Shown: positions 1 to 64,000 of the stretch, one piece after another | Layout: each line of letters begins with the position of its first letter | Position numbering within the stretch: position 1 is the stretch's first letter | Assembly: GCF_016858305.2 (NCBI RefSeq) | Contig: NZ_CP074436.1 | Coordinates: 2,438,001-2,502,000 of the forward strand | Source: Polaribacter sp. Q13 | GTDB lineage: Bacteria; Bacteroidota; Bacteroidia; Flavobacteriales; Flavobacteriaceae | DNA: 64,000 bases | Direction: 5' to 3' | Made by a program: the position numbers and the translations under genes | The notes under the pieces: generated by a model | The model's input: only the letters and a program-made list of their open reading frames with translations | Database searches by the model: none | What the model was told of the DNA's origin: nothing

Positions 1-70
1 ACAACACAAAGAAAAAGTAATGACAAGCTCTTCTACAACTGCAGATTTTAGAAAATGGTTGGAGAGTTAA
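1..70 (+). CDS. 3' end of an unidentified gene (partial)
   Basis: An open frame enters from the left edge and ends at a TAA at 68-70. Only 22 residues are visible, ending TTADFRKWLES. This is too short to assign to a family. It is listed because the frame is open to the edge and because a dispersed repeat starts about 70 bp after its stop, as at other gene 3' ends in this window. Confidence 0.45.
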   Translation, partial: QHKEKVMTSSSTTADFRKWLES

Positions 71-140
71 AAAAATCAAGATTTTTAGAATCTAGACTTA
101 ATTGATATGCTCTAATTTTAAAAATTAGAAAGAATTTTTC

Positions 141-250
141 CAAACAAGTTTAGCCTAGATTGAAACCTTTCGACTTCGCTCAAGACAGGCTTTATCCTTT
201 TTTTGAGAGACGAAAAAAAGATATAGTGAAAAGCTGGAAATAGCTTCAAA
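141..250 (+). repeat. Dispersed structured repeat, copy 1 (about 110 bp)
   Basis: Shares ordered blocks with 25033-25147 (reverse orientation) and 48929-49035. The blocks are CAAACAAGTTTAGCC, then GATTGAAAC, a CTTTCGACTnCGCTCAAGA block, an ATCCTTTTT/AAAAAGAT imperfect stem, and GGAAATAGCTTC at the end. From memory it resembles the Flavo-1 type structured-RNA motif of Flavobacteria, but this is unverified. It lies between the unknown + strand gene and the lepA terminator. Confidence 0.7.
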
Positions 251-251
251 A

Positions 252-283
252 AAAAACCTTCTTGATTTCTCAAAAAGGTTTCT
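252..283 (-). terminator. lepA transcription terminator
   Basis: AAACCTT-c-TTGA / TCAA-a-AAGGTTT hairpin with loop TTTC and one internal mismatch. On the minus strand it is followed by a run of nine T. It is 50 bp past the lepA stop. Confidence 0.7.
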
Positions 284-333
284 ATATTATTTATTTAGTC
301 TTGATTCTTAGTTCTAAAAATCTTATTATTTAC

Positions 334-2130
334 TTAGTCATTCAACTTTAAAACAGCCATAAATGCTTCTTGTGGAATTTCTACATTACCAACCTGACGC
401 ATCCTCTTTTTACCTTTTTTCTGCTTTTCTAACAACTTACGTTTACGCGAAATATCTCCACCATAACATTTTGCAGTAACATCTTTACGTAATGCTTTGG
501 TAGTTTCACGTGCAATAATTTTTGCTCCGATTGCTGCCTGAATAGGAATATCGAACTGTTGACGAGGAATTAATTCTTTTAATTTCTCTACAATTTTCTT
601 ACCAATCGTATACGCATTATCTGCGTGTAATAACGCAGAAAGTGCATCTACTCCAGAACCGTTTAATAAAATATCTACTCTTACTAATTTCGATTCTCTC
701 ATACCAATTGGCGAATAATCGAAAGAAGCATATCCTTTAGAAACCGTTTTTAAACGATCGTAAAAATCGAAAACAATTTCTGCCAAAGGCATATCGAAAA
801 TCAATTCTACTCTTTCTGTGGTTAAGTAGGTCTGATTTACAATTTCGCCACGTTTTTCGATACACAAACTCATTACTTGTCCAACAAAATCTGACTTTGT
901 AATAATACTTGCTTTAATAAAAGGCTCTTCTACTCTATCTAATCTCGATGGATCTGGTAAATCTGTAGGATTATTTAAAAGTAATATTTCGTTCGGGTTT
1001 TTCTTGGTATACGCATGGTAAGAAACGTTGGGAACGGTTGTAATAACCGTCATATTAAACTCACGTTCTAAACGTTCTTGAATAATTTCCATGTGTAACA
1101 TTCCTAAGAATCCACAACGGAAACCAAAACCTAAAGCGGCAGAACTTTCTGGTACAAAAACCAAAGAAGCATCATTTAATTGCAGTTTTTCCATAGAATA
1201 ACGCAATTCTTCAAAATCTTCTGTGTCTACCGGATAAATCCCTGCAAAAACCATTGGTTTTACATCTTCGAAACCATCAATTATTTCTTGAGTTGGGTTT
1301 ATTGCATCTGTAATTGTATCTCCTACTTTTACTTCTTTTGCTGTTTTAATTCCTGTTATTAAATAACCTACATCACCTGTTTTAACAGATTTTCTTACAA
1401 CTTGCTCTAGCTTTAAAGTACCAACTTCATCGGCAAAATAATTTTTACCCGTAGCCATAAACTTAATTTGTTGTCCTTTTTTAATTTCTCCGTTTAAAAC
1501 ACGGAAATAAGTTTCAATTCCACGATAAGAATTGTAAACAGAATCGAAAATTAAGGCTTGTAAAGGCGCATCTGGATCTCCTTTTGGAGCAGGAACTCTA
1601 TCAATAATTGCAGCTAAAATATTTTCGACTCCAAAACCTGTTTTTCCACTTGCGTGAATCACTTCTTCTGGGTCGCAACCTAATAGATCTACAATATCGT
1701 CTGTTACTTCTTCTGGATTTGCAGAAGGTAAATCTACTTTATTTAAAATAGGAATAATTTCTAAATCGTTCTCTAAAGCTAGATATAAATTAGAAATTGT
1801 TTGTGCTTGTATGCTTTGTGCAGCATCTACAATTAGCAATGCGCCTTCACAAGCGGCAATTGATCTAGAAACTTCGTATGAGAAATCTACGTGACCAGGA
1901 GTGTCAATTAAATTTAAGACATATTGTTCTCCATTATGGGTATAATCCATTTGGATAGCGTGCGATTTTATGGTAATTCCGCGTTCGCGTTCTAAATCCA
2001 TATTATCTAGTAACTGATCTTTCTTTTCACGATCTGTTACAGCACCTGTGTACTCTAATAATCTATCTGCTAACGTACTTTTACCATGATCTATATGTGC
2101 GATAATGCAAAAGTTTCTAATGTTTTTCAT
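334..2130 (-). CDS. lepA: Elongation factor 4 (LepA) GTPase
   Basis: Ribosome-dependent GTPase that back-translocates or remodels stalled ribosomes; cytosolic and membrane-peripheral. The protein is 598 residues, the usual family length. It has the G1 motif AHIDHGKS near residues 11-18, DTPGH (G3), NKVD (G4), EF-G-like domains III and V, and the LepA-specific C-terminal domain ending in a basic [21 protein letters not shown] region. The ATG at 2130 ([18 protein letters not shown]) is preferred over an in-frame TTG 24 bp upstream because family members begin there. It appears monocistronic, with its own promoter and terminator. Confidence 0.97.
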
Positions 2131-2158
2131 ACTTCGTTTTCTAACTGCGTTCAACTGA

Positions 2159-2166
2159 CAAAGATA
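2159..2166 (-). promoter_or_regulatory. lepA promoter -7 element
   Basis: TATCTTTG on the minus strand fits the Bacteroidota TAnnTTTG consensus, 28 bp upstream of the chosen ATG. TTTA stands 19 nt further upstream, three of four bases of the -33 TTTG. The position also supports the downstream ATG as start. Confidence 0.5.
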
Positions 2167-2310
2167 GGTAAATAAGTTTGTGAATTAAATAACTATAAGT
2201 GCCTTAATTTTTGCTGCTCACAGCTATTTTTATGCAGTTTACAAGAAAAGCTTTTTTAAAACCTTGTTAAGTGCATCCTTTTAGGGTATCTCTAAAAAAT
2301 TAGAAAATAT

Positions 2311-2586
2311 TTACAAATCTCTTTCTAATTCTGCAATGGCAACCTTAAATTCATCTAGGCTTATACATTCATCACCAGATTTGTCATATCCTTTTATCAA
2401 TTCACCGGCTACAATTCCTCTAAAAAAACCACTGATATCAGCGTCCTTTAGTAAATCTTTTACTTCACCTTTGTTTAATTTTCCGTCTTTATCTTTATCA
2501 AAAAAAAGAAAAGCTTCTGCTGGACTTTGAAATTTATCAGTAATTAAAAAATTAATTTTTTTTAAAATATCTTCTTTTGCTCCCAT
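2311..2586 (-). CDS. Small EF-hand calcium-binding protein
   Basis: A 91-residue acidic soluble protein with no signal peptide or membrane segment. Two EF-hand loops are visible. The first is DKDKDGKLNKGE (about residues 30-41) with all acidic ligand positions. The second is DKSGDECISLDE (about 68-79) with D1, S3, D5, S9 and E12. It probably binds Ca2+ as a calmodulin-like sensor or buffer in the cytosol, but the partner is unknown. It stands alone between lepA and the divergent dus gene. The ATG at 2586 is the only good start. Confidence 0.85.
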   Translation of the reverse strand: MGAKEDILKKINFLITDKFQSPAEAFLFFDKDKDGKLNKGEVKDLLKDADISGFFRGIVAGELIKGYDKSGDECISLDEFKVAIAELERDL

Positions 2587-2747
2587 AATTTAAAATGATT
2601 CTTTTATACTGTAATATATAATTTTTATTTTAAAAGTACAACGCTTTTCATATTTCTAAGAGCAAATGAACAGCATGAATACAAAAGCTATTTTCTGGTT
2701 CAAATATTGAAGAAAATATTTTTCATCTTAAAGGTTGAAAAAATCAC

Positions 2748-2755
2748 TAAATTTG
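2748..2755 (+). promoter_or_regulatory. dus promoter -7 element
   Basis: TAAATTTG, an exact TAnnTTTG match, ends 17 bp before the TTG start codon of the dihydrouridine synthase. No clear -33 TTTG is seen at the expected distance. Confidence 0.5.
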
Positions 2756-2772
2756 CAAAAAATTAAATCGTT

Positions 2773-3771
2773 TTGATTAAAATTGGCAACATAGAATTAC
2801 CAGACTTTCCTTTATTACTTGCTCCAATGGAGGATGTATCGGACCCACCATTTAGAGCCTTATGCAAAGAACAAGGAGCAGATGTGGTATATACCGAGTT
2901 TATTTCTTCTGAAGGATTGATTCGTGATGCGGCAAAAAGCATTATGAAATTAGATATCTATGAAAAAGAACGTCCGGTAGGAATTCAGATTTTTGGAGCC
3001 AATTTAGAATCGATGTTAAAAACAGTCGAGATTGTAGAAAAATCGAAGCCAGATATTATTGACATCAACTTTGGTTGCCCTGTTAAAAAAGTAGTTTCTA
3101 AAGGCGCAGGAGCAGGAATTTTAAAAGACATAGATTTAATGGTTTCATTAACTGAAGCGATGGTAAAACACACTAATTTACCTATTACAGTTAAAACTCG
3201 CCTTGGTTGGGATCATGATTCTATTAGAATTGTAGAAGTTGCAGAACGTTTGCAAGATGTAGGTTGTAAAGCAATTTCTATTCATGGTAGAACACGTGCC
3301 CAAATGTATAAAGGTGAGGCAGATTGGAAACCAATTGCCCAGGTTAAAAACAATCAAAGAATGCACATTCCTGTTTTTGGAAATGGAGATGTAACTTCTC
3401 CAGAAAAAGCGATGGAAATGAGAGATTCTTACGGTTTAGACGGCTGTATGATTGGTAGAGCTGCTATTGGGTATCCTTGGTTTTTTAACGAAGTAAAACA
3501 TTTTTTTAACACTGGAGAACATTTAGCAAAACCAACAATTGCACAACGTGTAGAAATGGCAAGAAGGCATTTGCAAATGGCCATTGACTGGAAAGGACCT
3601 GTTTTAGGAGTTTTTGAAACTAGAAGACATTACACTAATTACTTTAAAGGAATTCCGCATTTTAAAGAATACAGAATGAAAATGGTAACTTCTGACGATG
3701 CAAAAGATGTGTTTGCTACGTTTGATGAAGTGGAAGCTAAGTTTGGGAATACCATTATTCCGCAGTTTTAA
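2773..3771 (+). CDS. dusB: tRNA-dihydrouridine synthase (DusB-like)
   Basis: Flavoenzyme that reduces uridines in tRNA D-loops with NADPH. The protein is 332 residues. Visible are the FMN-barrel start APMEDVSDPPFR, the catalytic segment DINFGCPVKKVVSKGAGAG with the conserved Cys, TVKTRLGWD, the substrate/FMN site SIHGRTRAQMYKG, and GNGDVTS...DGCMIGRAAIG. Translation must start at a TTG (2773): an in-frame TAA lies 9 bp upstream, and the first ATG falls inside the APMEDV motif. It converges with the permease gene onto a shared terminator. Assignment to DusB rather than another Dus subtype is from general resemblance. Confidence 0.93.
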   Translation: MIKIGNIELPDFPLLLAPMEDVSDPPFRALCKEQGADVVYTEFISSEGLIRDAAKSIMKLDIYEKERPVGIQIFGANLESMLKTVEIVEKSKPDIIDINFGCPVKKVVSKGAGAGILKDIDLMVSLTEAMVKHTNLPITVKTRLGWDHDSIRIVEVAERLQDVGCKAISIHGRTRAQMYKGEADWKPIAQVKNNQRMHIPVFGNGDVTSPEKAMEMRDSYGLDGCMIGRAAIGYPWFFNEVKHFFNTGEHLAKPTIAQRVEMARRHLQMAIDWKGPVLGVFETRRHYTNYFKGIPHFKEYRMKMVTSDDAKDVFATFDEVEAKFGNTIIPQF

Positions 3772-3777
3772 ATAAAT

Positions 3778-3806
3778 ACCTACAAGGTTTTTGAAACCTT
3801 GCAGGT
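3778..3806. terminator. Bidirectional terminator between dus and permease
   Basis: Hairpin ACCTaCAAGGTTT / AAACCTTGcAGGT with a short T-rich loop. It lies in the 42 bp between two convergent genes and can serve both. Confidence 0.75.
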
Positions 3807-3813
3807 AAAATTT

Positions 3814-5016
3814 TTATCTTTCTACAAACTCTTTAGAAATTCTACTACTGGCAATTTTAGAGGCAATAAAACCTAAAACCGTAATAGTAGCGATTACAAC
3901 AAAAAGATTCGAAAATCTAAATTCTACCGGGTAAGCAAAGTTTTGGGTAATCATAAATATGCCAAATTCTTTCTGAATAAAAACAATTATAATACCCAAT
4001 GTTAAACCGATAATCATTCCTAAAAAGGTTAAAAGAAAACCTTGTAAAATAAATATTTTTTTAATCTCTTTTATAGAAGCGCCTAAACTGAACAGGGTTT
4101 TTAAATTCGATTTTTTATCAATAATCATCATTATAATTGCACCAATAACATTAAACAATGCTATAATTACAATCAACGTAAATATAAGATAAGAAACAAA
4201 ATTCTCAGTGTTAATTACCTTATAGAAAACCTCATTTAATTGCTGTTTGGTTTGCACTTTAAATTGATTGCCTAACTGCTCTTGCAATTGTTCTGCAAAC
4301 AAGTCTGCATCTACATTGTCTTTTAATTTAATTTCAACCCCTGTAATTTGATTGTCTTTAAACTTCAATAATTTCTTTGCATCGTTAATAGACACAAAAA
4401 CAAATTTACTCTCAAACTCCTCTGTCCCAGAATACAAACCAACGATTTGCACCTCCAATTTATTAAAGGCATTATTCGGATTGATAAAACCCACTCCTGG
4501 TTTAGGAACCATTATTGATAAAGGCGCTCCAAAATTTAAAACTCCTAAGGATAGTTTTCTAGAAATACCATTACCAACAACTGCTGTATTTGGCTGTTCT
4601 TCATCTAACCAACTCCCTAAACTGATAACAGAATCTATATGCGTTATCGAGGTATAACTTTCTTCAACTCCCTTTATATATGCAATTTCATTTTTATCAT
4701 TGTATTCTAAAAAAACACGTTCTTCTATAACTTTAGAAGTTGTTTTAATTGAAGTATTACTTATTAAAGCTTGATAAACATTGTCTGTATATAAAAAAGT
4801 TTTTCCTTTATTAGAGGTGATTTTAATATCAGGATCTGAAACATCTAATAAACTGTAACTAAATGTACGTAAACCAGAAAATCCAGATAAAATAATAAAC
4901 AAGGCTAAAGAGCCTACAATCACTCCAAAAGAAGCAATAATTGTAATAATATTGATAGCATTATTACCTGTTTTAGTAAATAAATATCTTTTAGCTATGT
5001 ATAAGGGAAAGTTCAA
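3814..5016 (-). CDS. LolC/LolE-like ABC transporter permease
   Basis: 400-residue inner-membrane protein of the MacB/FtsX permease superfamily, probably part of a lipoprotein-release (Lol) complex. It has one N-terminal membrane helix (about residues 20-45), a large extracytoplasmic MacB-type domain (about 50-265), and three C-terminal helices (about 275-300, 320-345, 365-385) of the FtsX domain, with the cytoplasmic loop KKSNLKTLFSLGAS that contacts the ATPase. No ATPase gene is adjacent. It starts 14 bp after rbfA ends and is probably cotranscribed with it. Confidence 0.88.
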   Translation of the reverse strand: MNFPLYIAKRYLFTKTGNNAINIITIIASFGVIVGSLALFIILSGFSGLRTFSYSLLDVSDPDIKITSNKGKTFLYTDNVYQALISNTSIKTTSKVIEERVFLEYNDKNEIAYIKGVEESYTSITHIDSVISLGSWLDEEQPNTAVVGNGISRKLSLGVLNFGAPLSIMVPKPGVGFINPNNAFNKLEVQIVGLYSGTEEFESKFVFVSINDAKKLLKFKDNQITGVEIKLKDNVDADLFAEQLQEQLGNQFKVQTKQQLNEVFYKVINTENFVSYLIFTLIVIIALFNVIGAIIMMIIDKKSNLKTLFSLGASIKEIKKIFILQGFLLTFLGMIIGLTLGIIIVFIQKEFGIFMITQNFAYPVEFRFSNLFVVIATITVLGFIASKIASSRISKEFVER

Positions 5017-5030
5017 ATGAAAAAATTAAT

Positions 5031-5426
5031 TTAACTTCTTTTACGTCTTGGTAAAACGCTAGGATCTTTAATTGGGTTGTCATCTTCACCTTTTAAAGAT
5101 TTATCAATTTCTTCTATATAATCTAACGTGTCATCTCCAAAAAACAATAATTCTGGCATTCTACGTAATTGATGTTTTGTTCTTTTTGCCATTTCATGGC
5201 GAATTAAAACCGTGTTAGATTGCACACCTTTAATAATTTCTTCTCTATTGCTAGAAGGAAAAACACTTAAGTAAACTTTTGCTACTCCTAAATCTGAAGT
5301 TACATGAACTTTAGAAACAGAAATAATTATCCCCTTCATACCATCTTGTGCTGCCTTTTGCAAAACATCTACCAAATCCTTTTGCAGCACTCCTGCAATT
5401 TTACGTTGTCTGTTCGTTTCTTCCAT
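5031..5426 (-). CDS. rbfA: Ribosome-binding factor A
   Basis: 131-residue KH-like maturation factor of the 30S subunit, acting on the 5' helix of 16S rRNA. Typical features are the start ETNRQRKIAGVLQKDLVDVL, the core SVSKVHVTSDLGVAKVYLSVFP, and RHEMAKRTKHQLRRMPELLFFGDDTLDY, followed by a short charged tail. It is 20 bp downstream of the response-regulator gene but has its own candidate promoter in that gap. Confidence 0.95.
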   Translation of the reverse strand: MEETNRQRKIAGVLQKDLVDVLQKAAQDGMKGIIISVSKVHVTSDLGVAKVYLSVFPSSNREEIIKGVQSNTVLIRHEMAKRTKHQLRRMPELLFFGDDTLDYIEEIDKSLKGEDDNPIKDPSVLPRRKRS

Positions 5427-5430
5427 GCTG

Positions 5431-5438
5431 CAAATTTA
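5431..5438 (-). promoter_or_regulatory. rbfA promoter -7 element, possibly leaderless
   Basis: TAAATTTG on the minus strand ends four bases before the rbfA ATG. With the usual spacing the transcript would begin at or next to the start codon. No -33 match is visible. Confidence 0.45.
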
Positions 5439-5446
5439 CACTTTTT

Positions 5447-6091
5447 TTATGGAGTGTAAATTTTATTTTTAATCGCATACATTACCAAACCTACTCTATT
5501 CTTTACATTTAATTTTGTAAACAAAACGTCTCTATAGCCATCAATAGTTTTTGGACTTAAACACATAATGTCTGCTATTTCTTTATAGGTTAGTTCAGAA
5601 CAAGCATGCCTCATAAATGTTATTTCTCTTTCTTTTAGATGAATTTCTGCAACGCCGTTTCCAGAGAGTGATTTCATCAATAAATTTGTTACATTTTTAG
5701 TATGATAAAATCCATTTTCGGCTATTTCTACTAAAGCTTTTTCTAAAACTATTTTTTCTGTATCTTTTAATAAGTAACCAATAGCACCAACTTTTAACAT
5801 TTTTAAAATAGTAGCATCTTCATCTTCCACAGAAAGCGCCATTACATGTACTTCATTATGGTTTTTAGAGATCCATTCCGTAGTTTCAATTCCATTCATT
5901 ATGGGCATATTAATATCCATTAAAACAACGTCTGGAATAAATTCTGGTGATTTAGAAAATTTATCAATTAATTCTTGTCCATTTTTACAAGTATACAACA
6001 CCTTAAATTTAGTAAAAGTATTTACCATAGCTGCAATTGCTTGAGAAAGCAATGTATGATCATCTACAATAACAACTGAATATTTCATCAT
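5447..6091 (-). CDS. NarL/LuxR-family response regulator
   Basis: 214 residues. The N-terminal receiver domain has the acidic pair DDHTLL, the phosphoacceptor Asp in DVVLMDINMPIMNG (about residue 57), and the Lys in YLLKDTEK. The C-terminal LuxR helix-turn-helix is LTYKEIADIMCLSPKTIDGY. It is a DNA-binding transcription factor paired with the kinase just upstream: the kinase stop and this start overlap by four bases (ATGA). Target genes are not evident. Confidence 0.93.
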   Translation of the reverse strand: MMKYSVVIVDDHTLLSQAIAAMVNTFTKFKVLYTCKNGQELIDKFSKSPEFIPDVVLMDINMPIMNGIETTEWISKNHNEVHVMALSVEDEDATILKMLKVGAIGYLLKDTEKIVLEKALVEIAENGFYHTKNVTNLLMKSLSGNGVAEIHLKEREITFMRHACSELTYKEIADIMCLSPKTIDGYRDVLFTKLNVKNRVGLVMYAIKNKIYTP

Positions 6092-6840
6092 AACTTATAT
6101 AGAATTTTTAAGGAAGTCCCTTTATTTACTTCGGAAGTAAAAATTGCAGAAGCTCCAATTAATTTTGCTCTATTCTTAATATTTTCTAGTCCTATTCCTT
6201 TCGATTTATGTTCTAATGATGAAAAACCAACTCCGTCATCCTTTGCGTTAATTTCTAACTCATTTTCTCTAAAATCTAATTCAACCCATAAATTAGAAGC
6301 CTTAGAATGTTTTATCGTATTTGAAAAAAATTCTTGTAAAATTCTAAAAATAATAATGCTCGCTTTTTTATTAATTAATTGACCTTTACCGATAATTTTT
6401 AATTCTGAATTGATAAAATTCAATCTGTTAAATCGATCTATTTCTAATTGTACAGCCTCTCTTAATTTTATATTCTTTATAGCTTCAGGATTTATTAATT
6501 TTGATAAGGCCCTTACTTCTGTTAGACCTTTACTTATGGTTTCTGATACTTCATGAATATTTTCTGGAGAAGCACTTTGTAATTGAATCTTAGCCAAGGT
6601 TAGTAATTGCCCTATATTATCGTGCAATTCCCAACTAATATTTCTTAAAGTTTCTTCTCTAATTTCTATTTGTGTTTCAGCTATTTCTCTTTCAAATCGT
6701 TTTTTTGATTCTTCTTTATCAATTAATAAAACTTTCTTTTTTTTTTGAAATACAACAAACAACAAAACTAATGCAACCGTAATTAAACCAATAGCTATAG
6801 TAGAAATTATAAAAATTAAATCTTCTCCTTTGTTCCCCAT
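6088..6840 (-). CDS. HisKA_3-type sensor histidine kinase
   Basis: About 250 residues from the ATG at 6840 (MGNKGEDLIF), which is favoured over an in-frame start 21 bp upstream. One N-terminal membrane helix (about residues 8-30) is followed by a coiled coil, the phosphoacceptor box SWELHDNIGQLLTLAKIQL with its His, and a HATPase_c domain (N box FFSNTIKHSKASN, DDGVGF, GIGLENIKNRAKLIGA). There is no sizeable periplasmic sensor domain. Input may come from the multi-helix membrane protein whose 3' end overlaps this gene by 25 bp. Confidence 0.92.
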   Translation of the reverse strand: MGNKGEDLIFIISTIAIGLITVALVLLFVVFQKKKKVLLIDKEESKKRFEREIAETQIEIREETLRNISWELHDNIGQLLTLAKIQLQSASPENIHEVSETISKGLTEVRALSKLINPEAIKNIKLREAVQLEIDRFNRLNFINSELKIIGKGQLINKKASIIIFRILQEFFSNTIKHSKASNLWVELDFRENELEINAKDDGVGFSSLEHKSKGIGLENIKNRAKLIGASAIFTSEVNKGTSLKILYKL

Positions 6841-7442
6841 ATTAAACCTCCAATAAAACAAACATGTGTTAAAATTATAATTATTTGCTGCGAAGTAAAT
6901 AAAATTATACTATCACTTTTAGATTCTATACCAATAACATAAAGCGCCGTATAAAATGGTATTGTAGTTAAATAATACAACAAAAAACCAATAGTTATCC
7001 AAAAAGGTAAACTATTTTGAAAATTGATAATTTGATCAGATTGTAATAATTCTTTTAAATAAAAGAACATAAACAAGCAGACAATTACCGCACCCAAAAG
7101 AACCGTATAATTTTGTATTGGTATAAATATAAAACTTAAAATATAGATAAGGTTAAATAAAACCATCAAATATTTAATCCATTTATGAGAAACCAATTCT
7201 ACTGTTAACTTAAAATAAATTAATGCTACTATATTATATTCAAAAAAAGTATATATATTATAAATATCTTTAGTTTGATAACCATAAAAGTAAGCTAACT
7301 GAACTATATATTCAAAAACAACAACTACTATAGCGTAACTTACAAAAAATTTAAAATAAGGCAATGTATACCTTTTAATTAAAGTCACTGCAACAATAGC
7401 TGTTGACATATAAAGAAGTAAAATAGGTATACTTAAATCCAT
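6816..7442 (-). CDS. Multi-pass membrane protein, unknown function
   Basis: 208 residues with about six or seven predicted membrane helices and few charged residues outside the loops. I recognise no catalytic or binding motif. Its end overlaps the start of the histidine kinase by 25 bp, implying translational coupling. Genes of this kind next to HisKA_3 kinases could be the membrane sensor module for a kinase that lacks one; that role is inference. Confidence 0.75.
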   Translation of the reverse strand: MDLSIPILLLYMSTAIVAVTLIKRYTLPYFKFFVSYAIVVVVFEYIVQLAYFYGYQTKDIYNIYTFFEYNIVALIYFKLTVELVSHKWIKYLMVLFNLIYILSFIFIPIQNYTVLLGAVIVCLFMFFYLKELLQSDQIINFQNSLPFWITIGFLLYYLTTIPFYTALYVIGIESKSDSIILFTSQQIIIILTHVCFIGGLIWGTKEKI

Positions 7443-7450
7443 CGATAAAA

Positions 7451-8077
7451 TTAATATGGTGGTGTTACCAATAATCTATTTGCCCCAGAACTATTAAGAT
7501 CTTCTTTAACTCCGATAAAAGATAAAAAAGAAGCCCTTATAACATTCTTAGTTTCATCACTACTATATTCATCTAAAAACTTTGTAAAAGGAATTGCTTC
7601 TCCGTTTTTAGAATACAACGGTTCATAAGCTACATTTTTCTTTTCTTTTGTATCTGCAGTAGGCATAAAAATTAGGGTTTGTCTCCCTCTTAAACGTTCA
7701 TCTGAATAATCTTTTGGATACGATGCCGAAAAAATTCTTATACCAGTAAGGGTAATATTTTTTTCTTTAGATAGCCTTTCTACATAAGCAATATATTGCT
7801 TTAATTGATTAATCTCATAAAAGTGAGAAATACTTTCGATTTCTGTAGCATCATTTGTAAACTCTTGTCTATATTTATCTAAAACAGGTTTCTGCCCAAC
7901 ATCATATTGATGAAACATATCGGCCATTTCTTTGTAGGTAATTGCATTTGAAGGTCTACTATCATTAATTTCTTCAGACGCATTGCCATCACCTTCATTA
8001 TCCTGTTTTTCAGACTCACAACTAAACAGAAGTATAGATAAAATAAATATTTGAGAAAATTTAAAAAGTGTTTTCAT
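7451..8077 (-). CDS. Lipoprotein, unknown function
   Basis: 208 residues. The N-terminal signal sequence ends in the lipobox LLFSC (Cys about residue 19) and is followed by an acidic stretch (ESEKQDNEGDGNASEE) as in surface-exposed Bacteroidota lipoproteins. The rest is soluble and of no family I recognise. It is the first gene of a run with the membrane protein, kinase and regulator (8-bp gap to the next gene), so it may be an envelope component of that signalling system. Confidence 0.75.
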   Translation of the reverse strand: MKTLFKFSQIFILSILLFSCESEKQDNEGDGNASEEINDSRPSNAITYKEMADMFHQYDVGQKPVLDKYRQEFTNDATEIESISHFYEINQLKQYIAYVERLSKEKNITLTGIRIFSASYPKDYSDERLRGRQTLIFMPTADTKEKKNVAYEPLYSKNGEAIPFTKFLDEYSSDETKNVIRASFLSFIGVKEDLNSSGANRLLVTPPY

Positions 8078-8317
8078 ATTATATAAGTTAGGTTAATATT
8101 CATCAAAGTACAATTTTAATTATAATATAAAAAGTATAAAAACAAATAACCACATTATCAACTATATATCAAACACTTAGGCGTTAAAAAACCTAATAAC
8201 ACTATTACAAAAAGGGTGTTTTCCCTGTATAATTATAATGGTTTACACTTACAAATTATTCTAAAATATTTACCAATTTTGACGTATGAAAAAAAGAAAA
8301 ATAAAGGGGGAAATTGC
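8078..8317. other. AT-rich intergenic stretch upstream of the lipoprotein operon
   Basis: No credible ORF is present. It should hold the promoter of the lipoprotein-membrane protein-kinase-regulator operon, but no exact TAnnTTTG is found on the minus strand. A five-pair hairpin (AACAC/GTGTT) near 8200 is too weak to call. Confidence 0.4.
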
Positions 8318-8388
8318 AAAAAGTATTTAATACTTTTTAAAAGGTATTAAAATTAAAAAAGTCTCAAAACTTACGTTTTGAGACTTTT
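8318..8388 (-). terminator. Two tandem hairpins terminating atpD-atpC
   Basis: 8357-8388 is a perfect 14-bp stem (AAAAGTCTCAAAAC and complement, loop TTAC) followed by T-rich sequence on the minus strand, 24 bp past atpC. A second perfect palindrome, 8318-8338 (10-bp arms around one T), follows and may back it up. Confidence 0.8.
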
Positions 8389-8411
8389 AATTTTATAATT
8401 ATTTTAGGATT

Positions 8412-8705
8412 TTAATCTGCTAAAATAATAGCTTTATTATCATTTAATTCTAAAGTACCAGAATTAATTAGTAATGTTAAAATCTTTTCATCAGCTACAT
8501 CAGGCACTAATTTTCCATTTAATTCATTTAAGTCTAAATTAGACTGAGAATGAATATGAATTTTAATCGTTCCTTCTTTTAAATTAGAAACAACAGGTGC
8601 GTGATTATTTAGCATTTGAAACTCTCCATTAACACCAGGAACTGACAATGAGTCGATTTCTGATGAAAACAATATAGCTTCTGGTGTTACAATTTCTAAA
8701 AACAT
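8412..8705 (-). CDS. atpC: ATP synthase epsilon subunit
   Basis: 97-residue central-stalk subunit of F1, short because it lacks most of the C-terminal helical domain, as is usual in Bacteroidota. The beta-sandwich signature is SVPGVNGEFQMLNNHAPVVSNLKEG. It follows atpD after a 79-bp gap that contains CAGTATTCAG-type repeat sequence. Other ATP synthase genes are not in the window; separation of atpDC from the rest is normal in this phylum. Confidence 0.95.
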   Translation of the reverse strand: MFLEIVTPEAILFSSEIDSLSVPGVNGEFQMLNNHAPVVSNLKEGTIKIHIHSQSNLDLNELNGKLVPDVADEKILTLLINSGTLELNDNKAIILAD

Positions 8706-8717
8706 ATATATTTTAGT

Positions 8718-8775
8718 TTTCAGTATTCAGTAACAGCATTCAGTAGCACAATTGCAAACTGAAACTGTATACCGC
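8718..8775. repeat. CAGTATTCAGT-type low-complexity intergenic repeat
   Basis: The atpD-atpC gap contains repeated CAGTATTCAGT/CAGCATTCAGTAG units. The same kind of sequence fills the thrA-thrB gap (55880-56020). It lies inside an operon and must be transcribed. Confidence 0.6.
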
Positions 8776-8784
8776 ATACTAGTT

Positions 8785-10338
<1,554 letters not shown>

Positions 10339-10352
10339 TCATTTTCAGGTTG

Positions 10353-10360
10353 CAAAGGTA
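10353..10360 (-). promoter_or_regulatory. atpD promoter -7 element
   Basis: TACCTTTG on the minus strand, an exact TAnnTTTG match 59 bp upstream of the ATG. The leader between them contains a six-pair hairpin (ATGAGA/TCTCAT). No -33 match is seen. Confidence 0.5.
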
Positions 10361-10421
10361 ATTTTTTAGATTGAAACTAAAAAGTTTTTTTAACTAAAAA
10401 CAAAAAATAGGAAAACAAAAA

Positions 10422-10451
10422 AAAAGCCTCATCAATAAAGATAAGGCTTTT
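10422..10451 (-). terminator. ompA-like gene terminator
   Basis: AAAAGCCT-c-ATC / GAT-a-AGGCTTTT hairpin, followed on the minus strand by a long T run, 24 bp past the stop codon. Confidence 0.8.
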
Positions 10452-10474
10452 GTAATATTATTTTAAAATAACTA

Positions 10475-11833
10475 TTAGTTTGTTACTTTAATTTCAACTC
10501 TTCTGTTGTTAGCTCTACCTGTTCTTGTAGTGTTAGAATCAACTGGATATTGAGATCCAAATCCTTTAGCTTCTAATCTAGAAGAAGAAACTCCGTTTTG
10601 CTCTAAATAACTTTCAACAGCTTTAGCTCTTTTTTCAGATAATCTTAAGTTAATAGCAGCTGAACCAGTGCTATCTGTATGACCTCCGATTGCAAAATTA
10701 GCTTTAGCATTCTTGTTCATTATTGCTACTACAGCATCTAATTGTTTAGTAACTCCTGCTTTAAAAGTAGATTTTCCTGAGTTAAATAAAATAGATTTAG
10801 CAGTAAAGTTAAGTACTTCAATATCTTTTTTAGTGATAACTAGTTCTGGACATCCTCCTTGAGAAGCAACACCTGCAACTTTAGGACATTTATCATCTTT
10901 ATCTAATACACCGTCTCCGTCAGAATCTGGCCAAGGACAACCTGAATTTGCAGCTGGTCCTGCAACAGAAGCACATTTATCATCTTTATCAACAACTCCA
11001 TCTCCGTCAGAATCTGGACAACCTTTATTTGCTTTTGTTCCTTTAGAATTAGGACACATATCATCTTTATCTGCAACTCCATCTCCGTCAGCATCTGGAC
11101 AACCATTCATAGCTGCTAAACCAGCAACATTAGGACAAGCATCATCAGAATCTTTTACTCCATCGCCATCAGCATCAGGACAACCATTGAATTCTTTTAA
11201 ACCTGCAACTTCTGGACAAGCATCTTCTTTGTCATATACTCCGTCACCATCTGTATCTGTTCCTCCAAATTTAATTACTAAACCTAAAGATGTTTGGTAA
11301 TGAGATCTTACATTATCAGAAAAACCTTTTTTAGTTCCTGTTTGAAAGTTTAATCCTAAGTTCTCATTAAACCAAGTATTAAAACCAAGACCAACATTAA
11401 GCATTCCTTCTCCAGTAGAATCTACAGAAGTATAACCTCCACCTAAATATACATAAGGATCAAACCAACCTGTTTGACCTACTAAGTTGTTTACATCATA
11501 CTTTACAATTGCATCTACAGCCCAATAAAGAAAATCTACAGCATCATCACTATTCTTATACTTCTCAATTTTATTTAAAGACCCTGCTAATTGTAAAGAA
11601 AAACCTTTATCTAAATATTTTTCTCCAGTAATTCTAGAAATAGATGGTAAAATATTCCAATCACCATTTCCTACTAAATCTTCTAGTTGATCACTAAAAT
11701 CATCACCATTGTAAAAATCTACTACGTTTACACCAAAACCTACAACCCACGGGTTATTTTCATCTTGTGCGTTTACGTTACCAACTGTTACCAACGTAAA
11801 CAAAGCTATCACAGCTATTTTTAATCGTTTCAT
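10475..11833 (-). CDS. OmpA-family outer-membrane protein with thrombospondin-3 repeats
   Basis: About 452 residues from the ATG at 11833 ([22 protein letters not shown], a signal peptide); an upstream TTG is less likely. An N-terminal beta-barrel-like domain (to about residue 195) is followed by five Ca2+-binding TSP3 repeats (D-x-DGDGVxDxxDxCP pattern, about 195-330) and a C-terminal OmpA peptidoglycan-binding domain ([34 protein letters not shown]). It links outer membrane and peptidoglycan. A perfect consensus promoter precedes it, so high expression is likely. Confidence 0.93.
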
Positions 11834-11872
11834 TATCAAATTTTTAAATTAAAAGTTCGTTATTATAATACG

Positions 11873-11903
11873 CAAAAGTAAACCCTTAAAACGTATCTAC
11901 AAA
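11873..11903 (-). promoter_or_regulatory. Consensus Bacteroidota promoter of the ompA-like gene
   Basis: On the minus strand, TTTG (11903-11900), exactly 19 nt, then TACTTTTG (11880-11873). This matches both the -33 and -7 elements of the primary sigma factor of Bacteroidota. The start codon is 39 bp downstream. Confidence 0.8.
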
Positions 11904-12120
11904 GACAAATCTACAAAATATTATTAAAACAACAGTCTATATCAATTCTAAAGAATACGTATTACTTTCACTACATCTACTAAAGTTAGAACAACATTAT
12001 TTTAAAACCTTTCACTTATAAGCAACAAGTAACTGAAGTCTTACGCATCACTTTTTATTTAATAAAAGCTAAAGACAAGACTAATTTAAATTCCTTTACT
12101 AGAAATCAATTTATATTTAA

Positions 12121-15100
12121 TTATACTTCAACCACCTCAATTTTATCATTTATATAAATTAGCAATTTTTTATCAACTTTAAAATTCATAGACTTTAAAG
12201 TTCTTTCATATTTTAATAGCTGTTGATGATATTCTGAAGAAGGACTCCCTGTCTTGTAATCAATAATAACAATTTCATTTTTATCCGTAAAAACTAACCT
12301 ATCTGGAATTATAATCTGATTATCCACATCAACAATTTCTCTTTCATTGAAAACAGTAACGTTATCAGAAAAATACATTGTCAATTTTGGGTGATTCACA
12401 ACCTTTTGAATACTTGTTTTAATGAATACTCTTTGATCATCATCTAAAACTCCTTGTTGATAAAACAATTCCACCACATTATCTACATTATTTGCAGTGA
12501 TAATTTTAGCTAAAATTTCGTGTAATAAGTTCCCAAAATCAATTGCTTTTCCTTGCTCTGTATTCCATAATTTTGAAGAATTTGCTAACAAAACTATATT
12601 ATGCTCTTGCCAAGGAGTTGAAATAAATTGCTCATGAATCTCGGCAACGGAACTTTCTTTTTCTCTTTTACTAACCCTAGCTTTATCTCCAAAAGAATAC
12701 TCTAAAACCTCATCATTCCATTGGCTTTGTTGTTTTAAGTAATTGATAAAAATACCTGAATAAAAATTAGTATTCTCTTCTCCTTTAGATGATATTTTTT
12801 TATCTGTAATAATATGTAATTGTTCTACCGCTCTTGTTAGAGTAACATATAGCAAATTAAAATTATCTAATTCTAACTCCTCTCTTTGTTTATTATAAAT
12901 ATCTAAACCTCTAGCACTTACAATACTTAAACTTTTACTATAATCTACCAACAACTCACCGAAGCCTTCATAAGATTCTGGTAATTCATTTAACCACGAT
13001 TTTGGTTTTATTTGTCGATAAATATCTACATCACAAGGAAAAATAACCACTGGAAATTCTAATCCTTTCGACTTATGAATTGTCATAATCTGAACAGCAC
13101 CAGCACTTTCTGGTGCCACAATACTTAATCGTTCTTTTTTAAGTTCCCAAAACTCTAAAAACTCACCAACATCGGTTCCATTTCTTTGTTGTTCTAAAAC
13201 AACATCTAAAAAAAACTGAATATAGGCATCCGACGAATTTATCAGATTAAAACCTCTTATAATTTCTTCTATTTTCTCATAAAATGGCAATTGATGAAAT
13301 AATGACGCTTCAAATGAAACCCCATATTTTTTTAAAGATTCTAAAATAGTTTGATTATCTGCTTTTGCAAATTCATTAAAAAAGACATGTTTCGGATTTT
13401 CAATTTCTAAATGTTGATGTAAAAAATATAACATTTCAAAACGAGTTTCCTCATCACTTGGGTTTTGTAAAACTTTTAAAACATCAACAATAAAAGTAAC
13501 TTTAGCACTATTTTTAAGCAATAAGGTTTCTGATGAAACGATATCAATTCCTTTTTCTGATAAATAATTTGCAACTGCAACTCCATCTTTCCTTGTACGA
13601 GTTAACACGCAAATTTCGCTTAAAGAGAAACTTTCTTTTAATTGAAGAATTTTCTCTAAAACTTTCTGTGGATATTTTACTTTCTCTAGTTCTTTATCTT
13701 CGTTTTTCTCAAGGAAGGTCAACGAAACTAAACCACCTTTTTTAGAATTTTCAATTTGTTTATTTCCTTCTATAAAAATATTTTTATATGATTCGTTTTG
13801 AATGAAATTTGCCGTATGCTGAAAAAACGAATTATTAAAATTGATAACTTCGGAACAACTCCTAAAATTGGTCTCTAAGTTTTTAATTTCTTTAGAAACA
13901 TGAAAAGGGTTTGCCCTATCTGAACCTAACTCTATAAACTGTTCTGCTTTTCCTCCACGCCATCTATAAATAGCTTGTTTTCCATCGCCAACCAACAACA
14001 AATTACTATTTTCTTGCGCTAATGTATTGTCTATTAGCGGCACTAAATTCTGCCATTGCAACACAGAAGTATCTTGCATTTCATCAATAAAATAATGCTG
14101 AAAACGTTGCCCAATTCTTTCGTAAATAAAAGGAGCTGGTTGATCTTTTATATTATCAGATATTAATTGATTAAATTCTGCATTTAACCGAATATTATTA
14201 TCTTCTTTTATATTCTCTAACTCTGAATTGATATTATTTAAAACCGCTAAAGGAATAATGCTTTTCAACGCCAATTTATTCATAGAGAATTGCTGATAAA
14301 TTAATTCTGCCTCGTTAAATAAGCGAACAATATCGGGAACAATTTGATCTATAGAAGCTGCAACAAACTCTGCAGTAGATTTTGAATAATATTGATTATT
14401 CTCTATCGCTTTTTTTATCGTTTCACTCCGTTTGATAAAATCGATATTAACAGATTTTACACTTAAATCTGCGAAGAATTTAGGAATGGTTCCGCGCATA
14501 AAATTCTTATGCTCTAAATCGTTATTTTCTATCAACTGAAGACATTCTTCCCCGATTTTTATAATCGATTCCTTTAATTCTTTTTGCTGATTGTATAGTT
14601 TTGTCTTTAAGTTTGTAAAATCTTCTAATTTTTTATCCGCAAGACTTCTAAAATGTTGTACATCATCTTCATTTAATAAGATTCTTGCAAATTCGCTTAA
14701 ATCTCTAGAAATATCCCAAGATTTATCATCATCTGTTTTATCTAAAGAATAATCTATTAAAAGGTTTGTTAGTTTTTTATCGGTTCCTATTTTAGAAATT
14801 AAAACATCTACTGCTTCATTTAAAAGAGAAACGGCATCCATTTCTACTTCAAAATTAAGTGACAAACCCAAATCGAAAGCGAAATTTTTAATAATTTTAT
14901 GAGTAAAACTATCAATTGTAGTAATAGAAAAAGCAGAGTAATTTTTTAAAATTGCATCTAAAATCTTCTTACTTCTTTCCTGAATTATTGCTTTATCTAT
15001 CGTTATTTCATCAACAATAATATTGAGTAGGTCATTCTCTTTACCATCAGCAAAGTCTTCTAAACTAGACAAAACACGCTCTTTCATCTCACCAGCTGCT

Positions 15101-15249
15101 TTGTTGGTAAACGTAATTGCTAGTATTTTCTGAAACGAAAAAATATCATCAGAAGTTAATAAAACTTTTATATATTCTTTTACAAGTGTAAAGGTTTTAC
15201 CACTTCCTGCAGAAGCGTTATAAACTTGAAAGGTAGATGTATTTTGCAC
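12121..15249 (-). CDS. UvrD-family helicase with C-terminal PD-(D/E)XK nuclease (AddA/RecB-like)
   Basis: 1042 residues. Superfamily 1A helicase motifs in order: Walker A ASAGSGKTFTLV (residues 12-23), AITFTNKAAGEMKERV (Ia), DEMQDTSVLQW (II), GDGKQAIYRWRGG (III), NFRSC (IV), TIHKSKGLEFPVV (V) and LLYVTLTRA (VI). A C-terminal nuclease has PDRLVF (about 982-987) and IIDYKTG (about 995-1001). It probably resects double-strand breaks for RecA loading, as in AddAB. The partner AddB is not in the window. Translation starts at GTG (15249); an in-frame stop lies just upstream and no early ATG exists. Confidence 0.9.
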   Translation of the reverse strand: MQNTSTFQVYNASAGSGKTFTLVKEYIKVLLTSDDIFSFQKILAITFTNKAAGEMKERVLSSLEDFADGKENDLLNIIVDEITIDKAIIQERSKKILDAILKNYSAFSITTIDSFTHKIIKNFAFDLGLSLNFEVEMDAVSLLNEAVDVLISKIGTDKKLTNLLIDYSLDKTDDDKSWDISRDLSEFARILLNEDDVQHFRSLADKKLEDFTNLKTKLYNQQKELKESIIKIGEECLQLIENNDLEHKNFMRGTIPKFFADLSVKSVNIDFIKRSETIKKAIENNQYYSKSTAEFVAASIDQIVPDIVRLFNEAELIYQQFSMNKLALKSIIPLAVLNNINSELENIKEDNNIRLNAEFNQLISDNIKDQPAPFIYERIGQRFQHYFIDEMQDTSVLQWQNLVPLIDNTLAQENSNLLLVGDGKQAIYRWRGGKAEQFIELGSDRANPFHVSKEIKNLETNFRSCSEVINFNNSFFQHTANFIQNESYKNIFIEGNKQIENSKKGGLVSLTFLEKNEDKELEKVKYPQKVLEKILQLKESFSLSEICVLTRTRKDGVAVANYLSEKGIDIVSSETLLLKNSAKVTFIVDVLKVLQNPSDEETRFEMLYFLHQHLEIENPKHVFFNEFAKADNQTILESLKKYGVSFEASLFHQLPFYEKIEEIIRGFNLINSSDAYIQFFLDVVLEQQRNGTDVGEFLEFWELKKERLSIVAPESAGAVQIMTIHKSKGLEFPVVIFPCDVDIYRQIKPKSWLNELPESYEGFGELLVDYSKSLSIVSARGLDIYNKQREELELDNFNLLYVTLTRAVEQLHIITDKKISSKGEENTNFYSGIFINYLKQQSQWNDEVLEYSFGDKARVSKREKESSVAEIHEQFISTPWQEHNIVLLANSSKLWNTEQGKAIDFGNLLHEILAKIITANNVDNVVELFYQQGVLDDDQRVFIKTSIQKVVNHPKLTMYFSDNVTVFNEREIVDVDNQIIIPDRLVFTDKNEIVIIDYKTGSPSSEYHQQLLKYERTLKSMNFKVDKKLLIYINDKIEVVEV

Positions 15250-15270
15250 AATTTATTTTACTGCAAAATA

Positions 15271-15278
15271 CAAAATTA
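15271..15278 (-). promoter_or_regulatory. Helicase-nuclease gene -7 element
   Basis: TAATTTTG on the minus strand (TAnnTTTG), 21 bp before the GTG start. Single-element match only. Confidence 0.4.
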
Positions 15279-15321
15279 TGTATTTAAATTTGTCTTAATT
15301 ATTGGTTTTATTTTTAATAGA

Positions 15322-16740
15322 CTAGCTAAAAATCCTCCAAATTTGAGCAACTAAAAAAGTAATTATAAAACCAGCTATAACCGGTAGAATCGTAGCAACA
15401 ATTGTCCATTTTTTACTTTTTGTTTCTTTATAAATGGTATAAATCGTTGTACTACATGGATTGTGTAACAAGCTAAACAACATTACGTTTATCGCTGTTA
15501 ATAGCGTCCATCCACCACTTCTTAAAATATCTCCAGTAGCAGTTACAGAATCTAACTCAAACATCACTCCTGCGCCTGCTCCTCCGGCCACTCCTGTTAC
15601 CATAACAGTTAACATTAATATAGAAGGAATTACAATTTCATTGGCAGGAATTGCTACAATATATGCTAATAAAATAACACCATTTAACCCTATTAAGAAT
15701 CCAAATCCATCTAAAGAATTAATTAAATGTACAGCTATGCTTTCATCACCTATAAAAACATTAGAAACCAACCATATTACCGCTCCCGCTGGTGCAGCAA
15801 ATACAACAGCTCTCCATAAAACAATTAATGTTCTATCTATTAAAGAGGTGTAAATGGTTTTCCAAAACATCGGGGCTCTATAAGGAGGAAGCTCTAAATT
15901 AAAAGTTGAAACTTCTCCCTTTAAAACTGTCTTAGACAATGCCCAAGAAAAGAAAAACATAAAAAACATTCCTAAAACAGCAATTCCAACTACAGCAACC
16001 AAAGAAACAATACTTGAATATGTAGAAGGTACAACAGCTCCAATAAAAATCGTTGCTAACAAAATTTGAGTTGGCCAACGTCCATTACACAAAGAAAAAT
16101 TATTAGTAATAATAGCAATTAATCGTTCTCTAGGACTATCTATAATTCTAGTCGCCACAACTCCAGCGGCATTACAACCAAAACCCATTGTCATTGTTAA
16201 AGCTTGCTTACCATGTGCTCCAGATTTTTTAAAAAGTGAATCCATATTAAAAGCAACTCTTGGCAAATACCCAAAATCTTCTAACAAGGTAAATAACGGA
16301 AAAAAGATGGCCATTGGCGGCAACATTACTGCAATTACCCATGCAACAGCTAAATAAACACCATCAATTAAAAACCCAGACAACCACCAAGGAAAATTTA
16401 AGAATGCTGCTCCTTCTTTTAATAAAGGATGAATGGTATCTAACAATAAACCAGACAACATTGACGACGGATAATTTGCCCCAATAATAGTTAACCAAAG
16501 CACCAATCCTAATAATAAAAGCATAATTGGAAAACCCCAAATTCTACTAGTAACTATTTTATCTATTTTCCCATTTAAATAAAAAGCCCCCTTTTTATCA
16601 TCTTTTACAACTGTTTTTTCAACAATTTTAGAGGCATCAGCATAAATTGCTTCCGTTAGATTATCATGAAAATCATCGCCAATTTGCCAACGTAATTCGT
16701 TAGACAACTCTATAATTTTATCAATGTTTTTTGTTCCCAT
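15322..16740 (-). CDS. feoB: FeoB membrane (permease) half
   Basis: About 472 residues from the ATG at 16740. Polytopic inner-membrane part of the ferrous-iron transporter. It starts with the remaining linker ([22 protein letters not shown]) and is followed by about ten helices with two Gate domains. Recognisable motifs are [36 protein letters not shown] (the Cys in the pore region) and [13 protein letters not shown]. Its frame is continuous with the upstream GTPase half except for a single TAA. It restarts at ATG nine bases after that stop. It is either a natural two-piece FeoB or a nonsense-interrupted gene. Confidence 0.88.
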
Positions 16741-16749
16741 TCTTTTCAA

Positions 16750-17514
16750 TTAAATAAAATCACCTGTTTTTAAGGCATCCAAAATATGTGCATCTCCTTC
16801 TAAAACTCGAAAAGCTAACCACCTGCTATTAGAAACATTTGGGTACTCTTCTTTAATAGCTGCACTTAATTTCTGCACAGCATCTTCTACATGTTTAGGA
16901 ATGCTTTTTATTTTATAAGGTTTACAAACTATTTTTCCGTTTGCTAAATCACTAATTGCAGCAATTAATTCTGGAATCCCTTCTTTAGATCTTGCACTCG
17001 TAGGCACAACCGGAATTCCTAATTCTCTAGACAAACTTCTGTAATCTATATTAATATTATTTTTTTCTGCCTCATCCATTAAGTTTAGACACAAAACTGC
17101 ATTCGAAGAAATCTCTAAAATTTGCAGTACCAAGTTTAAATTTCGTTCTAGTCTACTTGCATCAACAACTATTACCGTTAATGTTGGTTTACCAAAAAGA
17201 ATAAAATTCCTAGCAACTTCTTCATCTTCAGATCTTGACATCAAAGAATAGGTACCTGGTAAATCTATTAATTTAAATTTTTGTTGTTGATATTCAAATG
17301 CGCCTTCTGCTCTTGTTACTGTTTTTCCTGGCCAGTTCCCGGTATGCTGCCTTAAACCAGTTAACGCATTAAAAACAGTACTTTTTCCTGTATTAGGGTT
17401 TCCTGCCAATGCAATTACAAAGTCTACATTTTCAGTATCTACTCCTAATTTTTTAACTCCATCTAAAGTATGATGTGCACACGTGTCACAAGCCGATTTT
17501 GTTGCTGTTTTCAT
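16750..17514 (-). CDS. feoB: FeoB GTPase half
   Basis: 254 residues. A Cys/His-rich N-terminus (CDTCAHH, residues 8-14) may bind metal. The FeoB G domain follows with G1 GNPNTGKST (about 38-46), G3 DLPGTYSL, G4 NLMDE and the G5-like SARSKEG, then the start of the helical domain to RWLAFRVLEGD. Intact single-chain FeoB would be about 730 residues; here a TAA at 16752-16750 ends the chain in the linker before the membrane half, in the same frame. It begins 3 bp after the DtxR-FeoA gene, so it belongs to one operon with the iron regulators. Confidence 0.88.
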   Translation of the reverse strand: MKTATKSACDTCAHHTLDGVKKLGVDTENVDFVIALAGNPNTGKSTVFNALTGLRQHTGNWPGKTVTRAEGAFEYQQQKFKLIDLPGTYSLMSRSEDEEVARNFILFGKPTLTVIVVDASRLERNLNLVLQILEISSNAVLCLNLMDEAEKNNINIDYRSLSRELGIPVVPTSARSKEGIPELIAAISDLANGKIVCKPYKIKSIPKHVEDAVQKLSAAIKEEYPNVSNSRWLAFRVLEGDAHILDALKTGDFI

Positions 17515-17517
17515 TTT

Positions 17518-18528
17518 TTATGCTTTGGTAATTAAAATTTTAACCGCCTGATCCTTTCTCAAAGCGATGGCTGTTCCTTTAATTAAAAATGCTTTTGGAT
17601 CTCCTAACGGGTTTAACAGATCTATACTAACCGTTGCTCCTTTTACAAAACCTAAATCTAATAATCTTCGTCTATTTTCTCCTCTACATTCCTTAGAAAC
17701 ACCAATAATTGTTGCTTTTTGGTTACTTTTTAAATTTGATAGACGCAGCGTATCTTTTTCTATTACATCTGCTTTGTCTAAAGAAATCACCGTAATATTT
17801 TTTGCTACTATTGGAGGTAATACAAATTGCTCTCCTTCAGATTCAAAAACAATGCGATTTTCACTTATTTCTTTCATATAAACCTGAGAATGTAAATGAA
17901 TATGTTTTGCTAAAATTTGTTTATAAATACTTGTAGGCTCATCTTCTATATGAATAATTTTCCCAAAATTTAAAATAGGTAAATCTGCAAGTAGCATTCC
18001 TTTTTTCTCAGGAACCTTACCTGTCTTTGTTGGTATTGGATCCCCATGCGGATCGTATCTTGGGTTTCCTAAAAGCGTAGACAAATCTTCTACTTCTTCA
18101 CCTGATAACTCATGTTCTTTTTTCTCTGCCCTACTGTGCCATTCTGTTTTATGAAAACCTGTTTTTTCTGATAAATATTTTTCCCATAAACGATGCGCCC
18201 TCACAATTCTTAACGCATACTCATCTCCGTCTTCGGTTAATGAAAAAAGTTCATGTTCTTTCTTTACCAATCCGGTTTCTAACATAGTATCAATACTTTC
18301 TAATAATAAACTATGACTAAAATCTAGTTCATTAAAAATAGTATTTATGGATGTTTTGGGATCATGATACAAAAGTTTTAAAACATCTTCAATAGCTGTT
18401 TTTTCTGTTTCTTTACGAGCTTTTAAATATTTAAAAAAGAATCCTTTTTTAGGATTAAAAATAAAATATAAGACTAAAATAACGCCAAAAAACACTAAAA
18501 GCGCTACTATTGGGTTGTAGGTATTCAT
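17518..18528 (-). CDS. Membrane-anchored DtxR-like / FeoA fusion protein
   Basis: 336 residues. One N-terminal membrane helix (about 8-26) precedes a winged-helix and metal-binding/dimerization region like DtxR/MntR (about 40-165; AHRLWEKYLSEKTGF, HSRAEKKEHELS, DPHGDPIPTKTG). The C-terminal SH3-like FeoA domain (about 260-335) has LRLSNLKSNQKATIIGVS, RRRLLDLGFVKGATV and GTAIALRK. FeoA normally binds FeoB, so this protein likely couples iron sensing to FeoB activity at the membrane. Whether it still binds DNA is unknown. The start overlaps the dtxR stop by four bases (ATGA). Confidence 0.88.
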   Translation of the reverse strand: MNTYNPIVALLVFFGVILVLYFIFNPKKGFFFKYLKARKETEKTAIEDVLKLLYHDPKTSINTIFNELDFSHSLLLESIDTMLETGLVKKEHELFSLTEDGDEYALRIVRAHRLWEKYLSEKTGFHKTEWHSRAEKKEHELSGEEVEDLSTLLGNPRYDPHGDPIPTKTGKVPEKKGMLLADLPILNFGKIIHIEDEPTSIYKQILAKHIHLHSQVYMKEISENRIVFESEGEQFVLPPIVAKNITVISLDKADVIEKDTLRLSNLKSNQKATIIGVSKECRGENRRRLLDLGFVKGATVSIDLLNPLGDPKAFLIKGTAIALRKDQAVKILITKA

Positions 18529-19181
18529 ATTTTTTTAATATATAAATTGTTAGCTATTTTGTTTGAAATTGATAATTTTTTATCATCAATCTTAATTGAA
18601 ACTGAATCATCAAAATCTTCTTTTTCGATTACAGTAAGTTGCTTTCCTAACGTAATTCCTTTTTTATCTAAGAATTTTAAAAATTCGGATGAAGAATCGT
18701 CTACACCAACACAAACTCCACTTTCGTTTTTTGACAATGTTGATAATAAACTTTTCTCGATTGTTTTTAAATTCCCTTCTTTATCCGGAATAGGATCTCC
18801 ATGAGGATCATGCGTTGGAAAACCTAAAAAGGCATCTAATTGTTCTATTAACTTTGGAGACTTAATATGTTCTAACTGCTCTGCAACATCATGTACTTCA
18901 TCCCAAGAAAAATTTAACTTATCTACAAGAAAAACTTCCCAAAGTCTGTGTTTACGTACAATATTTGCAGCAGTCTTCTTCCCTAAACCAGTTAATTTAA
19001 CTCCTTTATACTTTATATAGACAACAACTTCCTTTTCAGATAATTTTTTAATCATATCTGTAACAGAAGAAGCTTTTGTTTCTAATTTTTTAGCAATAGC
19101 ATTTGTACTGATTCCTTTATCAGCATCTAACTCTAAATGATAAATTGCTTTTAAATAATTTTCTTCTGAAAGCGTAAACAT
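18525..19181 (-). CDS. DtxR/MntR-family metal-dependent repressor
   Basis: 218 residues. The N-terminal winged helix (EENYLKAIYHLELDADKGISTNAIAKKLETKASSVTDM region, about 5-45) is followed by the dimerization/metal site (RKHRLWEVFL, HDVAEQLEHIKS with Glu and His ligands, DPHGDPIPDKEG) and a C-terminal FeoA/SH3-like domain. It is probably a Fe2+- or Mn2+-dependent repressor of this operon and of the divergent TonB receptor. The shared intergenic region holds a long palindrome of DtxR-box type. It is the first gene of the dtxR-feo operon. Confidence 0.93.
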   Translation of the reverse strand: MFTLSEENYLKAIYHLELDADKGISTNAIAKKLETKASSVTDMIKKLSEKEVVVYIKYKGVKLTGLGKKTAANIVRKHRLWEVFLVDKLNFSWDEVHDVAEQLEHIKSPKLIEQLDAFLGFPTHDPHGDPIPDKEGNLKTIEKSLLSTLSKNESGVCVGVDDSSSEFLKFLDKKGITLGKQLTVIEKEDFDDSVSIKIDDKKLSISNKIANNLYIKKI

Positions 19182-19198
19182 CTACAAATTTTATAATA

Positions 19199-19206
19199 CA
19201 AAGATA
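19199..19206 (-). promoter_or_regulatory. dtxR-feo operon -7 element
   Basis: TATCTTTG on the minus strand, 17 bp before the dtxR ATG. Its expected -33 zone falls inside the operator palindrome at 19222-19259. Confidence 0.6.
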
Positions 19207-19221
19207 TACTTTTTATTTTTA

Positions 19222-19259
19222 ATAAATATATTTTTAGTCTAATCTAAAAATATATTTAT
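19222..19259. promoter_or_regulatory. DtxR-type operator shared by dtxR-feo and the TonB receptor
   Basis: Perfect 16-bp inverted repeat around TCTAAT. The core reads TTTTTAGTCTAATCTAAAAA, similar to DtxR/MntR boxes (TTAG...CTAA symmetry). It covers the -33 zones of both divergent promoters and touches the -7 box of the TonB gene. The binding protein is inferred to be the adjacent DtxR. Confidence 0.75.
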
Positions 19260-19264
19260 ATTTG
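19257..19264 (+). promoter_or_regulatory. TonB-receptor gene -7 element
   Basis: TATATTTG, exact TAnnTTTG, overlapping the operator edge. TTAG lies exactly 19 nt upstream, three of four bases of the -33 TTTG. The start codon is 20 bp downstream. Confidence 0.65.
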
Positions 19265-19284
19265 ACGAAAATAAAATTAATAAG

Positions 19285-21522
19285 ATGAGAAAAATATTGT
19301 ATTTCATATTGCTTTTAAGCGCCTTTACCACCTATACACAAACAAATAGTATAAAAGGAAAAGTTACATCTAACGGAGAGGCTTTACCTTATACAAACGT
19401 ATATTTAAAGAGATCAACACTAGGAACGTCTTCTAATGAAAATGGTTTTTACTTACTTAAAAATATCCCAAACGGAAAGTATACAGTTGTAATTAGCTCT
19501 GTGGGTTTTAAGACAAAATACATTAAAATCAACTTTTCTGGCAATCAACATATTGTTAGAAATTTTTCTTTATCAGAAGACAATTCTCTTGAAGAAATTG
19601 TTATTTCTGGAACTTTAAAGCCAGTAACCAAAACAAATAGCCCAGTTCCGGTAGAGGTTTATAGTAAAACTTTTTTTCAGAAAAACCCAACTCCTTCTAT
19701 TTTTGAGTCTTTACAAAATGTAAATGGCGTAAGACCGCAATTAAATTGTAATGTTTGTAATACTGGAGATATTCATATTAACGGTTTAGAAGGTCCTTAC
19801 ACTTTTGTTTTAATTGATGGAATGCCTTTAGTTAGTGGGCTTTCTACTGTTTATGGGTTAACCGGAATTCCGCAGGCTTTAATAGAACGCGTAGAAGTTG
19901 TAAAAGGACCTGCTTCTACTTTATATGGTTCTGAAGCGGTTGGTGGTATTATAAATATTATCACTAAAAAACCAGCTAATTCACCTGCTTTAGCTACAGA
20001 TACTTTTGTTAGCTCTTGGGGAGAAGTAAATGCAGATATTGGTTTACGTTATAAATTATCAGAAAAAACACAAGGTTTACTGGGTGTTAATTATTTTAAT
20101 TATCCGAATAGAATCGACAATAATAAAGATGGTTTTACAGATTTAACACTCCAGAATAGAATATCTCTTTTTAATAAAATCAATATTAAAAGAAAAAGTA
20201 ACAAAGCATTTACAATTGCCGGTAGATATGTATACGAGGATCGTTGGGGAGGAGAAACAGATTGGGAACGCGAATTTAGAGGAACCGATATAAAATATGG
20301 TGAAAGCATTTATACCAATAGATGGGAAACTTTTGGAACCTACCAATTGCCAACATCAGAAAATATTAATTTTCAGTTTAGTGCAAATGGGCATTACCAA
20401 GATTCTTATTACGGCACAGATGCTTATGATGCAAAACAACTCATAGCTTTTGGTCAGTTTATATACAACAAGCAATTTAAAGAAACTCACGATTTTACTT
20501 TAGGAATAGCTTATAGATATACTTTTTATGATGATAACACCTTTGCTACTTTTGAAGAAGATGGAATTACAAACAAAGCATCTGTAACTCATTTACCAGG
20601 TGTTTTTATTCAGGATGAGATAAGTTTAAACAAAAACAACAAATTACTTTTAGGTGCAAGATTAGATTATAATAGTTTACACGGAAGTATTTTTTCTCCA
20701 AGAGTTAATTACAAATGGAATTCTAGAGATAATTCAGATATTTTTAGACTGAGTGTTGGTAATGGTTTTAGAGTTGCCAATGTTTTTACAGAAGATCATG
20801 CTGCTTTAACCGGAGCAAGAAAAGTAGAGTTTGATGGAGAATTAGACCCTGAAACTTCTTGGAATGCCAATGTAAATTATGTAAAAAAGTTTTATCCAGA
20901 AAATTCTTTAATTACTCTAGATTTTAGTGCTTTTTACACCCACTTTAATAATAGAATTTTACCTGATTACGAAACAGATTCTAACAAAATTATTTATGCA
21001 AACTTAGATGGTTTTTCGGTTTCTAAAGGAATATCACTAAATACAGATATTACATTTTTAAATGGTTTAGCTGTTAATGTTGGAGCCACTTTAATGGATG
21101 TATCAATAACAGAAAACAATATTAAAACAAGACAATTACTAACAGAAAGCTTTAGTGGAGTTTGGTCCATTTCATACAAATTCAATAATAACTTTACTGC
21201 AGATTATACAGGAAATGTTTACGGACCCATGCGTTTACCTCTGTTAGGAGAAAATGATATTAGAGCAGAATATTCTCCTTGGTATAGTATTCAAAACATT
21301 CAAGTAACCAAAAAATTTAATAATAGTTGGGAAATTTACGGAGGTGTAAAAAACATATTAAACTTTACACCTGCTGCAAATAGTATCAATAATTCTAGCA
21401 ATCCTTTTGATGTTGGTATCGATACAGAAAAAAATCCAGAATTAGCTTTCGACCCAAGTTATGTATATGCGTCCAACCAAGGTGCAAGAACATTTATAGG
21501 ATTGAGATATACCTTATTTTAA
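19285..21522 (+). CDS. TonB-dependent outer-membrane receptor, probably for iron
   Basis: 745 residues. Signal peptide (1-18), CarboxypepD_reg-like domain (about 22-105, SIKGKVTSNGEALPYTNVYL), then a plug domain with a NCNVCNTGDIHINGLEG segment whose CxxC pair could bind metal, ending RVEVVKGPASTLYGSEAVGGIINIITK, and a 22-strand barrel to the C-terminal aromatic residue. It imports a metal complex or heme-like ligand. The substrate is not readable from sequence, but the divergent dtxR-feo operon and shared operator point to iron (or manganese) control. Confidence 0.9.
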   Translation: MRKILYFILLLSAFTTYTQTNSIKGKVTSNGEALPYTNVYLKRSTLGTSSNENGFYLLKNIPNGKYTVVISSVGFKTKYIKINFSGNQHIVRNFSLSEDNSLEEIVISGTLKPVTKTNSPVPVEVYSKTFFQKNPTPSIFESLQNVNGVRPQLNCNVCNTGDIHINGLEGPYTFVLIDGMPLVSGLSTVYGLTGIPQALIERVEVVKGPASTLYGSEAVGGIINIITKKPANSPALATDTFVSSWGEVNADIGLRYKLSEKTQGLLGVNYFNYPNRIDNNKDGFTDLTLQNRISLFNKINIKRKSNKAFTIAGRYVYEDRWGGETDWEREFRGTDIKYGESIYTNRWETFGTYQLPTSENINFQFSANGHYQDSYYGTDAYDAKQLIAFGQFIYNKQFKETHDFTLGIAYRYTFYDDNTFATFEEDGITNKASVTHLPGVFIQDEISLNKNNKLLLGARLDYNSLHGSIFSPRVNYKWNSRDNSDIFRLSVGNGFRVANVFTEDHAALTGARKVEFDGELDPETSWNANVNYVKKFYPENSLITLDFSAFYTHFNNRILPDYETDSNKIIYANLDGFSVSKGISLNTDITFLNGLAVNVGATLMDVSITENNIKTRQLLTESFSGVWSISYKFNNNFTADYTGNVYGPMRLPLLGENDIRAEYSPWYSIQNIQVTKKFNNSWEIYGGVKNILNFTPAANSINNSSNPFDVGIDTEKNPELAFDPSYVYASNQGARTFIGLRYTLF

Positions 21523-21665
21523 AATAGAAATAATTACATCCATATTGACTCGTCATTTTATTATAGATGAAAAAGTAGGTTGCATTTTCTTTTTTGAGTT
21601 AAAGAAAATACATTGTATTACCCAAGAAAACAAAGTAGTTAATGGTATATTATACCTTAAGATAT

Positions 21666-21673
21666 TACATTTG
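21666..21673 (+). promoter_or_regulatory. mfd -7 element with upstream palindrome
   Basis: TACATTTG (TAnnTTTG) is 17 bp before the TTG start. A perfect 13-nt palindrome, GGTATATTATACC (21644-21656), occupies the -33 region. Confidence 0.45.
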
Positions 21674-21690
21674 CATAAAATAGTATTCCG

Positions 21691-24600
21691 TTGAGTAAGC
21701 AGAACATTGTAAATCAATATCAAAACGCTGCGAATGTATCGCAGATAATTAATCAACTTCAACAAGACAAAAACCATTTTCAAATATCGAATTTGGTGGG
21801 TTCTTCGTTGTCTTTTGTTATATCAGAAACTTTTAAAAAGGCAGACAAACCGTATCTTCTAATCTTTAATGATAAGGAAGAAGCCGCTTATTACCTTAAC
21901 GATTTAGAACAATTGTTAGGTGAAAAAAATGTGCTTTTTTATCCAGGATCCTACAGAAGACCTTACCAAATAGAAGAGACTGATAATGCAAATGTTTTAT
22001 TACGTTCCGAGGTTTTAAATCGAATTAATTCTCGTAAAAAACCCGCAGTAATTGTTACCTACCCAACTGCTTTGTTCGAAAAAGTGGTTACTAAAAAAGA
22101 ATTAGAAAAAAACACACTTAAAGTAGCGGTTGGAGAAAGTTTGTCTTTAGATTTTGTAAACGAAGTTTTATTCGAATACAAATTTAAACGAGTAGATTTT
22201 GTTACGGAACCGGGTGATTTTTCTGTTCGTGGAGGAATTATAGATGTTTTTTCTTTTTCTAATGATGAACCCTACAGAGTTGAATTTTTTGGTGATGAAA
22301 TAGATAGTATTCGTTCTTTTGATGTAGAAACACAATTATCTAATGAGAAACTGAAAAAGGTTTCTATTATGCCAAATGTAGAAAACAAAACGTTACAAGA
22401 AAACAGAGAGAGTTTTTTGAAATACATTTCGCCTAAAACAGTAATTTTTGCAAAAAACATCGATTTAATTACCGGAAATCTAGATAAGTTTTATCAAAAA
22501 GCTGAAGAAGCTTTCCTAGATTTATCCAAAGAAATAAAACACGCAAAGCCCGCAGAGTTATTTTGTGATGGAAACTTTATCAAAAATCAAATACAAGATT
22601 TTTCACTGATAGAAATGTCTCCTCGAACACAAACGAAAGATCTTTCAGAAATTAAGTTTAACACCATAGCACAACCTTCTTTTAATAAACAATTCGATTT
22701 ATTAATAGAAAATTTAGAAGAATATCATAAGGCAGAATTTACCAATTACATTTTTTGTGCAAACGACCAACAAGCAAAGCGTTTTCACGATATTTTTGAT
22801 GATGCGGAACAAGAGGTTCATTATGAAACGGTTGTTTTTCCTTTATATCAAGGTTTTGTAGATGTTGAAAACAGATTGGTTTGCTATACAGATCACGAAA
22901 TTTTTGAGCGTTACCATAAATTCCGATTAAAAAACGGATACGCAAAAAAACAAGCAATTACCCTTCAGGATTTAAACAAGCTTGAAATTGGAGATTATGT
23001 AACTCACATGGATCACGGAATTGGAAAATTTGGTGGTTTACAAAAAATCGACGTTCAAGGTAAAAAGCAAGAAGCTATTAAATTAGTGTACGGAGAAAGA
23101 GATATTTTATACGTAAGTATTCACTCGCTTCATAAAATATCTAAATTCAACGGAAAAGATGGTAAAGCACCTAAAATTTACAAACTAGGTTCTGGTGCTT
23201 GGAAAAAAATCAAACAAAAAACCAAAGCCAGAGTTAAACATATTGCCTTTAATTTAATTCAATTATACGCGAAAAGAAAGCTGCAAAAAGGATTTGCTTT
23301 TGGCCCAGATACACACATTCAGCATGAGCTAGAAGGTAGTTTTATGTATGAAGATACGCCAGATCAATTTACATCTACCCAAGATGTGAAAAATGATATG
23401 GAAAAAGAACAACCCATGGACAGATTAGTCTGTGGTGATGTTGGTTTTGGTAAGACAGAGGTTGCAGTAAGAGCTGCTTTTAAAGCGGTAGATAACGGTA
23501 AACAAGTGGCAATTTTAGTACCAACTACCATACTTGCATTTCAACATTATCAAACATTTACAGAGCGTTTAAAAGATTTTCCTGTAAGAATTGATTATCT
23601 AAATCGTTTTAGAACGGCAAAACAAAAAACAGAAGCCATAAACGGAGTAAATGACGGTTCTGTAGATATTATTATTGGTACACATCAACTAACAAACAAA
23701 CGATTACAATTTAAGGACCTAGGTCTCTTAATTATAGACGAAGAGCAAAAATTTGGTGTTGCTGTAAAAGACAAATTGAAGACTTTAAAAGAAAATGTAG
23801 ATACTTTAACCCTAACTGCAACGCCAATTCCTAGAACGTTACAATTTAGTTTAATGGCGGCAAGAGATTTATCTGTCATAAAAACACCACCGCCAAACAG
23901 ACATCCTATAGAAAGTAATGTCATTCGTTTTTCGGAAGAAATCATTCGAGATGCAATTGCTTACGAAGTTTCTCGTGGAGGACAAGTTTTCTTTATTCAT
24001 AACAGAATAGAAAACATAAAAGAAGTTGCTGGTTTATTACAAAGATTGGTTCCGTCGGCAAAAATTGGAATTGGTCACGGACAAATGGAAGGTAAAAAAC
24101 TAGAGGGATTAATGCTTGGTTTTATGGCTGGAGATTTTGATGTTTTGGTTTCTACAACTATTATTGAAAGTGGATTAGATGTACCAAATGCAAATACTAT
24201 TTTCATTAATAACGCCAACAATTTTGGATTGTCAGATTTACACCAAATGCGTGGTAGAGTTGGTCGTTCTAACAAAAAAGCATTCTGTTATTTTATCACT
24301 CCTCCGTATCACATGATGACCGATGATGCCAGAAAACGTATAGAAGCGTTGGTTTTATTTTCTGATTTAGGAAGCGGAATTAACATTGCCATGAAAGATT
24401 TAGAAATTCGTGGAGCAGGAGATTTATTAGGTGGCGAGCAAAGTGGTTTTATCAATGATATTGGGTTTGATACCTATCAGAAGATATTGCAGGAAGCCAT
24501 TGAAGAATTAAAAGAAAATGAATTTAAAGAACTCTATCCTTCAGATAATTCTAAGCCTAAGGAGTTTGTTAAAGAAGTACAAATAGACACCGACTTCGAA

Positions 24601-25026
24601 ATTCTTTTTCCGGATGATTATATCAATTCAATCACAGAAAGGTTGGCTTTGTATAATAAACTAGGCGTGCTAAAAACCGAAGAAGAACTACAAGTTTTTG
24701 AAACTGAAATTATAGATAGATTTGGAGAATTCCCAACACAAGTAGAAGATTTATTAGATTCTGTACGTATAAAATGGTTGGCAAAAGAGCTTGGTTTAGA
24801 AAAAGTTATTCTAAAACAAAAAAGAATGATGGGATATTTTGTATCAAATCAGCAAAGTGAATTTTACCACACAGATGCATTTACGCGCATGTTAAAATAC
24901 GTGCAACTAAACCCTAAAAGTTGCGTAATGAAAGAGAAAGAATCTAAAAACGGATTGCGTTTATTAATTACTTTTATAAGAATTGATAGCGTAAAAACAG
25001 CTTTGAGTATTTTACAAAAAGTGTAA
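21691..25026 (+). CDS. mfd: Transcription-repair coupling factor
   Basis: 1111 residues. Displaces RNA polymerase stalled at DNA damage and recruits UvrA. UvrB-like N-terminal part (GSYRRPYQIEETD, RGGIIDVFSF), RNAP-interaction domain (about 420-520; GDYVTHMDHGIGKFGGLQKI), and superfamily 2 translocase (Walker A GDVGFGKTEVA about 581-591, DEEQ about 681-684, TATPIPRTL, RGRVGRS), then the C-terminal UvrA-inhibitory domain. The start is TTG at 21691; no ATG lies early in the frame. Length is normal for the phylum. Confidence 0.97.
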   Translation: MSKQNIVNQYQNAANVSQIINQLQQDKNHFQISNLVGSSLSFVISETFKKADKPYLLIFNDKEEAAYYLNDLEQLLGEKNVLFYPGSYRRPYQIEETDNANVLLRSEVLNRINSRKKPAVIVTYPTALFEKVVTKKELEKNTLKVAVGESLSLDFVNEVLFEYKFKRVDFVTEPGDFSVRGGIIDVFSFSNDEPYRVEFFGDEIDSIRSFDVETQLSNEKLKKVSIMPNVENKTLQENRESFLKYISPKTVIFAKNIDLITGNLDKFYQKAEEAFLDLSKEIKHAKPAELFCDGNFIKNQIQDFSLIEMSPRTQTKDLSEIKFNTIAQPSFNKQFDLLIENLEEYHKAEFTNYIFCANDQQAKRFHDIFDDAEQEVHYETVVFPLYQGFVDVENRLVCYTDHEIFERYHKFRLKNGYAKKQAITLQDLNKLEIGDYVTHMDHGIGKFGGLQKIDVQGKKQEAIKLVYGERDILYVSIHSLHKISKFNGKDGKAPKIYKLGSGAWKKIKQKTKARVKHIAFNLIQLYAKRKLQKGFAFGPDTHIQHELEGSFMYEDTPDQFTSTQDVKNDMEKEQPMDRLVCGDVGFGKTEVAVRAAFKAVDNGKQVAILVPTTILAFQHYQTFTERLKDFPVRIDYLNRFRTAKQKTEAINGVNDGSVDIIIGTHQLTNKRLQFKDLGLLIIDEEQKFGVAVKDKLKTLKENVDTLTLTATPIPRTLQFSLMAARDLSVIKTPPPNRHPIESNVIRFSEEIIRDAIAYEVSRGGQVFFIHNRIENIKEVAGLLQRLVPSAKIGIGHGQMEGKKLEGLMLGFMAGDFDVLVSTTIIESGLDVPNANTIFINNANNFGLSDLHQMRGRVGRSNKKAFCYFITPPYHMMTDDARKRIEALVLFSDLGSGINIAMKDLEIRGAGDLLGGEQSGFINDIGFDTYQKILQEAIEELKENEFKELYPSDNSKPKEFVKEVQIDTDFEILFPDDYINSITERLALYNKLGVLKTEEELQVFETEIIDRFGEFPTQVEDLLDSVRIKWLAKELGLEKVILKQKRMMGYFVSNQQSEFYHTDAFTRMLKYVQLNPKSCVMKEKESKNGLRLLITFIRIDSVKTALSILQKV

Positions 25027-25032
25027 TTTTAT

Positions 25033-25147
25033 TTTTTGAAGCTATTTCCCACTGGAATTTATCTTGAGCGGAGTCGAAAGGCTGTATCTTTTTGCCGAAA
25101 AGGCAAAAAGGATGCCGTTTCAATCGGGGCTAAACTTGTTTGCTAGC
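25033..25147 (-). repeat. Dispersed structured repeat, copy 2
   Basis: Reverse-oriented copy of the repeat at 141-250. It includes TAGCCCCGATTGAAAC, an ATCCTTTTTGCC/GGCAAAAAGAT hairpin and GGGAAATAGCTTC. The CTTTCGACTCCGCTCAAGA block sits after the hairpin here but before it in copies 1 and 3. The copy begins 7 bp after the mfd stop. Confidence 0.72.
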
Positions 25148-25163
25148 TTTAGTTTATGATGTT

Positions 25164-25669
25164 TGTCATTTCGAACGTAGAGAGAAATCTCATCACGTTA
25201 CTCAGGTTTGTGTTATCACTGATATGTGACTTCTCATTGCATTCGAAGTGACAATTGTTGCGGGTTTGAGCGATTCACTCTACCTTGTCTTTCCATACAG
25301 TTTGTCTTTTCGACCTTTTTTGGGAGAAATCTCATAAAGTAGCTCAACATTACGTACTTACTGTTATAGGACTTCTCAATTCTTTGAAGTGACAATTGTT
25401 GCGGGTTTAAGCTATTCATTCTACTCTATCTTCCCACACAGTTTTGTCTTTTCGACCTTTTGGGAGAAATCACATAAAACAGCTCAACTTTGTGTTTTCA
25501 CTGTTATGGGACTTCTCAATTCTTCGAAGTGACAATTGTGGTGGGTTATTATACGTTCTCAATAAACACGCAGTTTGTCATTTCGACCCTTTTTGGGGAG
25601 AAATCTCATAGGGTAGCTCAGTTTTGTGTTATCACTGTTATGCGACTTCTCACTGCATTCGAAGTCACA
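25164..25669. repeat. Four tandem copies of a palindromic intergenic repeat
   Basis: Units at 25164-25253, 25303-25394, 25445-25534 and 25576-25669. Each is an imperfect inverted repeat opening TGTCATTTCGAnC...GAGAAATCTCAT and closing TGTGACTTCTC...TCGAAGTGACA. Spacing is 131-142 bp, and two spacers share a GTTGCGGGTTT block. Related single or partial copies occur at 29447-29490, 62409-62427 plus 63681-63700 (split by an IS) and 63786-63894. No coding capacity is seen; the whole 25027-25697 gap consists of repeats. Confidence 0.85.
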
Positions 25670-25697
25670 ATTCTATATTATTTATCGAATCAACAAC

Positions 25698-27467
25698 CTA
25701 AATAATTTCCATTTTCTGCAGCAAAAAAGATGCATTCATGTTTTTACAAATACCGTTTTTTAAGGTATAATCGAAATACAATTCGTCATCTATAATTTCT
25801 GCATCGAAATAGTAATTTTTAATATCTGTAAACTCATTTTCTAATTCACATAAACTCACATCGTGTGTTGCAATGATTCCTGTAGATTTCGATTTTGTCA
25901 ATTTTTCAACAAACTTTTTAGAACCAATTGCCTTGTCTTTACTGTTGGTTCCCTTTAAAATTTCGTCTAAAATGATAAAATAATCTGTCGTTTTAATTTC
26001 ATCAACAATAAATTTTAAACGTTTTAATTCAGAATAAAAGTACGACTCATCTTCCGTTAAAGAATCTGTAGTTCGCATACTTGTAATCAGCTTAATTGGC
26101 GAATATTTAAAATTTTCTGCACAAACAGGCAAACCACAATTTGCCATTACAATAGACAAAGAAATAGTTCTTAAAAAAGTACTTTTACCCGCCATATTTG
26201 CACCAGTAACAATAAAAAATTCTTCTTTGTTAATCGTAAAATCGTTGTCAATTCTTTTTATTGCATCTAACAACGGATGTCCTAAATTAGTAGCTTCGAC
26301 CACTTCTTTATCACCTGTAATTTCTGGAAAAACAAATTTTGTATGATTAAAGTGAAAGTTTGCCAACGAATTCTGAGCATCGAAAAAAGCAACAACAGAA
26401 AACCATTTATCTACCGTGTGTTTGTAATTAGTAATCCATTTTTCTACATTAACTGCATTTCTAATATCGAGTAGAAAGAATCCATTTCCAAAAAATGCAA
26501 TTACAAGATTATTACGTTGATCGAAAGCATCTAAAACTTTAGAAAATTCTTTAAAAATAGTTGAAGCTTTTTTATCTTCAGAATTTATAATTGCTTGTTT
26601 TTCCTTTAAAATGGTTGCCGAAAATCCTTCTCCTTCAATTTCATTTAACAACACATGATATTGCTTAAAAGTTTCTCTTACTTTATCTGTATCGGCATAT
26701 AAATTACTGGTTTTTTTAACAAAGGCCGCACTGATAAAAAGGCCAATAAAAAACCAAATTACTAAATAAGTAAAAGAAAGAAAACCGAAAGAAACCAAAC
26801 CGATAAACACTATTGAAAGCACAGAAAAAACAAGTTGAATTCCCTTTAAAAACGTAGGCAGAACAGCTGTGTAATTCTGAACCCAACTTACAATAAAACC
26901 AGACGTATCTTTTGTGGTGATTAAGCTTGCCAAAGCAGCAAAATGTTGCCTCCATTTTACTTTTGTTGCTAATTCCTTTATGGTGTTTTGCTTCTCTACA
27001 ATTTCATTCGTTTTATTTTCCGTAAACGTATTTGCAAGTAGTTTCTTTCCTTCCGAAGTAACCGTTCTATTTAAGTATTGAAAAAAAGAACCAACACCAA
27101 ATAAATCGATATCATTGCTATAATAATGCATTGGATTTACAAATTCTTCACCAGATTCTAAATGATGAAACTCTCTATTTAAAACTTGTAATTCTGTTTT
27201 ATTGATGTTAATCTTAGCTTTTATGATGGCTCTTTCTCTTTGTAAACTAACGTGTTTTACAACTAAAAAACCAAATAGTAAAATACCTAAAAAAGCAATA
27301 ATAAAAACATCTGGGTATCTACCAAATGTTAGATATATTAAAAAACAGGTAGTTAAAAAGACTCCAAACCTAAAAACACTTAGGTTTATAGATTTCTTTT
27401 TTAAAAGGGTTGCTTCTTTTTCTAACTCTAACTTTATTTCACTATAAAAATCAAAAGGATTTTTCAT
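25698..27467 (-). CDS. Membrane-associated MutS-like ATPase
   Basis: 589 residues. The C-terminal MutS domain V ATPase has Walker A TGANMAGKST (421-430), Walker B FIILDEILKGTNS (about 497-509) and the H-loop ATHD, with a MutS-like lever/clamp helical region before it. The N-terminal mismatch-recognition domains are absent. Instead there are two membrane-helix pairs (about 28-71 and 205-250). Function is unknown; a role in membrane-linked DNA handling would be guesswork. It is followed at 4 bp spacing by upstream genes of unknown and ThiF type, in one minus-strand run. Confidence 0.85.
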   Translation of the reverse strand: MKNPFDFYSEIKLELEKEATLLKKKSINLSVFRFGVFLTTCFLIYLTFGRYPDVFIIAFLGILLFGFLVVKHVSLQRERAIIKAKININKTELQVLNREFHHLESGEEFVNPMHYYSNDIDLFGVGSFFQYLNRTVTSEGKKLLANTFTENKTNEIVEKQNTIKELATKVKWRQHFAALASLITTKDTSGFIVSWVQNYTAVLPTFLKGIQLVFSVLSIVFIGLVSFGFLSFTYLVIWFFIGLFISAAFVKKTSNLYADTDKVRETFKQYHVLLNEIEGEGFSATILKEKQAIINSEDKKASTIFKEFSKVLDAFDQRNNLVIAFFGNGFFLLDIRNAVNVEKWITNYKHTVDKWFSVVAFFDAQNSLANFHFNHTKFVFPEITGDKEVVEATNLGHPLLDAIKRIDNDFTINKEEFFIVTGANMAGKSTFLRTISLSIVMANCGLPVCAENFKYSPIKLITSMRTTDSLTEDESYFYSELKRLKFIVDEIKTTDYFIILDEILKGTNSKDKAIGSKKFVEKLTKSKSTGIIATHDVSLCELENEFTDIKNYYFDAEIIDDELYFDYTLKNGICKNMNASFLLQKMEII

Positions 27468-27471
27468 ACTA

Positions 27472-27948
27472 CTAATTTCTTTCTAAAAATTTAATTTCTA
27501 AGTTTTTGGCTAAATCTCTACCGTAATCTACTGCATTATCTATTTCATCAAAAATAGCAATCTTGTATCTTTTATTTCTAACGTCCCAAATATTTACCTC
27601 ACATTCTTCTCTTACATTTAAAAACGTAGACACTCTATCTAATTTTCTTATTTTTTGCCATTTTCCAAAACCAATAGGCCCAATCAAGTAATAACGCCTA
27701 AACTTCATTTCTAAAAAATTAAAATGAATGTTTTGATTTAAAGAGAATTTAATCCCAAAAAAAATGGTAATAAATATAGAAAACATACCTGTTCTCATCT
27801 GAACAGCTTCACTAATTTGAATATAGTTTTCATTTAAATAAAATCTCTTATAAAAAAGATATAAAGATAAGGAGAAAAAAAATGAAGCCATTATACGGTT
27901 AAACACCGACCTTTTCCCAAAAGAAATTAAGACGTCATTTTTATCCAT
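27472..27948 (-). CDS. Small membrane protein, unknown function
   Basis: 158 residues with two membrane helices (about 18-35 and 50-68), followed by a basic, beta-rich cytosolic tail (LIGPIGFGKWQKIRKLDRVSTF). The tail reads like a PH-type domain of small bacterial membrane proteins, but I do not recognise the family. It lies 2 bp after the ThiF/MoeB gene and 4 bp before the MutS-like gene, so it is probably in their operon. Confidence 0.7.
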   Translation of the reverse strand: MDKNDVLISFGKRSVFNRIMASFFFSLSLYLFYKRFYLNENYIQISEAVQMRTGMFSIFITIFFGIKFSLNQNIHFNFLEMKFRRYYLIGPIGFGKWQKIRKLDRVSTFLNVREECEVNIWDVRNKRYKIAIFDEIDNAVDYGRDLAKNLEIKFLERN

Positions 27949-27950
27949 AA

Positions 27951-29030
27951 TTACTTATAAGCTGAAATCCCACCAGACAAACTTAAAACGTTTAGTGCTG
28001 GATATTTATTCTTTAACATTTTTGTTGCTCGGTAACTATTCATCCCTCTTTGGCAAACCATAACATAGGTTTTATTAAAATCAATCTCTATTTTATCTAC
28101 ATCAAATTCTTGAATAGGAATTGTTTGATGAACATCAAAAGGTAATTGTAGATTTGGTAAAACTGCGATCAATTCTAAATTTGTATCTCCTAATCTTTCC
28201 TTTAACTCTACTGATGAAATTTGCCAATCAGAATTTTGAATAGAGCAAGCAATATCAAAATAGGTTTGTATTTTAAATAAATTAGCAATCTTATCTTTTA
28301 AAACGGTTGGTTTTAATTTCATTTTTAACTGTGTATTTTGCAACGAATTGTAAATCAATAATTCATTTGCTAACGGTTTTCCAATTCCCGTTATCAACTT
28401 TAAAACTTCATTTACTTGTTGTGCAGCAATTAAACCAACAATAGAGTTCATGGTTCCTGCTTCGGAACAATTAGGTACATCCGTTGCCATTTTAGGAAAA
28501 GCGTCTCTTAAATTTGCGGAATACGTTCCGTCTTGCTGTAACACATTAAAACTTGCCACATAACCATCGAACTTATACAAAGATCCATAGACCAAAGGTT
28601 TGTTTTTGATGACACAAGCATCATTTAACAAGTATTTTGTGGGTAAAGAATCTGTACCATCTACAATAATATCAAACTGTAAAATCAGCTCAAAAACATT
28701 TTCTTTGGTAATTGGTTTGTTGGTAAAAGTAACTTCTGTAAAAGGTGCTCTTTTTTTTAAAAATTCTGATAAAACGGCTGCTTTTGGTTTATCTACATCA
28801 TCTAGAGCATAAAACACTTGTCTGTGCAAGTTAGATATATCGATAGTATCAAAATCTACCAAATGTATTTTTCCAATTCCGCTTGCGGCTAAATACACCG
28901 CAATCGGACTACCTAATCCGCCACAACCAACCACCAAAACAGCAGCGTTTTGTAGTTTTTGTTGCCCAACTTCACCTATTTCAGATAAAGTAATTTGACG
29001 CTTAAAAAGTTGATTTTTTGTGATACTCAT
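27951..29030 (-). CDS. ThiF/MoeB/HesA adenylyltransferase with C-terminal rhodanese domain
   Basis: About 359 residues from the ATG at 29030 (MSITKNQLFKRQ). The further-upstream start would lie in the terminator hairpin of the preceding gene. The ATP-binding fold has GCGGLGSPIAVYLAASG, the adenylation segment DFDTIDISNLHRQ, VDGTDS, and the Cys-containing PNCSEAGTM loop. A C-terminal rhodanese-like domain (about 265-359) has the active-site loop CQRGMNS. Such proteins activate ubiquitin-like sulfur carriers (ThiS or MoaD). No thi or moa genes are adjacent, so the carrier is unknown. Confidence 0.88.
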   Translation of the reverse strand: MSITKNQLFKRQITLSEIGEVGQQKLQNAAVLVVGCGGLGSPIAVYLAASGIGKIHLVDFDTIDISNLHRQVFYALDDVDKPKAAVLSEFLKKRAPFTEVTFTNKPITKENVFELILQFDIIVDGTDSLPTKYLLNDACVIKNKPLVYGSLYKFDGYVASFNVLQQDGTYSANLRDAFPKMATDVPNCSEAGTMNSIVGLIAAQQVNEVLKLITGIGKPLANELLIYNSLQNTQLKMKLKPTVLKDKIANLFKIQTYFDIACSIQNSDWQISSVELKERLGDTNLELIAVLPNLQLPFDVHQTIPIQEFDVDKIEIDFNKTYVMVCQRGMNSYRATKMLKNKYPALNVLSLSGGISAYK

Positions 29031-29054
29031 TGAGGTGACAAGATAGTTAAATAA

Positions 29055-29085
29055 AAAAGTCATTACAATTATTGTAATGACTTTT
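29055..29085 (-). terminator. SemiSWEET gene terminator
   Basis: Perfect 14-bp stem AAAAGTCATTACAA and complement with loop TTA, followed by T-rich sequence on the minus strand, 22 bp past the stop. Confidence 0.8.
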
Positions 29086-29107
29086 GAATCTATATTAAGA
29101 TATTTTT

Positions 29108-29365
29108 TTATTTATACTTTATTTTCATGAGTAACAAATATAAAGTTAAGGATGCCGTAATTATATTGGCTAAAATGATAGATAAACTGTTTATGTAAAT
29201 ACCATAAATTAACCATAAAATTACTCCCGTAAAAAAAATGATATACATGGACAAAGAAAGTCCGGAAGTATCTTTAGTTTTATATGTTTTAAAAACTTGT
29301 GGCAAAAATGATGTTGTTGTAAAAACTGCTGCCACTAAACCAATAATCTCATGAAAATCAATCAT
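29108..29365 (-). CDS. SemiSWEET-type sugar transporter
   Basis: 85 residues with three membrane helices (about 5-22, 38-56, 62-80). The PQ-loop signature LPQVFKTYKTKDTSGLSL after helix 1 marks the MtN3/SWEET superfamily. SemiSWEETs dimerise to form a sugar uniporter in the inner membrane. The substrate cannot be told. It is a single-gene unit with its own terminator and an unusual long hairpin just upstream of its start. Confidence 0.9.
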   Translation of the reverse strand: MIDFHEIIGLVAAVFTTTSFLPQVFKTYKTKDTSGLSLSMYIIFFTGVILWLIYGIYINSLSIILANIITASLTLYLLLMKIKYK

Positions 29366-29384
29366 TTTTTTTGTTTTACTTAAA

Positions 29385-29427
29385 TAGATTCTTAATTCTT
29401 TCTTAGTTAAGAAAAATTAAGAATCTA
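29385..29427. promoter_or_regulatory. 43-nt near-perfect palindrome upstream of the SemiSWEET gene
   Basis: Arms TAGATTCTTAATT and TTTCTTA pair with TAAGAAA and AATTAAGAATCTA: 20 bp with one bulged C and a two-base centre. It ends 19 bp before the ATG on the minus strand. It could be an operator, a leader hairpin, or a distant leuS terminator; no T run follows directly. Confidence 0.55.
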
Positions 29428-29446
29428 TAAAAAACTTATATCTAAT

Positions 29447-29490
29447 CAGATTTCTCAATCACCTAAAAAGGCTCATTTCGAAATGACACT
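29447..29490. repeat. Partial copy of the palindromic intergenic repeat
   Basis: CAGATTTCTC...AAAAAGGCTCATTTCGAAATGACA matches one arm pair of the units at 25164-25669 in reverse orientation. It lies between leuS and the SemiSWEET gene. Confidence 0.6.
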
Positions 29491-29554
29491 TATTATTTTC
29501 ATTCTTAATCCCCAAAGAAACCACAAACAAGCGAATACCTAGAAAGGCTGCCCT

Positions 29555-32500
29555 TTAGATAACTATGTTTATAATTTTACCAGGAACAATAATTACTTTT
29601 TTAGGTGCTTTACCATCTAATTGAGCAATTGTTTTCTCGTTTTCCATTACTATTTTTTCTATTTCTTCTTTTGATAAATCTAAAGGAAGTTCTAACGTAA
29701 AACGCATTTTTCCGTTAAAAGAAATCGGATAGTTTTTAGCGCTTTCTACTAAATGACTTGCTTCAAAAACAGGAAAATCTGCTGTAGAAATAGATTCTTT
29801 ATTTCCTAATAAACTCCATAATTCTTCTGCAATGTGAGGTGCATAAGGAGAAACTAGAATTACTAAAGGTTCTAAAATTGCACGTTTGTTACATTTTAAA
29901 GCAGTTAATTCATTTACAGCAATCATAAAGGTAGAAACAGATGTATTAAAAGAGAAATTCTCGATATCGTCTTCTACTTTTTTAATGGTTTTATGTAATG
30001 TTTTTAACTCGTCTTTTGTTGGAGCGGCATCAGAAACTTCAAAATTATCTCCGTTAAAATACAGTTTCCATAATTTCTTTAAGAAAGATGAAACTCCAGA
30101 AATACCAGAAGTTTTCCAAGGTTTTGCTTGTTCTAAAGGGCCTAAAAACATTTCGAATAAACGTAAACTATCTGCTCCATATTCTTCGCAAATAGCATCT
30201 GGGTTTACCACATTGTATTTAGACTTAGACATTTTTTCTACTTCACGTCCTACTTTATAAGCTCCGTCTTCTAAAACAAACTCAGCATTTTTATAATCAG
30301 CATTTAAAGCATGATTTTTAAAACCATCCACATCTAACTCATCAGATGCATTTACTAAAGAAACGTCTGCATGTAAAGCCGTTTTAGTAATCATTACCAA
30401 ATCTGCAAAATTAGGATCTAAAAACTTATTATCTAATAAGTGATTTTTAACAACCGTTTCAAATTCATCATCAGAATTAAATGCATTTTTAGATACAAAT
30501 ACAGTTGGTATTTTCTCTAAAACATCATCCATAGATTTTTCATCAGAACAACCACAACCATTCTTTACAAAAGCTGTTGCTTTGTAAACAAAAGCAGAAG
30601 TTCCTAAAATCATTCCTTGATTAATCAGTTTTTTAGCAAACTCATCTACAGGAACAATTCCTTTATCGAACAAGAATTTTTGCCAAAAACGAGCGTATAA
30701 TAAATGCCCTGTTGCATGTTCAGAACCTCCAATATATAAATCTACTTCTTTCCAGTAATCTAAGTTTTCCTTGCTTGCAAACTCATTAGAGTTAGTAGCA
30801 TCCATGTATCTGTTAAAATACCAAGAACTACCTGCCCACCCAGGCATTGTATTTAATTCTAAAGGATAAACAGTTTTGTTTTTTAACTTATCATTAGAAA
30901 CAACTTTCTTTCCACGAGAATCCCAAGCCCATTCTGTTGCATTCCCTAAAGGTGGTTTTCCATCTTCAGTTGGCAAGTATTTTTCTACTTCTGGCAATAC
31001 GATTGGCAAATGTTCTGCGTCAATCATTTGCGGCATTCCGTCTTTGTAATATACTGGGAAAGGTTCTCCCCAATAACGTTGTCTACTAAAAACAGCGTCT
31101 CTTAATCTATAGTTTATTTTTCCGTAACCAAAGCCACGTTTTTCCATTTCGAAAATGGCTAATTTTAATGCTTTTTTATATTTTAATCCTGATAAAAAAT
31201 CTGAATTTGCAATCTTTGTTCCGTCTTTTCCGGTATGTGCTTCTTCAGAAATATCTACACCTTCAAAAATATTAGGAATCGGAATTCCGAAATGTTTTGC
31301 AAAATCGTAATCACGCTGATCTCCACAAGGCACAGCCATAACTGCTCCTGTTCCATAATTGGCTAACACATAATCTCCAATCCAAATTTGAACCTTTTCA
31401 CCAGAAAAAGGATGAATTGCATACGCACCTGTAAAAGCACCAGAAATGGTTTTTACATCTGCCATTCTATCACGTTCACTACGTTTTGCTGTAGCGGTAA
31501 TGTATGCTTCAACTTCTGCTTTTTGAGCATCTGTTGTAATTTTAGAAACTAACTCATGTTCTGGAGCCAATGTCATAAAACTTACTCCATAAATAGTATC
31601 TGGACGTGTTGTAAAGACATCAATTTTGTAAGATTTCTCGTCTTTTACAATTACTTCTGTTTCTACTGATTTTTCAATCTTTTTTGGAAACTGAATTGCT
31701 GTATTAATTGCAGCAACAACTTTTAATACATTTTCAACTACTTCTTCGTTTTTAAAACGAACAACATTAAAACTTTCATTGTTAAAAAATGCTGTTCTTG
31801 CTTCTTCATCTTCTTTACCAGAAAATTCAACAATTAAGTTTTTAGCTAAACAAACATAATCTACCAAAAAGGTACCAATTGTATATTTTTTTCTGAATTT
31901 TGAAGCTCCTTTTTTATTTTTTAATTCATTCCAAAGCGTTGTTTCTGCTTTCGATAAATTTTGTCTTAATTCTTTTAATGCTTCTAATTCTTTGTAAGAT
32001 AATTTTACTTCAGAAGATGTATTTTTAGCACCATTATCAACATTAAAAGTAACCATTGCTCCTTGAGATCTTCCAATCCAATTGGTTTGAGAGTCTTTTA
32101 AAGGTTGTGGCCAATCAATTTTTTCTAATCCGTCTAAAAGACGTTGTGCATATGCAGAAATACGCATAGACCATTGTGTCATCTTTTTACGAACAACAGG
32201 ATGGCTTCCTCTTTCTGATACTCCGTTTACAATTTCGTCATTTGCTAAAACGGTTCCTAAAGCAGGACACCAATTTACTTCTGTATCAGACAAAAATGTT
32301 AAACGGTATTGTAATAAAATTTCTTCTTGTTCTACTTTTGTAAATACTTTCCATTCATCCGCAGAAAAAGTTTTAATTTCTTCATCACAAACTGCGTTTA
32401 CAGTTCCATTTCCTTCTTTTTTAAAGATTTTTTCTAAAGTAGAAATATCTTCTGCTTTGTCTGAATCTTTATTGTACCAAGAATTAAACAATTGAATAAA

Positions 32501-32914
32501 AATCCACTGAGTCCATTTATAATATTCCGGACTAGAAGTTCTCACTTCTCTGCTCCAATCGAAAGAAAAACCAATAGTATCTAATTGTCTTCTATACGTT
32601 GCAACGTTTTCTTCTGTAGTTTTTGCAGGATGTTGTCCTGTTTGAATTGCATATTGTTCTGCTGGCAAACCAAAAGAATCATATCCTTGTGGATGCAATA
32701 CATTAAAACCTTTATGACGTTTGTAACGCGCATAAATGTCACTAGCGATATATCCTAAAGGATGCCCAACGTGTAAACCTGCTCCGGATGGATAAGGAAA
32801 CATATCTAACACATAATATTTAGGTTTCTCCGATTCATTACTGGCTTTAAAAGTTTGGTTTTCTGCCCAAAATTTTTGCCATTTCTTTTCTATATCTAAG
32901 TGATTATATTGCAT
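29555..32914 (-). CDS. leuS: Leucyl-tRNA synthetase with inserted DUF559 domain
   Basis: 1119 residues, clearly longer than usual bacterial LeuRS. Class I signatures: YPSGAGLHVGHPLGY (about 41-55) and KMSKS (about 894-898). The CP1 editing domain begins NWIGRSQGAMVTF (about 278-290) but is interrupted before its TTRPDT motif (about 435-440) by about 100 residues resembling DUF559. The tRNA-binding C-terminus is present to the end. The frame is open throughout and all synthetase motifs are kept, so the enzyme is presumably active. The ATG at 32914 (MQYNHLDIEKKWQKFW) is the family start. Confidence 0.95.
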   Translation of the reverse strand: MQYNHLDIEKKWQKFWAENQTFKASNESEKPKYYVLDMFPYPSGAGLHVGHPLGYIASDIYARYKRHKGFNVLHPQGYDSFGLPAEQYAIQTGQHPAKTTEENVATYRRQLDTIGFSFDWSREVRTSSPEYYKWTQWIFIQLFNSWYNKDSDKAEDISTLEKIFKKEGNGTVNAVCDEEIKTFSADEWKVFTKVEQEEILLQYRLTFLSDTEVNWCPALGTVLANDEIVNGVSERGSHPVVRKKMTQWSMRISAYAQRLLDGLEKIDWPQPLKDSQTNWIGRSQGAMVTFNVDNGAKNTSSEVKLSYKELEALKELRQNLSKAETTLWNELKNKKGASKFRKKYTIGTFLVDYVCLAKNLIVEFSGKEDEEARTAFFNNESFNVVRFKNEEVVENVLKVVAAINTAIQFPKKIEKSVETEVIVKDEKSYKIDVFTTRPDTIYGVSFMTLAPEHELVSKITTDAQKAEVEAYITATAKRSERDRMADVKTISGAFTGAYAIHPFSGEKVQIWIGDYVLANYGTGAVMAVPCGDQRDYDFAKHFGIPIPNIFEGVDISEEAHTGKDGTKIANSDFLSGLKYKKALKLAIFEMEKRGFGYGKINYRLRDAVFSRQRYWGEPFPVYYKDGMPQMIDAEHLPIVLPEVEKYLPTEDGKPPLGNATEWAWDSRGKKVVSNDKLKNKTVYPLELNTMPGWAGSSWYFNRYMDATNSNEFASKENLDYWKEVDLYIGGSEHATGHLLYARFWQKFLFDKGIVPVDEFAKKLINQGMILGTSAFVYKATAFVKNGCGCSDEKSMDDVLEKIPTVFVSKNAFNSDDEFETVVKNHLLDNKFLDPNFADLVMITKTALHADVSLVNASDELDVDGFKNHALNADYKNAEFVLEDGAYKVGREVEKMSKSKYNVVNPDAICEEYGADSLRLFEMFLGPLEQAKPWKTSGISGVSSFLKKLWKLYFNGDNFEVSDAAPTKDELKTLHKTIKKVEDDIENFSFNTSVSTFMIAVNELTALKCNKRAILEPLVILVSPYAPHIAEELWSLLGNKESISTADFPVFEASHLVESAKNYPISFNGKMRFTLELPLDLSKEEIEKIVMENEKTIAQLDGKAPKKVIIVPGKIINIVI
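31694..31990 (-). other. DUF559 (Vsr-like PD-(D/E)XK fold) domain embedded in leuS
   Basis: LeuS residues about 309-407. Diagnostic order: LSKAETTLWNELKN, KFRKKYTIG, LVDYVCLAKNLIVEFSG, EARTAFFN, FNVVRFKNEEV. The usual DGGQH segment reads FSGKED, so the His/Gln-type catalytic position appears lost while the first Asp and the Glu remain. It is inserted between the first strand of the editing domain and the TTRPDT motif. Confidence 0.82.
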
Positions 32915-32936
32915 TCTAATTTCTTTATTTAAGCTG

Positions 32937-32964
32937 CAAATTTACGTTTATTCTTTGTAAGCAA
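32937..32964 (-). promoter_or_regulatory. leuS promoter
   Basis: Minus-strand TTG (32964-32962), 17 nt, then TAAATTTG (32944-32937). Good -7 element with a near-consensus -33, 22 bp before the ATG. Confidence 0.55.
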
Positions 32965-32997
32965 GAAATTCATTTCTTTAAATTAAATGACATAAAA

Positions 32998-33025
32998 AAA
33001 CCGTCTAAATTTCTTTAGACGGTTT
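32998..33025 (-). terminator. DUF2911 gene terminator
   Basis: Perfect 12-bp stem AAACCGTCTAAA / TTTAGACGGTTT, loop TTTC, followed by a T run on the minus strand, 20 bp past the stop. Confidence 0.85.
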
Positions 33026-33045
33026 CAATTATTTCTTAAATAAAA

Positions 33046-33579
33046 TTATTTAATAGAAACAGAAACTATGGTGTTAGCCCATCCCATTTTTAAGGTCATA
33101 TCATCTGCAAACATCATAGAAAATGCTTCGATGTTTTTATCTGATGTAGATACCGTACCTGGTACTCTAACAACATCTTGGTCTTCTTTATAAAAATAAG
33201 ATCCCCAAACATTTTTTGCTGTACTTAAAATTACAACCCAGTCTCCTTCTGCTTTAGGAATAGTAAATAACGTGTAAGTTCCTGCTTTTACTTCCTTACC
33301 ACCAAAAACAACATCTTTGTAGAAAGTAATTTCTGCAGCTTCATTTGCGCCAGTTCTCCAAACTTTATCTACAGGAGCTAATTTACTTAATTCTCTTCCT
33401 TTTAACTGTGGTCTTCCGTAAGTTACTTTTACAACTTTATCTGAAATTTTATAACTACTTGGGTATGCAGCACCATCCATTGGGCTTTTATCTAAACCTT
33501 TAAATTCTTGCGCATTTATTCCTGTTGAACTAATTAATGTAATTGCAAAAATTGCAATTGATAAAATAGATTTTTTCAT
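33046..33579 (-). CDS. DUF2911 domain secreted protein
   Basis: 177 residues: a signal peptide (about 1-23, ending NAQ) and one DUF2911 domain (VKVTYGRPQLKGRELSKLAPVDKVWRTGANEAAEITFYKDV, KAGTYTLFTIP, WVVILS). The family is common in Bacteroidota and its function is not established. It is exported to the periplasm or beyond. It is a single-gene unit with its own terminator; no promoter motif was found in the 130 bp upstream. Confidence 0.9.
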   Translation of the reverse strand: MKKSILSIAIFAITLISSTGINAQEFKGLDKSPMDGAAYPSSYKISDKVVKVTYGRPQLKGRELSKLAPVDKVWRTGANEAAEITFYKDVVFGGKEVKAGTYTLFTIPKAEGDWVVILSTAKNVWGSYFYKEDQDVVRVPGTVSTSDKNIEAFSMMFADDMTLKMGWANTIVSVSIK

Positions 33580-33708
33580 GGTTTGTTATATTTATTTATA
33601 ATATTAATACTCAAGTCTTCTTAAAAATGAAAACCTTACAAAATTTTTTACAATTTTAGAATTTAATTTAAGTCTTCTAATATACTCTAAAAATTGGGCA
33701 TAAAAAAA

Positions 33709-33738
33709 ATCGAGATTTCAGTATACTGAAATCTCGAT
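33709..33738 (-). terminator. rimP-nusA-infB operon terminator
   Basis: Perfect 30-nt palindrome (15-bp arms, ATCGAGATTTCAGTA and complement) followed by eight T on the minus strand, 23 bp past infB. Confidence 0.88.
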
Positions 33739-33761
33739 CTTATATCTAAGTTTTGAAATTA

Positions 33762-36650
33762 TTATTTCAATTTCTTCTTAACTGCTACTTCTTTGTAAGC
33801 TTCAATTACATCTCCTTCTTCGATATCATTGTAGTTTTTAATTTGAATACCACAATCGAAACCTTTTGTAACTTCTCTAACATCATCTTTAAAACGTTTT
33901 AACGCTGTTAAAGTTCCGTCGTGCACTACAATTCCGTCTCTAATAATTCTAATTTGAGAATCTCTCTGAATCTTACCAGACATTACCATACAACCTGCAA
34001 TGTTACCAACTTTAGATATTTTATAGATTTCTCTAATTTCTACATTACCAGTAACCTCTTCTTTCATTTCCGGAGATAACATTCCTTCCATGGCATCTTT
34101 TAAGTCGTTGATAGCTGCATAAATAATAGAATATGTTCTAATATCTACTTCTTCTCTATCTGCTACCACTCTAGCATTTCCTTGCGGACGAACATTAAAC
34201 CCAACAATAATTGCGTCTGATGCTGATGCTAATAACACATCACTTTCTGTAATGGCTCCAACACCTTTATGTAAAATATTTACTTGAATTTCTTCAGTAG
34301 ATAATTTTTGGAAAGAATCTGTTAATGCTTCTACAGAACCATCTACATCTCCTTTTAAGATTATGTTTAATTCTTTAAAGTCTCCTAACGCAATTCTACG
34401 TCCAATTTCATCTAAGGTTAATGTTTTCTGAGTTCTTACAGATTGCTCTCGTTGTAATTGAGAACGTTTAGAGGCAATTTGTTTTGCTTCTCTTTCATCA
34501 TCAAATACTACAAACTTGTCTCCAGCTTGTGGCGCTCCGTCTAAACCTAAAATAGATACTGGTGTAGATGGACCTGCAACTTTTAAATTAGTTCCTTTGT
34601 CATCAAACATTGCTCTTACTTTACCACTGTGTTTCCCTGCTAACAAGTAATCTCCAATTTTTAAAGTTCCGGCTTGTACTAATACCGTAGAAACATATCC
34701 TCTACCTTTATCTAATAATGCTTCCACTACTGCACCAACTGCATTTTTATTAGGATTAGCTTTCAATTCTAAAATTTCCGCTTCTAATAAAACTTTCTCT
34801 AATAATTCTGGAACACCTGTTCCAAGTTTTGCTGAGATATCTTGAGATTGTATGTTACCACCCCATTCTTCTATCAACAAATTCATTTGAGATAACTGCG
34901 TTTTTACATTATCTGGATTCGCATTTGGTTTATCAATCTTATTGATTGCAAATATAATTGGCACTCCTGCAGCTTGCGCATGAGAAATTGCTTCTTTAGT
35001 TTGCGGCATCACATCATCATCTGCCGCAACTACAATAATAACTAAATCCGTTACTTGAGCTCCACGTGCACGCATCGCTGTAAACGCCTCGTGACCTGGT
35101 GTATCTAAAAATGCTATTTTTTGATCTCCAACTTTTACAGAGTACGCACCAATATGCTGTGTAATTCCTCCGCTTTCGCCTTCAATAACATTTGCTTTTC
35201 TAATATAATCTAAAAGTGATGTTTTACCATGATCTACGTGACCCATTACCGTAATAATTGGTGCACGACTTTCTAAATCTTCTGGTTTATCTACTACTTC
35301 TTCTATAGATTCTTCTACTTCTGCACCTACAAATTCTACTTTATGGTTAAATTCTTCAGCAACAATAACTAATGTTTCTGCGTCTAAACGCTGATTCATT
35401 GTTACCATCATTCCTAAAGACATACATGCAGAAATAATATTTGTTACCGGAACCTCCATCATTGTAGCAACTTCACTTACCGTAACAAATTCTGTTACTT
35501 TTAAGATTTTGTTGTCTAATGCTTGAGCTTCTAACTCAGCATCTGAATGTTCTCTATGGGCATCTCTTTTATTTCTACGGTATTTTGCACCTTTTCCTCT
35601 AGAAGATTTCCCTTGCAGTTTCTCAAGTGTTTCTCTTACTTGTTTTTGAATTTCTGCTTCAGTTGGTTCTTCTTTCTTAACTGCTGCTGGTCTTGCTGCA
35701 CCTCGTCCACCTCTATTAAAAGGAGGTCTAGTACCTGTTCTAGCACCACCTCTATTACCTTGACCTGGTCTACTAGGTCTTGCCGTAGCAGAACCTGGCG
35801 CTCCTGCTTTAGTTACAATACGCTTACGTTTCTTTTTGTCTGCGTTTGCATCTTTTTTAACTTCAGGTTTCTTTTTCTTAGGTCTTTCAAATTGTTTTAA
35901 ATCAATTTTCTTACCTGTAAAATTAGGGCCGTCTAATTTCTTATACTGAGTTTTGATAGCTTCTGCATTCTCTGCAGTAACTTCTTCTGCCTTTTCTTCT
36001 GTTTTAGAAACGTCTTTTTTCCCTTTTGGTTTTTCACCAACTTTAGAAACTTCTTTTTCTATTTCAGAAACTGTTTTTTTAACCTCTGGTTTTACCACTT
36101 TTGGTGTTTCAACAACAGGAGTTTCATCAACAGGTTTTTCTTCCACCTTTGGTGCTTCAGCTTTCGCTTCTACAACTGGGGTTTCTGCTACTTTAGGTTC
36201 TTCAGCTTTAGGTTCTGTAACAACCTCTTTGGGCGCTACTTTTACCTTTTCGACTTTTTCTGAAGGTTTTTTACCAATATTATCAATATCGATTTTACCT
36301 ACAGTTTTAAGTTCTAATTTATCTGCCTTGGCTTTTAAAACCACTTCCTTCTTAGCTTCTTCCTTTTTAGTTTCTTCCGCTTTTTTCTTCTCTAACTTAG
36401 CTTCATGTTCTAAACGAATAGCTTCTTTCTCCTTACGTTTTTCTTCTCCAACTTCTTTAGATGCAGCTTTCTTATTTGCATCTTTTTCAAAGCCATCAAG
36501 TAAAACCTGATAGACGTCACCCGTAATTTTAGTGGTTGGTCTCGATTCAATTTCGTGACCCTTACCTGCTAAATATTCGACTGCTCTATCAAGAGAAATG
36601 TTTAATTCTCTTAAAACTTTATTAAGCCTCATTGTTTTGCCTACAGACAT
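33762..36650 (-). CDS. infB: Translation initiation factor IF-2
   Basis: 962 residues. Brings initiator tRNA to the 30S subunit and promotes subunit joining. An N-terminal IF2_N fold ([29 protein letters not shown]) is followed by a long Lys/Glu/Pro/Val-rich linker (about 60-290) and an RG-rich stretch (about 290-330). The G domain has GHVDHGKTS (about 466-474), DTPGHEAF and NKID, with domains II-IV to the end. The repetitive linker makes long spurious antisense frames. Last gene of the rimP-nusA-infB operon, 60 bp after nusA. Confidence 0.97.
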
Positions 36651-36710
36651 ATATTCTTTTTAACTTTATACTTGTAAAAATATACTTTTTACGTTACTTC
36701 TATACTATAC

Positions 36711-37967
36711 TTAGTCCTCAAATTCTTCTTTCAAGATTCTTTGAACGTCCATAATTGTTTCTTCTTCTAAATCGGTTCTTTTTACCAACTCTGCAACACT
36801 AGTTTCTAGTACGCTTCTTGCAGTATCTAAACCAATCTTTTTGAATTCTACAATAACCCAATCTTCAATTTCATCTCCAAATTCTGTTAACTCTACGTCT
36901 TCTTCTTCTAGACCTTCTCTCTTAACGTCTATTTCGTAACCTGTTAACTCACTTGCTAAACGAATATTTACACCACCTCTACCAATAGCTTTAGAAACTT
37001 CTTCTGGTTTTAATAAAACGCTTACACGTCCTTTTTTACCGTTTCGTTCTTCTTCAAACATTTCTATTTCCATTGAAGTCACTTTTGCAGGACTTAATGC
37101 TCTTGAAATAAATAACTGTTCGTTTTTGGTATAGTTAATAACATCTATATTCTCGTTCCCTAATTCACGTACAATACCATGAATTCTTGAACCTTTAACA
37201 CCAACACAAGCTCCAACAGGGTCTATTCTATCATCATAAGAATCTACCGCTACTTTTGCTTTTTCTCCTGGTATTCTTGCAACTCCTTCAACTGTAATTA
37301 AACCGTCAAACACTTCTGGAATTTCTTGTTCAAACAATTTATTTAAGAAAACAGGCGATGTTCTAGATAAGATAATCGCTGGTTTATTTCCTCTTAATTC
37401 TACTGTTTTAATAATTCCTTTTACAGAATCTCCTTTTCTAAAGAAATCTGAACGAATTTGCTCACTTTTTGGTAATACAATTTCATTACCATCATCATCT
37501 AACAAAATAATTGCATTGTGGCGAATGTGATGCACTTCTGCCGTATATAATTCGCCTTCTAATTCTTTAAATTGTTTAAAGATGTTTGTACTATCGTGTT
37601 CGTAAATTTTAGAAATTAAGTTCTGACGTAATGCTAAAATAGCTCTTCTTCCTAAATCTATCAACTTCACTTCTTCAGATACATCTTCACCAATTTCAAA
37701 ATCTGGCTCAATTAATCTTGCTTCCGCTAATTCAATTTCTTCATTATCATCTTCAGAAAAACCATCTGCAACAACAACTCTATTTCTCCAAATTTCTAAA
37801 TCTCCTTTATCTGGATTAATAATAATATCAAAATTATCATCTGAACCAAATTTACGTTTTAAGGCAGCTCTAAAAACTTCTTCTAAAATAGACATTAATG
37901 TTACTCTGTCTATACTCTTGTTATCTTTAAATTCTGAAAACGAATCAATTAATGCTATATTCTCCAT
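36711..37967 (-). CDS. nusA: Transcription termination/antitermination factor NusA
   Basis: 418 residues. Binds RNA polymerase and controls pausing, termination and antitermination. N-terminal polymerase-binding domain (about 1-130), S1 domain (GELYTAEVHHIRHNAIILLDDDGNEIVLPKSEQI), KH1 (RIDPVGACVGVKGSRIHGIVRELGNENIDVI) and KH2 (KAIGRGGVNIRLASELTGYEIDV), and a short acidic tail; the proteobacterial C-terminal repeats are absent, as normal here. Eleven bp after rimP. Confidence 0.97.
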   Translation of the reverse strand: MENIALIDSFSEFKDNKSIDRVTLMSILEEVFRAALKRKFGSDDNFDIIINPDKGDLEIWRNRVVVADGFSEDDNEEIELAEARLIEPDFEIGEDVSEEVKLIDLGRRAILALRQNLISKIYEHDSTNIFKQFKELEGELYTAEVHHIRHNAIILLDDDGNEIVLPKSEQIRSDFFRKGDSVKGIIKTVELRGNKPAIILSRTSPVFLNKLFEQEIPEVFDGLITVEGVARIPGEKAKVAVDSYDDRIDPVGACVGVKGSRIHGIVRELGNENIDVINYTKNEQLFISRALSPAKVTSMEIEMFEEERNGKKGRVSVLLKPEEVSKAIGRGGVNIRLASELTGYEIDVKREGLEEEDVELTEFGDEIEDWVIVEFKKIGLDTARSVLETSVAELVKRTDLEEETIMDVQRILKEEFED

Positions 37968-37978
37968 TACATTTTTGC

Positions 37979-38440
37979 TTAAAATACAATCTTCACTTTT
38001 GCTTCTCTAATATCCTCATAAGCTAAAGTTACTGTTTTTGTTACAGTTACTTTCCCTTTACCTATGGGCTTTGGTTCTCTTGCTTTCCAATTTAAAACAA
38101 TTTTATCTTCATCTGCTTCTACTAAAGTGCCTTCAAATTCTTCTTCTGAAGTTTTTACTTTAAGTATTCTACTAATGTTTTTAATATATTGTCTTTTTAT
38201 TTTTAATGGATGCGATATGTCTGGTGTAGAAACTTCTAAAGAAAAATCTTCTTCTTCTCTATCAAAATTATTATCTACACTTCTACTAATTCTAATGCAT
38301 TCACTTAAAGGAACACCATTATCACCATCTACTGTAACCTGAATTTTGTTGTTTTCTGAGATAGATAAATCAATCAAATATAACGACTCATTAAGTGCCA
38401 GTGCTTCTTCTACTAAATCTTTTACCTTGGTTTGGTCCAT
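37979..38440 (-). CDS. rimP: Ribosome maturation factor RimP
   Basis: 153 residues. 30S assembly factor. N-terminal alpha/beta domain (YLIDLSISENNKIQVTVDGDNGVPLSECIRISRSV, EVSTPDISHPLK region) and C-terminal SH3-like domain (KTSEEEFEGTLVEADEDKIVL). First gene of the conserved rimP-nusA-infB operon. A consensus promoter and a terminator-like hairpin precede it. Confidence 0.95.
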   Translation of the reverse strand: MDQTKVKDLVEEALALNESLYLIDLSISENNKIQVTVDGDNGVPLSECIRISRSVDNNFDREEEDFSLEVSTPDISHPLKIKRQYIKNISRILKVKTSEEEFEGTLVEADEDKIVLNWKAREPKPIGKGKVTVTKTVTLAYEDIREAKVKIVF

Positions 38441-38468
38441 TTTAAATCCTAAAATAAAATATAAAAAG

Positions 38469-38488
38469 AGGGGACTCTTTAGTCCCCT
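38469..38488 (-). terminator. Terminator-like hairpin in the rimP leader (candidate attenuator)
   Basis: Perfect 8-bp GC-rich stem AGGGGACT / AGTCCCCT with a four-base loop. On the minus strand it is followed by CTTTTTATATTTTATTTTAGG. It lies between the promoter (38518-38548) and the rimP ATG at 38440. The neighbour on the other side is divergent, so no upstream transcript needs terminating here. Confidence 0.6.
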
Positions 38489-38517
38489 TCCTTCTCCATT
38501 TATTGTAAATTTCGGTG

Positions 38518-38548
38518 CAAATATACTAAATGTTTGGGATTTACCAAA
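38518..38548 (-). promoter_or_regulatory. Consensus promoter of rimP-nusA-infB
   Basis: Minus-strand TTTG (38548-38545), exactly 19 nt, then TATATTTG (38525-38518): full match to the Bacteroidota -33/-7 consensus. The predicted leader is about 70 nt. Confidence 0.8.
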
Positions 38549-38615
38549 CTAAGTTTAAGTCAATTATTTTTTGTAACTTTATATACAACCATATTAACCT
38601 CTAATTTTTTGAATT

Positions 38616-39443
38616 ATGAAAAAAATTTTAGTCCCTATAGATTTCTCAAAAACATCTGAATATGCATCAAAAATGGCTGCAAAAATTGCAAAAAAAACAA
38701 ACGCCACCATCTACCTTATTCACCTAATTGAACTTCCTAAAGGCATTACTGATATGGCAGCTGGAAGTAAATTTAGCATTCCAGAAAGCATGCTTTATTT
38801 AAGAAAAGTTAGAGAAAAAGTATTAGAGTTTAAAGAAAATTTCTTCGACAAAGACACTCGTGTTGAATACTTTATAAAACTAAATAATCCTTTTGAAGGA
38901 ATTAAAAAATATGCGAATAAGATTGATGCAGACCTAATAATAATGGGTTCTAAAGGTCATTCTGAATTTGAAGAAATATTGATTGGATCAAACACTGAAA
39001 AAATAGTAAGAACTTCTAAGACACCCGTAATAGTTGTCAAAAAAGATAGCAATAAATTTAAATTAAAAAATTTAGTTTTCGCCTCAAATTTTAAAGAAGA
39101 AAATAAAGAGGTATTTGGTAAGTTTATTGATTTTGCTACTATTTTTGACAGTAAAATTCATTTATTAAAGATAAATACTCCTGCTAACTTTCAAGGAACT
39201 TCGGAAGCAAAACACAAAATAAAAGACTTTATTTCTAATTTTAATTTACCAAAACACAAAATAAACGTGTACAGTGATGTTTCTGTAGAAAAAGGAATCT
39301 TGAATTTCTCTAAGGATATTAATGCAGATTTAATTGCTTTAAGCACACATGGCAGGAGTGGTTTAGTACATTTATTTACAGGAAGTGTTACCAAAAATCT
39401 AACTAAAAATGCTTTAAAACCAATGTTTACTATTAAGGTTTAG
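38616..39443 (+). CDS. Universal stress protein, tandem UspA domains
   Basis: 275 residues with two UspA folds. Domain 1 (MKKILVPIDFSKTSEYA ... IMGSKGHSEFEEILIGSNTEKIV...PVIVV) has the complete ATP-binding G-x2-G-x9-G-S type motif. Domain 2 (about 145-275) ends STHGRSGLVHLFTGSVTKNL...PMFTIKV, also with G-x2-G-x8/9-G-S. It is a cytosolic stress-response protein, precise role unknown. It is divergent from rimP and convergent with the dehydrogenase gene. Confidence 0.9.
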   Translation: MKKILVPIDFSKTSEYASKMAAKIAKKTNATIYLIHLIELPKGITDMAAGSKFSIPESMLYLRKVREKVLEFKENFFDKDTRVEYFIKLNNPFEGIKKYANKIDADLIIMGSKGHSEFEEILIGSNTEKIVRTSKTPVIVVKKDSNKFKLKNLVFASNFKEENKEVFGKFIDFATIFDSKIHLLKINTPANFQGTSEAKHKIKDFISNFNLPKHKINVYSDVSVEKGILNFSKDINADLIALSTHGRSGLVHLFTGSVTKNLTKNALKPMFTIKV

Positions 39444-39722
39444 AATTTTACAGCTATCTTTTAAAAATAATGAAAACTATTAAAAATTACATAATGCGTC
39501 TGATTTAAGTATACTAAAAAGTAGATTAGAATCTAAAGAAATCAAACTCTCTTACTAAATGAGTTTACAACTCAATTTATACCACATATGCCGTCATTTG
39601 AAGTTTAACTCCAAGTTTTTGATTCCCGTATAGAAAAGAAAATGTTAAAGAAATTTTGACAGAGATTAATCAAGCTTAAAACATGCAATAGTTATCTTAT
39701 TTTAATAACCTTTAAAATAGTC
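39444..39722. other. Intergenic stretch without recognisable genes
   Basis: AT-rich sequence between the stress-protein gene and the convergent terminator. Only very short frames exist (24 codons or fewer), plus a small TGAGTT/AACTCA hairpin near 39560. I see nothing else in it. Confidence 0.5.
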
Positions 39723-39774
39723 TTATCCATAATAAAAAGACCTCCAAAAATGGAGGTCTTTTTATTATGGATAA
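39723..39774. terminator. Bidirectional terminator with 24-bp perfect stem
   Basis: Arms 39723-39746 and 39751-39774 are perfectly complementary with an AAAA loop. The core is AAAAAGACCTCCA / TGGAGGTCTTTTT. It serves the convergent stress-protein and dehydrogenase genes. Confidence 0.9.
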
Positions 39775-39783
39775 CTTATTTTT

Positions 39784-41376
39784 TTATAAAATATAATCTG
39801 TATTGATAAAATTAGACGCTTTTTTATCTAATAATTCTTCTAAAATAGCATTATTATAAGATGTATCTTTAGACGCTAAAAATGTTCTAATAGAAAAAGA
39901 TCGCAAAGCATCATGCACACTTAAAGTTGATACTGCAGAATCTTTTCTTCCTGTAAACGGATATACATCTGGCCCACGTTGGGCAGCACTATTTAAGTTT
40001 ACTCTACAAACTAAGTTTACCAACGTATCAATTAAAGGCGCCAAAGTTTTTACCTCGCTACCAAAAACGCTTACTTGTTGTCCGTAGTTAGATTCTGCCA
40101 TATCATCTAAAGGCTCTTGAATATTTTTAAAAGACACAATAGGCGTTACAGGCCCAAATTGCTCTTCTTGAAACACTCTCATATCTTTAGATACAGGGTA
40201 TAAAACGGATGGAAAAATATAATTTTCAGAAGTTTTACCTCCTTTTTTATTAATTACTTTTGCTCCTTTTGCAACAGCATCATCAATTAATTCTTGAATA
40301 TATGCTGGTTTTTCTGGTTCTGGCAAAGGTGTTAATTTCACACCGTCTTCCCAAGGATTTCCAAATTTTAAAGCATCTACTCTTTTCGCAAATCGTTTGT
40401 TAAATTTATCTACAATATGTTCATGCACATAAATAATTTTTAAAGCCGTACAACGCTGTCCGTTAAAAGAAGTTGCCCCAGAAAGGCATTCATCTATTGC
40501 CAAATCTAAATCTGCATCTGGCAATACTATTGCAGGGTTTTTAGCTTCTAAACCAAGAACTAAACGTAATCTATTTTTAAATGGATGATTTGCCTGAATT
40601 GCATTTGCAGATTTACTGTTACCTATTAAAGCCAATATATCTACTTTACCGGTTTTCATAATAGGAGTTGCTAAAACACGCCCTCTACCATAAATTACAT
40701 TTACCACGCCTTCTGGAAAACTATTTTGAAACGCCTCTAATAATGGCGACAATAGTAAAACTCCATGTTTTGCAGGTTTAAAAACCGCTGTGTTCCCCAT
40801 AATTAAAGCAGGAATTAACAACGCAAACGTTTCATTTAAAGGATAATTATAAGGACCTAAACACAAAACTACACCTAAAGGACCACGTCTAATATGCGCA
40901 TGCACGCCACTATGTTTTTCAAACTTAGCAGAATCTCTATCCATTTGCTTGTAGTCTTCAATAGTATCGTAAATATATTCTATGGTTCTATCAAATTCTT
41001 TTTCAGAATCTGGTAATGCTTTACCTATTTCCCACATTAATAGTTTTACAACCTCATCTCGTTTGGTTTTCATTTGCTCTGCAAACTCCTCCATACATTC
41101 AATTCTATCTGCAACTCGCATTGTTGGCCATAAACCTTGACCTTTATCATAAGCTCTATAGGCAGAATTTAACGCCTCTAAACCTTCTTCTCCTGTTAAG
41201 TTTGGTACCGTACCTAATAACGTTGGTTTGTATTCTTTAGTTGATGAAATAGTAGAATACACCTCTGTAGTTTCACCCTTCCATTCTTTTAACTCTCCAC
41301 TAACTAAATATGTTTTTTGATGTAAAAGTGAAGTGATTTTATATGCTTCTGGAATTTCTGTAAATTGTTTCTTCAT
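39784..41376 (-). CDS. gapN: NADP-dependent glyceraldehyde-3-phosphate dehydrogenase (GapN-type aldehyde dehydrogenase)
   Basis: 530-residue aldehyde dehydrogenase. Non-phosphorylating oxidation of glyceraldehyde-3-phosphate to 3-phosphoglycerate, giving NADPH, is the likely reaction. Visible are the Asn-containing [27 protein letters not shown], the general-base Glu in LGLEAKNP, the catalytic Cys in [10 protein letters not shown] and EEQFGPVTP. The extended N-terminal region and GPYNYPLNE are characteristic of the GapN/ALDH9-11 branch. Other aldehyde substrates are possible. Monocistronic. Confidence 0.82.
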
Positions 41377-41541
41377 GAATTGTTTTTATAAATTATAGAA
41401 ATAATAATAATTCGACAATAAATAAACTATTATTTATTATCCAAAATTAACTAAAAATAACTGTAAACTATCTCATTTATTATTTTAAACACGAAATGGT
41501 TTTCGAGGTTTAAATAGAAAGCGTTCTCCTTTGTTGCGACC

Positions 41542-42804
41542 TTATACCAAAAACTGAAACAAATCTGGCTTATCATTTAGATAATCACCAAAGAAATTAT
41601 TTTCTTTCATCCTTTGAATCAAAGGTGCTAAATCTTTAGAAGATTTCAACTCTAAACCAACAACAGCAGATCCATTTGCTCTGTTATTCTTTTTGGTATA
41701 TTCAAAATGTGTAATATCATCATTCGGACCCAAAATCTCTACAACAAACTCTTTTAGAGATCCTGCTCTTTGTGGGAATTTTACAATAAAATAATGCTTT
41801 AAGTCGGCATACAATAAAGCACGTTCTTTAATTTCTGGAGTTCTCGTAATGTCATTATTACTTCCACTCACCACACATACCACGTTTTTACCTTTAATTT
41901 TATCTGCATAAAAATCTAACGCAGCAATACTCAATGCGCCTGCAGGCTCAACAACAATGGCATCTTTATTATAAAGATCTAAAATGGTTTGGCAAATCTT
42001 CCCTTCAGGAACTGTAATTACTTCCGTTAAATTTTGCTTACAAATCTCAAAATTTAAATCACCCACCCTTTTTACAGCTGCACCATCTACAAAAGAGTCA
42101 ATTGTTTGTAAAGTGGTGTTTTTTTTATTCTTTAGAGACGTTAGCATAGAAGCCGCTCCTTCTGGTTCTACTCCAATTATTTTGGTTTCTGGTGATAGGT
42201 ATTTGAATACTGATGACAATCCTGCAGACAAACCGCCGCCGCCGATAGGCACAAAAACATAATCTATTTTCTCTTTAGTTTGGTTTAAAATTTCTAAACC
42301 AACCGTTGCTTGGCCTTCTATTACTTTTTCATCATTAAAAGGATGAATAAAAGTTTTATTTTTAGAATCACATTCTAATTTTGCAGCATCAGAAGCATCA
42401 TCAAAAGTATCACCTTCTATTACAATTTCAATAAAATCTTCACCAAACATTTTTACTTGGTTAATTTTTTGATTTGGCGTTGGAGATGGCATAAAAATAG
42501 TTCCTTTTACCTGTAATAATTTACAAGACAAAGCAACTCCTTGCGCGTGATTACCGGCGCTTGCACAAACAATTCCTCTTTGTTTTTCATCCGAAGTTAA
42601 AGAAGACATTTTATTATACGCTCCCCTAATTTTATAAGAACGCACTACTTGTAAATCTTCTCTTTTAAATAGAATTGTAGCTTCTAATTCTTTAGAGAGA
42701 CTAAAGTTTTTGCTCAACGGAGTTTCAAAAGCAACACCTTTTAAGTTTTCAGAAGCTTCTTTTACGCTTTCTAAACTTGGGTAATAAATATGATTTGTTT
42801 GCAT
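41542..42804 (-). CDS. ilvA: Threonine deaminase (threonine ammonia-lyase)
   Basis: 420 residues. PLP enzyme converting threonine to 2-oxobutanoate, the first step to isoleucine. PLP-Lys in SYKIRGAYNK (Lys about 57), CASAGNHAQGVA, the glycine loop PIGGGGLSAG and VSGSNND. A single C-terminal ACT-like regulatory domain (about 335-420) with LKHYFIVKFPQRAGSLKEFV suggests allosteric control, shorter than the two-domain E. coli form. It lies after the ilvDBNC terminator and has its own -7 element, so it can be expressed separately. Confidence 0.95.
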   Translation of the reverse strand: MQTNHIYYPSLESVKEASENLKGVAFETPLSKNFSLSKELEATILFKREDLQVVRSYKIRGAYNKMSSLTSDEKQRGIVCASAGNHAQGVALSCKLLQVKGTIFMPSPTPNQKINQVKMFGEDFIEIVIEGDTFDDASDAAKLECDSKNKTFIHPFNDEKVIEGQATVGLEILNQTKEKIDYVFVPIGGGGLSAGLSSVFKYLSPETKIIGVEPEGAASMLTSLKNKKNTTLQTIDSFVDGAAVKRVGDLNFEICKQNLTEVITVPEGKICQTILDLYNKDAIVVEPAGALSIAALDFYADKIKGKNVVCVVSGSNNDITRTPEIKERALLYADLKHYFIVKFPQRAGSLKEFVVEILGPNDDITHFEYTKKNNRANGSAVVGLELKSSKDLAPLIQRMKENNFFGDYLNDKPDLFQFLV

Positions 42805-42808
42805 TGGT

Positions 42809-42816
42809 CAAATGTA
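42809..42816 (-). promoter_or_regulatory. ilvA -7 element, possibly leaderless
   Basis: TACATTTG on the minus strand, four bases before the ilvA ATG, the same layout as rbfA. The matching -33 position falls within the upstream terminator and does not fit TTTG. Confidence 0.45.
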
Positions 42817-42821
42817 AAAAG

Positions 42822-42855
42822 AAAACCCGTCAGATTATGAAATCTGACGGGTTTT
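42822..42855 (-). terminator. ilvC terminator between ilvC and ilvA
   Basis: Perfect 15-bp stem AAAACCCGTCAGATT and complement, loop ATGA, with T-rich sequence following on the minus strand (TTTTCTTTTT). Confidence 0.88.
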
Positions 42856-42943
42856 TTTAACACCTTTTTTGAGGGAAATAGTGCTTTATAGAAATCCTTA
42901 AATATATATCTTAAAGGATCCTTTATAATAAAAACACACTTTA

Positions 42944-44419
42944 TTAAGCCGTTTTAACAACTTTCATTGCTGTCATAGAAGCTCTTAATTTTGCTCCTAC
43001 TATTTCTACTGGATGATTTCTAATAATAGCGTTAATTCTAATTAACTCTTGGTTATCAACTCCATTTTCTGAGCTAAAAGATTTACCAATAATATTAGTT
43101 TTTACATCTTTCATAAAATCTGTTAATAAAGGCTTACAAGCATGGTCAAATAAATAACAACCATATTCTGCAGTATCAGAAATTACACGATTCATTTCTG
43201 CCAATTTCATTCTTGCAATTGTATTTGCAATTAATGGCGTTTCATGTAAAGACTCGTAATAAGCAGAAGCAGCAATAATACCAGATTCTGTCATTGCTTC
43301 GAAAGCTAACTCTACACCAGCTCTTACAAAAGCAACTAATAAAGTTCCGTGATCAAAGTATTCTTGTTCAGGAATTTCATCTGTTGTGATTACTTGTTTT
43401 TCAAAAGCAGTTTCTCCTGTTGCAGCTCTCCAAGTTAATAAGTTTTTATCATCATTAGCCCAATCTTCCATCATGGTAGCAGAGAAATGACCTGTCATAA
43501 TATCATCCATATGTTTTTGGAACAATGGACGCATAATGTCTTTTAATTCTTCAGATAATCTAAAAGCTTCTACTTTTGCTGGATTAGACAATCTGTCCAT
43601 CATATTCGTGATTCCTCCATGCTTTAAAGCTTCCGTTACAGTTTCCCAACCATATTGAATTAATTTACCCGCATACGCTGGTTCAATTCCTTCTTCAACC
43701 ATTTTATCAAAAGATAAAATTGCTCCTGTTTGTAACAAACCACATAAAATAGTTTGCTCTCCCATTAAATCAGATTTTACCTCAGCAACAAAAGAAGATT
43801 GTAAAACTCCTGCTTTATGACCTCCTGTTGCAACTGCATACGCCTTTGCTTCTGCCCAACCTTTTCCTTGTGGATCATTTTCTGGGTGAACCGCAATTAA
43901 AGTTGGTACTCCAAATCCTCTTTTATACTCTTCTCTAACTTCAGAACCTGGAGACTTAGGCGCCACCATAATTACAGTTAAATCTTTACGAACTTGCATC
44001 CCTTCTTCAACGATATTAAAACCGTGAGAGTAAGATAATGTAGCTCCTTTTTTCATTAATGGCATTACTGCATTTACAACATTTGTATGTTGTTTATCTG
44101 GCGTTAAATTAATTACCACGTCTGCACTTGGTAACATTTCTTCATAACTACCAACTTCAAAATTATTTGAAGATGCATTTATATAAGACTGTCTCTTTTG
44201 ATCGATAGCAGCCTGTCTTAAAGTATAAGAAATATCTAAACCAGATTCTCTCATATTTAAACCTTGGTTTAAACCTTGTGCTCCACAACCTACAATAACA
44301 ATTTTCTTCCCTTTCAATGCTTCTACTCCGTCTTCAAATTCTGAAGCGTCCATAAAACGACATTTTCCTAATTGCTCTAATTTTTCTCTTAATGTTAATG
44401 TGTTAAAATAATTTGACAT
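42944..44419 (-). CDS. ilvC: Ketol-acid reductoisomerase, class II
   Basis: 491 residues, the long class II form. Converts acetolactate and acetohydroxybutyrate to dihydroxy acids with NADPH and Mg2+. Rossmann motif [41 protein letters not shown], and two knotted helical domains ([16 protein letters not shown] with Mg2+ ligands, repeated as [11 protein letters not shown]). It is 105 bp after ilvN with an internal -7 element, so expression partly independent of ilvDBN is possible. Confidence 0.97.
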
Positions 44420-44447
44420 TTTTATTGTTTTTGTTTGTTGATTAAAG

Positions 44448-44455
44448 CAAAGATA
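44448..44455 (-). promoter_or_regulatory. Candidate internal promoter (-7) for ilvC
   Basis: TATCTTTG on the minus strand in the ilvN-ilvC gap, 28 bp before the ilvC ATG. No -33 match. Confidence 0.4.
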
Positions 44456-44524
44456 AAAGAGAACAGAATAACGTTTTAAACACCTTCTTTCTATTCTCTA
44501 AAATCTATACTCTTTTATCTTTAT

Positions 44525-45055
44525 TTAGTTGTTGTATGTTTCTAGTAATGCTGATATTTTCATTTCGTCTTTAGTAACAGCAATACGACCTGAACGGGTA
44601 AATTGCATAATACCAAAAACACTTAATTCTTTGTATAATAAATCAATTTCTTCTTTTTTTCCTGATTTTTCAATTACAAAAAACTCTTTATTTACAGTAA
44701 CTATTCTTGAGTTACTATCTTTAATAATGTTTTGAATTTGGCGTTCATCAAATAATAAATTAGATTTCACCTTAAACATGCAAGATTCTTGATAAATAGT
44801 ATCATCATCCTTATGATAATACGCCTTAATAACCTCTACTTGTTTTTCTATCTGACCAATAATTTTTTTCATATTTACTTCTGTCATATTCACAACAATA
44901 GTAAATCTAGAAACACCTTCAATTTCTGACGGAGAAGTATTTAAACTCTCTATGTTTATATGTCTTCTTTGGAAAATGGCTGAAATTCTATTCAACAATC
45001 CAATATTATTTTCAGTATAAATTGATACTGTATATAGTTGTTTATCTTCACTCAT
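44525..45055 (-). CDS. ilvN: Acetolactate synthase small (regulatory) subunit
   Basis: 176 residues. N-terminal ACT domain (YTVSIYTENNIGLLNRISAIFQRRHINIESL) giving valine/leucine feedback, and the ALS_ss C-terminal domain (CMFKVKS...ILEL-type core, QFTRSGRIAVTK). Starts one base after the ilvB stop, so translation is coupled and the subunits are made together. Confidence 0.95.
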   Translation of the reverse strand: MSEDKQLYTVSIYTENNIGLLNRISAIFQRRHINIESLNTSPSEIEGVSRFTIVVNMTEVNMKKIIGQIEKQVEVIKAYYHKDDDTIYQESCMFKVKSNLLFDERQIQNIIKDSNSRIVTVNKEFFVIEKSGKKEEIDLLYKELSVFGIMQFTRSGRIAVTKDEMKISALLETYNN

Positions 45056-45056
45056 C

Positions 45057-46790
45057 TTATTCTAGTCTTATATCTGATACACTTGCTCCTGTAGGAATCA
45101 TAGGAAAAACATTTCCTTCTTTTTCTACACAAACTTCTAAAAAGTACGCCTCTTTACTCGCCATCATTTCTGCAACAGCGTCGGCTAATTCTTCTCGCTT
45201 AGTAACCTTCTTTGCTTTTATATAATACCCTTCTGCAATAGCAACAAAATTTGGATTTACCATTTCTGTTGATGCATAACGTTTGTCAAAAAACAATTGT
45301 TGCCACTGGCGTACCATTCCTAAGAAATCATTATTTAACACGACTACTTTTAATGCTATTTTTTGCTGAAATATAGTTCCTAATTCTTGAATTGTCATTT
45401 GGTAACCACCATCACCAGAAATAGAAACAACATCTCTTTCTGGAGCCGCCATTTTAGCTCCAATTGCCGCTGGCAAACCAAAGCCCATAGTACCTAAACC
45501 TCCAGAAGTAATATTACTTTTGGTTTGGTTGAATTCTGCATACCTACAAGCAATCATTTGGTGTTGACCAACATCACTTACAATTGCTGCATTTCCTTTA
45601 CTCTGAATGTTGATTTCTTTTAAAACCTCACCCATAGTCAATCCTTCTTTCGTTGGATGAATATCGTCTTTAATTACTTTTTCATACTCAATAGCATATA
45701 AATCTGCAAATTTCTGACGCCATTCTGGATGTTTATTTTCGTTTAACATTGGTAACAATAACGCTAAGCTTGCTTTTGCATCACCTAAAACTGCTACATC
45801 TGTTTTTACGTTTTTATCTATTTCTGCCGGATCAATTTCAAAGTGAATTACTTTGGCTTGTTTGGCATAGGTATTTAAACTTCCCGTAACACGATCATCG
45901 AAACGCATACCAATTGCAATTAATACATCACACTCGTTTGTTAATACATTTGGCGCGTAATTACCATGCATACCAACCATACCAACATTTAATGGATGAG
46001 AGGTAGGAATTGCAGAAGCCCCTAAGATTGTCCAAGCAGAAGGAATACCTGCTTTTTCAATTACCGCTTTAAATGCTTCTTCCGCTTCACTTAAAATTAC
46101 TCCTTGTCCCCAAACTACTAATGGTTTTTTTGCAGCATTAATTAATTTTGCAGCAGCCTCAATAGAAGAAATATCTATTTTTGGTACTGGAAAATAACTT
46201 CTAACCTTTGTACATTTTTCATACGAAAAATCGAACATTTCTTGTTGTGCATCTTTAGTAATATCTACTAAAACAGGCCCTGGTCTTCCACTTTTTGCTA
46301 TATAAAAAGCTTTTGCAATCGCCTCAGGAATTTGAGATGCTTTGGTTACCTGACAGTTCCATTTTGTAACCGGAGTTGAAATACCAACAATATCTGTTTC
46401 CTGAAATGCATCACTTCCTAATAACTTAGAAAAAACTTGCCCTGTAATACACACCATTGGGGTAGAATCTATTTGAGCATCTGCAATACCAGTAATTAAA
46501 TTGGTTGCCCCCGGACCAGAAGTTGCAATACACACACCTACTTTACCTGAAATTCTTGCAAATCCTTGTGCAGAATGCGTTGCACCTTGCTCATGACGTG
46601 TTAAAACGTGATGAATTTTATCTTGATACTTATATAACTCATCATAAACTGGCATAATTGCTCCACCAGGATATCCATAAATTATTTTTGTATCTTCTGC
46701 AATTAAGCATCTAACGATTGCTTCGCTACCAGAAATCCTTTCTGTAACTTTTGCTGTGGTTTGTGTATTTTTTATGGTTTGTGTATCCAT
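45057..46790 (-). CDS. ilvB: Acetolactate synthase large subunit
   Basis: 577 residues. TPP enzyme joining pyruvate with pyruvate or 2-oxobutanoate. YGYPGGAIMPVYDEL and RHEQGATHSAQGFAR (catalytic Glu), SGPGATNLITGIADA, the central FAD-related domain, and the TPP motif GDGGYQMTIQELGTI...NNDF. Full length. Follows ilvD after 107 bp of AG/CT-rich low-complexity sequence. Confidence 0.97.
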   Translation of the reverse strand: MDTQTIKNTQTTAKVTERISGSEAIVRCLIAEDTKIIYGYPGGAIMPVYDELYKYQDKIHHVLTRHEQGATHSAQGFARISGKVGVCIATSGPGATNLITGIADAQIDSTPMVCITGQVFSKLLGSDAFQETDIVGISTPVTKWNCQVTKASQIPEAIAKAFYIAKSGRPGPVLVDITKDAQQEMFDFSYEKCTKVRSYFPVPKIDISSIEAAAKLINAAKKPLVVWGQGVILSEAEEAFKAVIEKAGIPSAWTILGASAIPTSHPLNVGMVGMHGNYAPNVLTNECDVLIAIGMRFDDRVTGSLNTYAKQAKVIHFEIDPAEIDKNVKTDVAVLGDAKASLALLLPMLNENKHPEWRQKFADLYAIEYEKVIKDDIHPTKEGLTMGEVLKEINIQSKGNAAIVSDVGQHQMIACRYAEFNQTKSNITSGGLGTMGFGLPAAIGAKMAAPERDVVSISGDGGYQMTIQELGTIFQQKIALKVVVLNNDFLGMVRQWQQLFFDKRYASTEMVNPNFVAIAEGYYIKAKKVTKREELADAVAEMMASKEAYFLEVCVEKEGNVFPMIPTGASVSDIRLE

Positions 46791-46897
46791 ATATTTTATT
46801 TTTAGAAAAGAGAATATAGAGGAGAGAATAAATACTTCTCACTCTTACCCTTGTTTCTTGTCTCTTTTTAAATCTTATTTCTTGATTTTATTTAAAA

Positions 46898-48574
46898 CTA
46901 CAAATCGGTAACACATCCTTTAGATGCCGATGCTACTGATTTTGCATATTTGTATAAAATTCCTTTTTTGTGCTTTAATGCTGGTGCAACCCAATTTGCT
47001 TTTCTTGCTGCTAACTCTTCATCAGAAAGTAATACATTTATTGAATTGTCTTCTGCACTAATTCTAATTTTATCGCCTGTTTCAAGAATTCCGATAGTTC
47101 CTCCTTCTTGTCCTTCTGGTGTAATATGTCCAACCACAAAACCATGGGTTCCTCCAGAAAAACGACCATCTGTAATTAACGCTACAGATTTTCCTAAACC
47201 TGCTCCCATAATTAAAGAAGTTGGTTTTAACATTTCTGGCATTCCTGGTCCTCCTTTAGGTCCAACATACCTAATGACGACAACATCTCCTCTTTCTACT
47301 TCTCCGTTTATAATTCCGGTATTTGCTGCTTGTTCTCCATCATAAACTACTGCTTTTCCTTCAAAAAGCAACCCTTCGTTTCCAGAAATTTTTGCTACAG
47401 CTCCTTCTTGCGCTAAGTTTCCATATAAAATCTGCAAGTTACCAGAAGATTTTAATGCTTTATCTGTTGGGTGAATTACATCTTGCTCATCAAATTCCAT
47501 TGCTTCTACATCTGCCAAGTTTTCTGCTAATGTTTTACCAGTAACTGTCATACAATCTCCATGTAAATAACCTCTATCTAATAAATATTTCATTATTGCA
47601 GGTGTACCACCAATACTATGTACATCTTCCATTAAATATTTTCCAGATGGTTTTAAATCTGCTATTAACGGAGTTCTATCACTTACTTTTTGAAAATCTG
47701 CTAATGTAAACTCAATATCAGCTGCGTGTGCAATTGCTAAAAAGTGCAATACTGCATTAGTAGACCCACCTAAAGCATTTACCAATGCAATTGCATTTTC
47801 TAAAGACTTTTTAGTAATAATATCTAAAGGTTTTAAATCTAACTCTAATAAATTTTTAATTGCCAAAGCTGTTCTTTCTGCTTCAGATAATTTATTAGGA
47901 TTTTCTGCTGGTATTGATGAATTATAAGGTAATGAGAATCCCATACATTCTATTGCAGAAGCCATTGTGTTTGCAGTATACATACCACCACAAGCTCCAG
48001 CACCAGGAATTGCTCTTTTTATAATTTCTCTATATTCTTCTTCTTCTATCTCTCCAGCCATTTTTTGACCTAAAGCTTCAAAAGCAGAAACAATATTTAA
48101 TTTTTTTCCTTTGTAATTTCCTGATGCAATTGTACCACCATACATCATTATAGATGGACGGTTTAAACGCAACATTGCAATTACTGCTCCTGGCATGTTT
48201 TTATCACAACCAACCACAGAAACCAATGCGTCATAACTTTGAGCATTCATTACTGTTTCTATAGAGTCTGCAATGATATCTCTAGATGCTAATGAGTAAT
48301 TCATACCCGAAGTACCCATAGAAATACCATCTGAAACACCAATTGTATTGAATCCTAAACCGACTAAACCTGCAATATTGCTTTCTACCTTGACCTCTGC
48401 TGCCAAATTATTTAAATGCATATTACAAGGGTTACCATCATAACCAGTACTTGCAATACCAACTTGCGCTTTCTGCATGTCTTCATCCGTTAAACCTACT
48501 GCATATAACATTGCTTGTGATGCAGGTTGAGATTCGTCTTGTGTTAATCTGCTACTGTGTTTATTTAGTTTCAT
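46898..48574 (-). CDS. ilvD: Dihydroxy-acid dehydratase
   Basis: 558 residues. Fe-S dehydratase making the 2-oxo acids for valine and isoleucine. Cluster cysteines in [24 protein letters not shown] and [19 protein letters not shown]-terminal [23 protein letters not shown]. First gene of the ilvDBNC block. A terminator upstream (48749-48772) separates it from leuB, and a palindrome (48625-48641) lies in its 5' region. Confidence 0.97.
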
Positions 48575-48624
48575 TTAATGTTTTCTTCAATTTGTTGTCT
48601 AAATTACTATGTTTCTGTATTTTT

Positions 48625-48641
48625 ATTGAATAATATTCAAT
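48625..48641. promoter_or_regulatory. Perfect 17-nt palindrome upstream of ilvD (possible operator)
   Basis: ATTGAATAATATTCAAT: 8-bp arms around one base, 51 bp upstream of the ilvD ATG, in the expected promoter/leader zone. AT-rich, so chance is possible. No TAnnTTTG was found here. Confidence 0.4.
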
Positions 48642-48748
48642 TATATTCTTTAAATCCATGTATTAAAAAAACACTTCAAACAACTGATTAACAATTATTT
48701 AACCGTTTTTTAATATGACATTCAATCTTTAAAATAAATTCATAAAAA

Positions 48749-48772
48749 AACCTTCCATTTTAATGGAAGGTT
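48749..48772 (-). terminator. leuA-leuB terminator
   Basis: 11-bp stem AACCTTCCATT / AATGGAAGGTT followed by seven T on the minus strand. About 260 bp past leuB, with the rest of the 48642-49034 gap holding only AT-rich DNA and a repeat copy. Confidence 0.8.
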
Positions 48773-48928
48773 CGTTTATAAAAAATATAAATATCACTTC
48801 CTTATCAATTCGTAATAATTACGATGACATTGACAATAGAAATACTATTTAATAATTGTTTTTTCATTGGTGTAAATATTGCGATTTTTCCTTTAATACA
48901 CAACTACTATTTTTTTTAGTTATTGTTA

Positions 48929-49035
48929 GCAAACTGGTCTAGCCCAGATTGAAACCTTTCGACTACGCTCAAGACTGGCTCTATCCTTTTTGCTTTTTCT
49001 GCAAAAAGATACAGTGGAAAGCTGGAAATAACTTC
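48929..49035 (+). repeat. Dispersed structured repeat, copy 3
   Basis: AAACTGGTCTAGCCCAGATTGAAAC, the CTTTCGACTACGCTCAAGA block, the ATCCTTTTTGC/GCAAAAAGAT stem and GTGGAAAGCTGGAAATAACTTC, colinear with copy 1. It ends at the leuB stop codon, antisense to leuB. Confidence 0.72.
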
Positions 49036-50156
49036 TAAATAATAGTACTTTGCCCCATGTGAATGTTCTTAAAATTCATATTACTATCTTCTTGATTTGA
49101 TATATAATCTGCAATAAAATCACCTACTTTAGCAGTGGACGCTGAATATTGGTTTTTACCTTTTAAATCTTGTGTTGTAATACCTAAATCTAAAGATTTT
49201 TCTACGGCTCTATGTATTGCATCTGCCTCATCTTGCAAACCTAAATGTTCTAATAGCATTGCTGCTGATAAAATAGAGGCTAATGGATTGGCTATATCTT
49301 TGCCTGCTGCTTGTGGATAAGAACCGTGAATTGGCTCGAATAACGCATTTTTTTCTCCTATTGAGCTTGAAGCTAGAATTCCTATTGATCCTCCAATTAC
49401 ACAGGCTACGTCTGAGATAACGTCTCCAAAAAGATTTTCTGTTAAAATAACATCGAATCGTTTAGGGTTCAAAACAATTTGCATTGCTGCATTGTCTATA
49501 AACATAAAATCTAAGTCAACATCTGGATATTGTTCTCCAATTTTTGCAACTGTTTTTCTCCATAAACGAGAAGTTGCTAAAACATTTGCTTTATCTATTA
49601 AGGTTACTTTTTTCTTTCTGTCTTGCGCAGCTTTAAAAGCTAAGTGTGTAATTCTAGAAATTTCATCTACCGTATAAGAACAAACGTCTGATGCTTTTAA
49701 ACCATCTTCACTTAGTTCTTTTTTTCCGAAATAAATACCAGACATTAATTCTCTATAAATAAGAATATCTGTACCCGAAATTATTTCTTTTTTAAGAGGT
49801 GAGTTTTTAAGTAATTTAGGATATGCTTTTACAGGTCTTACGTTACAGAACAATTCTAACTCTTGTCTTAAACGCAATAAACCTTGCTCTGGTCTTATTT
49901 TTAAAGTCGGGTCATTATCGTACTTTAACTGTCCAATGGCTCCACATAAAATTGCATCTGCATTTTTACAAATTTCTACGGTTTCTTGTGGTAATGGATC
50001 GCCAGTTTTTTCAATAGCACAAGCGCCCATTTGAGCTTCTTTATATAAAAATATATGATCGTAAACTTCTGCTACAGCGTCTAAGGCTTTTTTTGCTTGC
50101 GTGGTTACTTCTGGTCCAATACCATCTCCGGGGATTACTGCGATTGTATATTTCAT
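49035..50156 (-). CDS. leuB: 3-isopropylmalate dehydrogenase
   Basis: 373 residues. NAD-dependent oxidative decarboxylation in leucine synthesis. Start AVIPGDGIGPEV, RPEQGLLRLRQELELFCNVRPV, YRELMSGIYFG, DKANVLATSRLWR, and SSIGEKNALFEPIHGSYPQAAGKDIANPLA. The C-terminus carries about 15 extra residues (SNQEDSNMNFKNIHMGQSTII region) ending at the edge of repeat copy 3. Follows leuA after 98 bp. leuC and leuD, often neighbours, are absent here. Confidence 0.95.
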   Translation of the reverse strand: MKYTIAVIPGDGIGPEVTTQAKKALDAVAEVYDHIFLYKEAQMGACAIEKTGDPLPQETVEICKNADAILCGAIGQLKYDNDPTLKIRPEQGLLRLRQELELFCNVRPVKAYPKLLKNSPLKKEIISGTDILIYRELMSGIYFGKKELSEDGLKASDVCSYTVDEISRITHLAFKAAQDRKKKVTLIDKANVLATSRLWRKTVAKIGEQYPDVDLDFMFIDNAAMQIVLNPKRFDVILTENLFGDVISDVACVIGGSIGILASSSIGEKNALFEPIHGSYPQAAGKDIANPLASILSAAMLLEHLGLQDEADAIHRAVEKSLDLGITTQDLKGKNQYSASTAKVGDFIADYISNQEDSNMNFKNIHMGQSTII

Positions 50157-50254
50157 ACTATACTTATAAAAATTATTCTGTTTATCAAAGGTAGTTGATT
50201 ATTTTAAATAGTTGGCTTAAAATTCACAACTACCCCTGAAGACAAAGTTTATTT

Positions 50255-51430
50255 TTATGCTGTTGCTATTTTAGAAGTTTTGTTAACTTCTGTCATAATA
50301 GCATGAATATCATCGTCTTTTACTTCTTTTTGCTTATCTGCAGTATTTAAAAATGCGTCATAAGCTATATCTAACTGTACTTTAGTTAACTCGTAACCAA
50401 TCTTTTTTGCTCTATAAGCCAAAGCTGCTCTACCACTTCTTGCTGTTAAAACAATAGCACTTTCTGTTACACCAACATCTTCAGGATCCATAATTTCGTA
50501 TGTTTCTCTGTTTTTTATAACTCCGTCTTGATGTATACCTGAACTATGCGCAAATGCATTTGCACCAACAATAGCTTTATTTGGTTGCACAGGCATCCCC
50601 ATACTTTCTCTAACCATAATACTTGTATCATACAATAGTTTTGTATTAATACTTGTTTCTAAGTTTAAATATGGGTGCTGTTTTAACACCATAACCACTT
50701 CTTCTAAAGCTGTATTTCCTGCTCTTTCTCCAATACCATTAATAGTACACTCTATTTGACGTGCTCCATTAATTACACCTGCTATTGAATTTGCAGTTGC
50801 CATACCTAAATCGTTATGACAGTGGCAAGAAAGAATTACATTATCTATTCCTTTTACGTTTTCACGTAAATATTTAATTTTTGCACCATATTCTTCTGGC
50901 AAACAATATCCTGTTGTATCTGGAATATTTAAAACTGTAGCACCTGCTTTAATAACAGCTTCACAAACTCTTGCTAAAAACTCATTATCTGTTCTACCTG
51001 CATCTTCTGCATAAAACTCAACATCCTCTACAAAAGATTTAGAATAAGAAACCGCTTTTACAGCACGCTCTATTACTTTTTCTCTTGTTGAATTAAATTT
51101 GAATTGAATATGAGAATCACTGGTACCAATTCCAGTATGAATTCTAGGATGGTTTGCAAACTTTAAAGCTTCTGCTGCTACTTTTATATCATTTTCTACC
51201 GCTCTGGTTAAACCACAAACGGTTGCGTTTTTTACAATTTTTGAAATCTCGGTGACTGAAATAAAATCTCCTGGGCTAGAAACCGGAAAACCAGCTTCAA
51301 TTACATTTACACCCAACAAATCTAATCTTTCAGCAATTACCAATTTTTGTTTTGTATCTAACTTACACCCAGGGACTTGCTCCCCATCTCTCAATGTTGT
51401 ATCAAAAATTTGAACCTTGTTGTCTTGCAT
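50255..51430 (-). CDS. leuA: 2-isopropylmalate synthase, short form
   Basis: 391 residues from the ATG at 51430. Condenses acetyl-CoA with 2-oxoisovalerate, the first leucine step. [17 protein letters not shown], the metal-binding [12 protein letters not shown], and [13 protein letters not shown]. The C-terminal leucine-sensing regulatory domain of the long form is missing. A start 33 bp upstream is rejected because the promoter -7 box lies over it. Homocitrate or citramalate synthase activity is less likely given leuB next door. Confidence 0.93.
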
Positions 51431-51460
51431 AATTTCTGTAAAGATTATTTTATTTAAACT

Positions 51461-51468
51461 CAAATGTA
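51461..51468 (-). promoter_or_regulatory. leuA promoter -7 element
   Basis: TACATTTG on the minus strand, 30 bp before the ATG at 51430. The short leader leaves no room for a leader-peptide attenuator. Confidence 0.5.
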
Positions 51469-51561
51469 TATATAGAACTTAAAATAAATAGTTATTTTTA
51501 CCAATCCGTACGATTTCTAATAACATCTACAAAAACCTAAATACTTAACCATCAATTAACT

Positions 51562-53127
51562 ATGAGTAAAAGTGTTACATCAGCCAATCATCAAAATGAT
51601 GCTCTTTTTGTTTTAATTAAGTCTTTAACTAAATCAGAAAAAAGACAATTTAATTTATATGTTGGTAGATTAGGTGGTAACATAGATGCTAAATTTTTCT
51701 CCTTATTTAAGTTCTTAGAAAAACTAAAAATTTATGATGAAAAGGTAATTATTGGAAGCGGAATTGTTTCTAAACAACAACTCTCTAATTTAAAAGCACA
51801 TTTATACAAGCAAATTTTAATTAGTTTACGTTTAAATCCGGCACATAAAAATTTAAGAATTCAGATTAGAGAGCAATTAGATTTTGCAACCGTTTTATAC
51901 CAAAAAGGATTATACAAGCAAAGTTTAAAACTCTTAGAAAAAGCCAAAAACATGGCGCTAGATAGTGAGGAAAAAAACATTGCTTACGAAATTGTAGAAT
52001 TAGAAAAAGTAATAGAAACGCAATACATAACCAGAAGCCTTAGTAATAGAGCAGATCAACTATCTATACAAGCAAAAGAATTAAGCCAACACAATGTAAT
52101 TGCAAGTAAACTCTCTAATTTATCTTTGCAATTGTATAGTCATTTAGTTCAAAATGGATATGTAAAGAATGAAGAAGAATTAAAGTTTGTAGATAAATAT
52201 TTTAGCGATCGAATGCCAAAGTATGACTATAAAAAATTAGGATTTCGTGAAAAATTATGGCTATACAAAGCACATTTATGGCATAGTTTTTTAGTTCAAG
52301 ATTTTTTATTAAGCTATAAATATGCACGTAAATGTGTAGATTTATTTAACAGCCCAAAACTAATAAGCTTTCATCCTGTTTTCTATTTAAAATCTAAAAA
52401 CTACTTATTAGAAGCTTCTTTTTTAGTAAAAAAGGTATCTACTTTTAAAAAAGAGTTAACTCTTTTCGAGTCTGAAATAGAAGAAAATAAAATACCAATG
52501 AATACCAATACAGAATTGTTAGTATTCTTGTATTTGTATGCAAACAAACTGCACTTACACTTTTTAGAGGGGTCATTTGATAAAGGTGAATACTTAGTAG
52601 AAATTATCAATACAAAAATTGAAGAATATAAAAACAGACTCGACAATCATTTTATAGTTTTACTATACTATAAGATTGCATGTTTGTATTTTGGAATGGG
52701 TAAAAACAAACTATGTATTATTTATTTACAGAAAATTATAAAATCTAAAAACATTGGTTCTGCAGAAGATTTGCAGTGTTTTGCTCGTATTTTAAACTTA
52801 ATTGCACATTATGAATGTGGATTAGATTACGATTTAGAAAGACAGTTTGTAGATACCTACAAATTTTTATTAAAAATGGAAAACCTACAAGAAGTTCAAA
52901 AGGTTTTTCTAACTTCTATTAGAGATTTAAGTGATGTTTTTCCGCATGAAATTAAAAATGAATTCAAAAAAATTCATGCCAAACTAAAAACGTTTGAAAA
53001 TCATCCGTATGAAAAAAGAGCTTTCTTATACTTAGACATCTTATCTTGGTTAGAAAGTAAAATTCAAAATAAACCGATTGCTTTAATTATTAAAGAAAAA
53101 TCAAAACAAAGCACTAAACAGTATTAA
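51562..53127 (+). CDS. Large alpha-helical protein, unknown function
   Basis: 521 residues, no signal peptide or membrane segment. Rich in Leu, Lys and Tyr, with a repeating pattern of amphipathic helices like TPR/SEL-type solenoids (QLDFATVLYQKGLYKQSLKLLEKAKNMAL). The N-terminal KSLTKSEKRQFNLYVGRLGG has a charged, conserved look. I recognise no enzyme motif. It is divergent from leuA and lies between the leucine and threonine operons. A role in their regulation is only a guess from position. Confidence 0.8.
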   Translation: MSKSVTSANHQNDALFVLIKSLTKSEKRQFNLYVGRLGGNIDAKFFSLFKFLEKLKIYDEKVIIGSGIVSKQQLSNLKAHLYKQILISLRLNPAHKNLRIQIREQLDFATVLYQKGLYKQSLKLLEKAKNMALDSEEKNIAYEIVELEKVIETQYITRSLSNRADQLSIQAKELSQHNVIASKLSNLSLQLYSHLVQNGYVKNEEELKFVDKYFSDRMPKYDYKKLGFREKLWLYKAHLWHSFLVQDFLLSYKYARKCVDLFNSPKLISFHPVFYLKSKNYLLEASFLVKKVSTFKKELTLFESEIEENKIPMNTNTELLVFLYLYANKLHLHFLEGSFDKGEYLVEIINTKIEEYKNRLDNHFIVLLYYKIACLYFGMGKNKLCIIYLQKIIKSKNIGSAEDLQCFARILNLIAHYECGLDYDLERQFVDTYKFLLKMENLQEVQKVFLTSIRDLSDVFPHEIKNEFKKIHAKLKTFENHPYEKRAFLYLDILSWLESKIQNKPIALIIKEKSKQSTKQY

Positions 53128-53225
53128 AACAATATTTGAAATAACTAATTTTTAACAAAAAATCATAAATTAGTTAAAATCATAAAAAAATCGCTATAGA
53201 AAGCTATAAAATTAAATAATACTCC

Positions 53226-53233
53226 TATTTTTG
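53226..53233 (+). promoter_or_regulatory. thr operon promoter -7 element
   Basis: TATTTTTG (TAnnTTTG), 65 bp upstream of the leader-peptide ATG. No clear -33 TTTG. A perfect 7-bp hairpin (AAACTAC/GTAGTTT, 53272-53289) follows in the leader. Confidence 0.45.
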
Positions 53234-53297
53234 CTATGTGAATTTACCTAATACACATACTAACTCTTTTAAAACTACAAATGTAGTTTATACTTCT

Positions 53298-53339
53298 ATG
53301 CGCACAATTACACGCACAATTACAACAATTACCCTTTAG
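53298..53339 (+). CDS. thrL: thr operon leader peptide
   Basis: 13-codon frame MRTITRTITTITL ending in TAG, with six Thr and three Ile codons, starting 142 bp before thrA. This is the classical pattern for attenuation by threonine and isoleucine tRNA charging. Around its stop, ACCC/GGGT can pair. Further down, two mutually exclusive stems exist: CTATT..TCG with CGAAATAG (53373-53383/53392-53399) and TTGTT with AACAA (53376-53380/53387-53391). No T-run terminator is visible, so the exact switch is unclear. Confidence 0.8.
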   Translation: MRTITRTITTITL

Positions 53340-53439
53340 GGGTTCTACTATATTCATATCACTCAAGGTTAACTATTGTTTCGCATAACAACGAAATAGA
53401 CTCAATAAAACATTTATTTACACAAACTATTCATTAAAA

Positions 53440-55878
53440 ATGAAAGTATTAAAATTTGGCGGTTCATCTGTCGCAAGTTCAGAAAAAATACAAAAAGTCT
53501 TAGCTATTGTTGAGGCAGCATCTAAAAAAGAAAAAATTGCAGTTGTTGTTTCTGCATTCGGTAAAACTACCGATAAATTATTAGCCGGTGCTAATGAAGC
53601 TTTAGAAGACATAACGGCTGCTAAAGAAACTTTAGGGTCCATCAAAAAAAATCATTTTGAAGTAGTTGATGATTTACTTGGTAAAAATAAAAAAGAAGTT
53701 CACGAAGAAGTTACTTATTTATTTGACCGACTACAGTCTATTTACGAAGGTATTTTCTTATTACAAGAATTATCTGATAAAACATTAGCTAAAGTATACA
53801 GTTTTGGAGAAAGACTATCTTCTTATATTATTGCAAATGCAGCAAAAGAATTGTTTGATGCTGACCATAAAGAAAGTAGAGATTTAATCATTACTAATAA
53901 TGAGTATTTAGACGCTCAGGTAAATTTTAAAACTACTAATGAAAATATTACTTCATTTTTTAAAGAAAACAAACACCAAGTTATTGTTTTAGGTGGCTTT
54001 ATATCTTCTAATGTTTTTGAAGAAACAACTACGCTAGGTAGAGGTGGATCTGATTTTACGGCAGCTATTTATGCAGCTGCTTTAGATGCCAATGAATTAC
54101 AAATCTGGACAGACGTTAGTGGTATGTTTACAGCAAACCCCAGAGTTGTAGAACAGGCATATCCTATTGCAGAAATTTCTTATGAAGAAGCAATGGAATT
54201 GTCTCATTTTGGAGCAAAAGTTTTGTATCCACCTACAATTCAACCTGCTTTAAGAAAAGAAATTGCTATTCGTATTAAAAACACATTTGAGCCAGAAAGC
54301 GCAGGAACATTAATTTGCAAGCATCCTAAGAACGGGAATGAAGTGAAAGGAATTTCTCATATAGAAGACATTAGCTTAATTACTTTAGAAGGTGGTGGAA
54401 TGGTTGGAATCCCTGGTTTTTCTAAACGTTTATTTGAAACACTTTCTGTGGCTAAAATAAATGTTGTGTTTATTACGCAAGCTTCATCAGAACATTCAAT
54501 TTGTGTAGGTGTTTTTGAAAATGATGCAGCAAAAGCGAAAGAACTTTTAGACGAAACTTTTAACATAGAAATTGGTAAGAAAAAAATAAAACCAATTAAT
54601 ATAGAAAGCAACTTAGCAATTATTGCTGTCGTTGGCGAGAGCATGAAAAATTACCAAGGTTTAAGCGGACAAATGTTTAGCGCCTTAGGTAGAAACAATG
54701 TAAACGTAAGAGCAATTGCGCAAGGTTCATCAGAAAAAAATATTTCTGCAGTTATTAATAAACACGATGCAAAAAAGGCTTTAAATACTTTACACGAACA
54801 GTTTTTTGAAGAAAAAACAAAACAATTAAACCTTTTTGTAACAGGTGTTGGTAATGTTGGCGAACGCTTTTTAGCGCAATTACATCAACAGAAAAAATTC
54901 TTAAAAGAAAACTTAAAATTAAGTATTAACGTTATTGGTATTGCCAACTCTAGAAAAATGTTTTTTGATGAGAATGGCATCGATCTAGAAAACTGGAAAG
55001 AAAACTTAGAAAACGGAGAACCAACAACTTTAGATAGTTTTCATAAAAAAGTAAAAGAAAGCAATCTTATTAACAGTGTTTTTGTAGACAATACCGCAAA
55101 CCAACAAGTATCTGAAGTTTATGAGAAATATTTAAGAGAAAGTATTTCAGTTGTAACTTGTAATAAAATTGCATGTGCTTCTAACTTTGATAATTACAAA
55201 ACGTTAAAACAAGTTTCTAGAAAATACAATGCTTCTTTCTTGTTTGAAACAAATGTGGGTGCAGGTTTACCAATTATTGATACTTTAAAGAATTTAATAA
55301 ACTCTGGAGATAGAGTTCATAAAATTCAAGCTGTTTTATCTGGAAGTTTAAATTTTGTATTCAATAATTTTAATGCAGATTCAACTTTTCACAATGTTGT
55401 TGCAGCTGCTCAAAAAGAAGGTTATACAGAACCAGATCCAAAAATTGATTTAAGCGGTGTTGATGTTGCTCGTAAAATTTTAATTTTAGCCAGAGAAAGT
55501 GGTTATAAAATGGAATTAGAAGACATTGCAAAAAATGCCTTTTTACCAGAAGAAAGCTTAAACACTACTAATAATGATGATTTTTACGCATCATTAACTA
55601 AAAACGAAGCACATTTTCAAAATATATTTAAAGAAGCTAATGACAAAGATTGTCGTTTAAAATATGTTGCAGAATTTGTAGACGGTAAAGCAAATGTTGG
55701 TTTACAACACATTCCGTCTGACCATCCTTTTTATAATTTAGAAGGTAGTGACAATATTGTATTGTTCTTTACAGACAGATATCCAGAAAACCCTTTAATC
55801 ATAAAAGGTGCTGGTGCTGGTGCAGATGTTACTGCTTCTGGTATTTTTGCTGATGTAATTAGAATAGCTAATAAATAA
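53440..55878 (+). CDS. thrA: Bifunctional aspartokinase / homoserine dehydrogenase
   Basis: 812 residues. Aspartokinase domain (about 1-290: KFGGSSVASSEKI, GRGGSDFTAAIYAAAL), tandem ACT domains (about 305-455: GGGMVGIPGFSKRLFETLSVAKINVVFITQASSEHSI, SGQMFSALGRNNVNVRAIAQGSSE), homoserine dehydrogenase (about 460-812: VTGVGNVGERFLAQL, NVGAGLPIIDTL, LSGSLNFVF). Catalyses the first and third steps from aspartate to threonine and is likely threonine-inhibited through the ACT pair. First gene of thrABC, under the Thr/Ile leader. Confidence 0.97.
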   Translation: MKVLKFGGSSVASSEKIQKVLAIVEAASKKEKIAVVVSAFGKTTDKLLAGANEALEDITAAKETLGSIKKNHFEVVDDLLGKNKKEVHEEVTYLFDRLQSIYEGIFLLQELSDKTLAKVYSFGERLSSYIIANAAKELFDADHKESRDLIITNNEYLDAQVNFKTTNENITSFFKENKHQVIVLGGFISSNVFEETTTLGRGGSDFTAAIYAAALDANELQIWTDVSGMFTANPRVVEQAYPIAEISYEEAMELSHFGAKVLYPPTIQPALRKEIAIRIKNTFEPESAGTLICKHPKNGNEVKGISHIEDISLITLEGGGMVGIPGFSKRLFETLSVAKINVVFITQASSEHSICVGVFENDAAKAKELLDETFNIEIGKKKIKPINIESNLAIIAVVGESMKNYQGLSGQMFSALGRNNVNVRAIAQGSSEKNISAVINKHDAKKALNTLHEQFFEEKTKQLNLFVTGVGNVGERFLAQLHQQKKFLKENLKLSINVIGIANSRKMFFDENGIDLENWKENLENGEPTTLDSFHKKVKESNLINSVFVDNTANQQVSEVYEKYLRESISVVTCNKIACASNFDNYKTLKQVSRKYNASFLFETNVGAGLPIIDTLKNLINSGDRVHKIQAVLSGSLNFVFNNFNADSTFHNVVAAAQKEGYTEPDPKIDLSGVDVARKILILARESGYKMELEDIAKNAFLPEESLNTTNNDDFYASLTKNEAHFQNIFKEANDKDCRLKYVAEFVDGKANVGLQHIPSDHPFYNLEGSDNIVLFFTDRYPENPLIIKGAGAGADVTASGIFADVIRIANK

Positions 55879-55879
55879 G

Positions 55880-56024
55880 TATTCAGTGGGCAGTAGGCAG
55901 TCCACAGTTAGCAGTATAAAACTAGCTGAAATTTGTTCTTAAAAATAAAAAAGTCAAGTATTCAGTGGGCACTTTTCAGTTATTTACTGACTGCCAACTG
56001 AATACTGTAGACTGCAAACTAATA
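55880..56024. repeat. CAGT-rich low-complexity repeat between thrA and thrB
   Basis: Repeated GTATTCAGTGGGCA, GGCAGTCCACAGT and CTGCCAACTGAATACTG blocks in both orientations that can fold back on each other. Same family as 8718-8775. A shorter ACTCAAAACTCAAAACTC tract lies between thrB and thrC (56995-57015). Confidence 0.65.
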
Positions 56025-56027
56025 AAA

Positions 56028-56957
56028 ATGGATTATTTAAAAATATTTGCTCCTGCTACTGTTGCCAATGTTTCTTGCGGATTCGACTCTCTTGGTTTTG
56101 CCGTGGATGCAATTGGAGATGAAATGACCTTTACAAAAACAACAGAAAAAGGTGTTAAAATAACCAATATTACAGGCGCAAACTTAACATATGATGTTGA
56201 TGAAAATGCTGCTAGTGCCGTAGTTAAAAAAATACTGATTGAAGCAAATGCAGATTTCGGAATTGAATTAACCATTCACAAAGGGTTTTCTCCTGGAAGT
56301 GGATTAGGTAGTTCTGCTGCGAGTGCTGCGGGTGCTGCTTTTGGTGCAAATCAGTTATTAGGGAATATCTATTCTGATTTAGAATTAACCAAATTTGCCA
56401 TGTTTGGTGAAGAAGTTGCTTGCGGAACTCCAATTGCCGACAATGTTTCTGCAGCCATTTACGGTGGATTTGTTCTTGTAAGAAGCTATCATCCTTTAGA
56501 AATTATAAAATTACCGGTTCCGAGTGAATTGAGAGTTGTAGCAATTCATCCGCAGGTAGAAGTTAAAACAAAAGACGCTAGAGCCGTTTTACCTACAGAA
56601 ATTGCATTGAAAGATGCGGTTACTCAATGGGCAAATGTTGGTGGTTTAATTAGCGGTTTATATTCTGATAATTACAAACTAATTAGCAATTCATTAGTAG
56701 ATATTATTGTTGAACCTCATCGTAAAAAATTAATTCCGTTTTTTGACAACGTTAAAAACGCAGCAATTAAAACAGGTGCTTTAGGAGCGGGAATTAGTGG
56801 TTCTGGACCTACAATTTTTGCACTTTGTAAAGGTGATGAAATTGCAAAAGAGGTTTACAAAAGCATCGAAGAAAGTTATAAAAATACAGGTATTGACTTT
56901 GAAATGTTTATTTCTAAAGTGAATCATGAAGGAATGAAAATATTAAATAGTTATTAG
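56028..56957 (+). CDS. thrB: Homoserine kinase
   Basis: 309 residues from the ATG at 56028 (MDYLKIFAPATVANVSCGFDSLG, the family start). An upstream in-frame GTG lies inside repeat sequence and is rejected. GHMP-kinase ATP loop PGSGLGSSAASAAGA (about 89-103), CGTPIADNV, and C-terminal GALGAGISGSGPTIFAL. Phosphorylates homoserine for ThrC. Middle gene of thrABC. Confidence 0.96.
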   Translation: MDYLKIFAPATVANVSCGFDSLGFAVDAIGDEMTFTKTTEKGVKITNITGANLTYDVDENAASAVVKKILIEANADFGIELTIHKGFSPGSGLGSSAASAAGAAFGANQLLGNIYSDLELTKFAMFGEEVACGTPIADNVSAAIYGGFVLVRSYHPLEIIKLPVPSELRVVAIHPQVEVKTKDARAVLPTEIALKDAVTQWANVGGLISGLYSDNYKLISNSLVDIIVEPHRKKLIPFFDNVKNAAIKTGALGAGISGSGPTIFALCKGDEIAKEVYKSIEESYKNTGIDFEMFISKVNHEGMKILNSY

Positions 56958-57027
56958 TTTTAAGTGTTTAGTTATTAGTTTCCATTATAACTCAAAACTC
57001 AAAACTCAAAATCAAAAACTTTAAAAA

Positions 57028-58314
57028 ATGAACTATTACAGTTTACACCATAAATCGCCAAAATCAACATTTAAAAACGCCGTTGTAGAAGGCCTTGCAA
57101 AAGACAGAGGAATTTATTTTCCAGATAACATTCAGCAACTTTCAAAAGACTTTATTGAAAACATTTCTGATTATACAAATTACGAAATCGCATACGAAGT
57201 AATTAAACAGTTTGTAGGTGATGAAATTCCTACTGAAAAATTAAAAGAGATTGTTGCAAATACCGTTTCTTTCGATTTCCCTTTGGTAGAAGTTGATGAT
57301 AATATTGCTGCTTTAGAATTGTTTCATGGTCCAACCATGGCATTTAAAGATGTTGGAGCCAAATTCATGGCACAATGTTTAGAATACTTCAACAAAGACA
57401 ATGATGATGAAGTTACTGTTTTAGTCGCTACTTCTGGAGATACTGGTGGTGCTGTTGCTAACGGATTTTTAGGCGCAAAAGGCGTAAATGTGGTTATTTT
57501 ATATCCTTCAGGAAAAGTGAGTGATATTCAAGAAAAACAATTAACAACTTTAGGCCAGAATATTACGGCTCTTGAAGTAGACGGTGTTTTTGATGATTGC
57601 CAAGAAATGGTAAAAACTGCTTTTTTAGATGAAGAAATCACGAAAACATTAACCTCTGCAAACTCTATAAACGTTGCGCGTTGGTTACCACAAATGTTTT
57701 ACTTTTTCTTCGCTTATAAAGAATTACATAAAAAACATAAAGACCTCATATTTTCCGTTCCTAGTGGAAACTTTGGTAATATTTGCGCAGGAATCATGGC
57801 TCAAAAATTAGGTTTACCTATTAAACACTTTGTAGCTTCTACAAATGTAAATGATACGGTTCCTAACTTTTTAAAAGATGGAGTTTACAAACCAAAACCA
57901 TCTAAAGCAACTATTTCTAACGCGATGGACGTTGGTAATCCAAGTAACTTTATCAGAATTCAAGAATTATTCAATAATGACTTAGAAGCTCTTAAAAGTG
58001 CTTTTTCTTCGTATAGTTTTTCTGATGATGAAACGCGTGCTACTATGAAAGAAATTTACGCAAATTCTGGTTACGTTGCAGATCCTCATGGAGCTGTTGG
58101 TTACTTAGGTTTAAAAAAACACGGATTAAAAGAAAATGAATTTGGTGTATTTTTAGAAACTGCACATCCTGTTAAATTTTTAGACGTTGTGGAAGAAACT
58201 CTACCTGTTAAAGTAGCAATCCCAGAACAAATTAAGAAAGTAATCAATAATACAAAAGTGGCTTATAAAGCTTCTACGTATCAAGATTTAAAAGATTTCT
58301 TAATGAAGAAATAA
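57028..58314 (+). CDS. thrC: Threonine synthase
   Basis: 428 residues. PLP enzyme converting phosphohomoserine to threonine. N-terminal YSLHHKSPKSTFKNAVVEGLAKDRGIYFP, PLP-Lys in LELFHGPTMAFKDVGAKF, VATSGDTGGAVANGFLG, NSINVARWLPQMFYFFFAY and VPSGNFGNICAG. Fold-type II, short (class 1) form. Last gene of the operon, with a strong terminator 22 bp after the stop. Confidence 0.97.
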   Translation: MNYYSLHHKSPKSTFKNAVVEGLAKDRGIYFPDNIQQLSKDFIENISDYTNYEIAYEVIKQFVGDEIPTEKLKEIVANTVSFDFPLVEVDDNIAALELFHGPTMAFKDVGAKFMAQCLEYFNKDNDDEVTVLVATSGDTGGAVANGFLGAKGVNVVILYPSGKVSDIQEKQLTTLGQNITALEVDGVFDDCQEMVKTAFLDEEITKTLTSANSINVARWLPQMFYFFFAYKELHKKHKDLIFSVPSGNFGNICAGIMAQKLGLPIKHFVASTNVNDTVPNFLKDGVYKPKPSKATISNAMDVGNPSNFIRIQELFNNDLEALKSAFSSYSFSDDETRATMKEIYANSGYVADPHGAVGYLGLKKHGLKENEFGVFLETAHPVKFLDVVEETLPVKVAIPEQIKKVINNTKVAYKASTYQDLKDFLMKK

Positions 58315-58336
58315 AATTAAAAATCTTATAATAAGC

Positions 58337-58374
58337 AAAAAGTCCTAACAATTTAAATTGTTAGGACTTTTTTG
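58337..58374. terminator. thrABC / tRNA-Gln bidirectional terminator
   Basis: AAAAGTCCTAACAATTT / AAATTGTTAGGACTTTT perfect stem with a T run on both sides. Lies between thrC (+) and the 3' end of tRNA-Gln (-). Confidence 0.9.
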
Positions 58375-58375
58375 T

Positions 58376-58446
58376 TGGCCTACAAGGACTCGAACCTTGA
58401 ATGTCGGTACCAAAAACCGGTGTGTTACCAATTACACCATAGGCCA
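58376..58446 (-). tRNA. tRNA-Gln (anticodon TTG)
   Basis: 71 nt on the minus strand with acceptor TGGCCTA/TAGGCCA, D arm GTGT..ACAC, anticodon loop TTTTGGT (anticodon TTG) on a CCGGT/ACCGA stem whose first pair is C-A, and T arm AAGG-TTCGAGT-CCTT. CCA is not encoded. Confidence 0.95.
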
Positions 58447-58615
58447 ATACGCTAATGCGGGTGCAAATTTAAACCTTTATTTAGAACCTGCAAACTTTTT
58501 TTAATTTTTTTTACATTTAACAAACATTTAAGATGAATTTACCACTTATAAAAGCTCTTCTCAACTATTTTTATTCATATTTATTAGTAAATTCGCCACA
58601 ACTTATTAAAACACT

Positions 58616-61600
58616 ATGACATCAGCAAATTTTAAAAAATGGAACATCATCTTAGGATGGGCTACATTTGTAATTGCTTTAATTACATATACACTTACTT
58701 TAGAACCAACCGTGAGTTTCTGGGATTGTGGAGAGTACATTTCCACATCCATTAAACTAGAAGTTGGCCATCCACCTGGCGCACCTTTATTCCAAATGTT
58801 GGGTGCCTTTTTTGCAATGTTTACAACCGATGTTACGCATATTGCCAAAATGGTTAACTTTATGTCTGCCCTAGCAAGTGCGTTCACCATATTATTTATG
58901 TTTTGGACCATTAGCAATTTGGCAAAGAAACTAGCGCTAAAAACGGGTGAAATTTCTGAGGGAAAATACATTGCAATTTTAGGAAGCTCTATTGTAGGTG
59001 CTTTAGCCTATACTTTTTCAGATAGTTTTTGGTTTAGTGCCGTAGAAGGTGAAGTATATGCAATGTCATCATTTTTAATGGCATTATTATTCTGGCTAGG
59101 TTTAAAATGGGAAAATGAAATACACACTGCTAGAGGTAACAAATGGTTAATTCTAATTAGTTTTGTAGTAGGATTATCTTTTGGAGTACATATCCTTTCT
59201 TTGCTGGTAATCCCAGCAATCGTAATGTTATATTTCTTTAAGACATACAAAGAAATCAACTTAAAAACAACTGCCATTGCTACCGTAATTTCTGTGGTGG
59301 CATTAATGTTTGTCTTTAAATTTTTATTTCCATTTACCTTAAAATTCTTTAGTGCTTCTGAGTTGTTTTTTATCAATTCTATAGGAATGCCTTATAATTC
59401 TGGAAGTATTATTGCTGCCTTAATTTTAGTAGGACTGTTCTATTTTGGGTTAAACTTTACCCGAAAGAAAAATAAAATACATGCAAATACCTTAATTCTT
59501 TCTGTATTATTTATAATGATTGGTTTTTCTTCTTGGATGATGCTACCAATTAGAGCAAATGCAGATACAACCATTAATGAAAACAGTCCTTCTAGTGCTC
59601 GTGAATTATTAGCTTATTATGATCGTGAACAATATGGAGATGCTAATGTGTTTTATGATACCTATTACTCTAATTCTTACGAACGAGCTCAAGATGCTAA
59701 CAACCCTTATAAAGATGACAAGCCAAAGTATGAGAAAAAAAATGGCAAATACGAGATTGTAAATTATTACAAAGGCGTGGTACCAAATTGGTCTGACAAG
59801 CACAAAGGTTTTATTCCTAGAATGGTAAACCCTGCTTCAGAAAAAATGTACAAATCTATTGCCGGAATTCCGCAAAACAGTAAACGTAGACCCACATTTG
59901 CAGAAAACATAAAGTTTATGATGAGCTATCAGTTTGGCTATATGTATGGACGTTATTTTATGTGGAATTTTGTAGGAAGGCAAAACGACATTCAAGGAAA
60001 CTTAGATGTTTTTAATGGAAACTGGATTAGTGGTATTACTCCGATTGATGAAGCTCGATTAGGCTCTCAAAAGAATTTACCTTCCCAAGTTTTAGAAAAC
60101 AAAGGAAGAAACAAATACTACTTTTTACCATTATTATTAGGAATTATTGGTTTATTATATCAAATTAAATGGGATAAAGAAAATTTCTTCACCCTCTTTT
60201 TATTCTTTGCTTTTACAGGGTTTGCCATTATATTTTACACAAACCCCAAACCTTTTGAGCCTAGAGAAAGAGATTATGCCGTTGTAGGTAGTTTTTACAT
60301 TTTTGCTATATGGATTGGTTTTGGAGTACTTGCTTTATATGAATACTTAAAGAGTTTTGCCAACAAAAGAATGGTTGCAATTGCCGTTTCTTTAATTTCA
60401 CTTTTAGCCGTACCAACCTTAATGGCCTCCCAAAATTGGAATGATCATGATCGTTCTAACAGATATACAACACATTTAAATGCACAAGCTTATTTAGAAA
60501 GTTGTGACGAGAATGCCATTATGTTTACTATTGGTGATAACGACACCTTCCCGCTTTGGTATATGCAAGAAGTAGAAGGCGTTAGAACCGATATAAAACT
60601 AATAAACACATCTTTATTTGCAACAGATTGGTATATAGACCAGATGAAACGAGCTACCTATAAAGCAGGACCTATTCCGTCTCAATTAAAACACGATCAA
60701 TATAAATACGGAACCCTGGATGTTGCTTATTCTATGGATCATCCTCGTTTTAAAGATTCTATAATGACTATTAAAAACTTTATGCGTTGGATTGCTTCTG
60801 ATAGCGATGCTACTTATGTGGAAACAGAAAATGGTCAGAAAGAAAAATTTTATCCAACAAATAAAATTAGAATTCCTGTTAATAAAGAGGCTGTATTAAA
60901 AAATGGAATTGTAGCACAAAAGGATGCTGATAAGATTGTACCTTATATAGACATTACTATAGATGATAGAGCCTTATTTAAGAATAGAATTTTAATGTTA
61001 GATATTCTTGCCAATAACAATTGGGAAAAACCAATTTATTTTACAGGTGGCGCAAATGCTGACGAAGAGTATCTTTGGTTAAAAGACTATTTACAGCAAG
61101 ATGGATTGGCCTATAAATTAGTTCCTATTAAAACTCCGATGGCTAAAAAGAGTTTGCTTGATATGGGAAGAATTGATCCAGAAAAAATGTACGCTAACAT
61201 TCAGAAATGGAATTGGAGAAACATTAACGATGGTAAAATTTATTTAGATGAGCAAACCAAAAGAAGTTCTATTTCTTTACGTAATAGCTTATTGCGCCTG
61301 TCTGAAACTTTTGCAAAAGAAGGTGATACTATAAAAGCCTTAGAAGTTTTAGACTTATCTTTAGATAAAATGCCTATTAAAGACTTTGACCATTACAGTT
61401 TATCTTTAGGTTACCCAGAAGCCTATTACCGATTAAAAGATTCTAAAAAAGCTAGAGAGACCTCTAGAACATTGATAGACTTGTTCAAAGAAAAATTACT
61501 TTGGTTAAGTACTTTTTCTAAAGATGACACCGATTTAATTTTTGACGATATAGACACGTCACTTTACATGTACAGAAACATTATTAGTCAGGCAGAAAAA

Positions 61601-61693
61601 GGTGAAGTTGATAAGGAATATTTAGATAATTTACAAGACGAATTTATAAATATTGTAAAGCTATTTAATCATCTAATTCCGGATGAAAAATAA
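58616..61693 (+). CDS. DUF2723 membrane glycosyltransferase-like protein (TMEM260 type)
   Basis: 1025 residues. An N-terminal polytopic part (about 10-600, roughly 11 helices) has the DUF2723 signature TLEPTVSFWDCGEYISTSIKLEVGHPPGAPLF; the Asp/Glu after the first helix is typical of GT-C enzymes that use lipid-linked sugars. A large soluble C-terminal part with TPR-like helices follows (about 880-1025). The eukaryotic relative TMEM260 is a protein O-mannosyltransferase; the bacterial substrate is unknown. The adjacent deacetylase may share an envelope-glycan pathway. Confidence 0.88.
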   Translation: MTSANFKKWNIILGWATFVIALITYTLTLEPTVSFWDCGEYISTSIKLEVGHPPGAPLFQMLGAFFAMFTTDVTHIAKMVNFMSALASAFTILFMFWTISNLAKKLALKTGEISEGKYIAILGSSIVGALAYTFSDSFWFSAVEGEVYAMSSFLMALLFWLGLKWENEIHTARGNKWLILISFVVGLSFGVHILSLLVIPAIVMLYFFKTYKEINLKTTAIATVISVVALMFVFKFLFPFTLKFFSASELFFINSIGMPYNSGSIIAALILVGLFYFGLNFTRKKNKIHANTLILSVLFIMIGFSSWMMLPIRANADTTINENSPSSARELLAYYDREQYGDANVFYDTYYSNSYERAQDANNPYKDDKPKYEKKNGKYEIVNYYKGVVPNWSDKHKGFIPRMVNPASEKMYKSIAGIPQNSKRRPTFAENIKFMMSYQFGYMYGRYFMWNFVGRQNDIQGNLDVFNGNWISGITPIDEARLGSQKNLPSQVLENKGRNKYYFLPLLLGIIGLLYQIKWDKENFFTLFLFFAFTGFAIIFYTNPKPFEPRERDYAVVGSFYIFAIWIGFGVLALYEYLKSFANKRMVAIAVSLISLLAVPTLMASQNWNDHDRSNRYTTHLNAQAYLESCDENAIMFTIGDNDTFPLWYMQEVEGVRTDIKLINTSLFATDWYIDQMKRATYKAGPIPSQLKHDQYKYGTLDVAYSMDHPRFKDSIMTIKNFMRWIASDSDATYVETENGQKEKFYPTNKIRIPVNKEAVLKNGIVAQKDADKIVPYIDITIDDRALFKNRILMLDILANNNWEKPIYFTGGANADEEYLWLKDYLQQDGLAYKLVPIKTPMAKKSLLDMGRIDPEKMYANIQKWNWRNINDGKIYLDEQTKRSSISLRNSLLRLSETFAKEGDTIKALEVLDLSLDKMPIKDFDHYSLSLGYPEAYYRLKDSKKARETSRTLIDLFKEKLLWLSTFSKDDTDLIFDDIDTSLYMYRNIISQAEKGEVDKEYLDNLQDEFINIVKLFNHLIPDEK

Positions 61694-61703
61694 TGCCTTT
61701 TAA

Positions 61704-62345
61704 ATGAAAAGTTATTTCCCCAGAACGCCACGTTATATAATGAGATTTTTCTCTAAATATACGTGGCGTTTTCTTTCTGATAAAAAAGAGATTTTTCTCA
61801 CTTTTGATGATGGACCAACGCCAGAAATTACCGATTTTATTTTAGCTGAATTAAAAAAATACAATGCGAAAGCTACCTTCTTTTGTATTGGAAAAAATGT
61901 ACAGAATCATCCAGAAATTTTTCTTAAAATTATTACGGATGGTCATACCGTAGGAAACCACACCCAAAACCATTTAAAAGGATGGAATACGGATACGGAT
62001 AGTTATATTGATAACGTTTTAGCGTGTGAGAAAACAATTCAACAATTTAACAATTCAACAATTACACAAAAACTCTTTAGACCTCCTTACGGAAAAATAA
62101 AAAAATCTCAAGCAGCAGAGTTAATCAAAAAAAGCTACAAAATTATTATGTGGAGCGTTTTATCTGCAGATTTTGACACTACAATTTCTAATGAAAAATG
62201 TTTAGAGAACGTATTAAAAAACACTAAATCAGGTAGTATTATTGTTTTTCATGACAGCGTAAAAGCTGCCGAAAGAATGAAATATGCGTTACCAAAAGTA
62301 TTAAAATATTTTTCTGATAAAGGCTTTGTTTTTAAGGCAATATAA
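61704..62345 (+). CDS. Polysaccharide deacetylase (NodB domain)
   Basis: 213 residues. Carbohydrate esterase 4 motifs in order: TFDDGPTPE (catalytic and metal Asp), HTVGNHTQNH (metal His pair), RPPYGKIKKS, WSVLSADFD and VFHDS. A short N-terminal hydrophobic/basic segment, no clear signal peptide. Removes N- or O-acetyl groups from a glycan, probably peptidoglycan or a surface polymer. It starts 10 bp after the DUF2723 gene, so cotranscribed. Confidence 0.92.
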   Translation: MKSYFPRTPRYIMRFFSKYTWRFLSDKKEIFLTFDDGPTPEITDFILAELKKYNAKATFFCIGKNVQNHPEIFLKIITDGHTVGNHTQNHLKGWNTDTDSYIDNVLACEKTIQQFNNSTITQKLFRPPYGKIKKSQAAELIKKSYKIIMWSVLSADFDTTISNEKCLENVLKNTKSGSIIVFHDSVKAAERMKYALPKVLKYFSDKGFVFKAI

Positions 62346-62507
62346 AATTACAGAATATCATTTTGCACAAAGAAACCTGAGAATTTAGAAACACCTAATG
62401 AATTAGCTTTATGGGATTTCTCCTAAAGTCCTTTAGATTAGCAAAGTATAATTATTGAGTTTAATTCTTATATTTTAGTCCAATATAGAACTCATGTTTT
62501 ATAATAA

Positions 62508-62647
62508 AAAAGAATGGAGTGAACTTTCCTTAAGTCTAGATTTATCAGATCTATATTTCGTATTAGTCTCCATTCTTTTATTTCCGATTACAAAGGACCA
62601 AATAGAATTTCAGTTTCGACCTTTTAAAGGTTTTAGTCAACGTAATC
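62508..62647 (+). ncRNA. Candidate bridge RNA of the IS110 element
   Basis: Domain 1 (target loop): 12-bp perfect stem AAAAGAATGGAG / CTCCATTCTTTT enclosing a left guide (62525-62533), an inner hairpin TAGAT/ATCTA (62537-62553) and a right guide ATTTCGTATT (62555-62564). The right guide is the exact reverse complement of the right flank 63681-63690. Domain 2 (donor loop): GATTAC/GTAATC outer and AAAGG/CCTTT inner stems, with ATAGAA (62602-62607) matching the right element end plus core, and TAAAGGTTTT (62625-62634) matching the complement of the left element end. Exact transcript ends are not known. Confidence 0.72.
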
Positions 62648-62673
62648 ATTTTTTACTAACACAAAACAAAATT

Positions 62674-63648
62674 ATGAAAATTAAACAAACTATTGGTATC
62701 GACATTAGTAAATTAACCTTTGATGTTCGGATTCACAGTAATCAGTGTTATCAAGCATTTGAGAATAACTTAAAAGGTTTTAAAGCACTTATAAAATGGG
62801 TAGAAAAAAACAACTCTATTTCTAAGGAACACACAGGTATTTATTCTGAAGAAATCGCATCATTTTTTGATGTAAATAACTTTTATTTCGCATTAATTCC
62901 AGGTTTAGAAATAAAGAAATCTCTAGGAATATCAAGAGGAAAAGATGACAAAGTAGATGCTACAAAAATAGCATTATATGGGTATCGATTAAGAGATGAA
63001 ATTAAACCATATAAACTTCCATCAAAAAACATTCATCAATTAAAACGCCTTTTAACATTAAGAGAAAGGCTAGTGAAACAAAACGCTGGTTATAAAGCAA
63101 CACTTAAAGAACAGAAAAGAGTTTATACTAGAAAAGAGAATCAACTTCTTTTAGAAACTCAAGAGAAAATGATAAAATATTTTACAAAGCAAATTAAAAG
63201 TGTTGAAGCCGAAATGAACAAAATAATTAAGGCTAGTGAACAACTTAAAAAACAATACAAACTAATTGTGAGTATTAAAGGAATTGGTAGTCAAACAGCT
63301 TTATTTATGATTGTAACAACCAACGGATTTACAAAGTTTGCTTCTTGGAGAAAGTTTGCTTCTTATTCTGGTATTGCTCCTTTTCCGAATACTTCAGGAA
63401 CAAGTATAAGAGGGAGAACCAAAGTAAGTAATCTTGCTAATAAAAAAATCAAAAGTCTTTTTGATATGTGTGCAAAATCAGCAATACAATACAATCCAGA
63501 AATGAAGCTATTTTATAATCGAAGAGTCGAACAAGGAAAGAATAAAATGAGTACAATTAACATCATTAGAAATAAATTATTATCACGAATTTTTGCAGCT
63601 ATAAAAAGACAAACTCCTTATGTAAATGTTTTAAAATATGCTGCTTAA
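62674..63648 (+). CDS. IS110-family DEDD transposase/recombinase
   Basis: 324 residues from the ATG at 62674 (MKIKQTIGIDISKLTFDV). A longer frame from 62494 would run through the bridge-RNA region and is rejected. The RuvC-like DEDD domain is complete: first Asp in GIDISK, Glu in KEHTGIYSEE, DKVDATKIALYG with the Asp pair. A coiled-coil linker (about 140-190) precedes the C-terminal Transposase_20 domain with IKGIGSQTALFMI and the SYSGIAPFPNTSGTSIRG segment containing the conserved Ser. It appears intact and active. Confidence 0.95.
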   Translation: MKIKQTIGIDISKLTFDVRIHSNQCYQAFENNLKGFKALIKWVEKNNSISKEHTGIYSEEIASFFDVNNFYFALIPGLEIKKSLGISRGKDDKVDATKIALYGYRLRDEIKPYKLPSKNIHQLKRLLTLRERLVKQNAGYKATLKEQKRVYTRKENQLLLETQEKMIKYFTKQIKSVEAEMNKIIKASEQLKKQYKLIVSIKGIGSQTALFMIVTTNGFTKFASWRKFASYSGIAPFPNTSGTSIRGRTKVSNLANKKIKSLFDMCAKSAIQYNPEMKLFYNRRVEQGKNKMSTINIIRNKLLSRIFAAIKRQTPYVNVLKYAA

Positions 63649-63682
63649 AAATTACTAAAATATATTTGGTAGAGTCATAGAA

Positions 63683-64000
63683 TACGAAATGACAAAACTG
63701 CACGTAAATATTAAACTTTATATTTGAATCACATAGAAACATAGTGAATTTATTTTGCTTTAAAAAAAGTAAATAACACTCCAAATGTTATTTCGAAATG
63801 AGTTTTTTTAGCGGTTGAGAAATCTCATAACAGTGAAAACACAAAACTGATCTTCCTTCTGTTATTTCTCACAAAAGTTTAAAATGACAAAACTGTATGT
63901 CATCAATTTAGTATGTAATTTTATGGAAAAATAATGCCTAGCCACTTAATAAATAAAAGATAGCTTCGTGCCTCGCAATGACAAAAGGTTGGCAAACAAG
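63683..64000. repeat. Repeat-rich intergenic end of the window
   Basis: Starts with the right half of the repeat copy split by the IS (to about 63700). A further copy at 63786-63894 (TTATTTCGAAATGAG...GAGAAATCTCATAACAGTG, reverse orientation relative to the 25 kb array) follows. The last 40 bases contain a TAGCTTCGTGCCTCGCAATGAC-type motif. No coding sequence is seen. Confidence 0.65.

Follow-up and report, generated by a model that had tools for sequence, protein, structure and literature searches.

A predicted bridge RNA-guided IS110-group insertion sequence in Polaribacter sp. Q13, with its ends, guides and target repeat as read from its relatives

Results

The element and its recombinase

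The window analysed here is a stretch of 64,000 nucleotides from Polaribacter sp. Q13 (contig NZ_CP074436.1, positions 2,438,001 to 2,502,000 of the forward strand), and all coordinates refer to it. The following features were placed at the locus.

62431..63685, + strand: IS110-group element as inserted (1255 bp), from the alignment of four copies with differing flanks
62505..62656, + strand: predicted bridge RNA with the target loop ahead of the donor loop (bounded as in the covariance model and not by mapped transcript ends)
62674..63648, + strand: IS110 recombinase gene (324 aa), from which 21 bp are deleted in frame after 62825, next to the catalytic Glu
62422..62430, + strand: left target, positions 1-9 of the 14-nt target (core TC, 62429-62430)
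63677..63685, + strand: right end, which is the left donor, positions 1-9 (core AC, 63684-63685)
63686..63690, + strand: right target, positions 10-14, from the flank/guide comparison

The element is a well-founded addition to the IS110 group of insertion sequences, a kind already known, with a long left end of 243 bp holding the RNA and a short right end of 37 bp. DEDD_Tnp_IS110 and Transposase_20 domains were found in one protein (Pfam PF01548 and PF02371, both above cut-off), whose 324 aa, like the 331 of the sister copies, lie within the span of about 300-460 aa expected for the group. IS621 and ISCro4 were the two PDB sequences matched by the recombinase at E up to 0.001. Read against IS621, the catalytic D, E, D, D and Ser were present, D10, E52, D92, D95, S241 and S244 being invariant in the four proteins compared. 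The recombinase frame is also open through most of the bridge RNA (62494-62673), giving a 384-aa ORF from the ATG at 62494; the conserved start is the ATG at 62674.

The three sister copies are 1276 bp long and carry an unbroken 331-codon frame. The window copy equals one of them (L032) minus 21 bp, otherwise letter for letter, so that one of the two arose recently. The deletion sits between two copies of GGAACACAC and takes out 7 aa just before the DEDD glutamate (E52), and the frame remains open. The transposase had been called intact in the original prediction; with these residues gone, the window recombinase is expected to have lost its function. Owing to the deletion, the window copy probably cannot move by itself; the sister copies may be able to.

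Ends of the element

Patterns for the left end and the right end were searched in the genome and gave four matches each, all on one strand. The left flanks preceding CTTTAGATTAGC read gatttctcctAAAgtc, gatttctccctTTGgtc, gatttctcctATTgtc and gatttctcctATCgtc. GTC is constant before CTTTAGATTAGC, and the bases preceding GTC vary (AAA, TTG, ATT and ATC). AATAC is constant at the right end, and the flank after GAATAC is gaaatgac in three copies and aaaatgac in one. The four copies read as a target split after GTC, without duplication. From these copies and from element-free repeats of the same family, the exchange point was placed after C62430 on the left and after C63685 on the right. The C at position 9 of the left target was verified without forcing C in the search motif.

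The original prediction had set the ends at 62426 and 63682, with an AA core shared by both. Since GTC is constant and the three bases before it are variable, the AA at 62426-62427 is flank and not core, and the AA at 63681-63682 belongs to the element; in IS621 numbering these are positions 5 and 6. The predicted ends therefore lay three bases too far left at both junctions, as judged from the four copies and the empty repeats. The comparison of further copies thus placed the ends elsewhere, an outcome that the prediction itself had named beforehand as refuting.

Target repeat and empty sites

The guides of the window element aim at an interspersed repeat that reads ...CTCCTnnnGTC followed by GAAATGACA. 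Repeat members without the element read like ...GTC followed by GAAATGACA, for example GATTTCTCCTATCGTCGAAATGACA. A search of the genome with the repeat pattern gave 28 matches and the reversed control gave 0. TCGAAATGACA was read in 23 of the 28; over the whole genome it was counted 47 times, and its control twice. None of the 28 ends in ACGAAATGACA, and the empty site proposed originally was met in 0 of them. Empty sites lacking the proposed junction had likewise been named beforehand as refuting, and they tell against the ends first drawn. Two of the four predicted empty sites were found verbatim elsewhere in the genome (L072 for L032; L076, L079, L090 and L091 for L034).

The empty sites used here are paralogous repeats. 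A search for an orthologous empty site gave none: the upstream deacetylase gene was found in relatives, and the DNA behind it did not align in the six loci examined. Such a site is expected to carry GTC, not TAC, before GAAATGAC. The predicted target is ...CCTAAAGTCGAAATGAC in the corrected register and CTCCTAAATACGAAATGAC in the register first proposed. Inside the deacetylase gene, at 62040-62070, a caattcaacaatt-type stretch was seen that recurs as short matches in several relatives.

Other IS110 elements were seen beside repeats. L035 (G000:C1:2953512-2954444) and L036 (G000:C1:2976552-2977484), of a second, distant IS110 lineage in the same genome (about 32% identity), seem by eye to have inserted into the family of repeats that the window element targets, though on its other strand (TTGTCAT / CATTTCGAA). 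Their left-end region holds matching letters, again by eye, and L036 adjoins L033. Two distant IS110 lineages in one genome thus seem to aim at the same interspersed repeat. Elements of further lineages (L054-L070, L010, L011 and L017-L028) appear, by eye, to occupy both ends of a different flavobacterial repeat, which reads AACGTGTATGG ... ATTATACACGGTGTTGGC and includes a GAAAGTCC/GGACTTTC hairpin.

Bridge RNA structure

A two-loop bridge RNA is predicted 5' of the recombinase gene, in the left end of the element, with the following stems.

62509..62519, + strand: target-loop stem, 5' side (pairs with 62568-62578)
62568..62578, + strand: target-loop stem, 3' side (pairs with 62509-62519)
62586..62591, + strand: donor-loop stem, 5' side (pairs with 62642-62647)
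62642..62647, + strand: donor-loop stem, 3' side (pairs with 62586-62591)

A covariance model was built from 37 relatives, none of them from this genome and with the closest relative (L114) excluded. It contains 16 pairs, all in the first domain, the second domain not having been drawn by RNAalifold. Searched against the window, the model matched 62505-62656 at 144.8 bits (E 7.2e-22), the next match having 11.6 bits. The same model recovered L147, L135, L054, L067, L011, L155 and L141 among 12 more distant loci. Rfam at gathering thresholds reported no bridge-RNA family in the window, only a tRNA.

The two-domain structure was written by hand after the sequences had been seen, which biases one control of the pairing test; in this structure 89.7% of 1141 cells were paired versus 77.1% in shuffles, and 23 of 31 pairs were changed on both sides. 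The target-loop stem (helix 1) was paired in 96.8% of cells, with 10 of 11 pairs changed on both sides, and the donor-loop stem (helix 4) in 86.1%, with 6 of 6 pairs so changed. The apical helices 3 and 6 were the weakest (83.8 and 70.9% of cells paired). On the Pfam domains, the covariance model and the covarying helices, the prediction of an IS110 element with a two-domain bridge RNA upstream of its transposase was borne out, as was the structural conservation of this region among relatives.

Target guides

The guides of the target loop were compared with the flanks of the element.

62528..62536, + strand: left target guide (8/9 with 62422-62430)
62555..62559, + strand: right target guide (5/5 with 63686-63690; G62560 pairs with the core C)

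Repeats of the same copy were left out, and 57 copies were parsed, of which the 54 with both flanks gave 36 distinct guide pairs. A further 38 loci were left unparsed, a loop motif being missing. L012, L013, L015, L016, L018, L020, L021, L022, L025 and L029 were omitted since plus-strand matches only were taken, and so were 23 of 66 loci, which hold partial genes. Over the 36 guide pairs the right guide matched its flank at a mean of 4.31 of 5 positions against 1.64 (sd 0.18) with permuted flanks, and the left guide at 5.64 of 8 against 2.81 (sd 0.21); 0 of 2000 permutations reached either score, in a test that leaves the relatedness among elements in place. Two registers were allowed for the left guide, in real and permuted pairs alike, since a fixed offset failed for loops with an extra base. 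The left flank of L115 was parsed one base off and was scored as a miss.

The right guide matched at 5/5 in 21 of the 36 pairs, at 4/5 in 10 and at fewer positions in 5; it thus missed at least one base in 15 pairs. By position, matches at 10 to 14 numbered 32, 32, 32, 30 and 29 of 36, and those beyond, at 15 to 17, numbered 3, 8 and 5. For the left guide, counts at positions 1 to 9 were 25, 24, 24, 24, 27, 27, 28, 24 and 30 of 36, using the better register of each pair and therefore leaning upward; outside it, at positions 0, -1 and -2, they were 6, 14 and 10. The edges between positions 1 and 0 (25 then 6 of 36) and between 14 and 15 (29 then 3 of 36) indicate guides that span positions 1-9 on the left and 10-14 on the right, the published IS621 layout.

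The proposed order of the parts was supported, with the target loop before the donor loop and, in each loop, the left guide 5' and the right guide 3'. The likeness of 62525-62533 to 62419-62427 had been reported for the left guide; its letters were confirmed (7/9) and its register was not, the corrected guide being 62528-62536. Similarly, 62555-62564 is indeed the exact reverse complement of 63681-63690, and it is not a 10-nt right target guide. It consists of the guide proper (5 nt), a single core base and the four handshake bases, which match the donor, since the inserted right junction is made of donor plus target.

The earlier caveat that single guides are short was justified. In the window, 14 places, including the right junction, are complementary to some 10-mer of the loop, and the 5-nt right guide fits 146 places. 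The 9-nt left guide fits 4 places at 8/9 or better (the target, the guide itself and two others), against 1 to 15 in 20 shuffled windows. Single guide matches in one copy are thus weak, and the weight comes from the relatives.

In L042/L114 (Polaribacter sp. IC073) the donor loop is nearly identical to that of the window and the target guides are different. They fit their own site, CTTCGTGCCTC/GCAATGACG, which is a different repeat, at 8/9 and 4/5. This element is read from its sequence as a case of natural retargeting. A GCTTCGTGCCTCGCAATGACA repeat copy, the target type of the L042/L114 element, was seen at 63963-63983, just past the element of the window. The flanks of L115 and L116, GTACGGTTC/TGTGAGAGGTTTAGGGGTGAGACTCCCC, look like part of a group II intron, which suggests that some elements of the group target introns.

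Donor guides and handshake

The bases that correspond to the ends of the element itself are as follows.

62602..62608, + strand: left donor guide, positions 1-7 (equals right end 63677-63683)
62625..62630, + strand: right donor guide TAAAGG (complementary to 62430-62435)
62561..62564, + strand: target-loop handshake bases TATT (complementary to donor AATA, 63681-63684)

The identity of 62602-62607 with 63677-63682, as originally reported, was confirmed. Across 39 relatives the left donor guides gave 272 matches with the right ends versus 257.7 (sd 2.5) when permuted, and 0 of 5000 permutations reached this score; right-end variants are few, 29 of 39 elements sharing one, and are probably related by descent. 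The right ends ATAGAATAC, ATAGGATAC, TTAGAATAC and TTAGAATTC (36 of 39) agree with their own guides at positions 1-7. In the three TAGAAATTC elements the fit to the left donor guide is shifted by one base, and their scores were not corrected for this. The TAAAGG guide and the CCTTTA end were present in 39 of 39, both having been used to pick or parse the set. Variants of the right donor guide were found only in L135 and L147, outside this set, with TTAAGGG facing CCCTTAG.

Four bases of the target loop agree with the donor. They could pair with donor positions 8, 7, 6 and 5 in 35, 36, 36 and 32 of 36 elements, and with the target in 8, 11, 4 and 6 of 36 (wobbles apart); these counts reflect plain conservation in large part, and the motifs used for parsing account for some of the agreement. 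Of the copies that carry the GTGAACT motif, L140 and L155 failed the loop motif and L045 the right-end motif. Few handshake forms have changed on both sides: GAATT faces AATTC in 2 elements and GTATC faces GATAC in 1. In 5 of 36 elements one handshake base is not a Watson-Crick pair. In IS621, bases beside the right guide are reported to pair with the other DNA once the strands have been exchanged (Hiraizumi et al.).

A handshake of the donor loop with target positions 5-8 was at chance in the 36 pairs (Watson-Crick in 7, 6, 9 and 8). The last four bases of the fourth guide as first drawn, 62625-62634 against 62426-62435, therefore carry no weight: the letters agreed (partly by eye), and a full 10-nt right donor guide did not hold.

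A high-copy relative

In a genome of the same genus (G056:C1), a related element is present in about 70 copies, and its right target is of the GGGGG type. With C not forced, C stands at position 9 in 69 of 70 left ends there, the exception (L233) having T, and in 46 of 47 copies outside that genome, where L122, the one exception, is an internal motif. When the search left positions 6-8 free, the right ends of G056 read ATA (AATAC) in 69 of 69. For the flanks, 69 copies, 68 of them with a right end (L045 without), gave 58 distinct sites. Target position 8 is A in 9 of these 58 sites, and in 7 of the 36 guide-pair representatives. The donor AATA was found on the left in 0 of 58; one site (L195) has ATA at left positions 6-8, about the chance expectation. 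At positions 1-2 the left guide of G056 finds few matches (4 and 8 of 58) if no bulge is permitted, and the right guide agrees with L047 and L204 at 0/5. At L115, L047 and L204 the right junction reads AATAC then CTTTA, as if these were left-end bases, and the right guide misfits.

Because the cores of target and donor differ, natural copies record strand inheritance. The bottom strands of IS621 are reported to be cut between 9* and 10* (PMC11208158/PMC11208160). By our reading of that numbering, the IS621 cuts would leave positions 6-9 as a mixed duplex. No mixing at positions 6-9 was found in the natural copies of G056. Selection against altered right ends may in part account for this absence, though dead copies should persist; repair bias is another possible cause.

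We tentatively suggest, with somewhat less than even confidence, that in this Bacteroidota clade target and donor need have no core base in common other than C9, that the handshake spans four bases, and that either the mismatches expected from staggered cuts, as reported for IS621, are repaired to match the top strand, or exchange does not extend to the bottom strands. On this suggestion the position-8 base and three further target-loop bases would serve the donor, and the handshake would be mostly mismatched with the target before exchange.

A proposed circle-junction promoter

Two boxes were located that would face each other across the abutted ends of an excised circle.

63665..63668, + strand: TTTG, right-end half of the proposed circle-junction promoter (-33 box)
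62434..62441, + strand: TAGATTAG, left-end half of the proposed circle-junction promoter (-7 box)

The left-end box TAGATTTG was found in 17 of 39 relatives. When each right end was joined to its left end, 31 of 39 junctions had a TTG at exactly 20 nt ahead of TAGATTTG or a close variant; in two the distance was 19 nt, and six had no such TTG. When the right ends were shuffled with their last 12 bases kept (1000 trials), TTG at 20 nt occurred in a mean of 0.8 and a maximum of 5 of 39. The window junction reads TTTG-N20-TAGATTAG, one base off the -7 box, and 20 of 39 boxes fit TAnnTTTG exactly. TAnnTTTG is the primary -7 box of flavobacteria (PMC9723704). A Bacteroidota-type promoter is therefore proposed to form where the circle ends abut.

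Discussion

The locus is best explained as an IS110-group element guided by a bridge RNA, with ends at 62431 and 63685, and we hold this account with high confidence. It rests on ends, target guides, RNA structure and a target repeat read by sequence comparison; we infer transcription, the order of cutting (from IS621) and activity.

On excision, the right end would abut the left end in a circle, with the predicted junction AATAC/CTTTAG. This would join TTTG to the TAnnTTTG-like box, and the bridge RNA would be switched on. Its first loop would pair with the 14-nt target, the left guide with positions 1-9 and the right guide with positions 10-14. The second loop would pair with the abutted ends through the left donor guide at positions 1-7 and the right donor guide at positions 9-14. 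The DEDD/Ser recombinase would then cut the top strands after position 9 and exchange them, so that the left junction would retain the core of the target and the right junction that of the donor. After exchange, the four handshake bases of the first loop could pair with the incoming donor strand.

This scheme is close to that of IS621, an IS110-group element of E. coli. The window element has the same pairing of DEDD and Tnp20 domains in the recombinase (PDB match 8wt6). With IS621 as described (PMC11208158, PMC11208160), it also shares a two-loop bridge RNA in the left end, an exchange point that follows position 9, a right guide covering 10-14, handshake bases beside that guide and, as proposed here, a junction promoter. 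The core of IS621 is given as positions 8-9, with the right guide on 10-14, in PMC11208158. Unlike IS621, which has a shared CT core, the elements described here have nC in their targets and AC in the donor (TC left and AC right in the window), and the nearly invariant base is C9 instead of T9. Four target-loop bases agree here with donor positions 5-8, a donor-loop handshake was not seen in the 36 pairs, and the proposed junction promoter is of the TTG/TAnnTTTG type.

Other known systems are related in part. ISCro4, the second PDB sequence match, is alike in its IS110-type recombinase. For the seekRNA elements ISEc21 (IS110 type) and ISEc11 (IS1111 type), PMC11187229 describes an abutted-end circle that makes a promoter and a non-coding RNA that picks the target. 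By that description, the essential non-coding region of ISEc11 lies downstream of the gene, whereas here it lies in the left end (PMC11187229). In the IS1111 group the RNA is in the right end; here the right end has only 37 bp and the RNA is in the left end.

As first drawn, the element ran from 62426 to 63682, its core was AA at either end and its right target guide was 10 nt long. This version agrees with the letters of the window copy, in which AA is present at both places. We nevertheless consider it very improbable: the supposed left core is not AA in the three sister copies, where GTC is constant, the junction it predicts is missing from all 28 repeat matches, and across the 36 elements the match of the right guide ends after position 14, AATA belonging to the right end. 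An ordinary transposase that recognises DNA, with the agreement of flanks and RNA due to coincidence or to short homology from insertion into repeats, would be consistent with the weakness of single matches in one copy. It is scarcely credible when the guides change with the flanks among relatives, permuted flanks lose the match and the RNA structure covaries.

A different doubt is whether any copy in this genome is still active. The RNA and ends might have been kept solely through the youth of the copies of a dead remnant, and the 21-bp deletion in the window copy and the small number of copies (4, all on one strand) speak for this. Against it, the three sisters keep the unbroken 331-codon frame, and the derivation of the window copy from L032, or the reverse, dates one of them as recent. 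We judge such a remnant to be rather unlikely, though a good deal less remote than either of the preceding accounts; the bridge RNA-guided element remains the preferred explanation.

Among the literature matches listed, in a coverage outside which most subscription journals and preprints lie, no title dealt with this clade of IS110 elements. The clade, the unequal cores and the proposed junction promoter are details that were not found in that literature.

The present case indicates that the guides, ends and core of an uncharacterised IS110 element can be read at base level from its relatives. It provides a natural series of elements in which two short guides change together with the target. 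The unequal cores reveal strand inheritance in genomes, which identical CT cores cannot do. Finally, given the proposed Bacteroidota-type promoter at the junction, these elements may be suited to hosts where E. coli parts fail.
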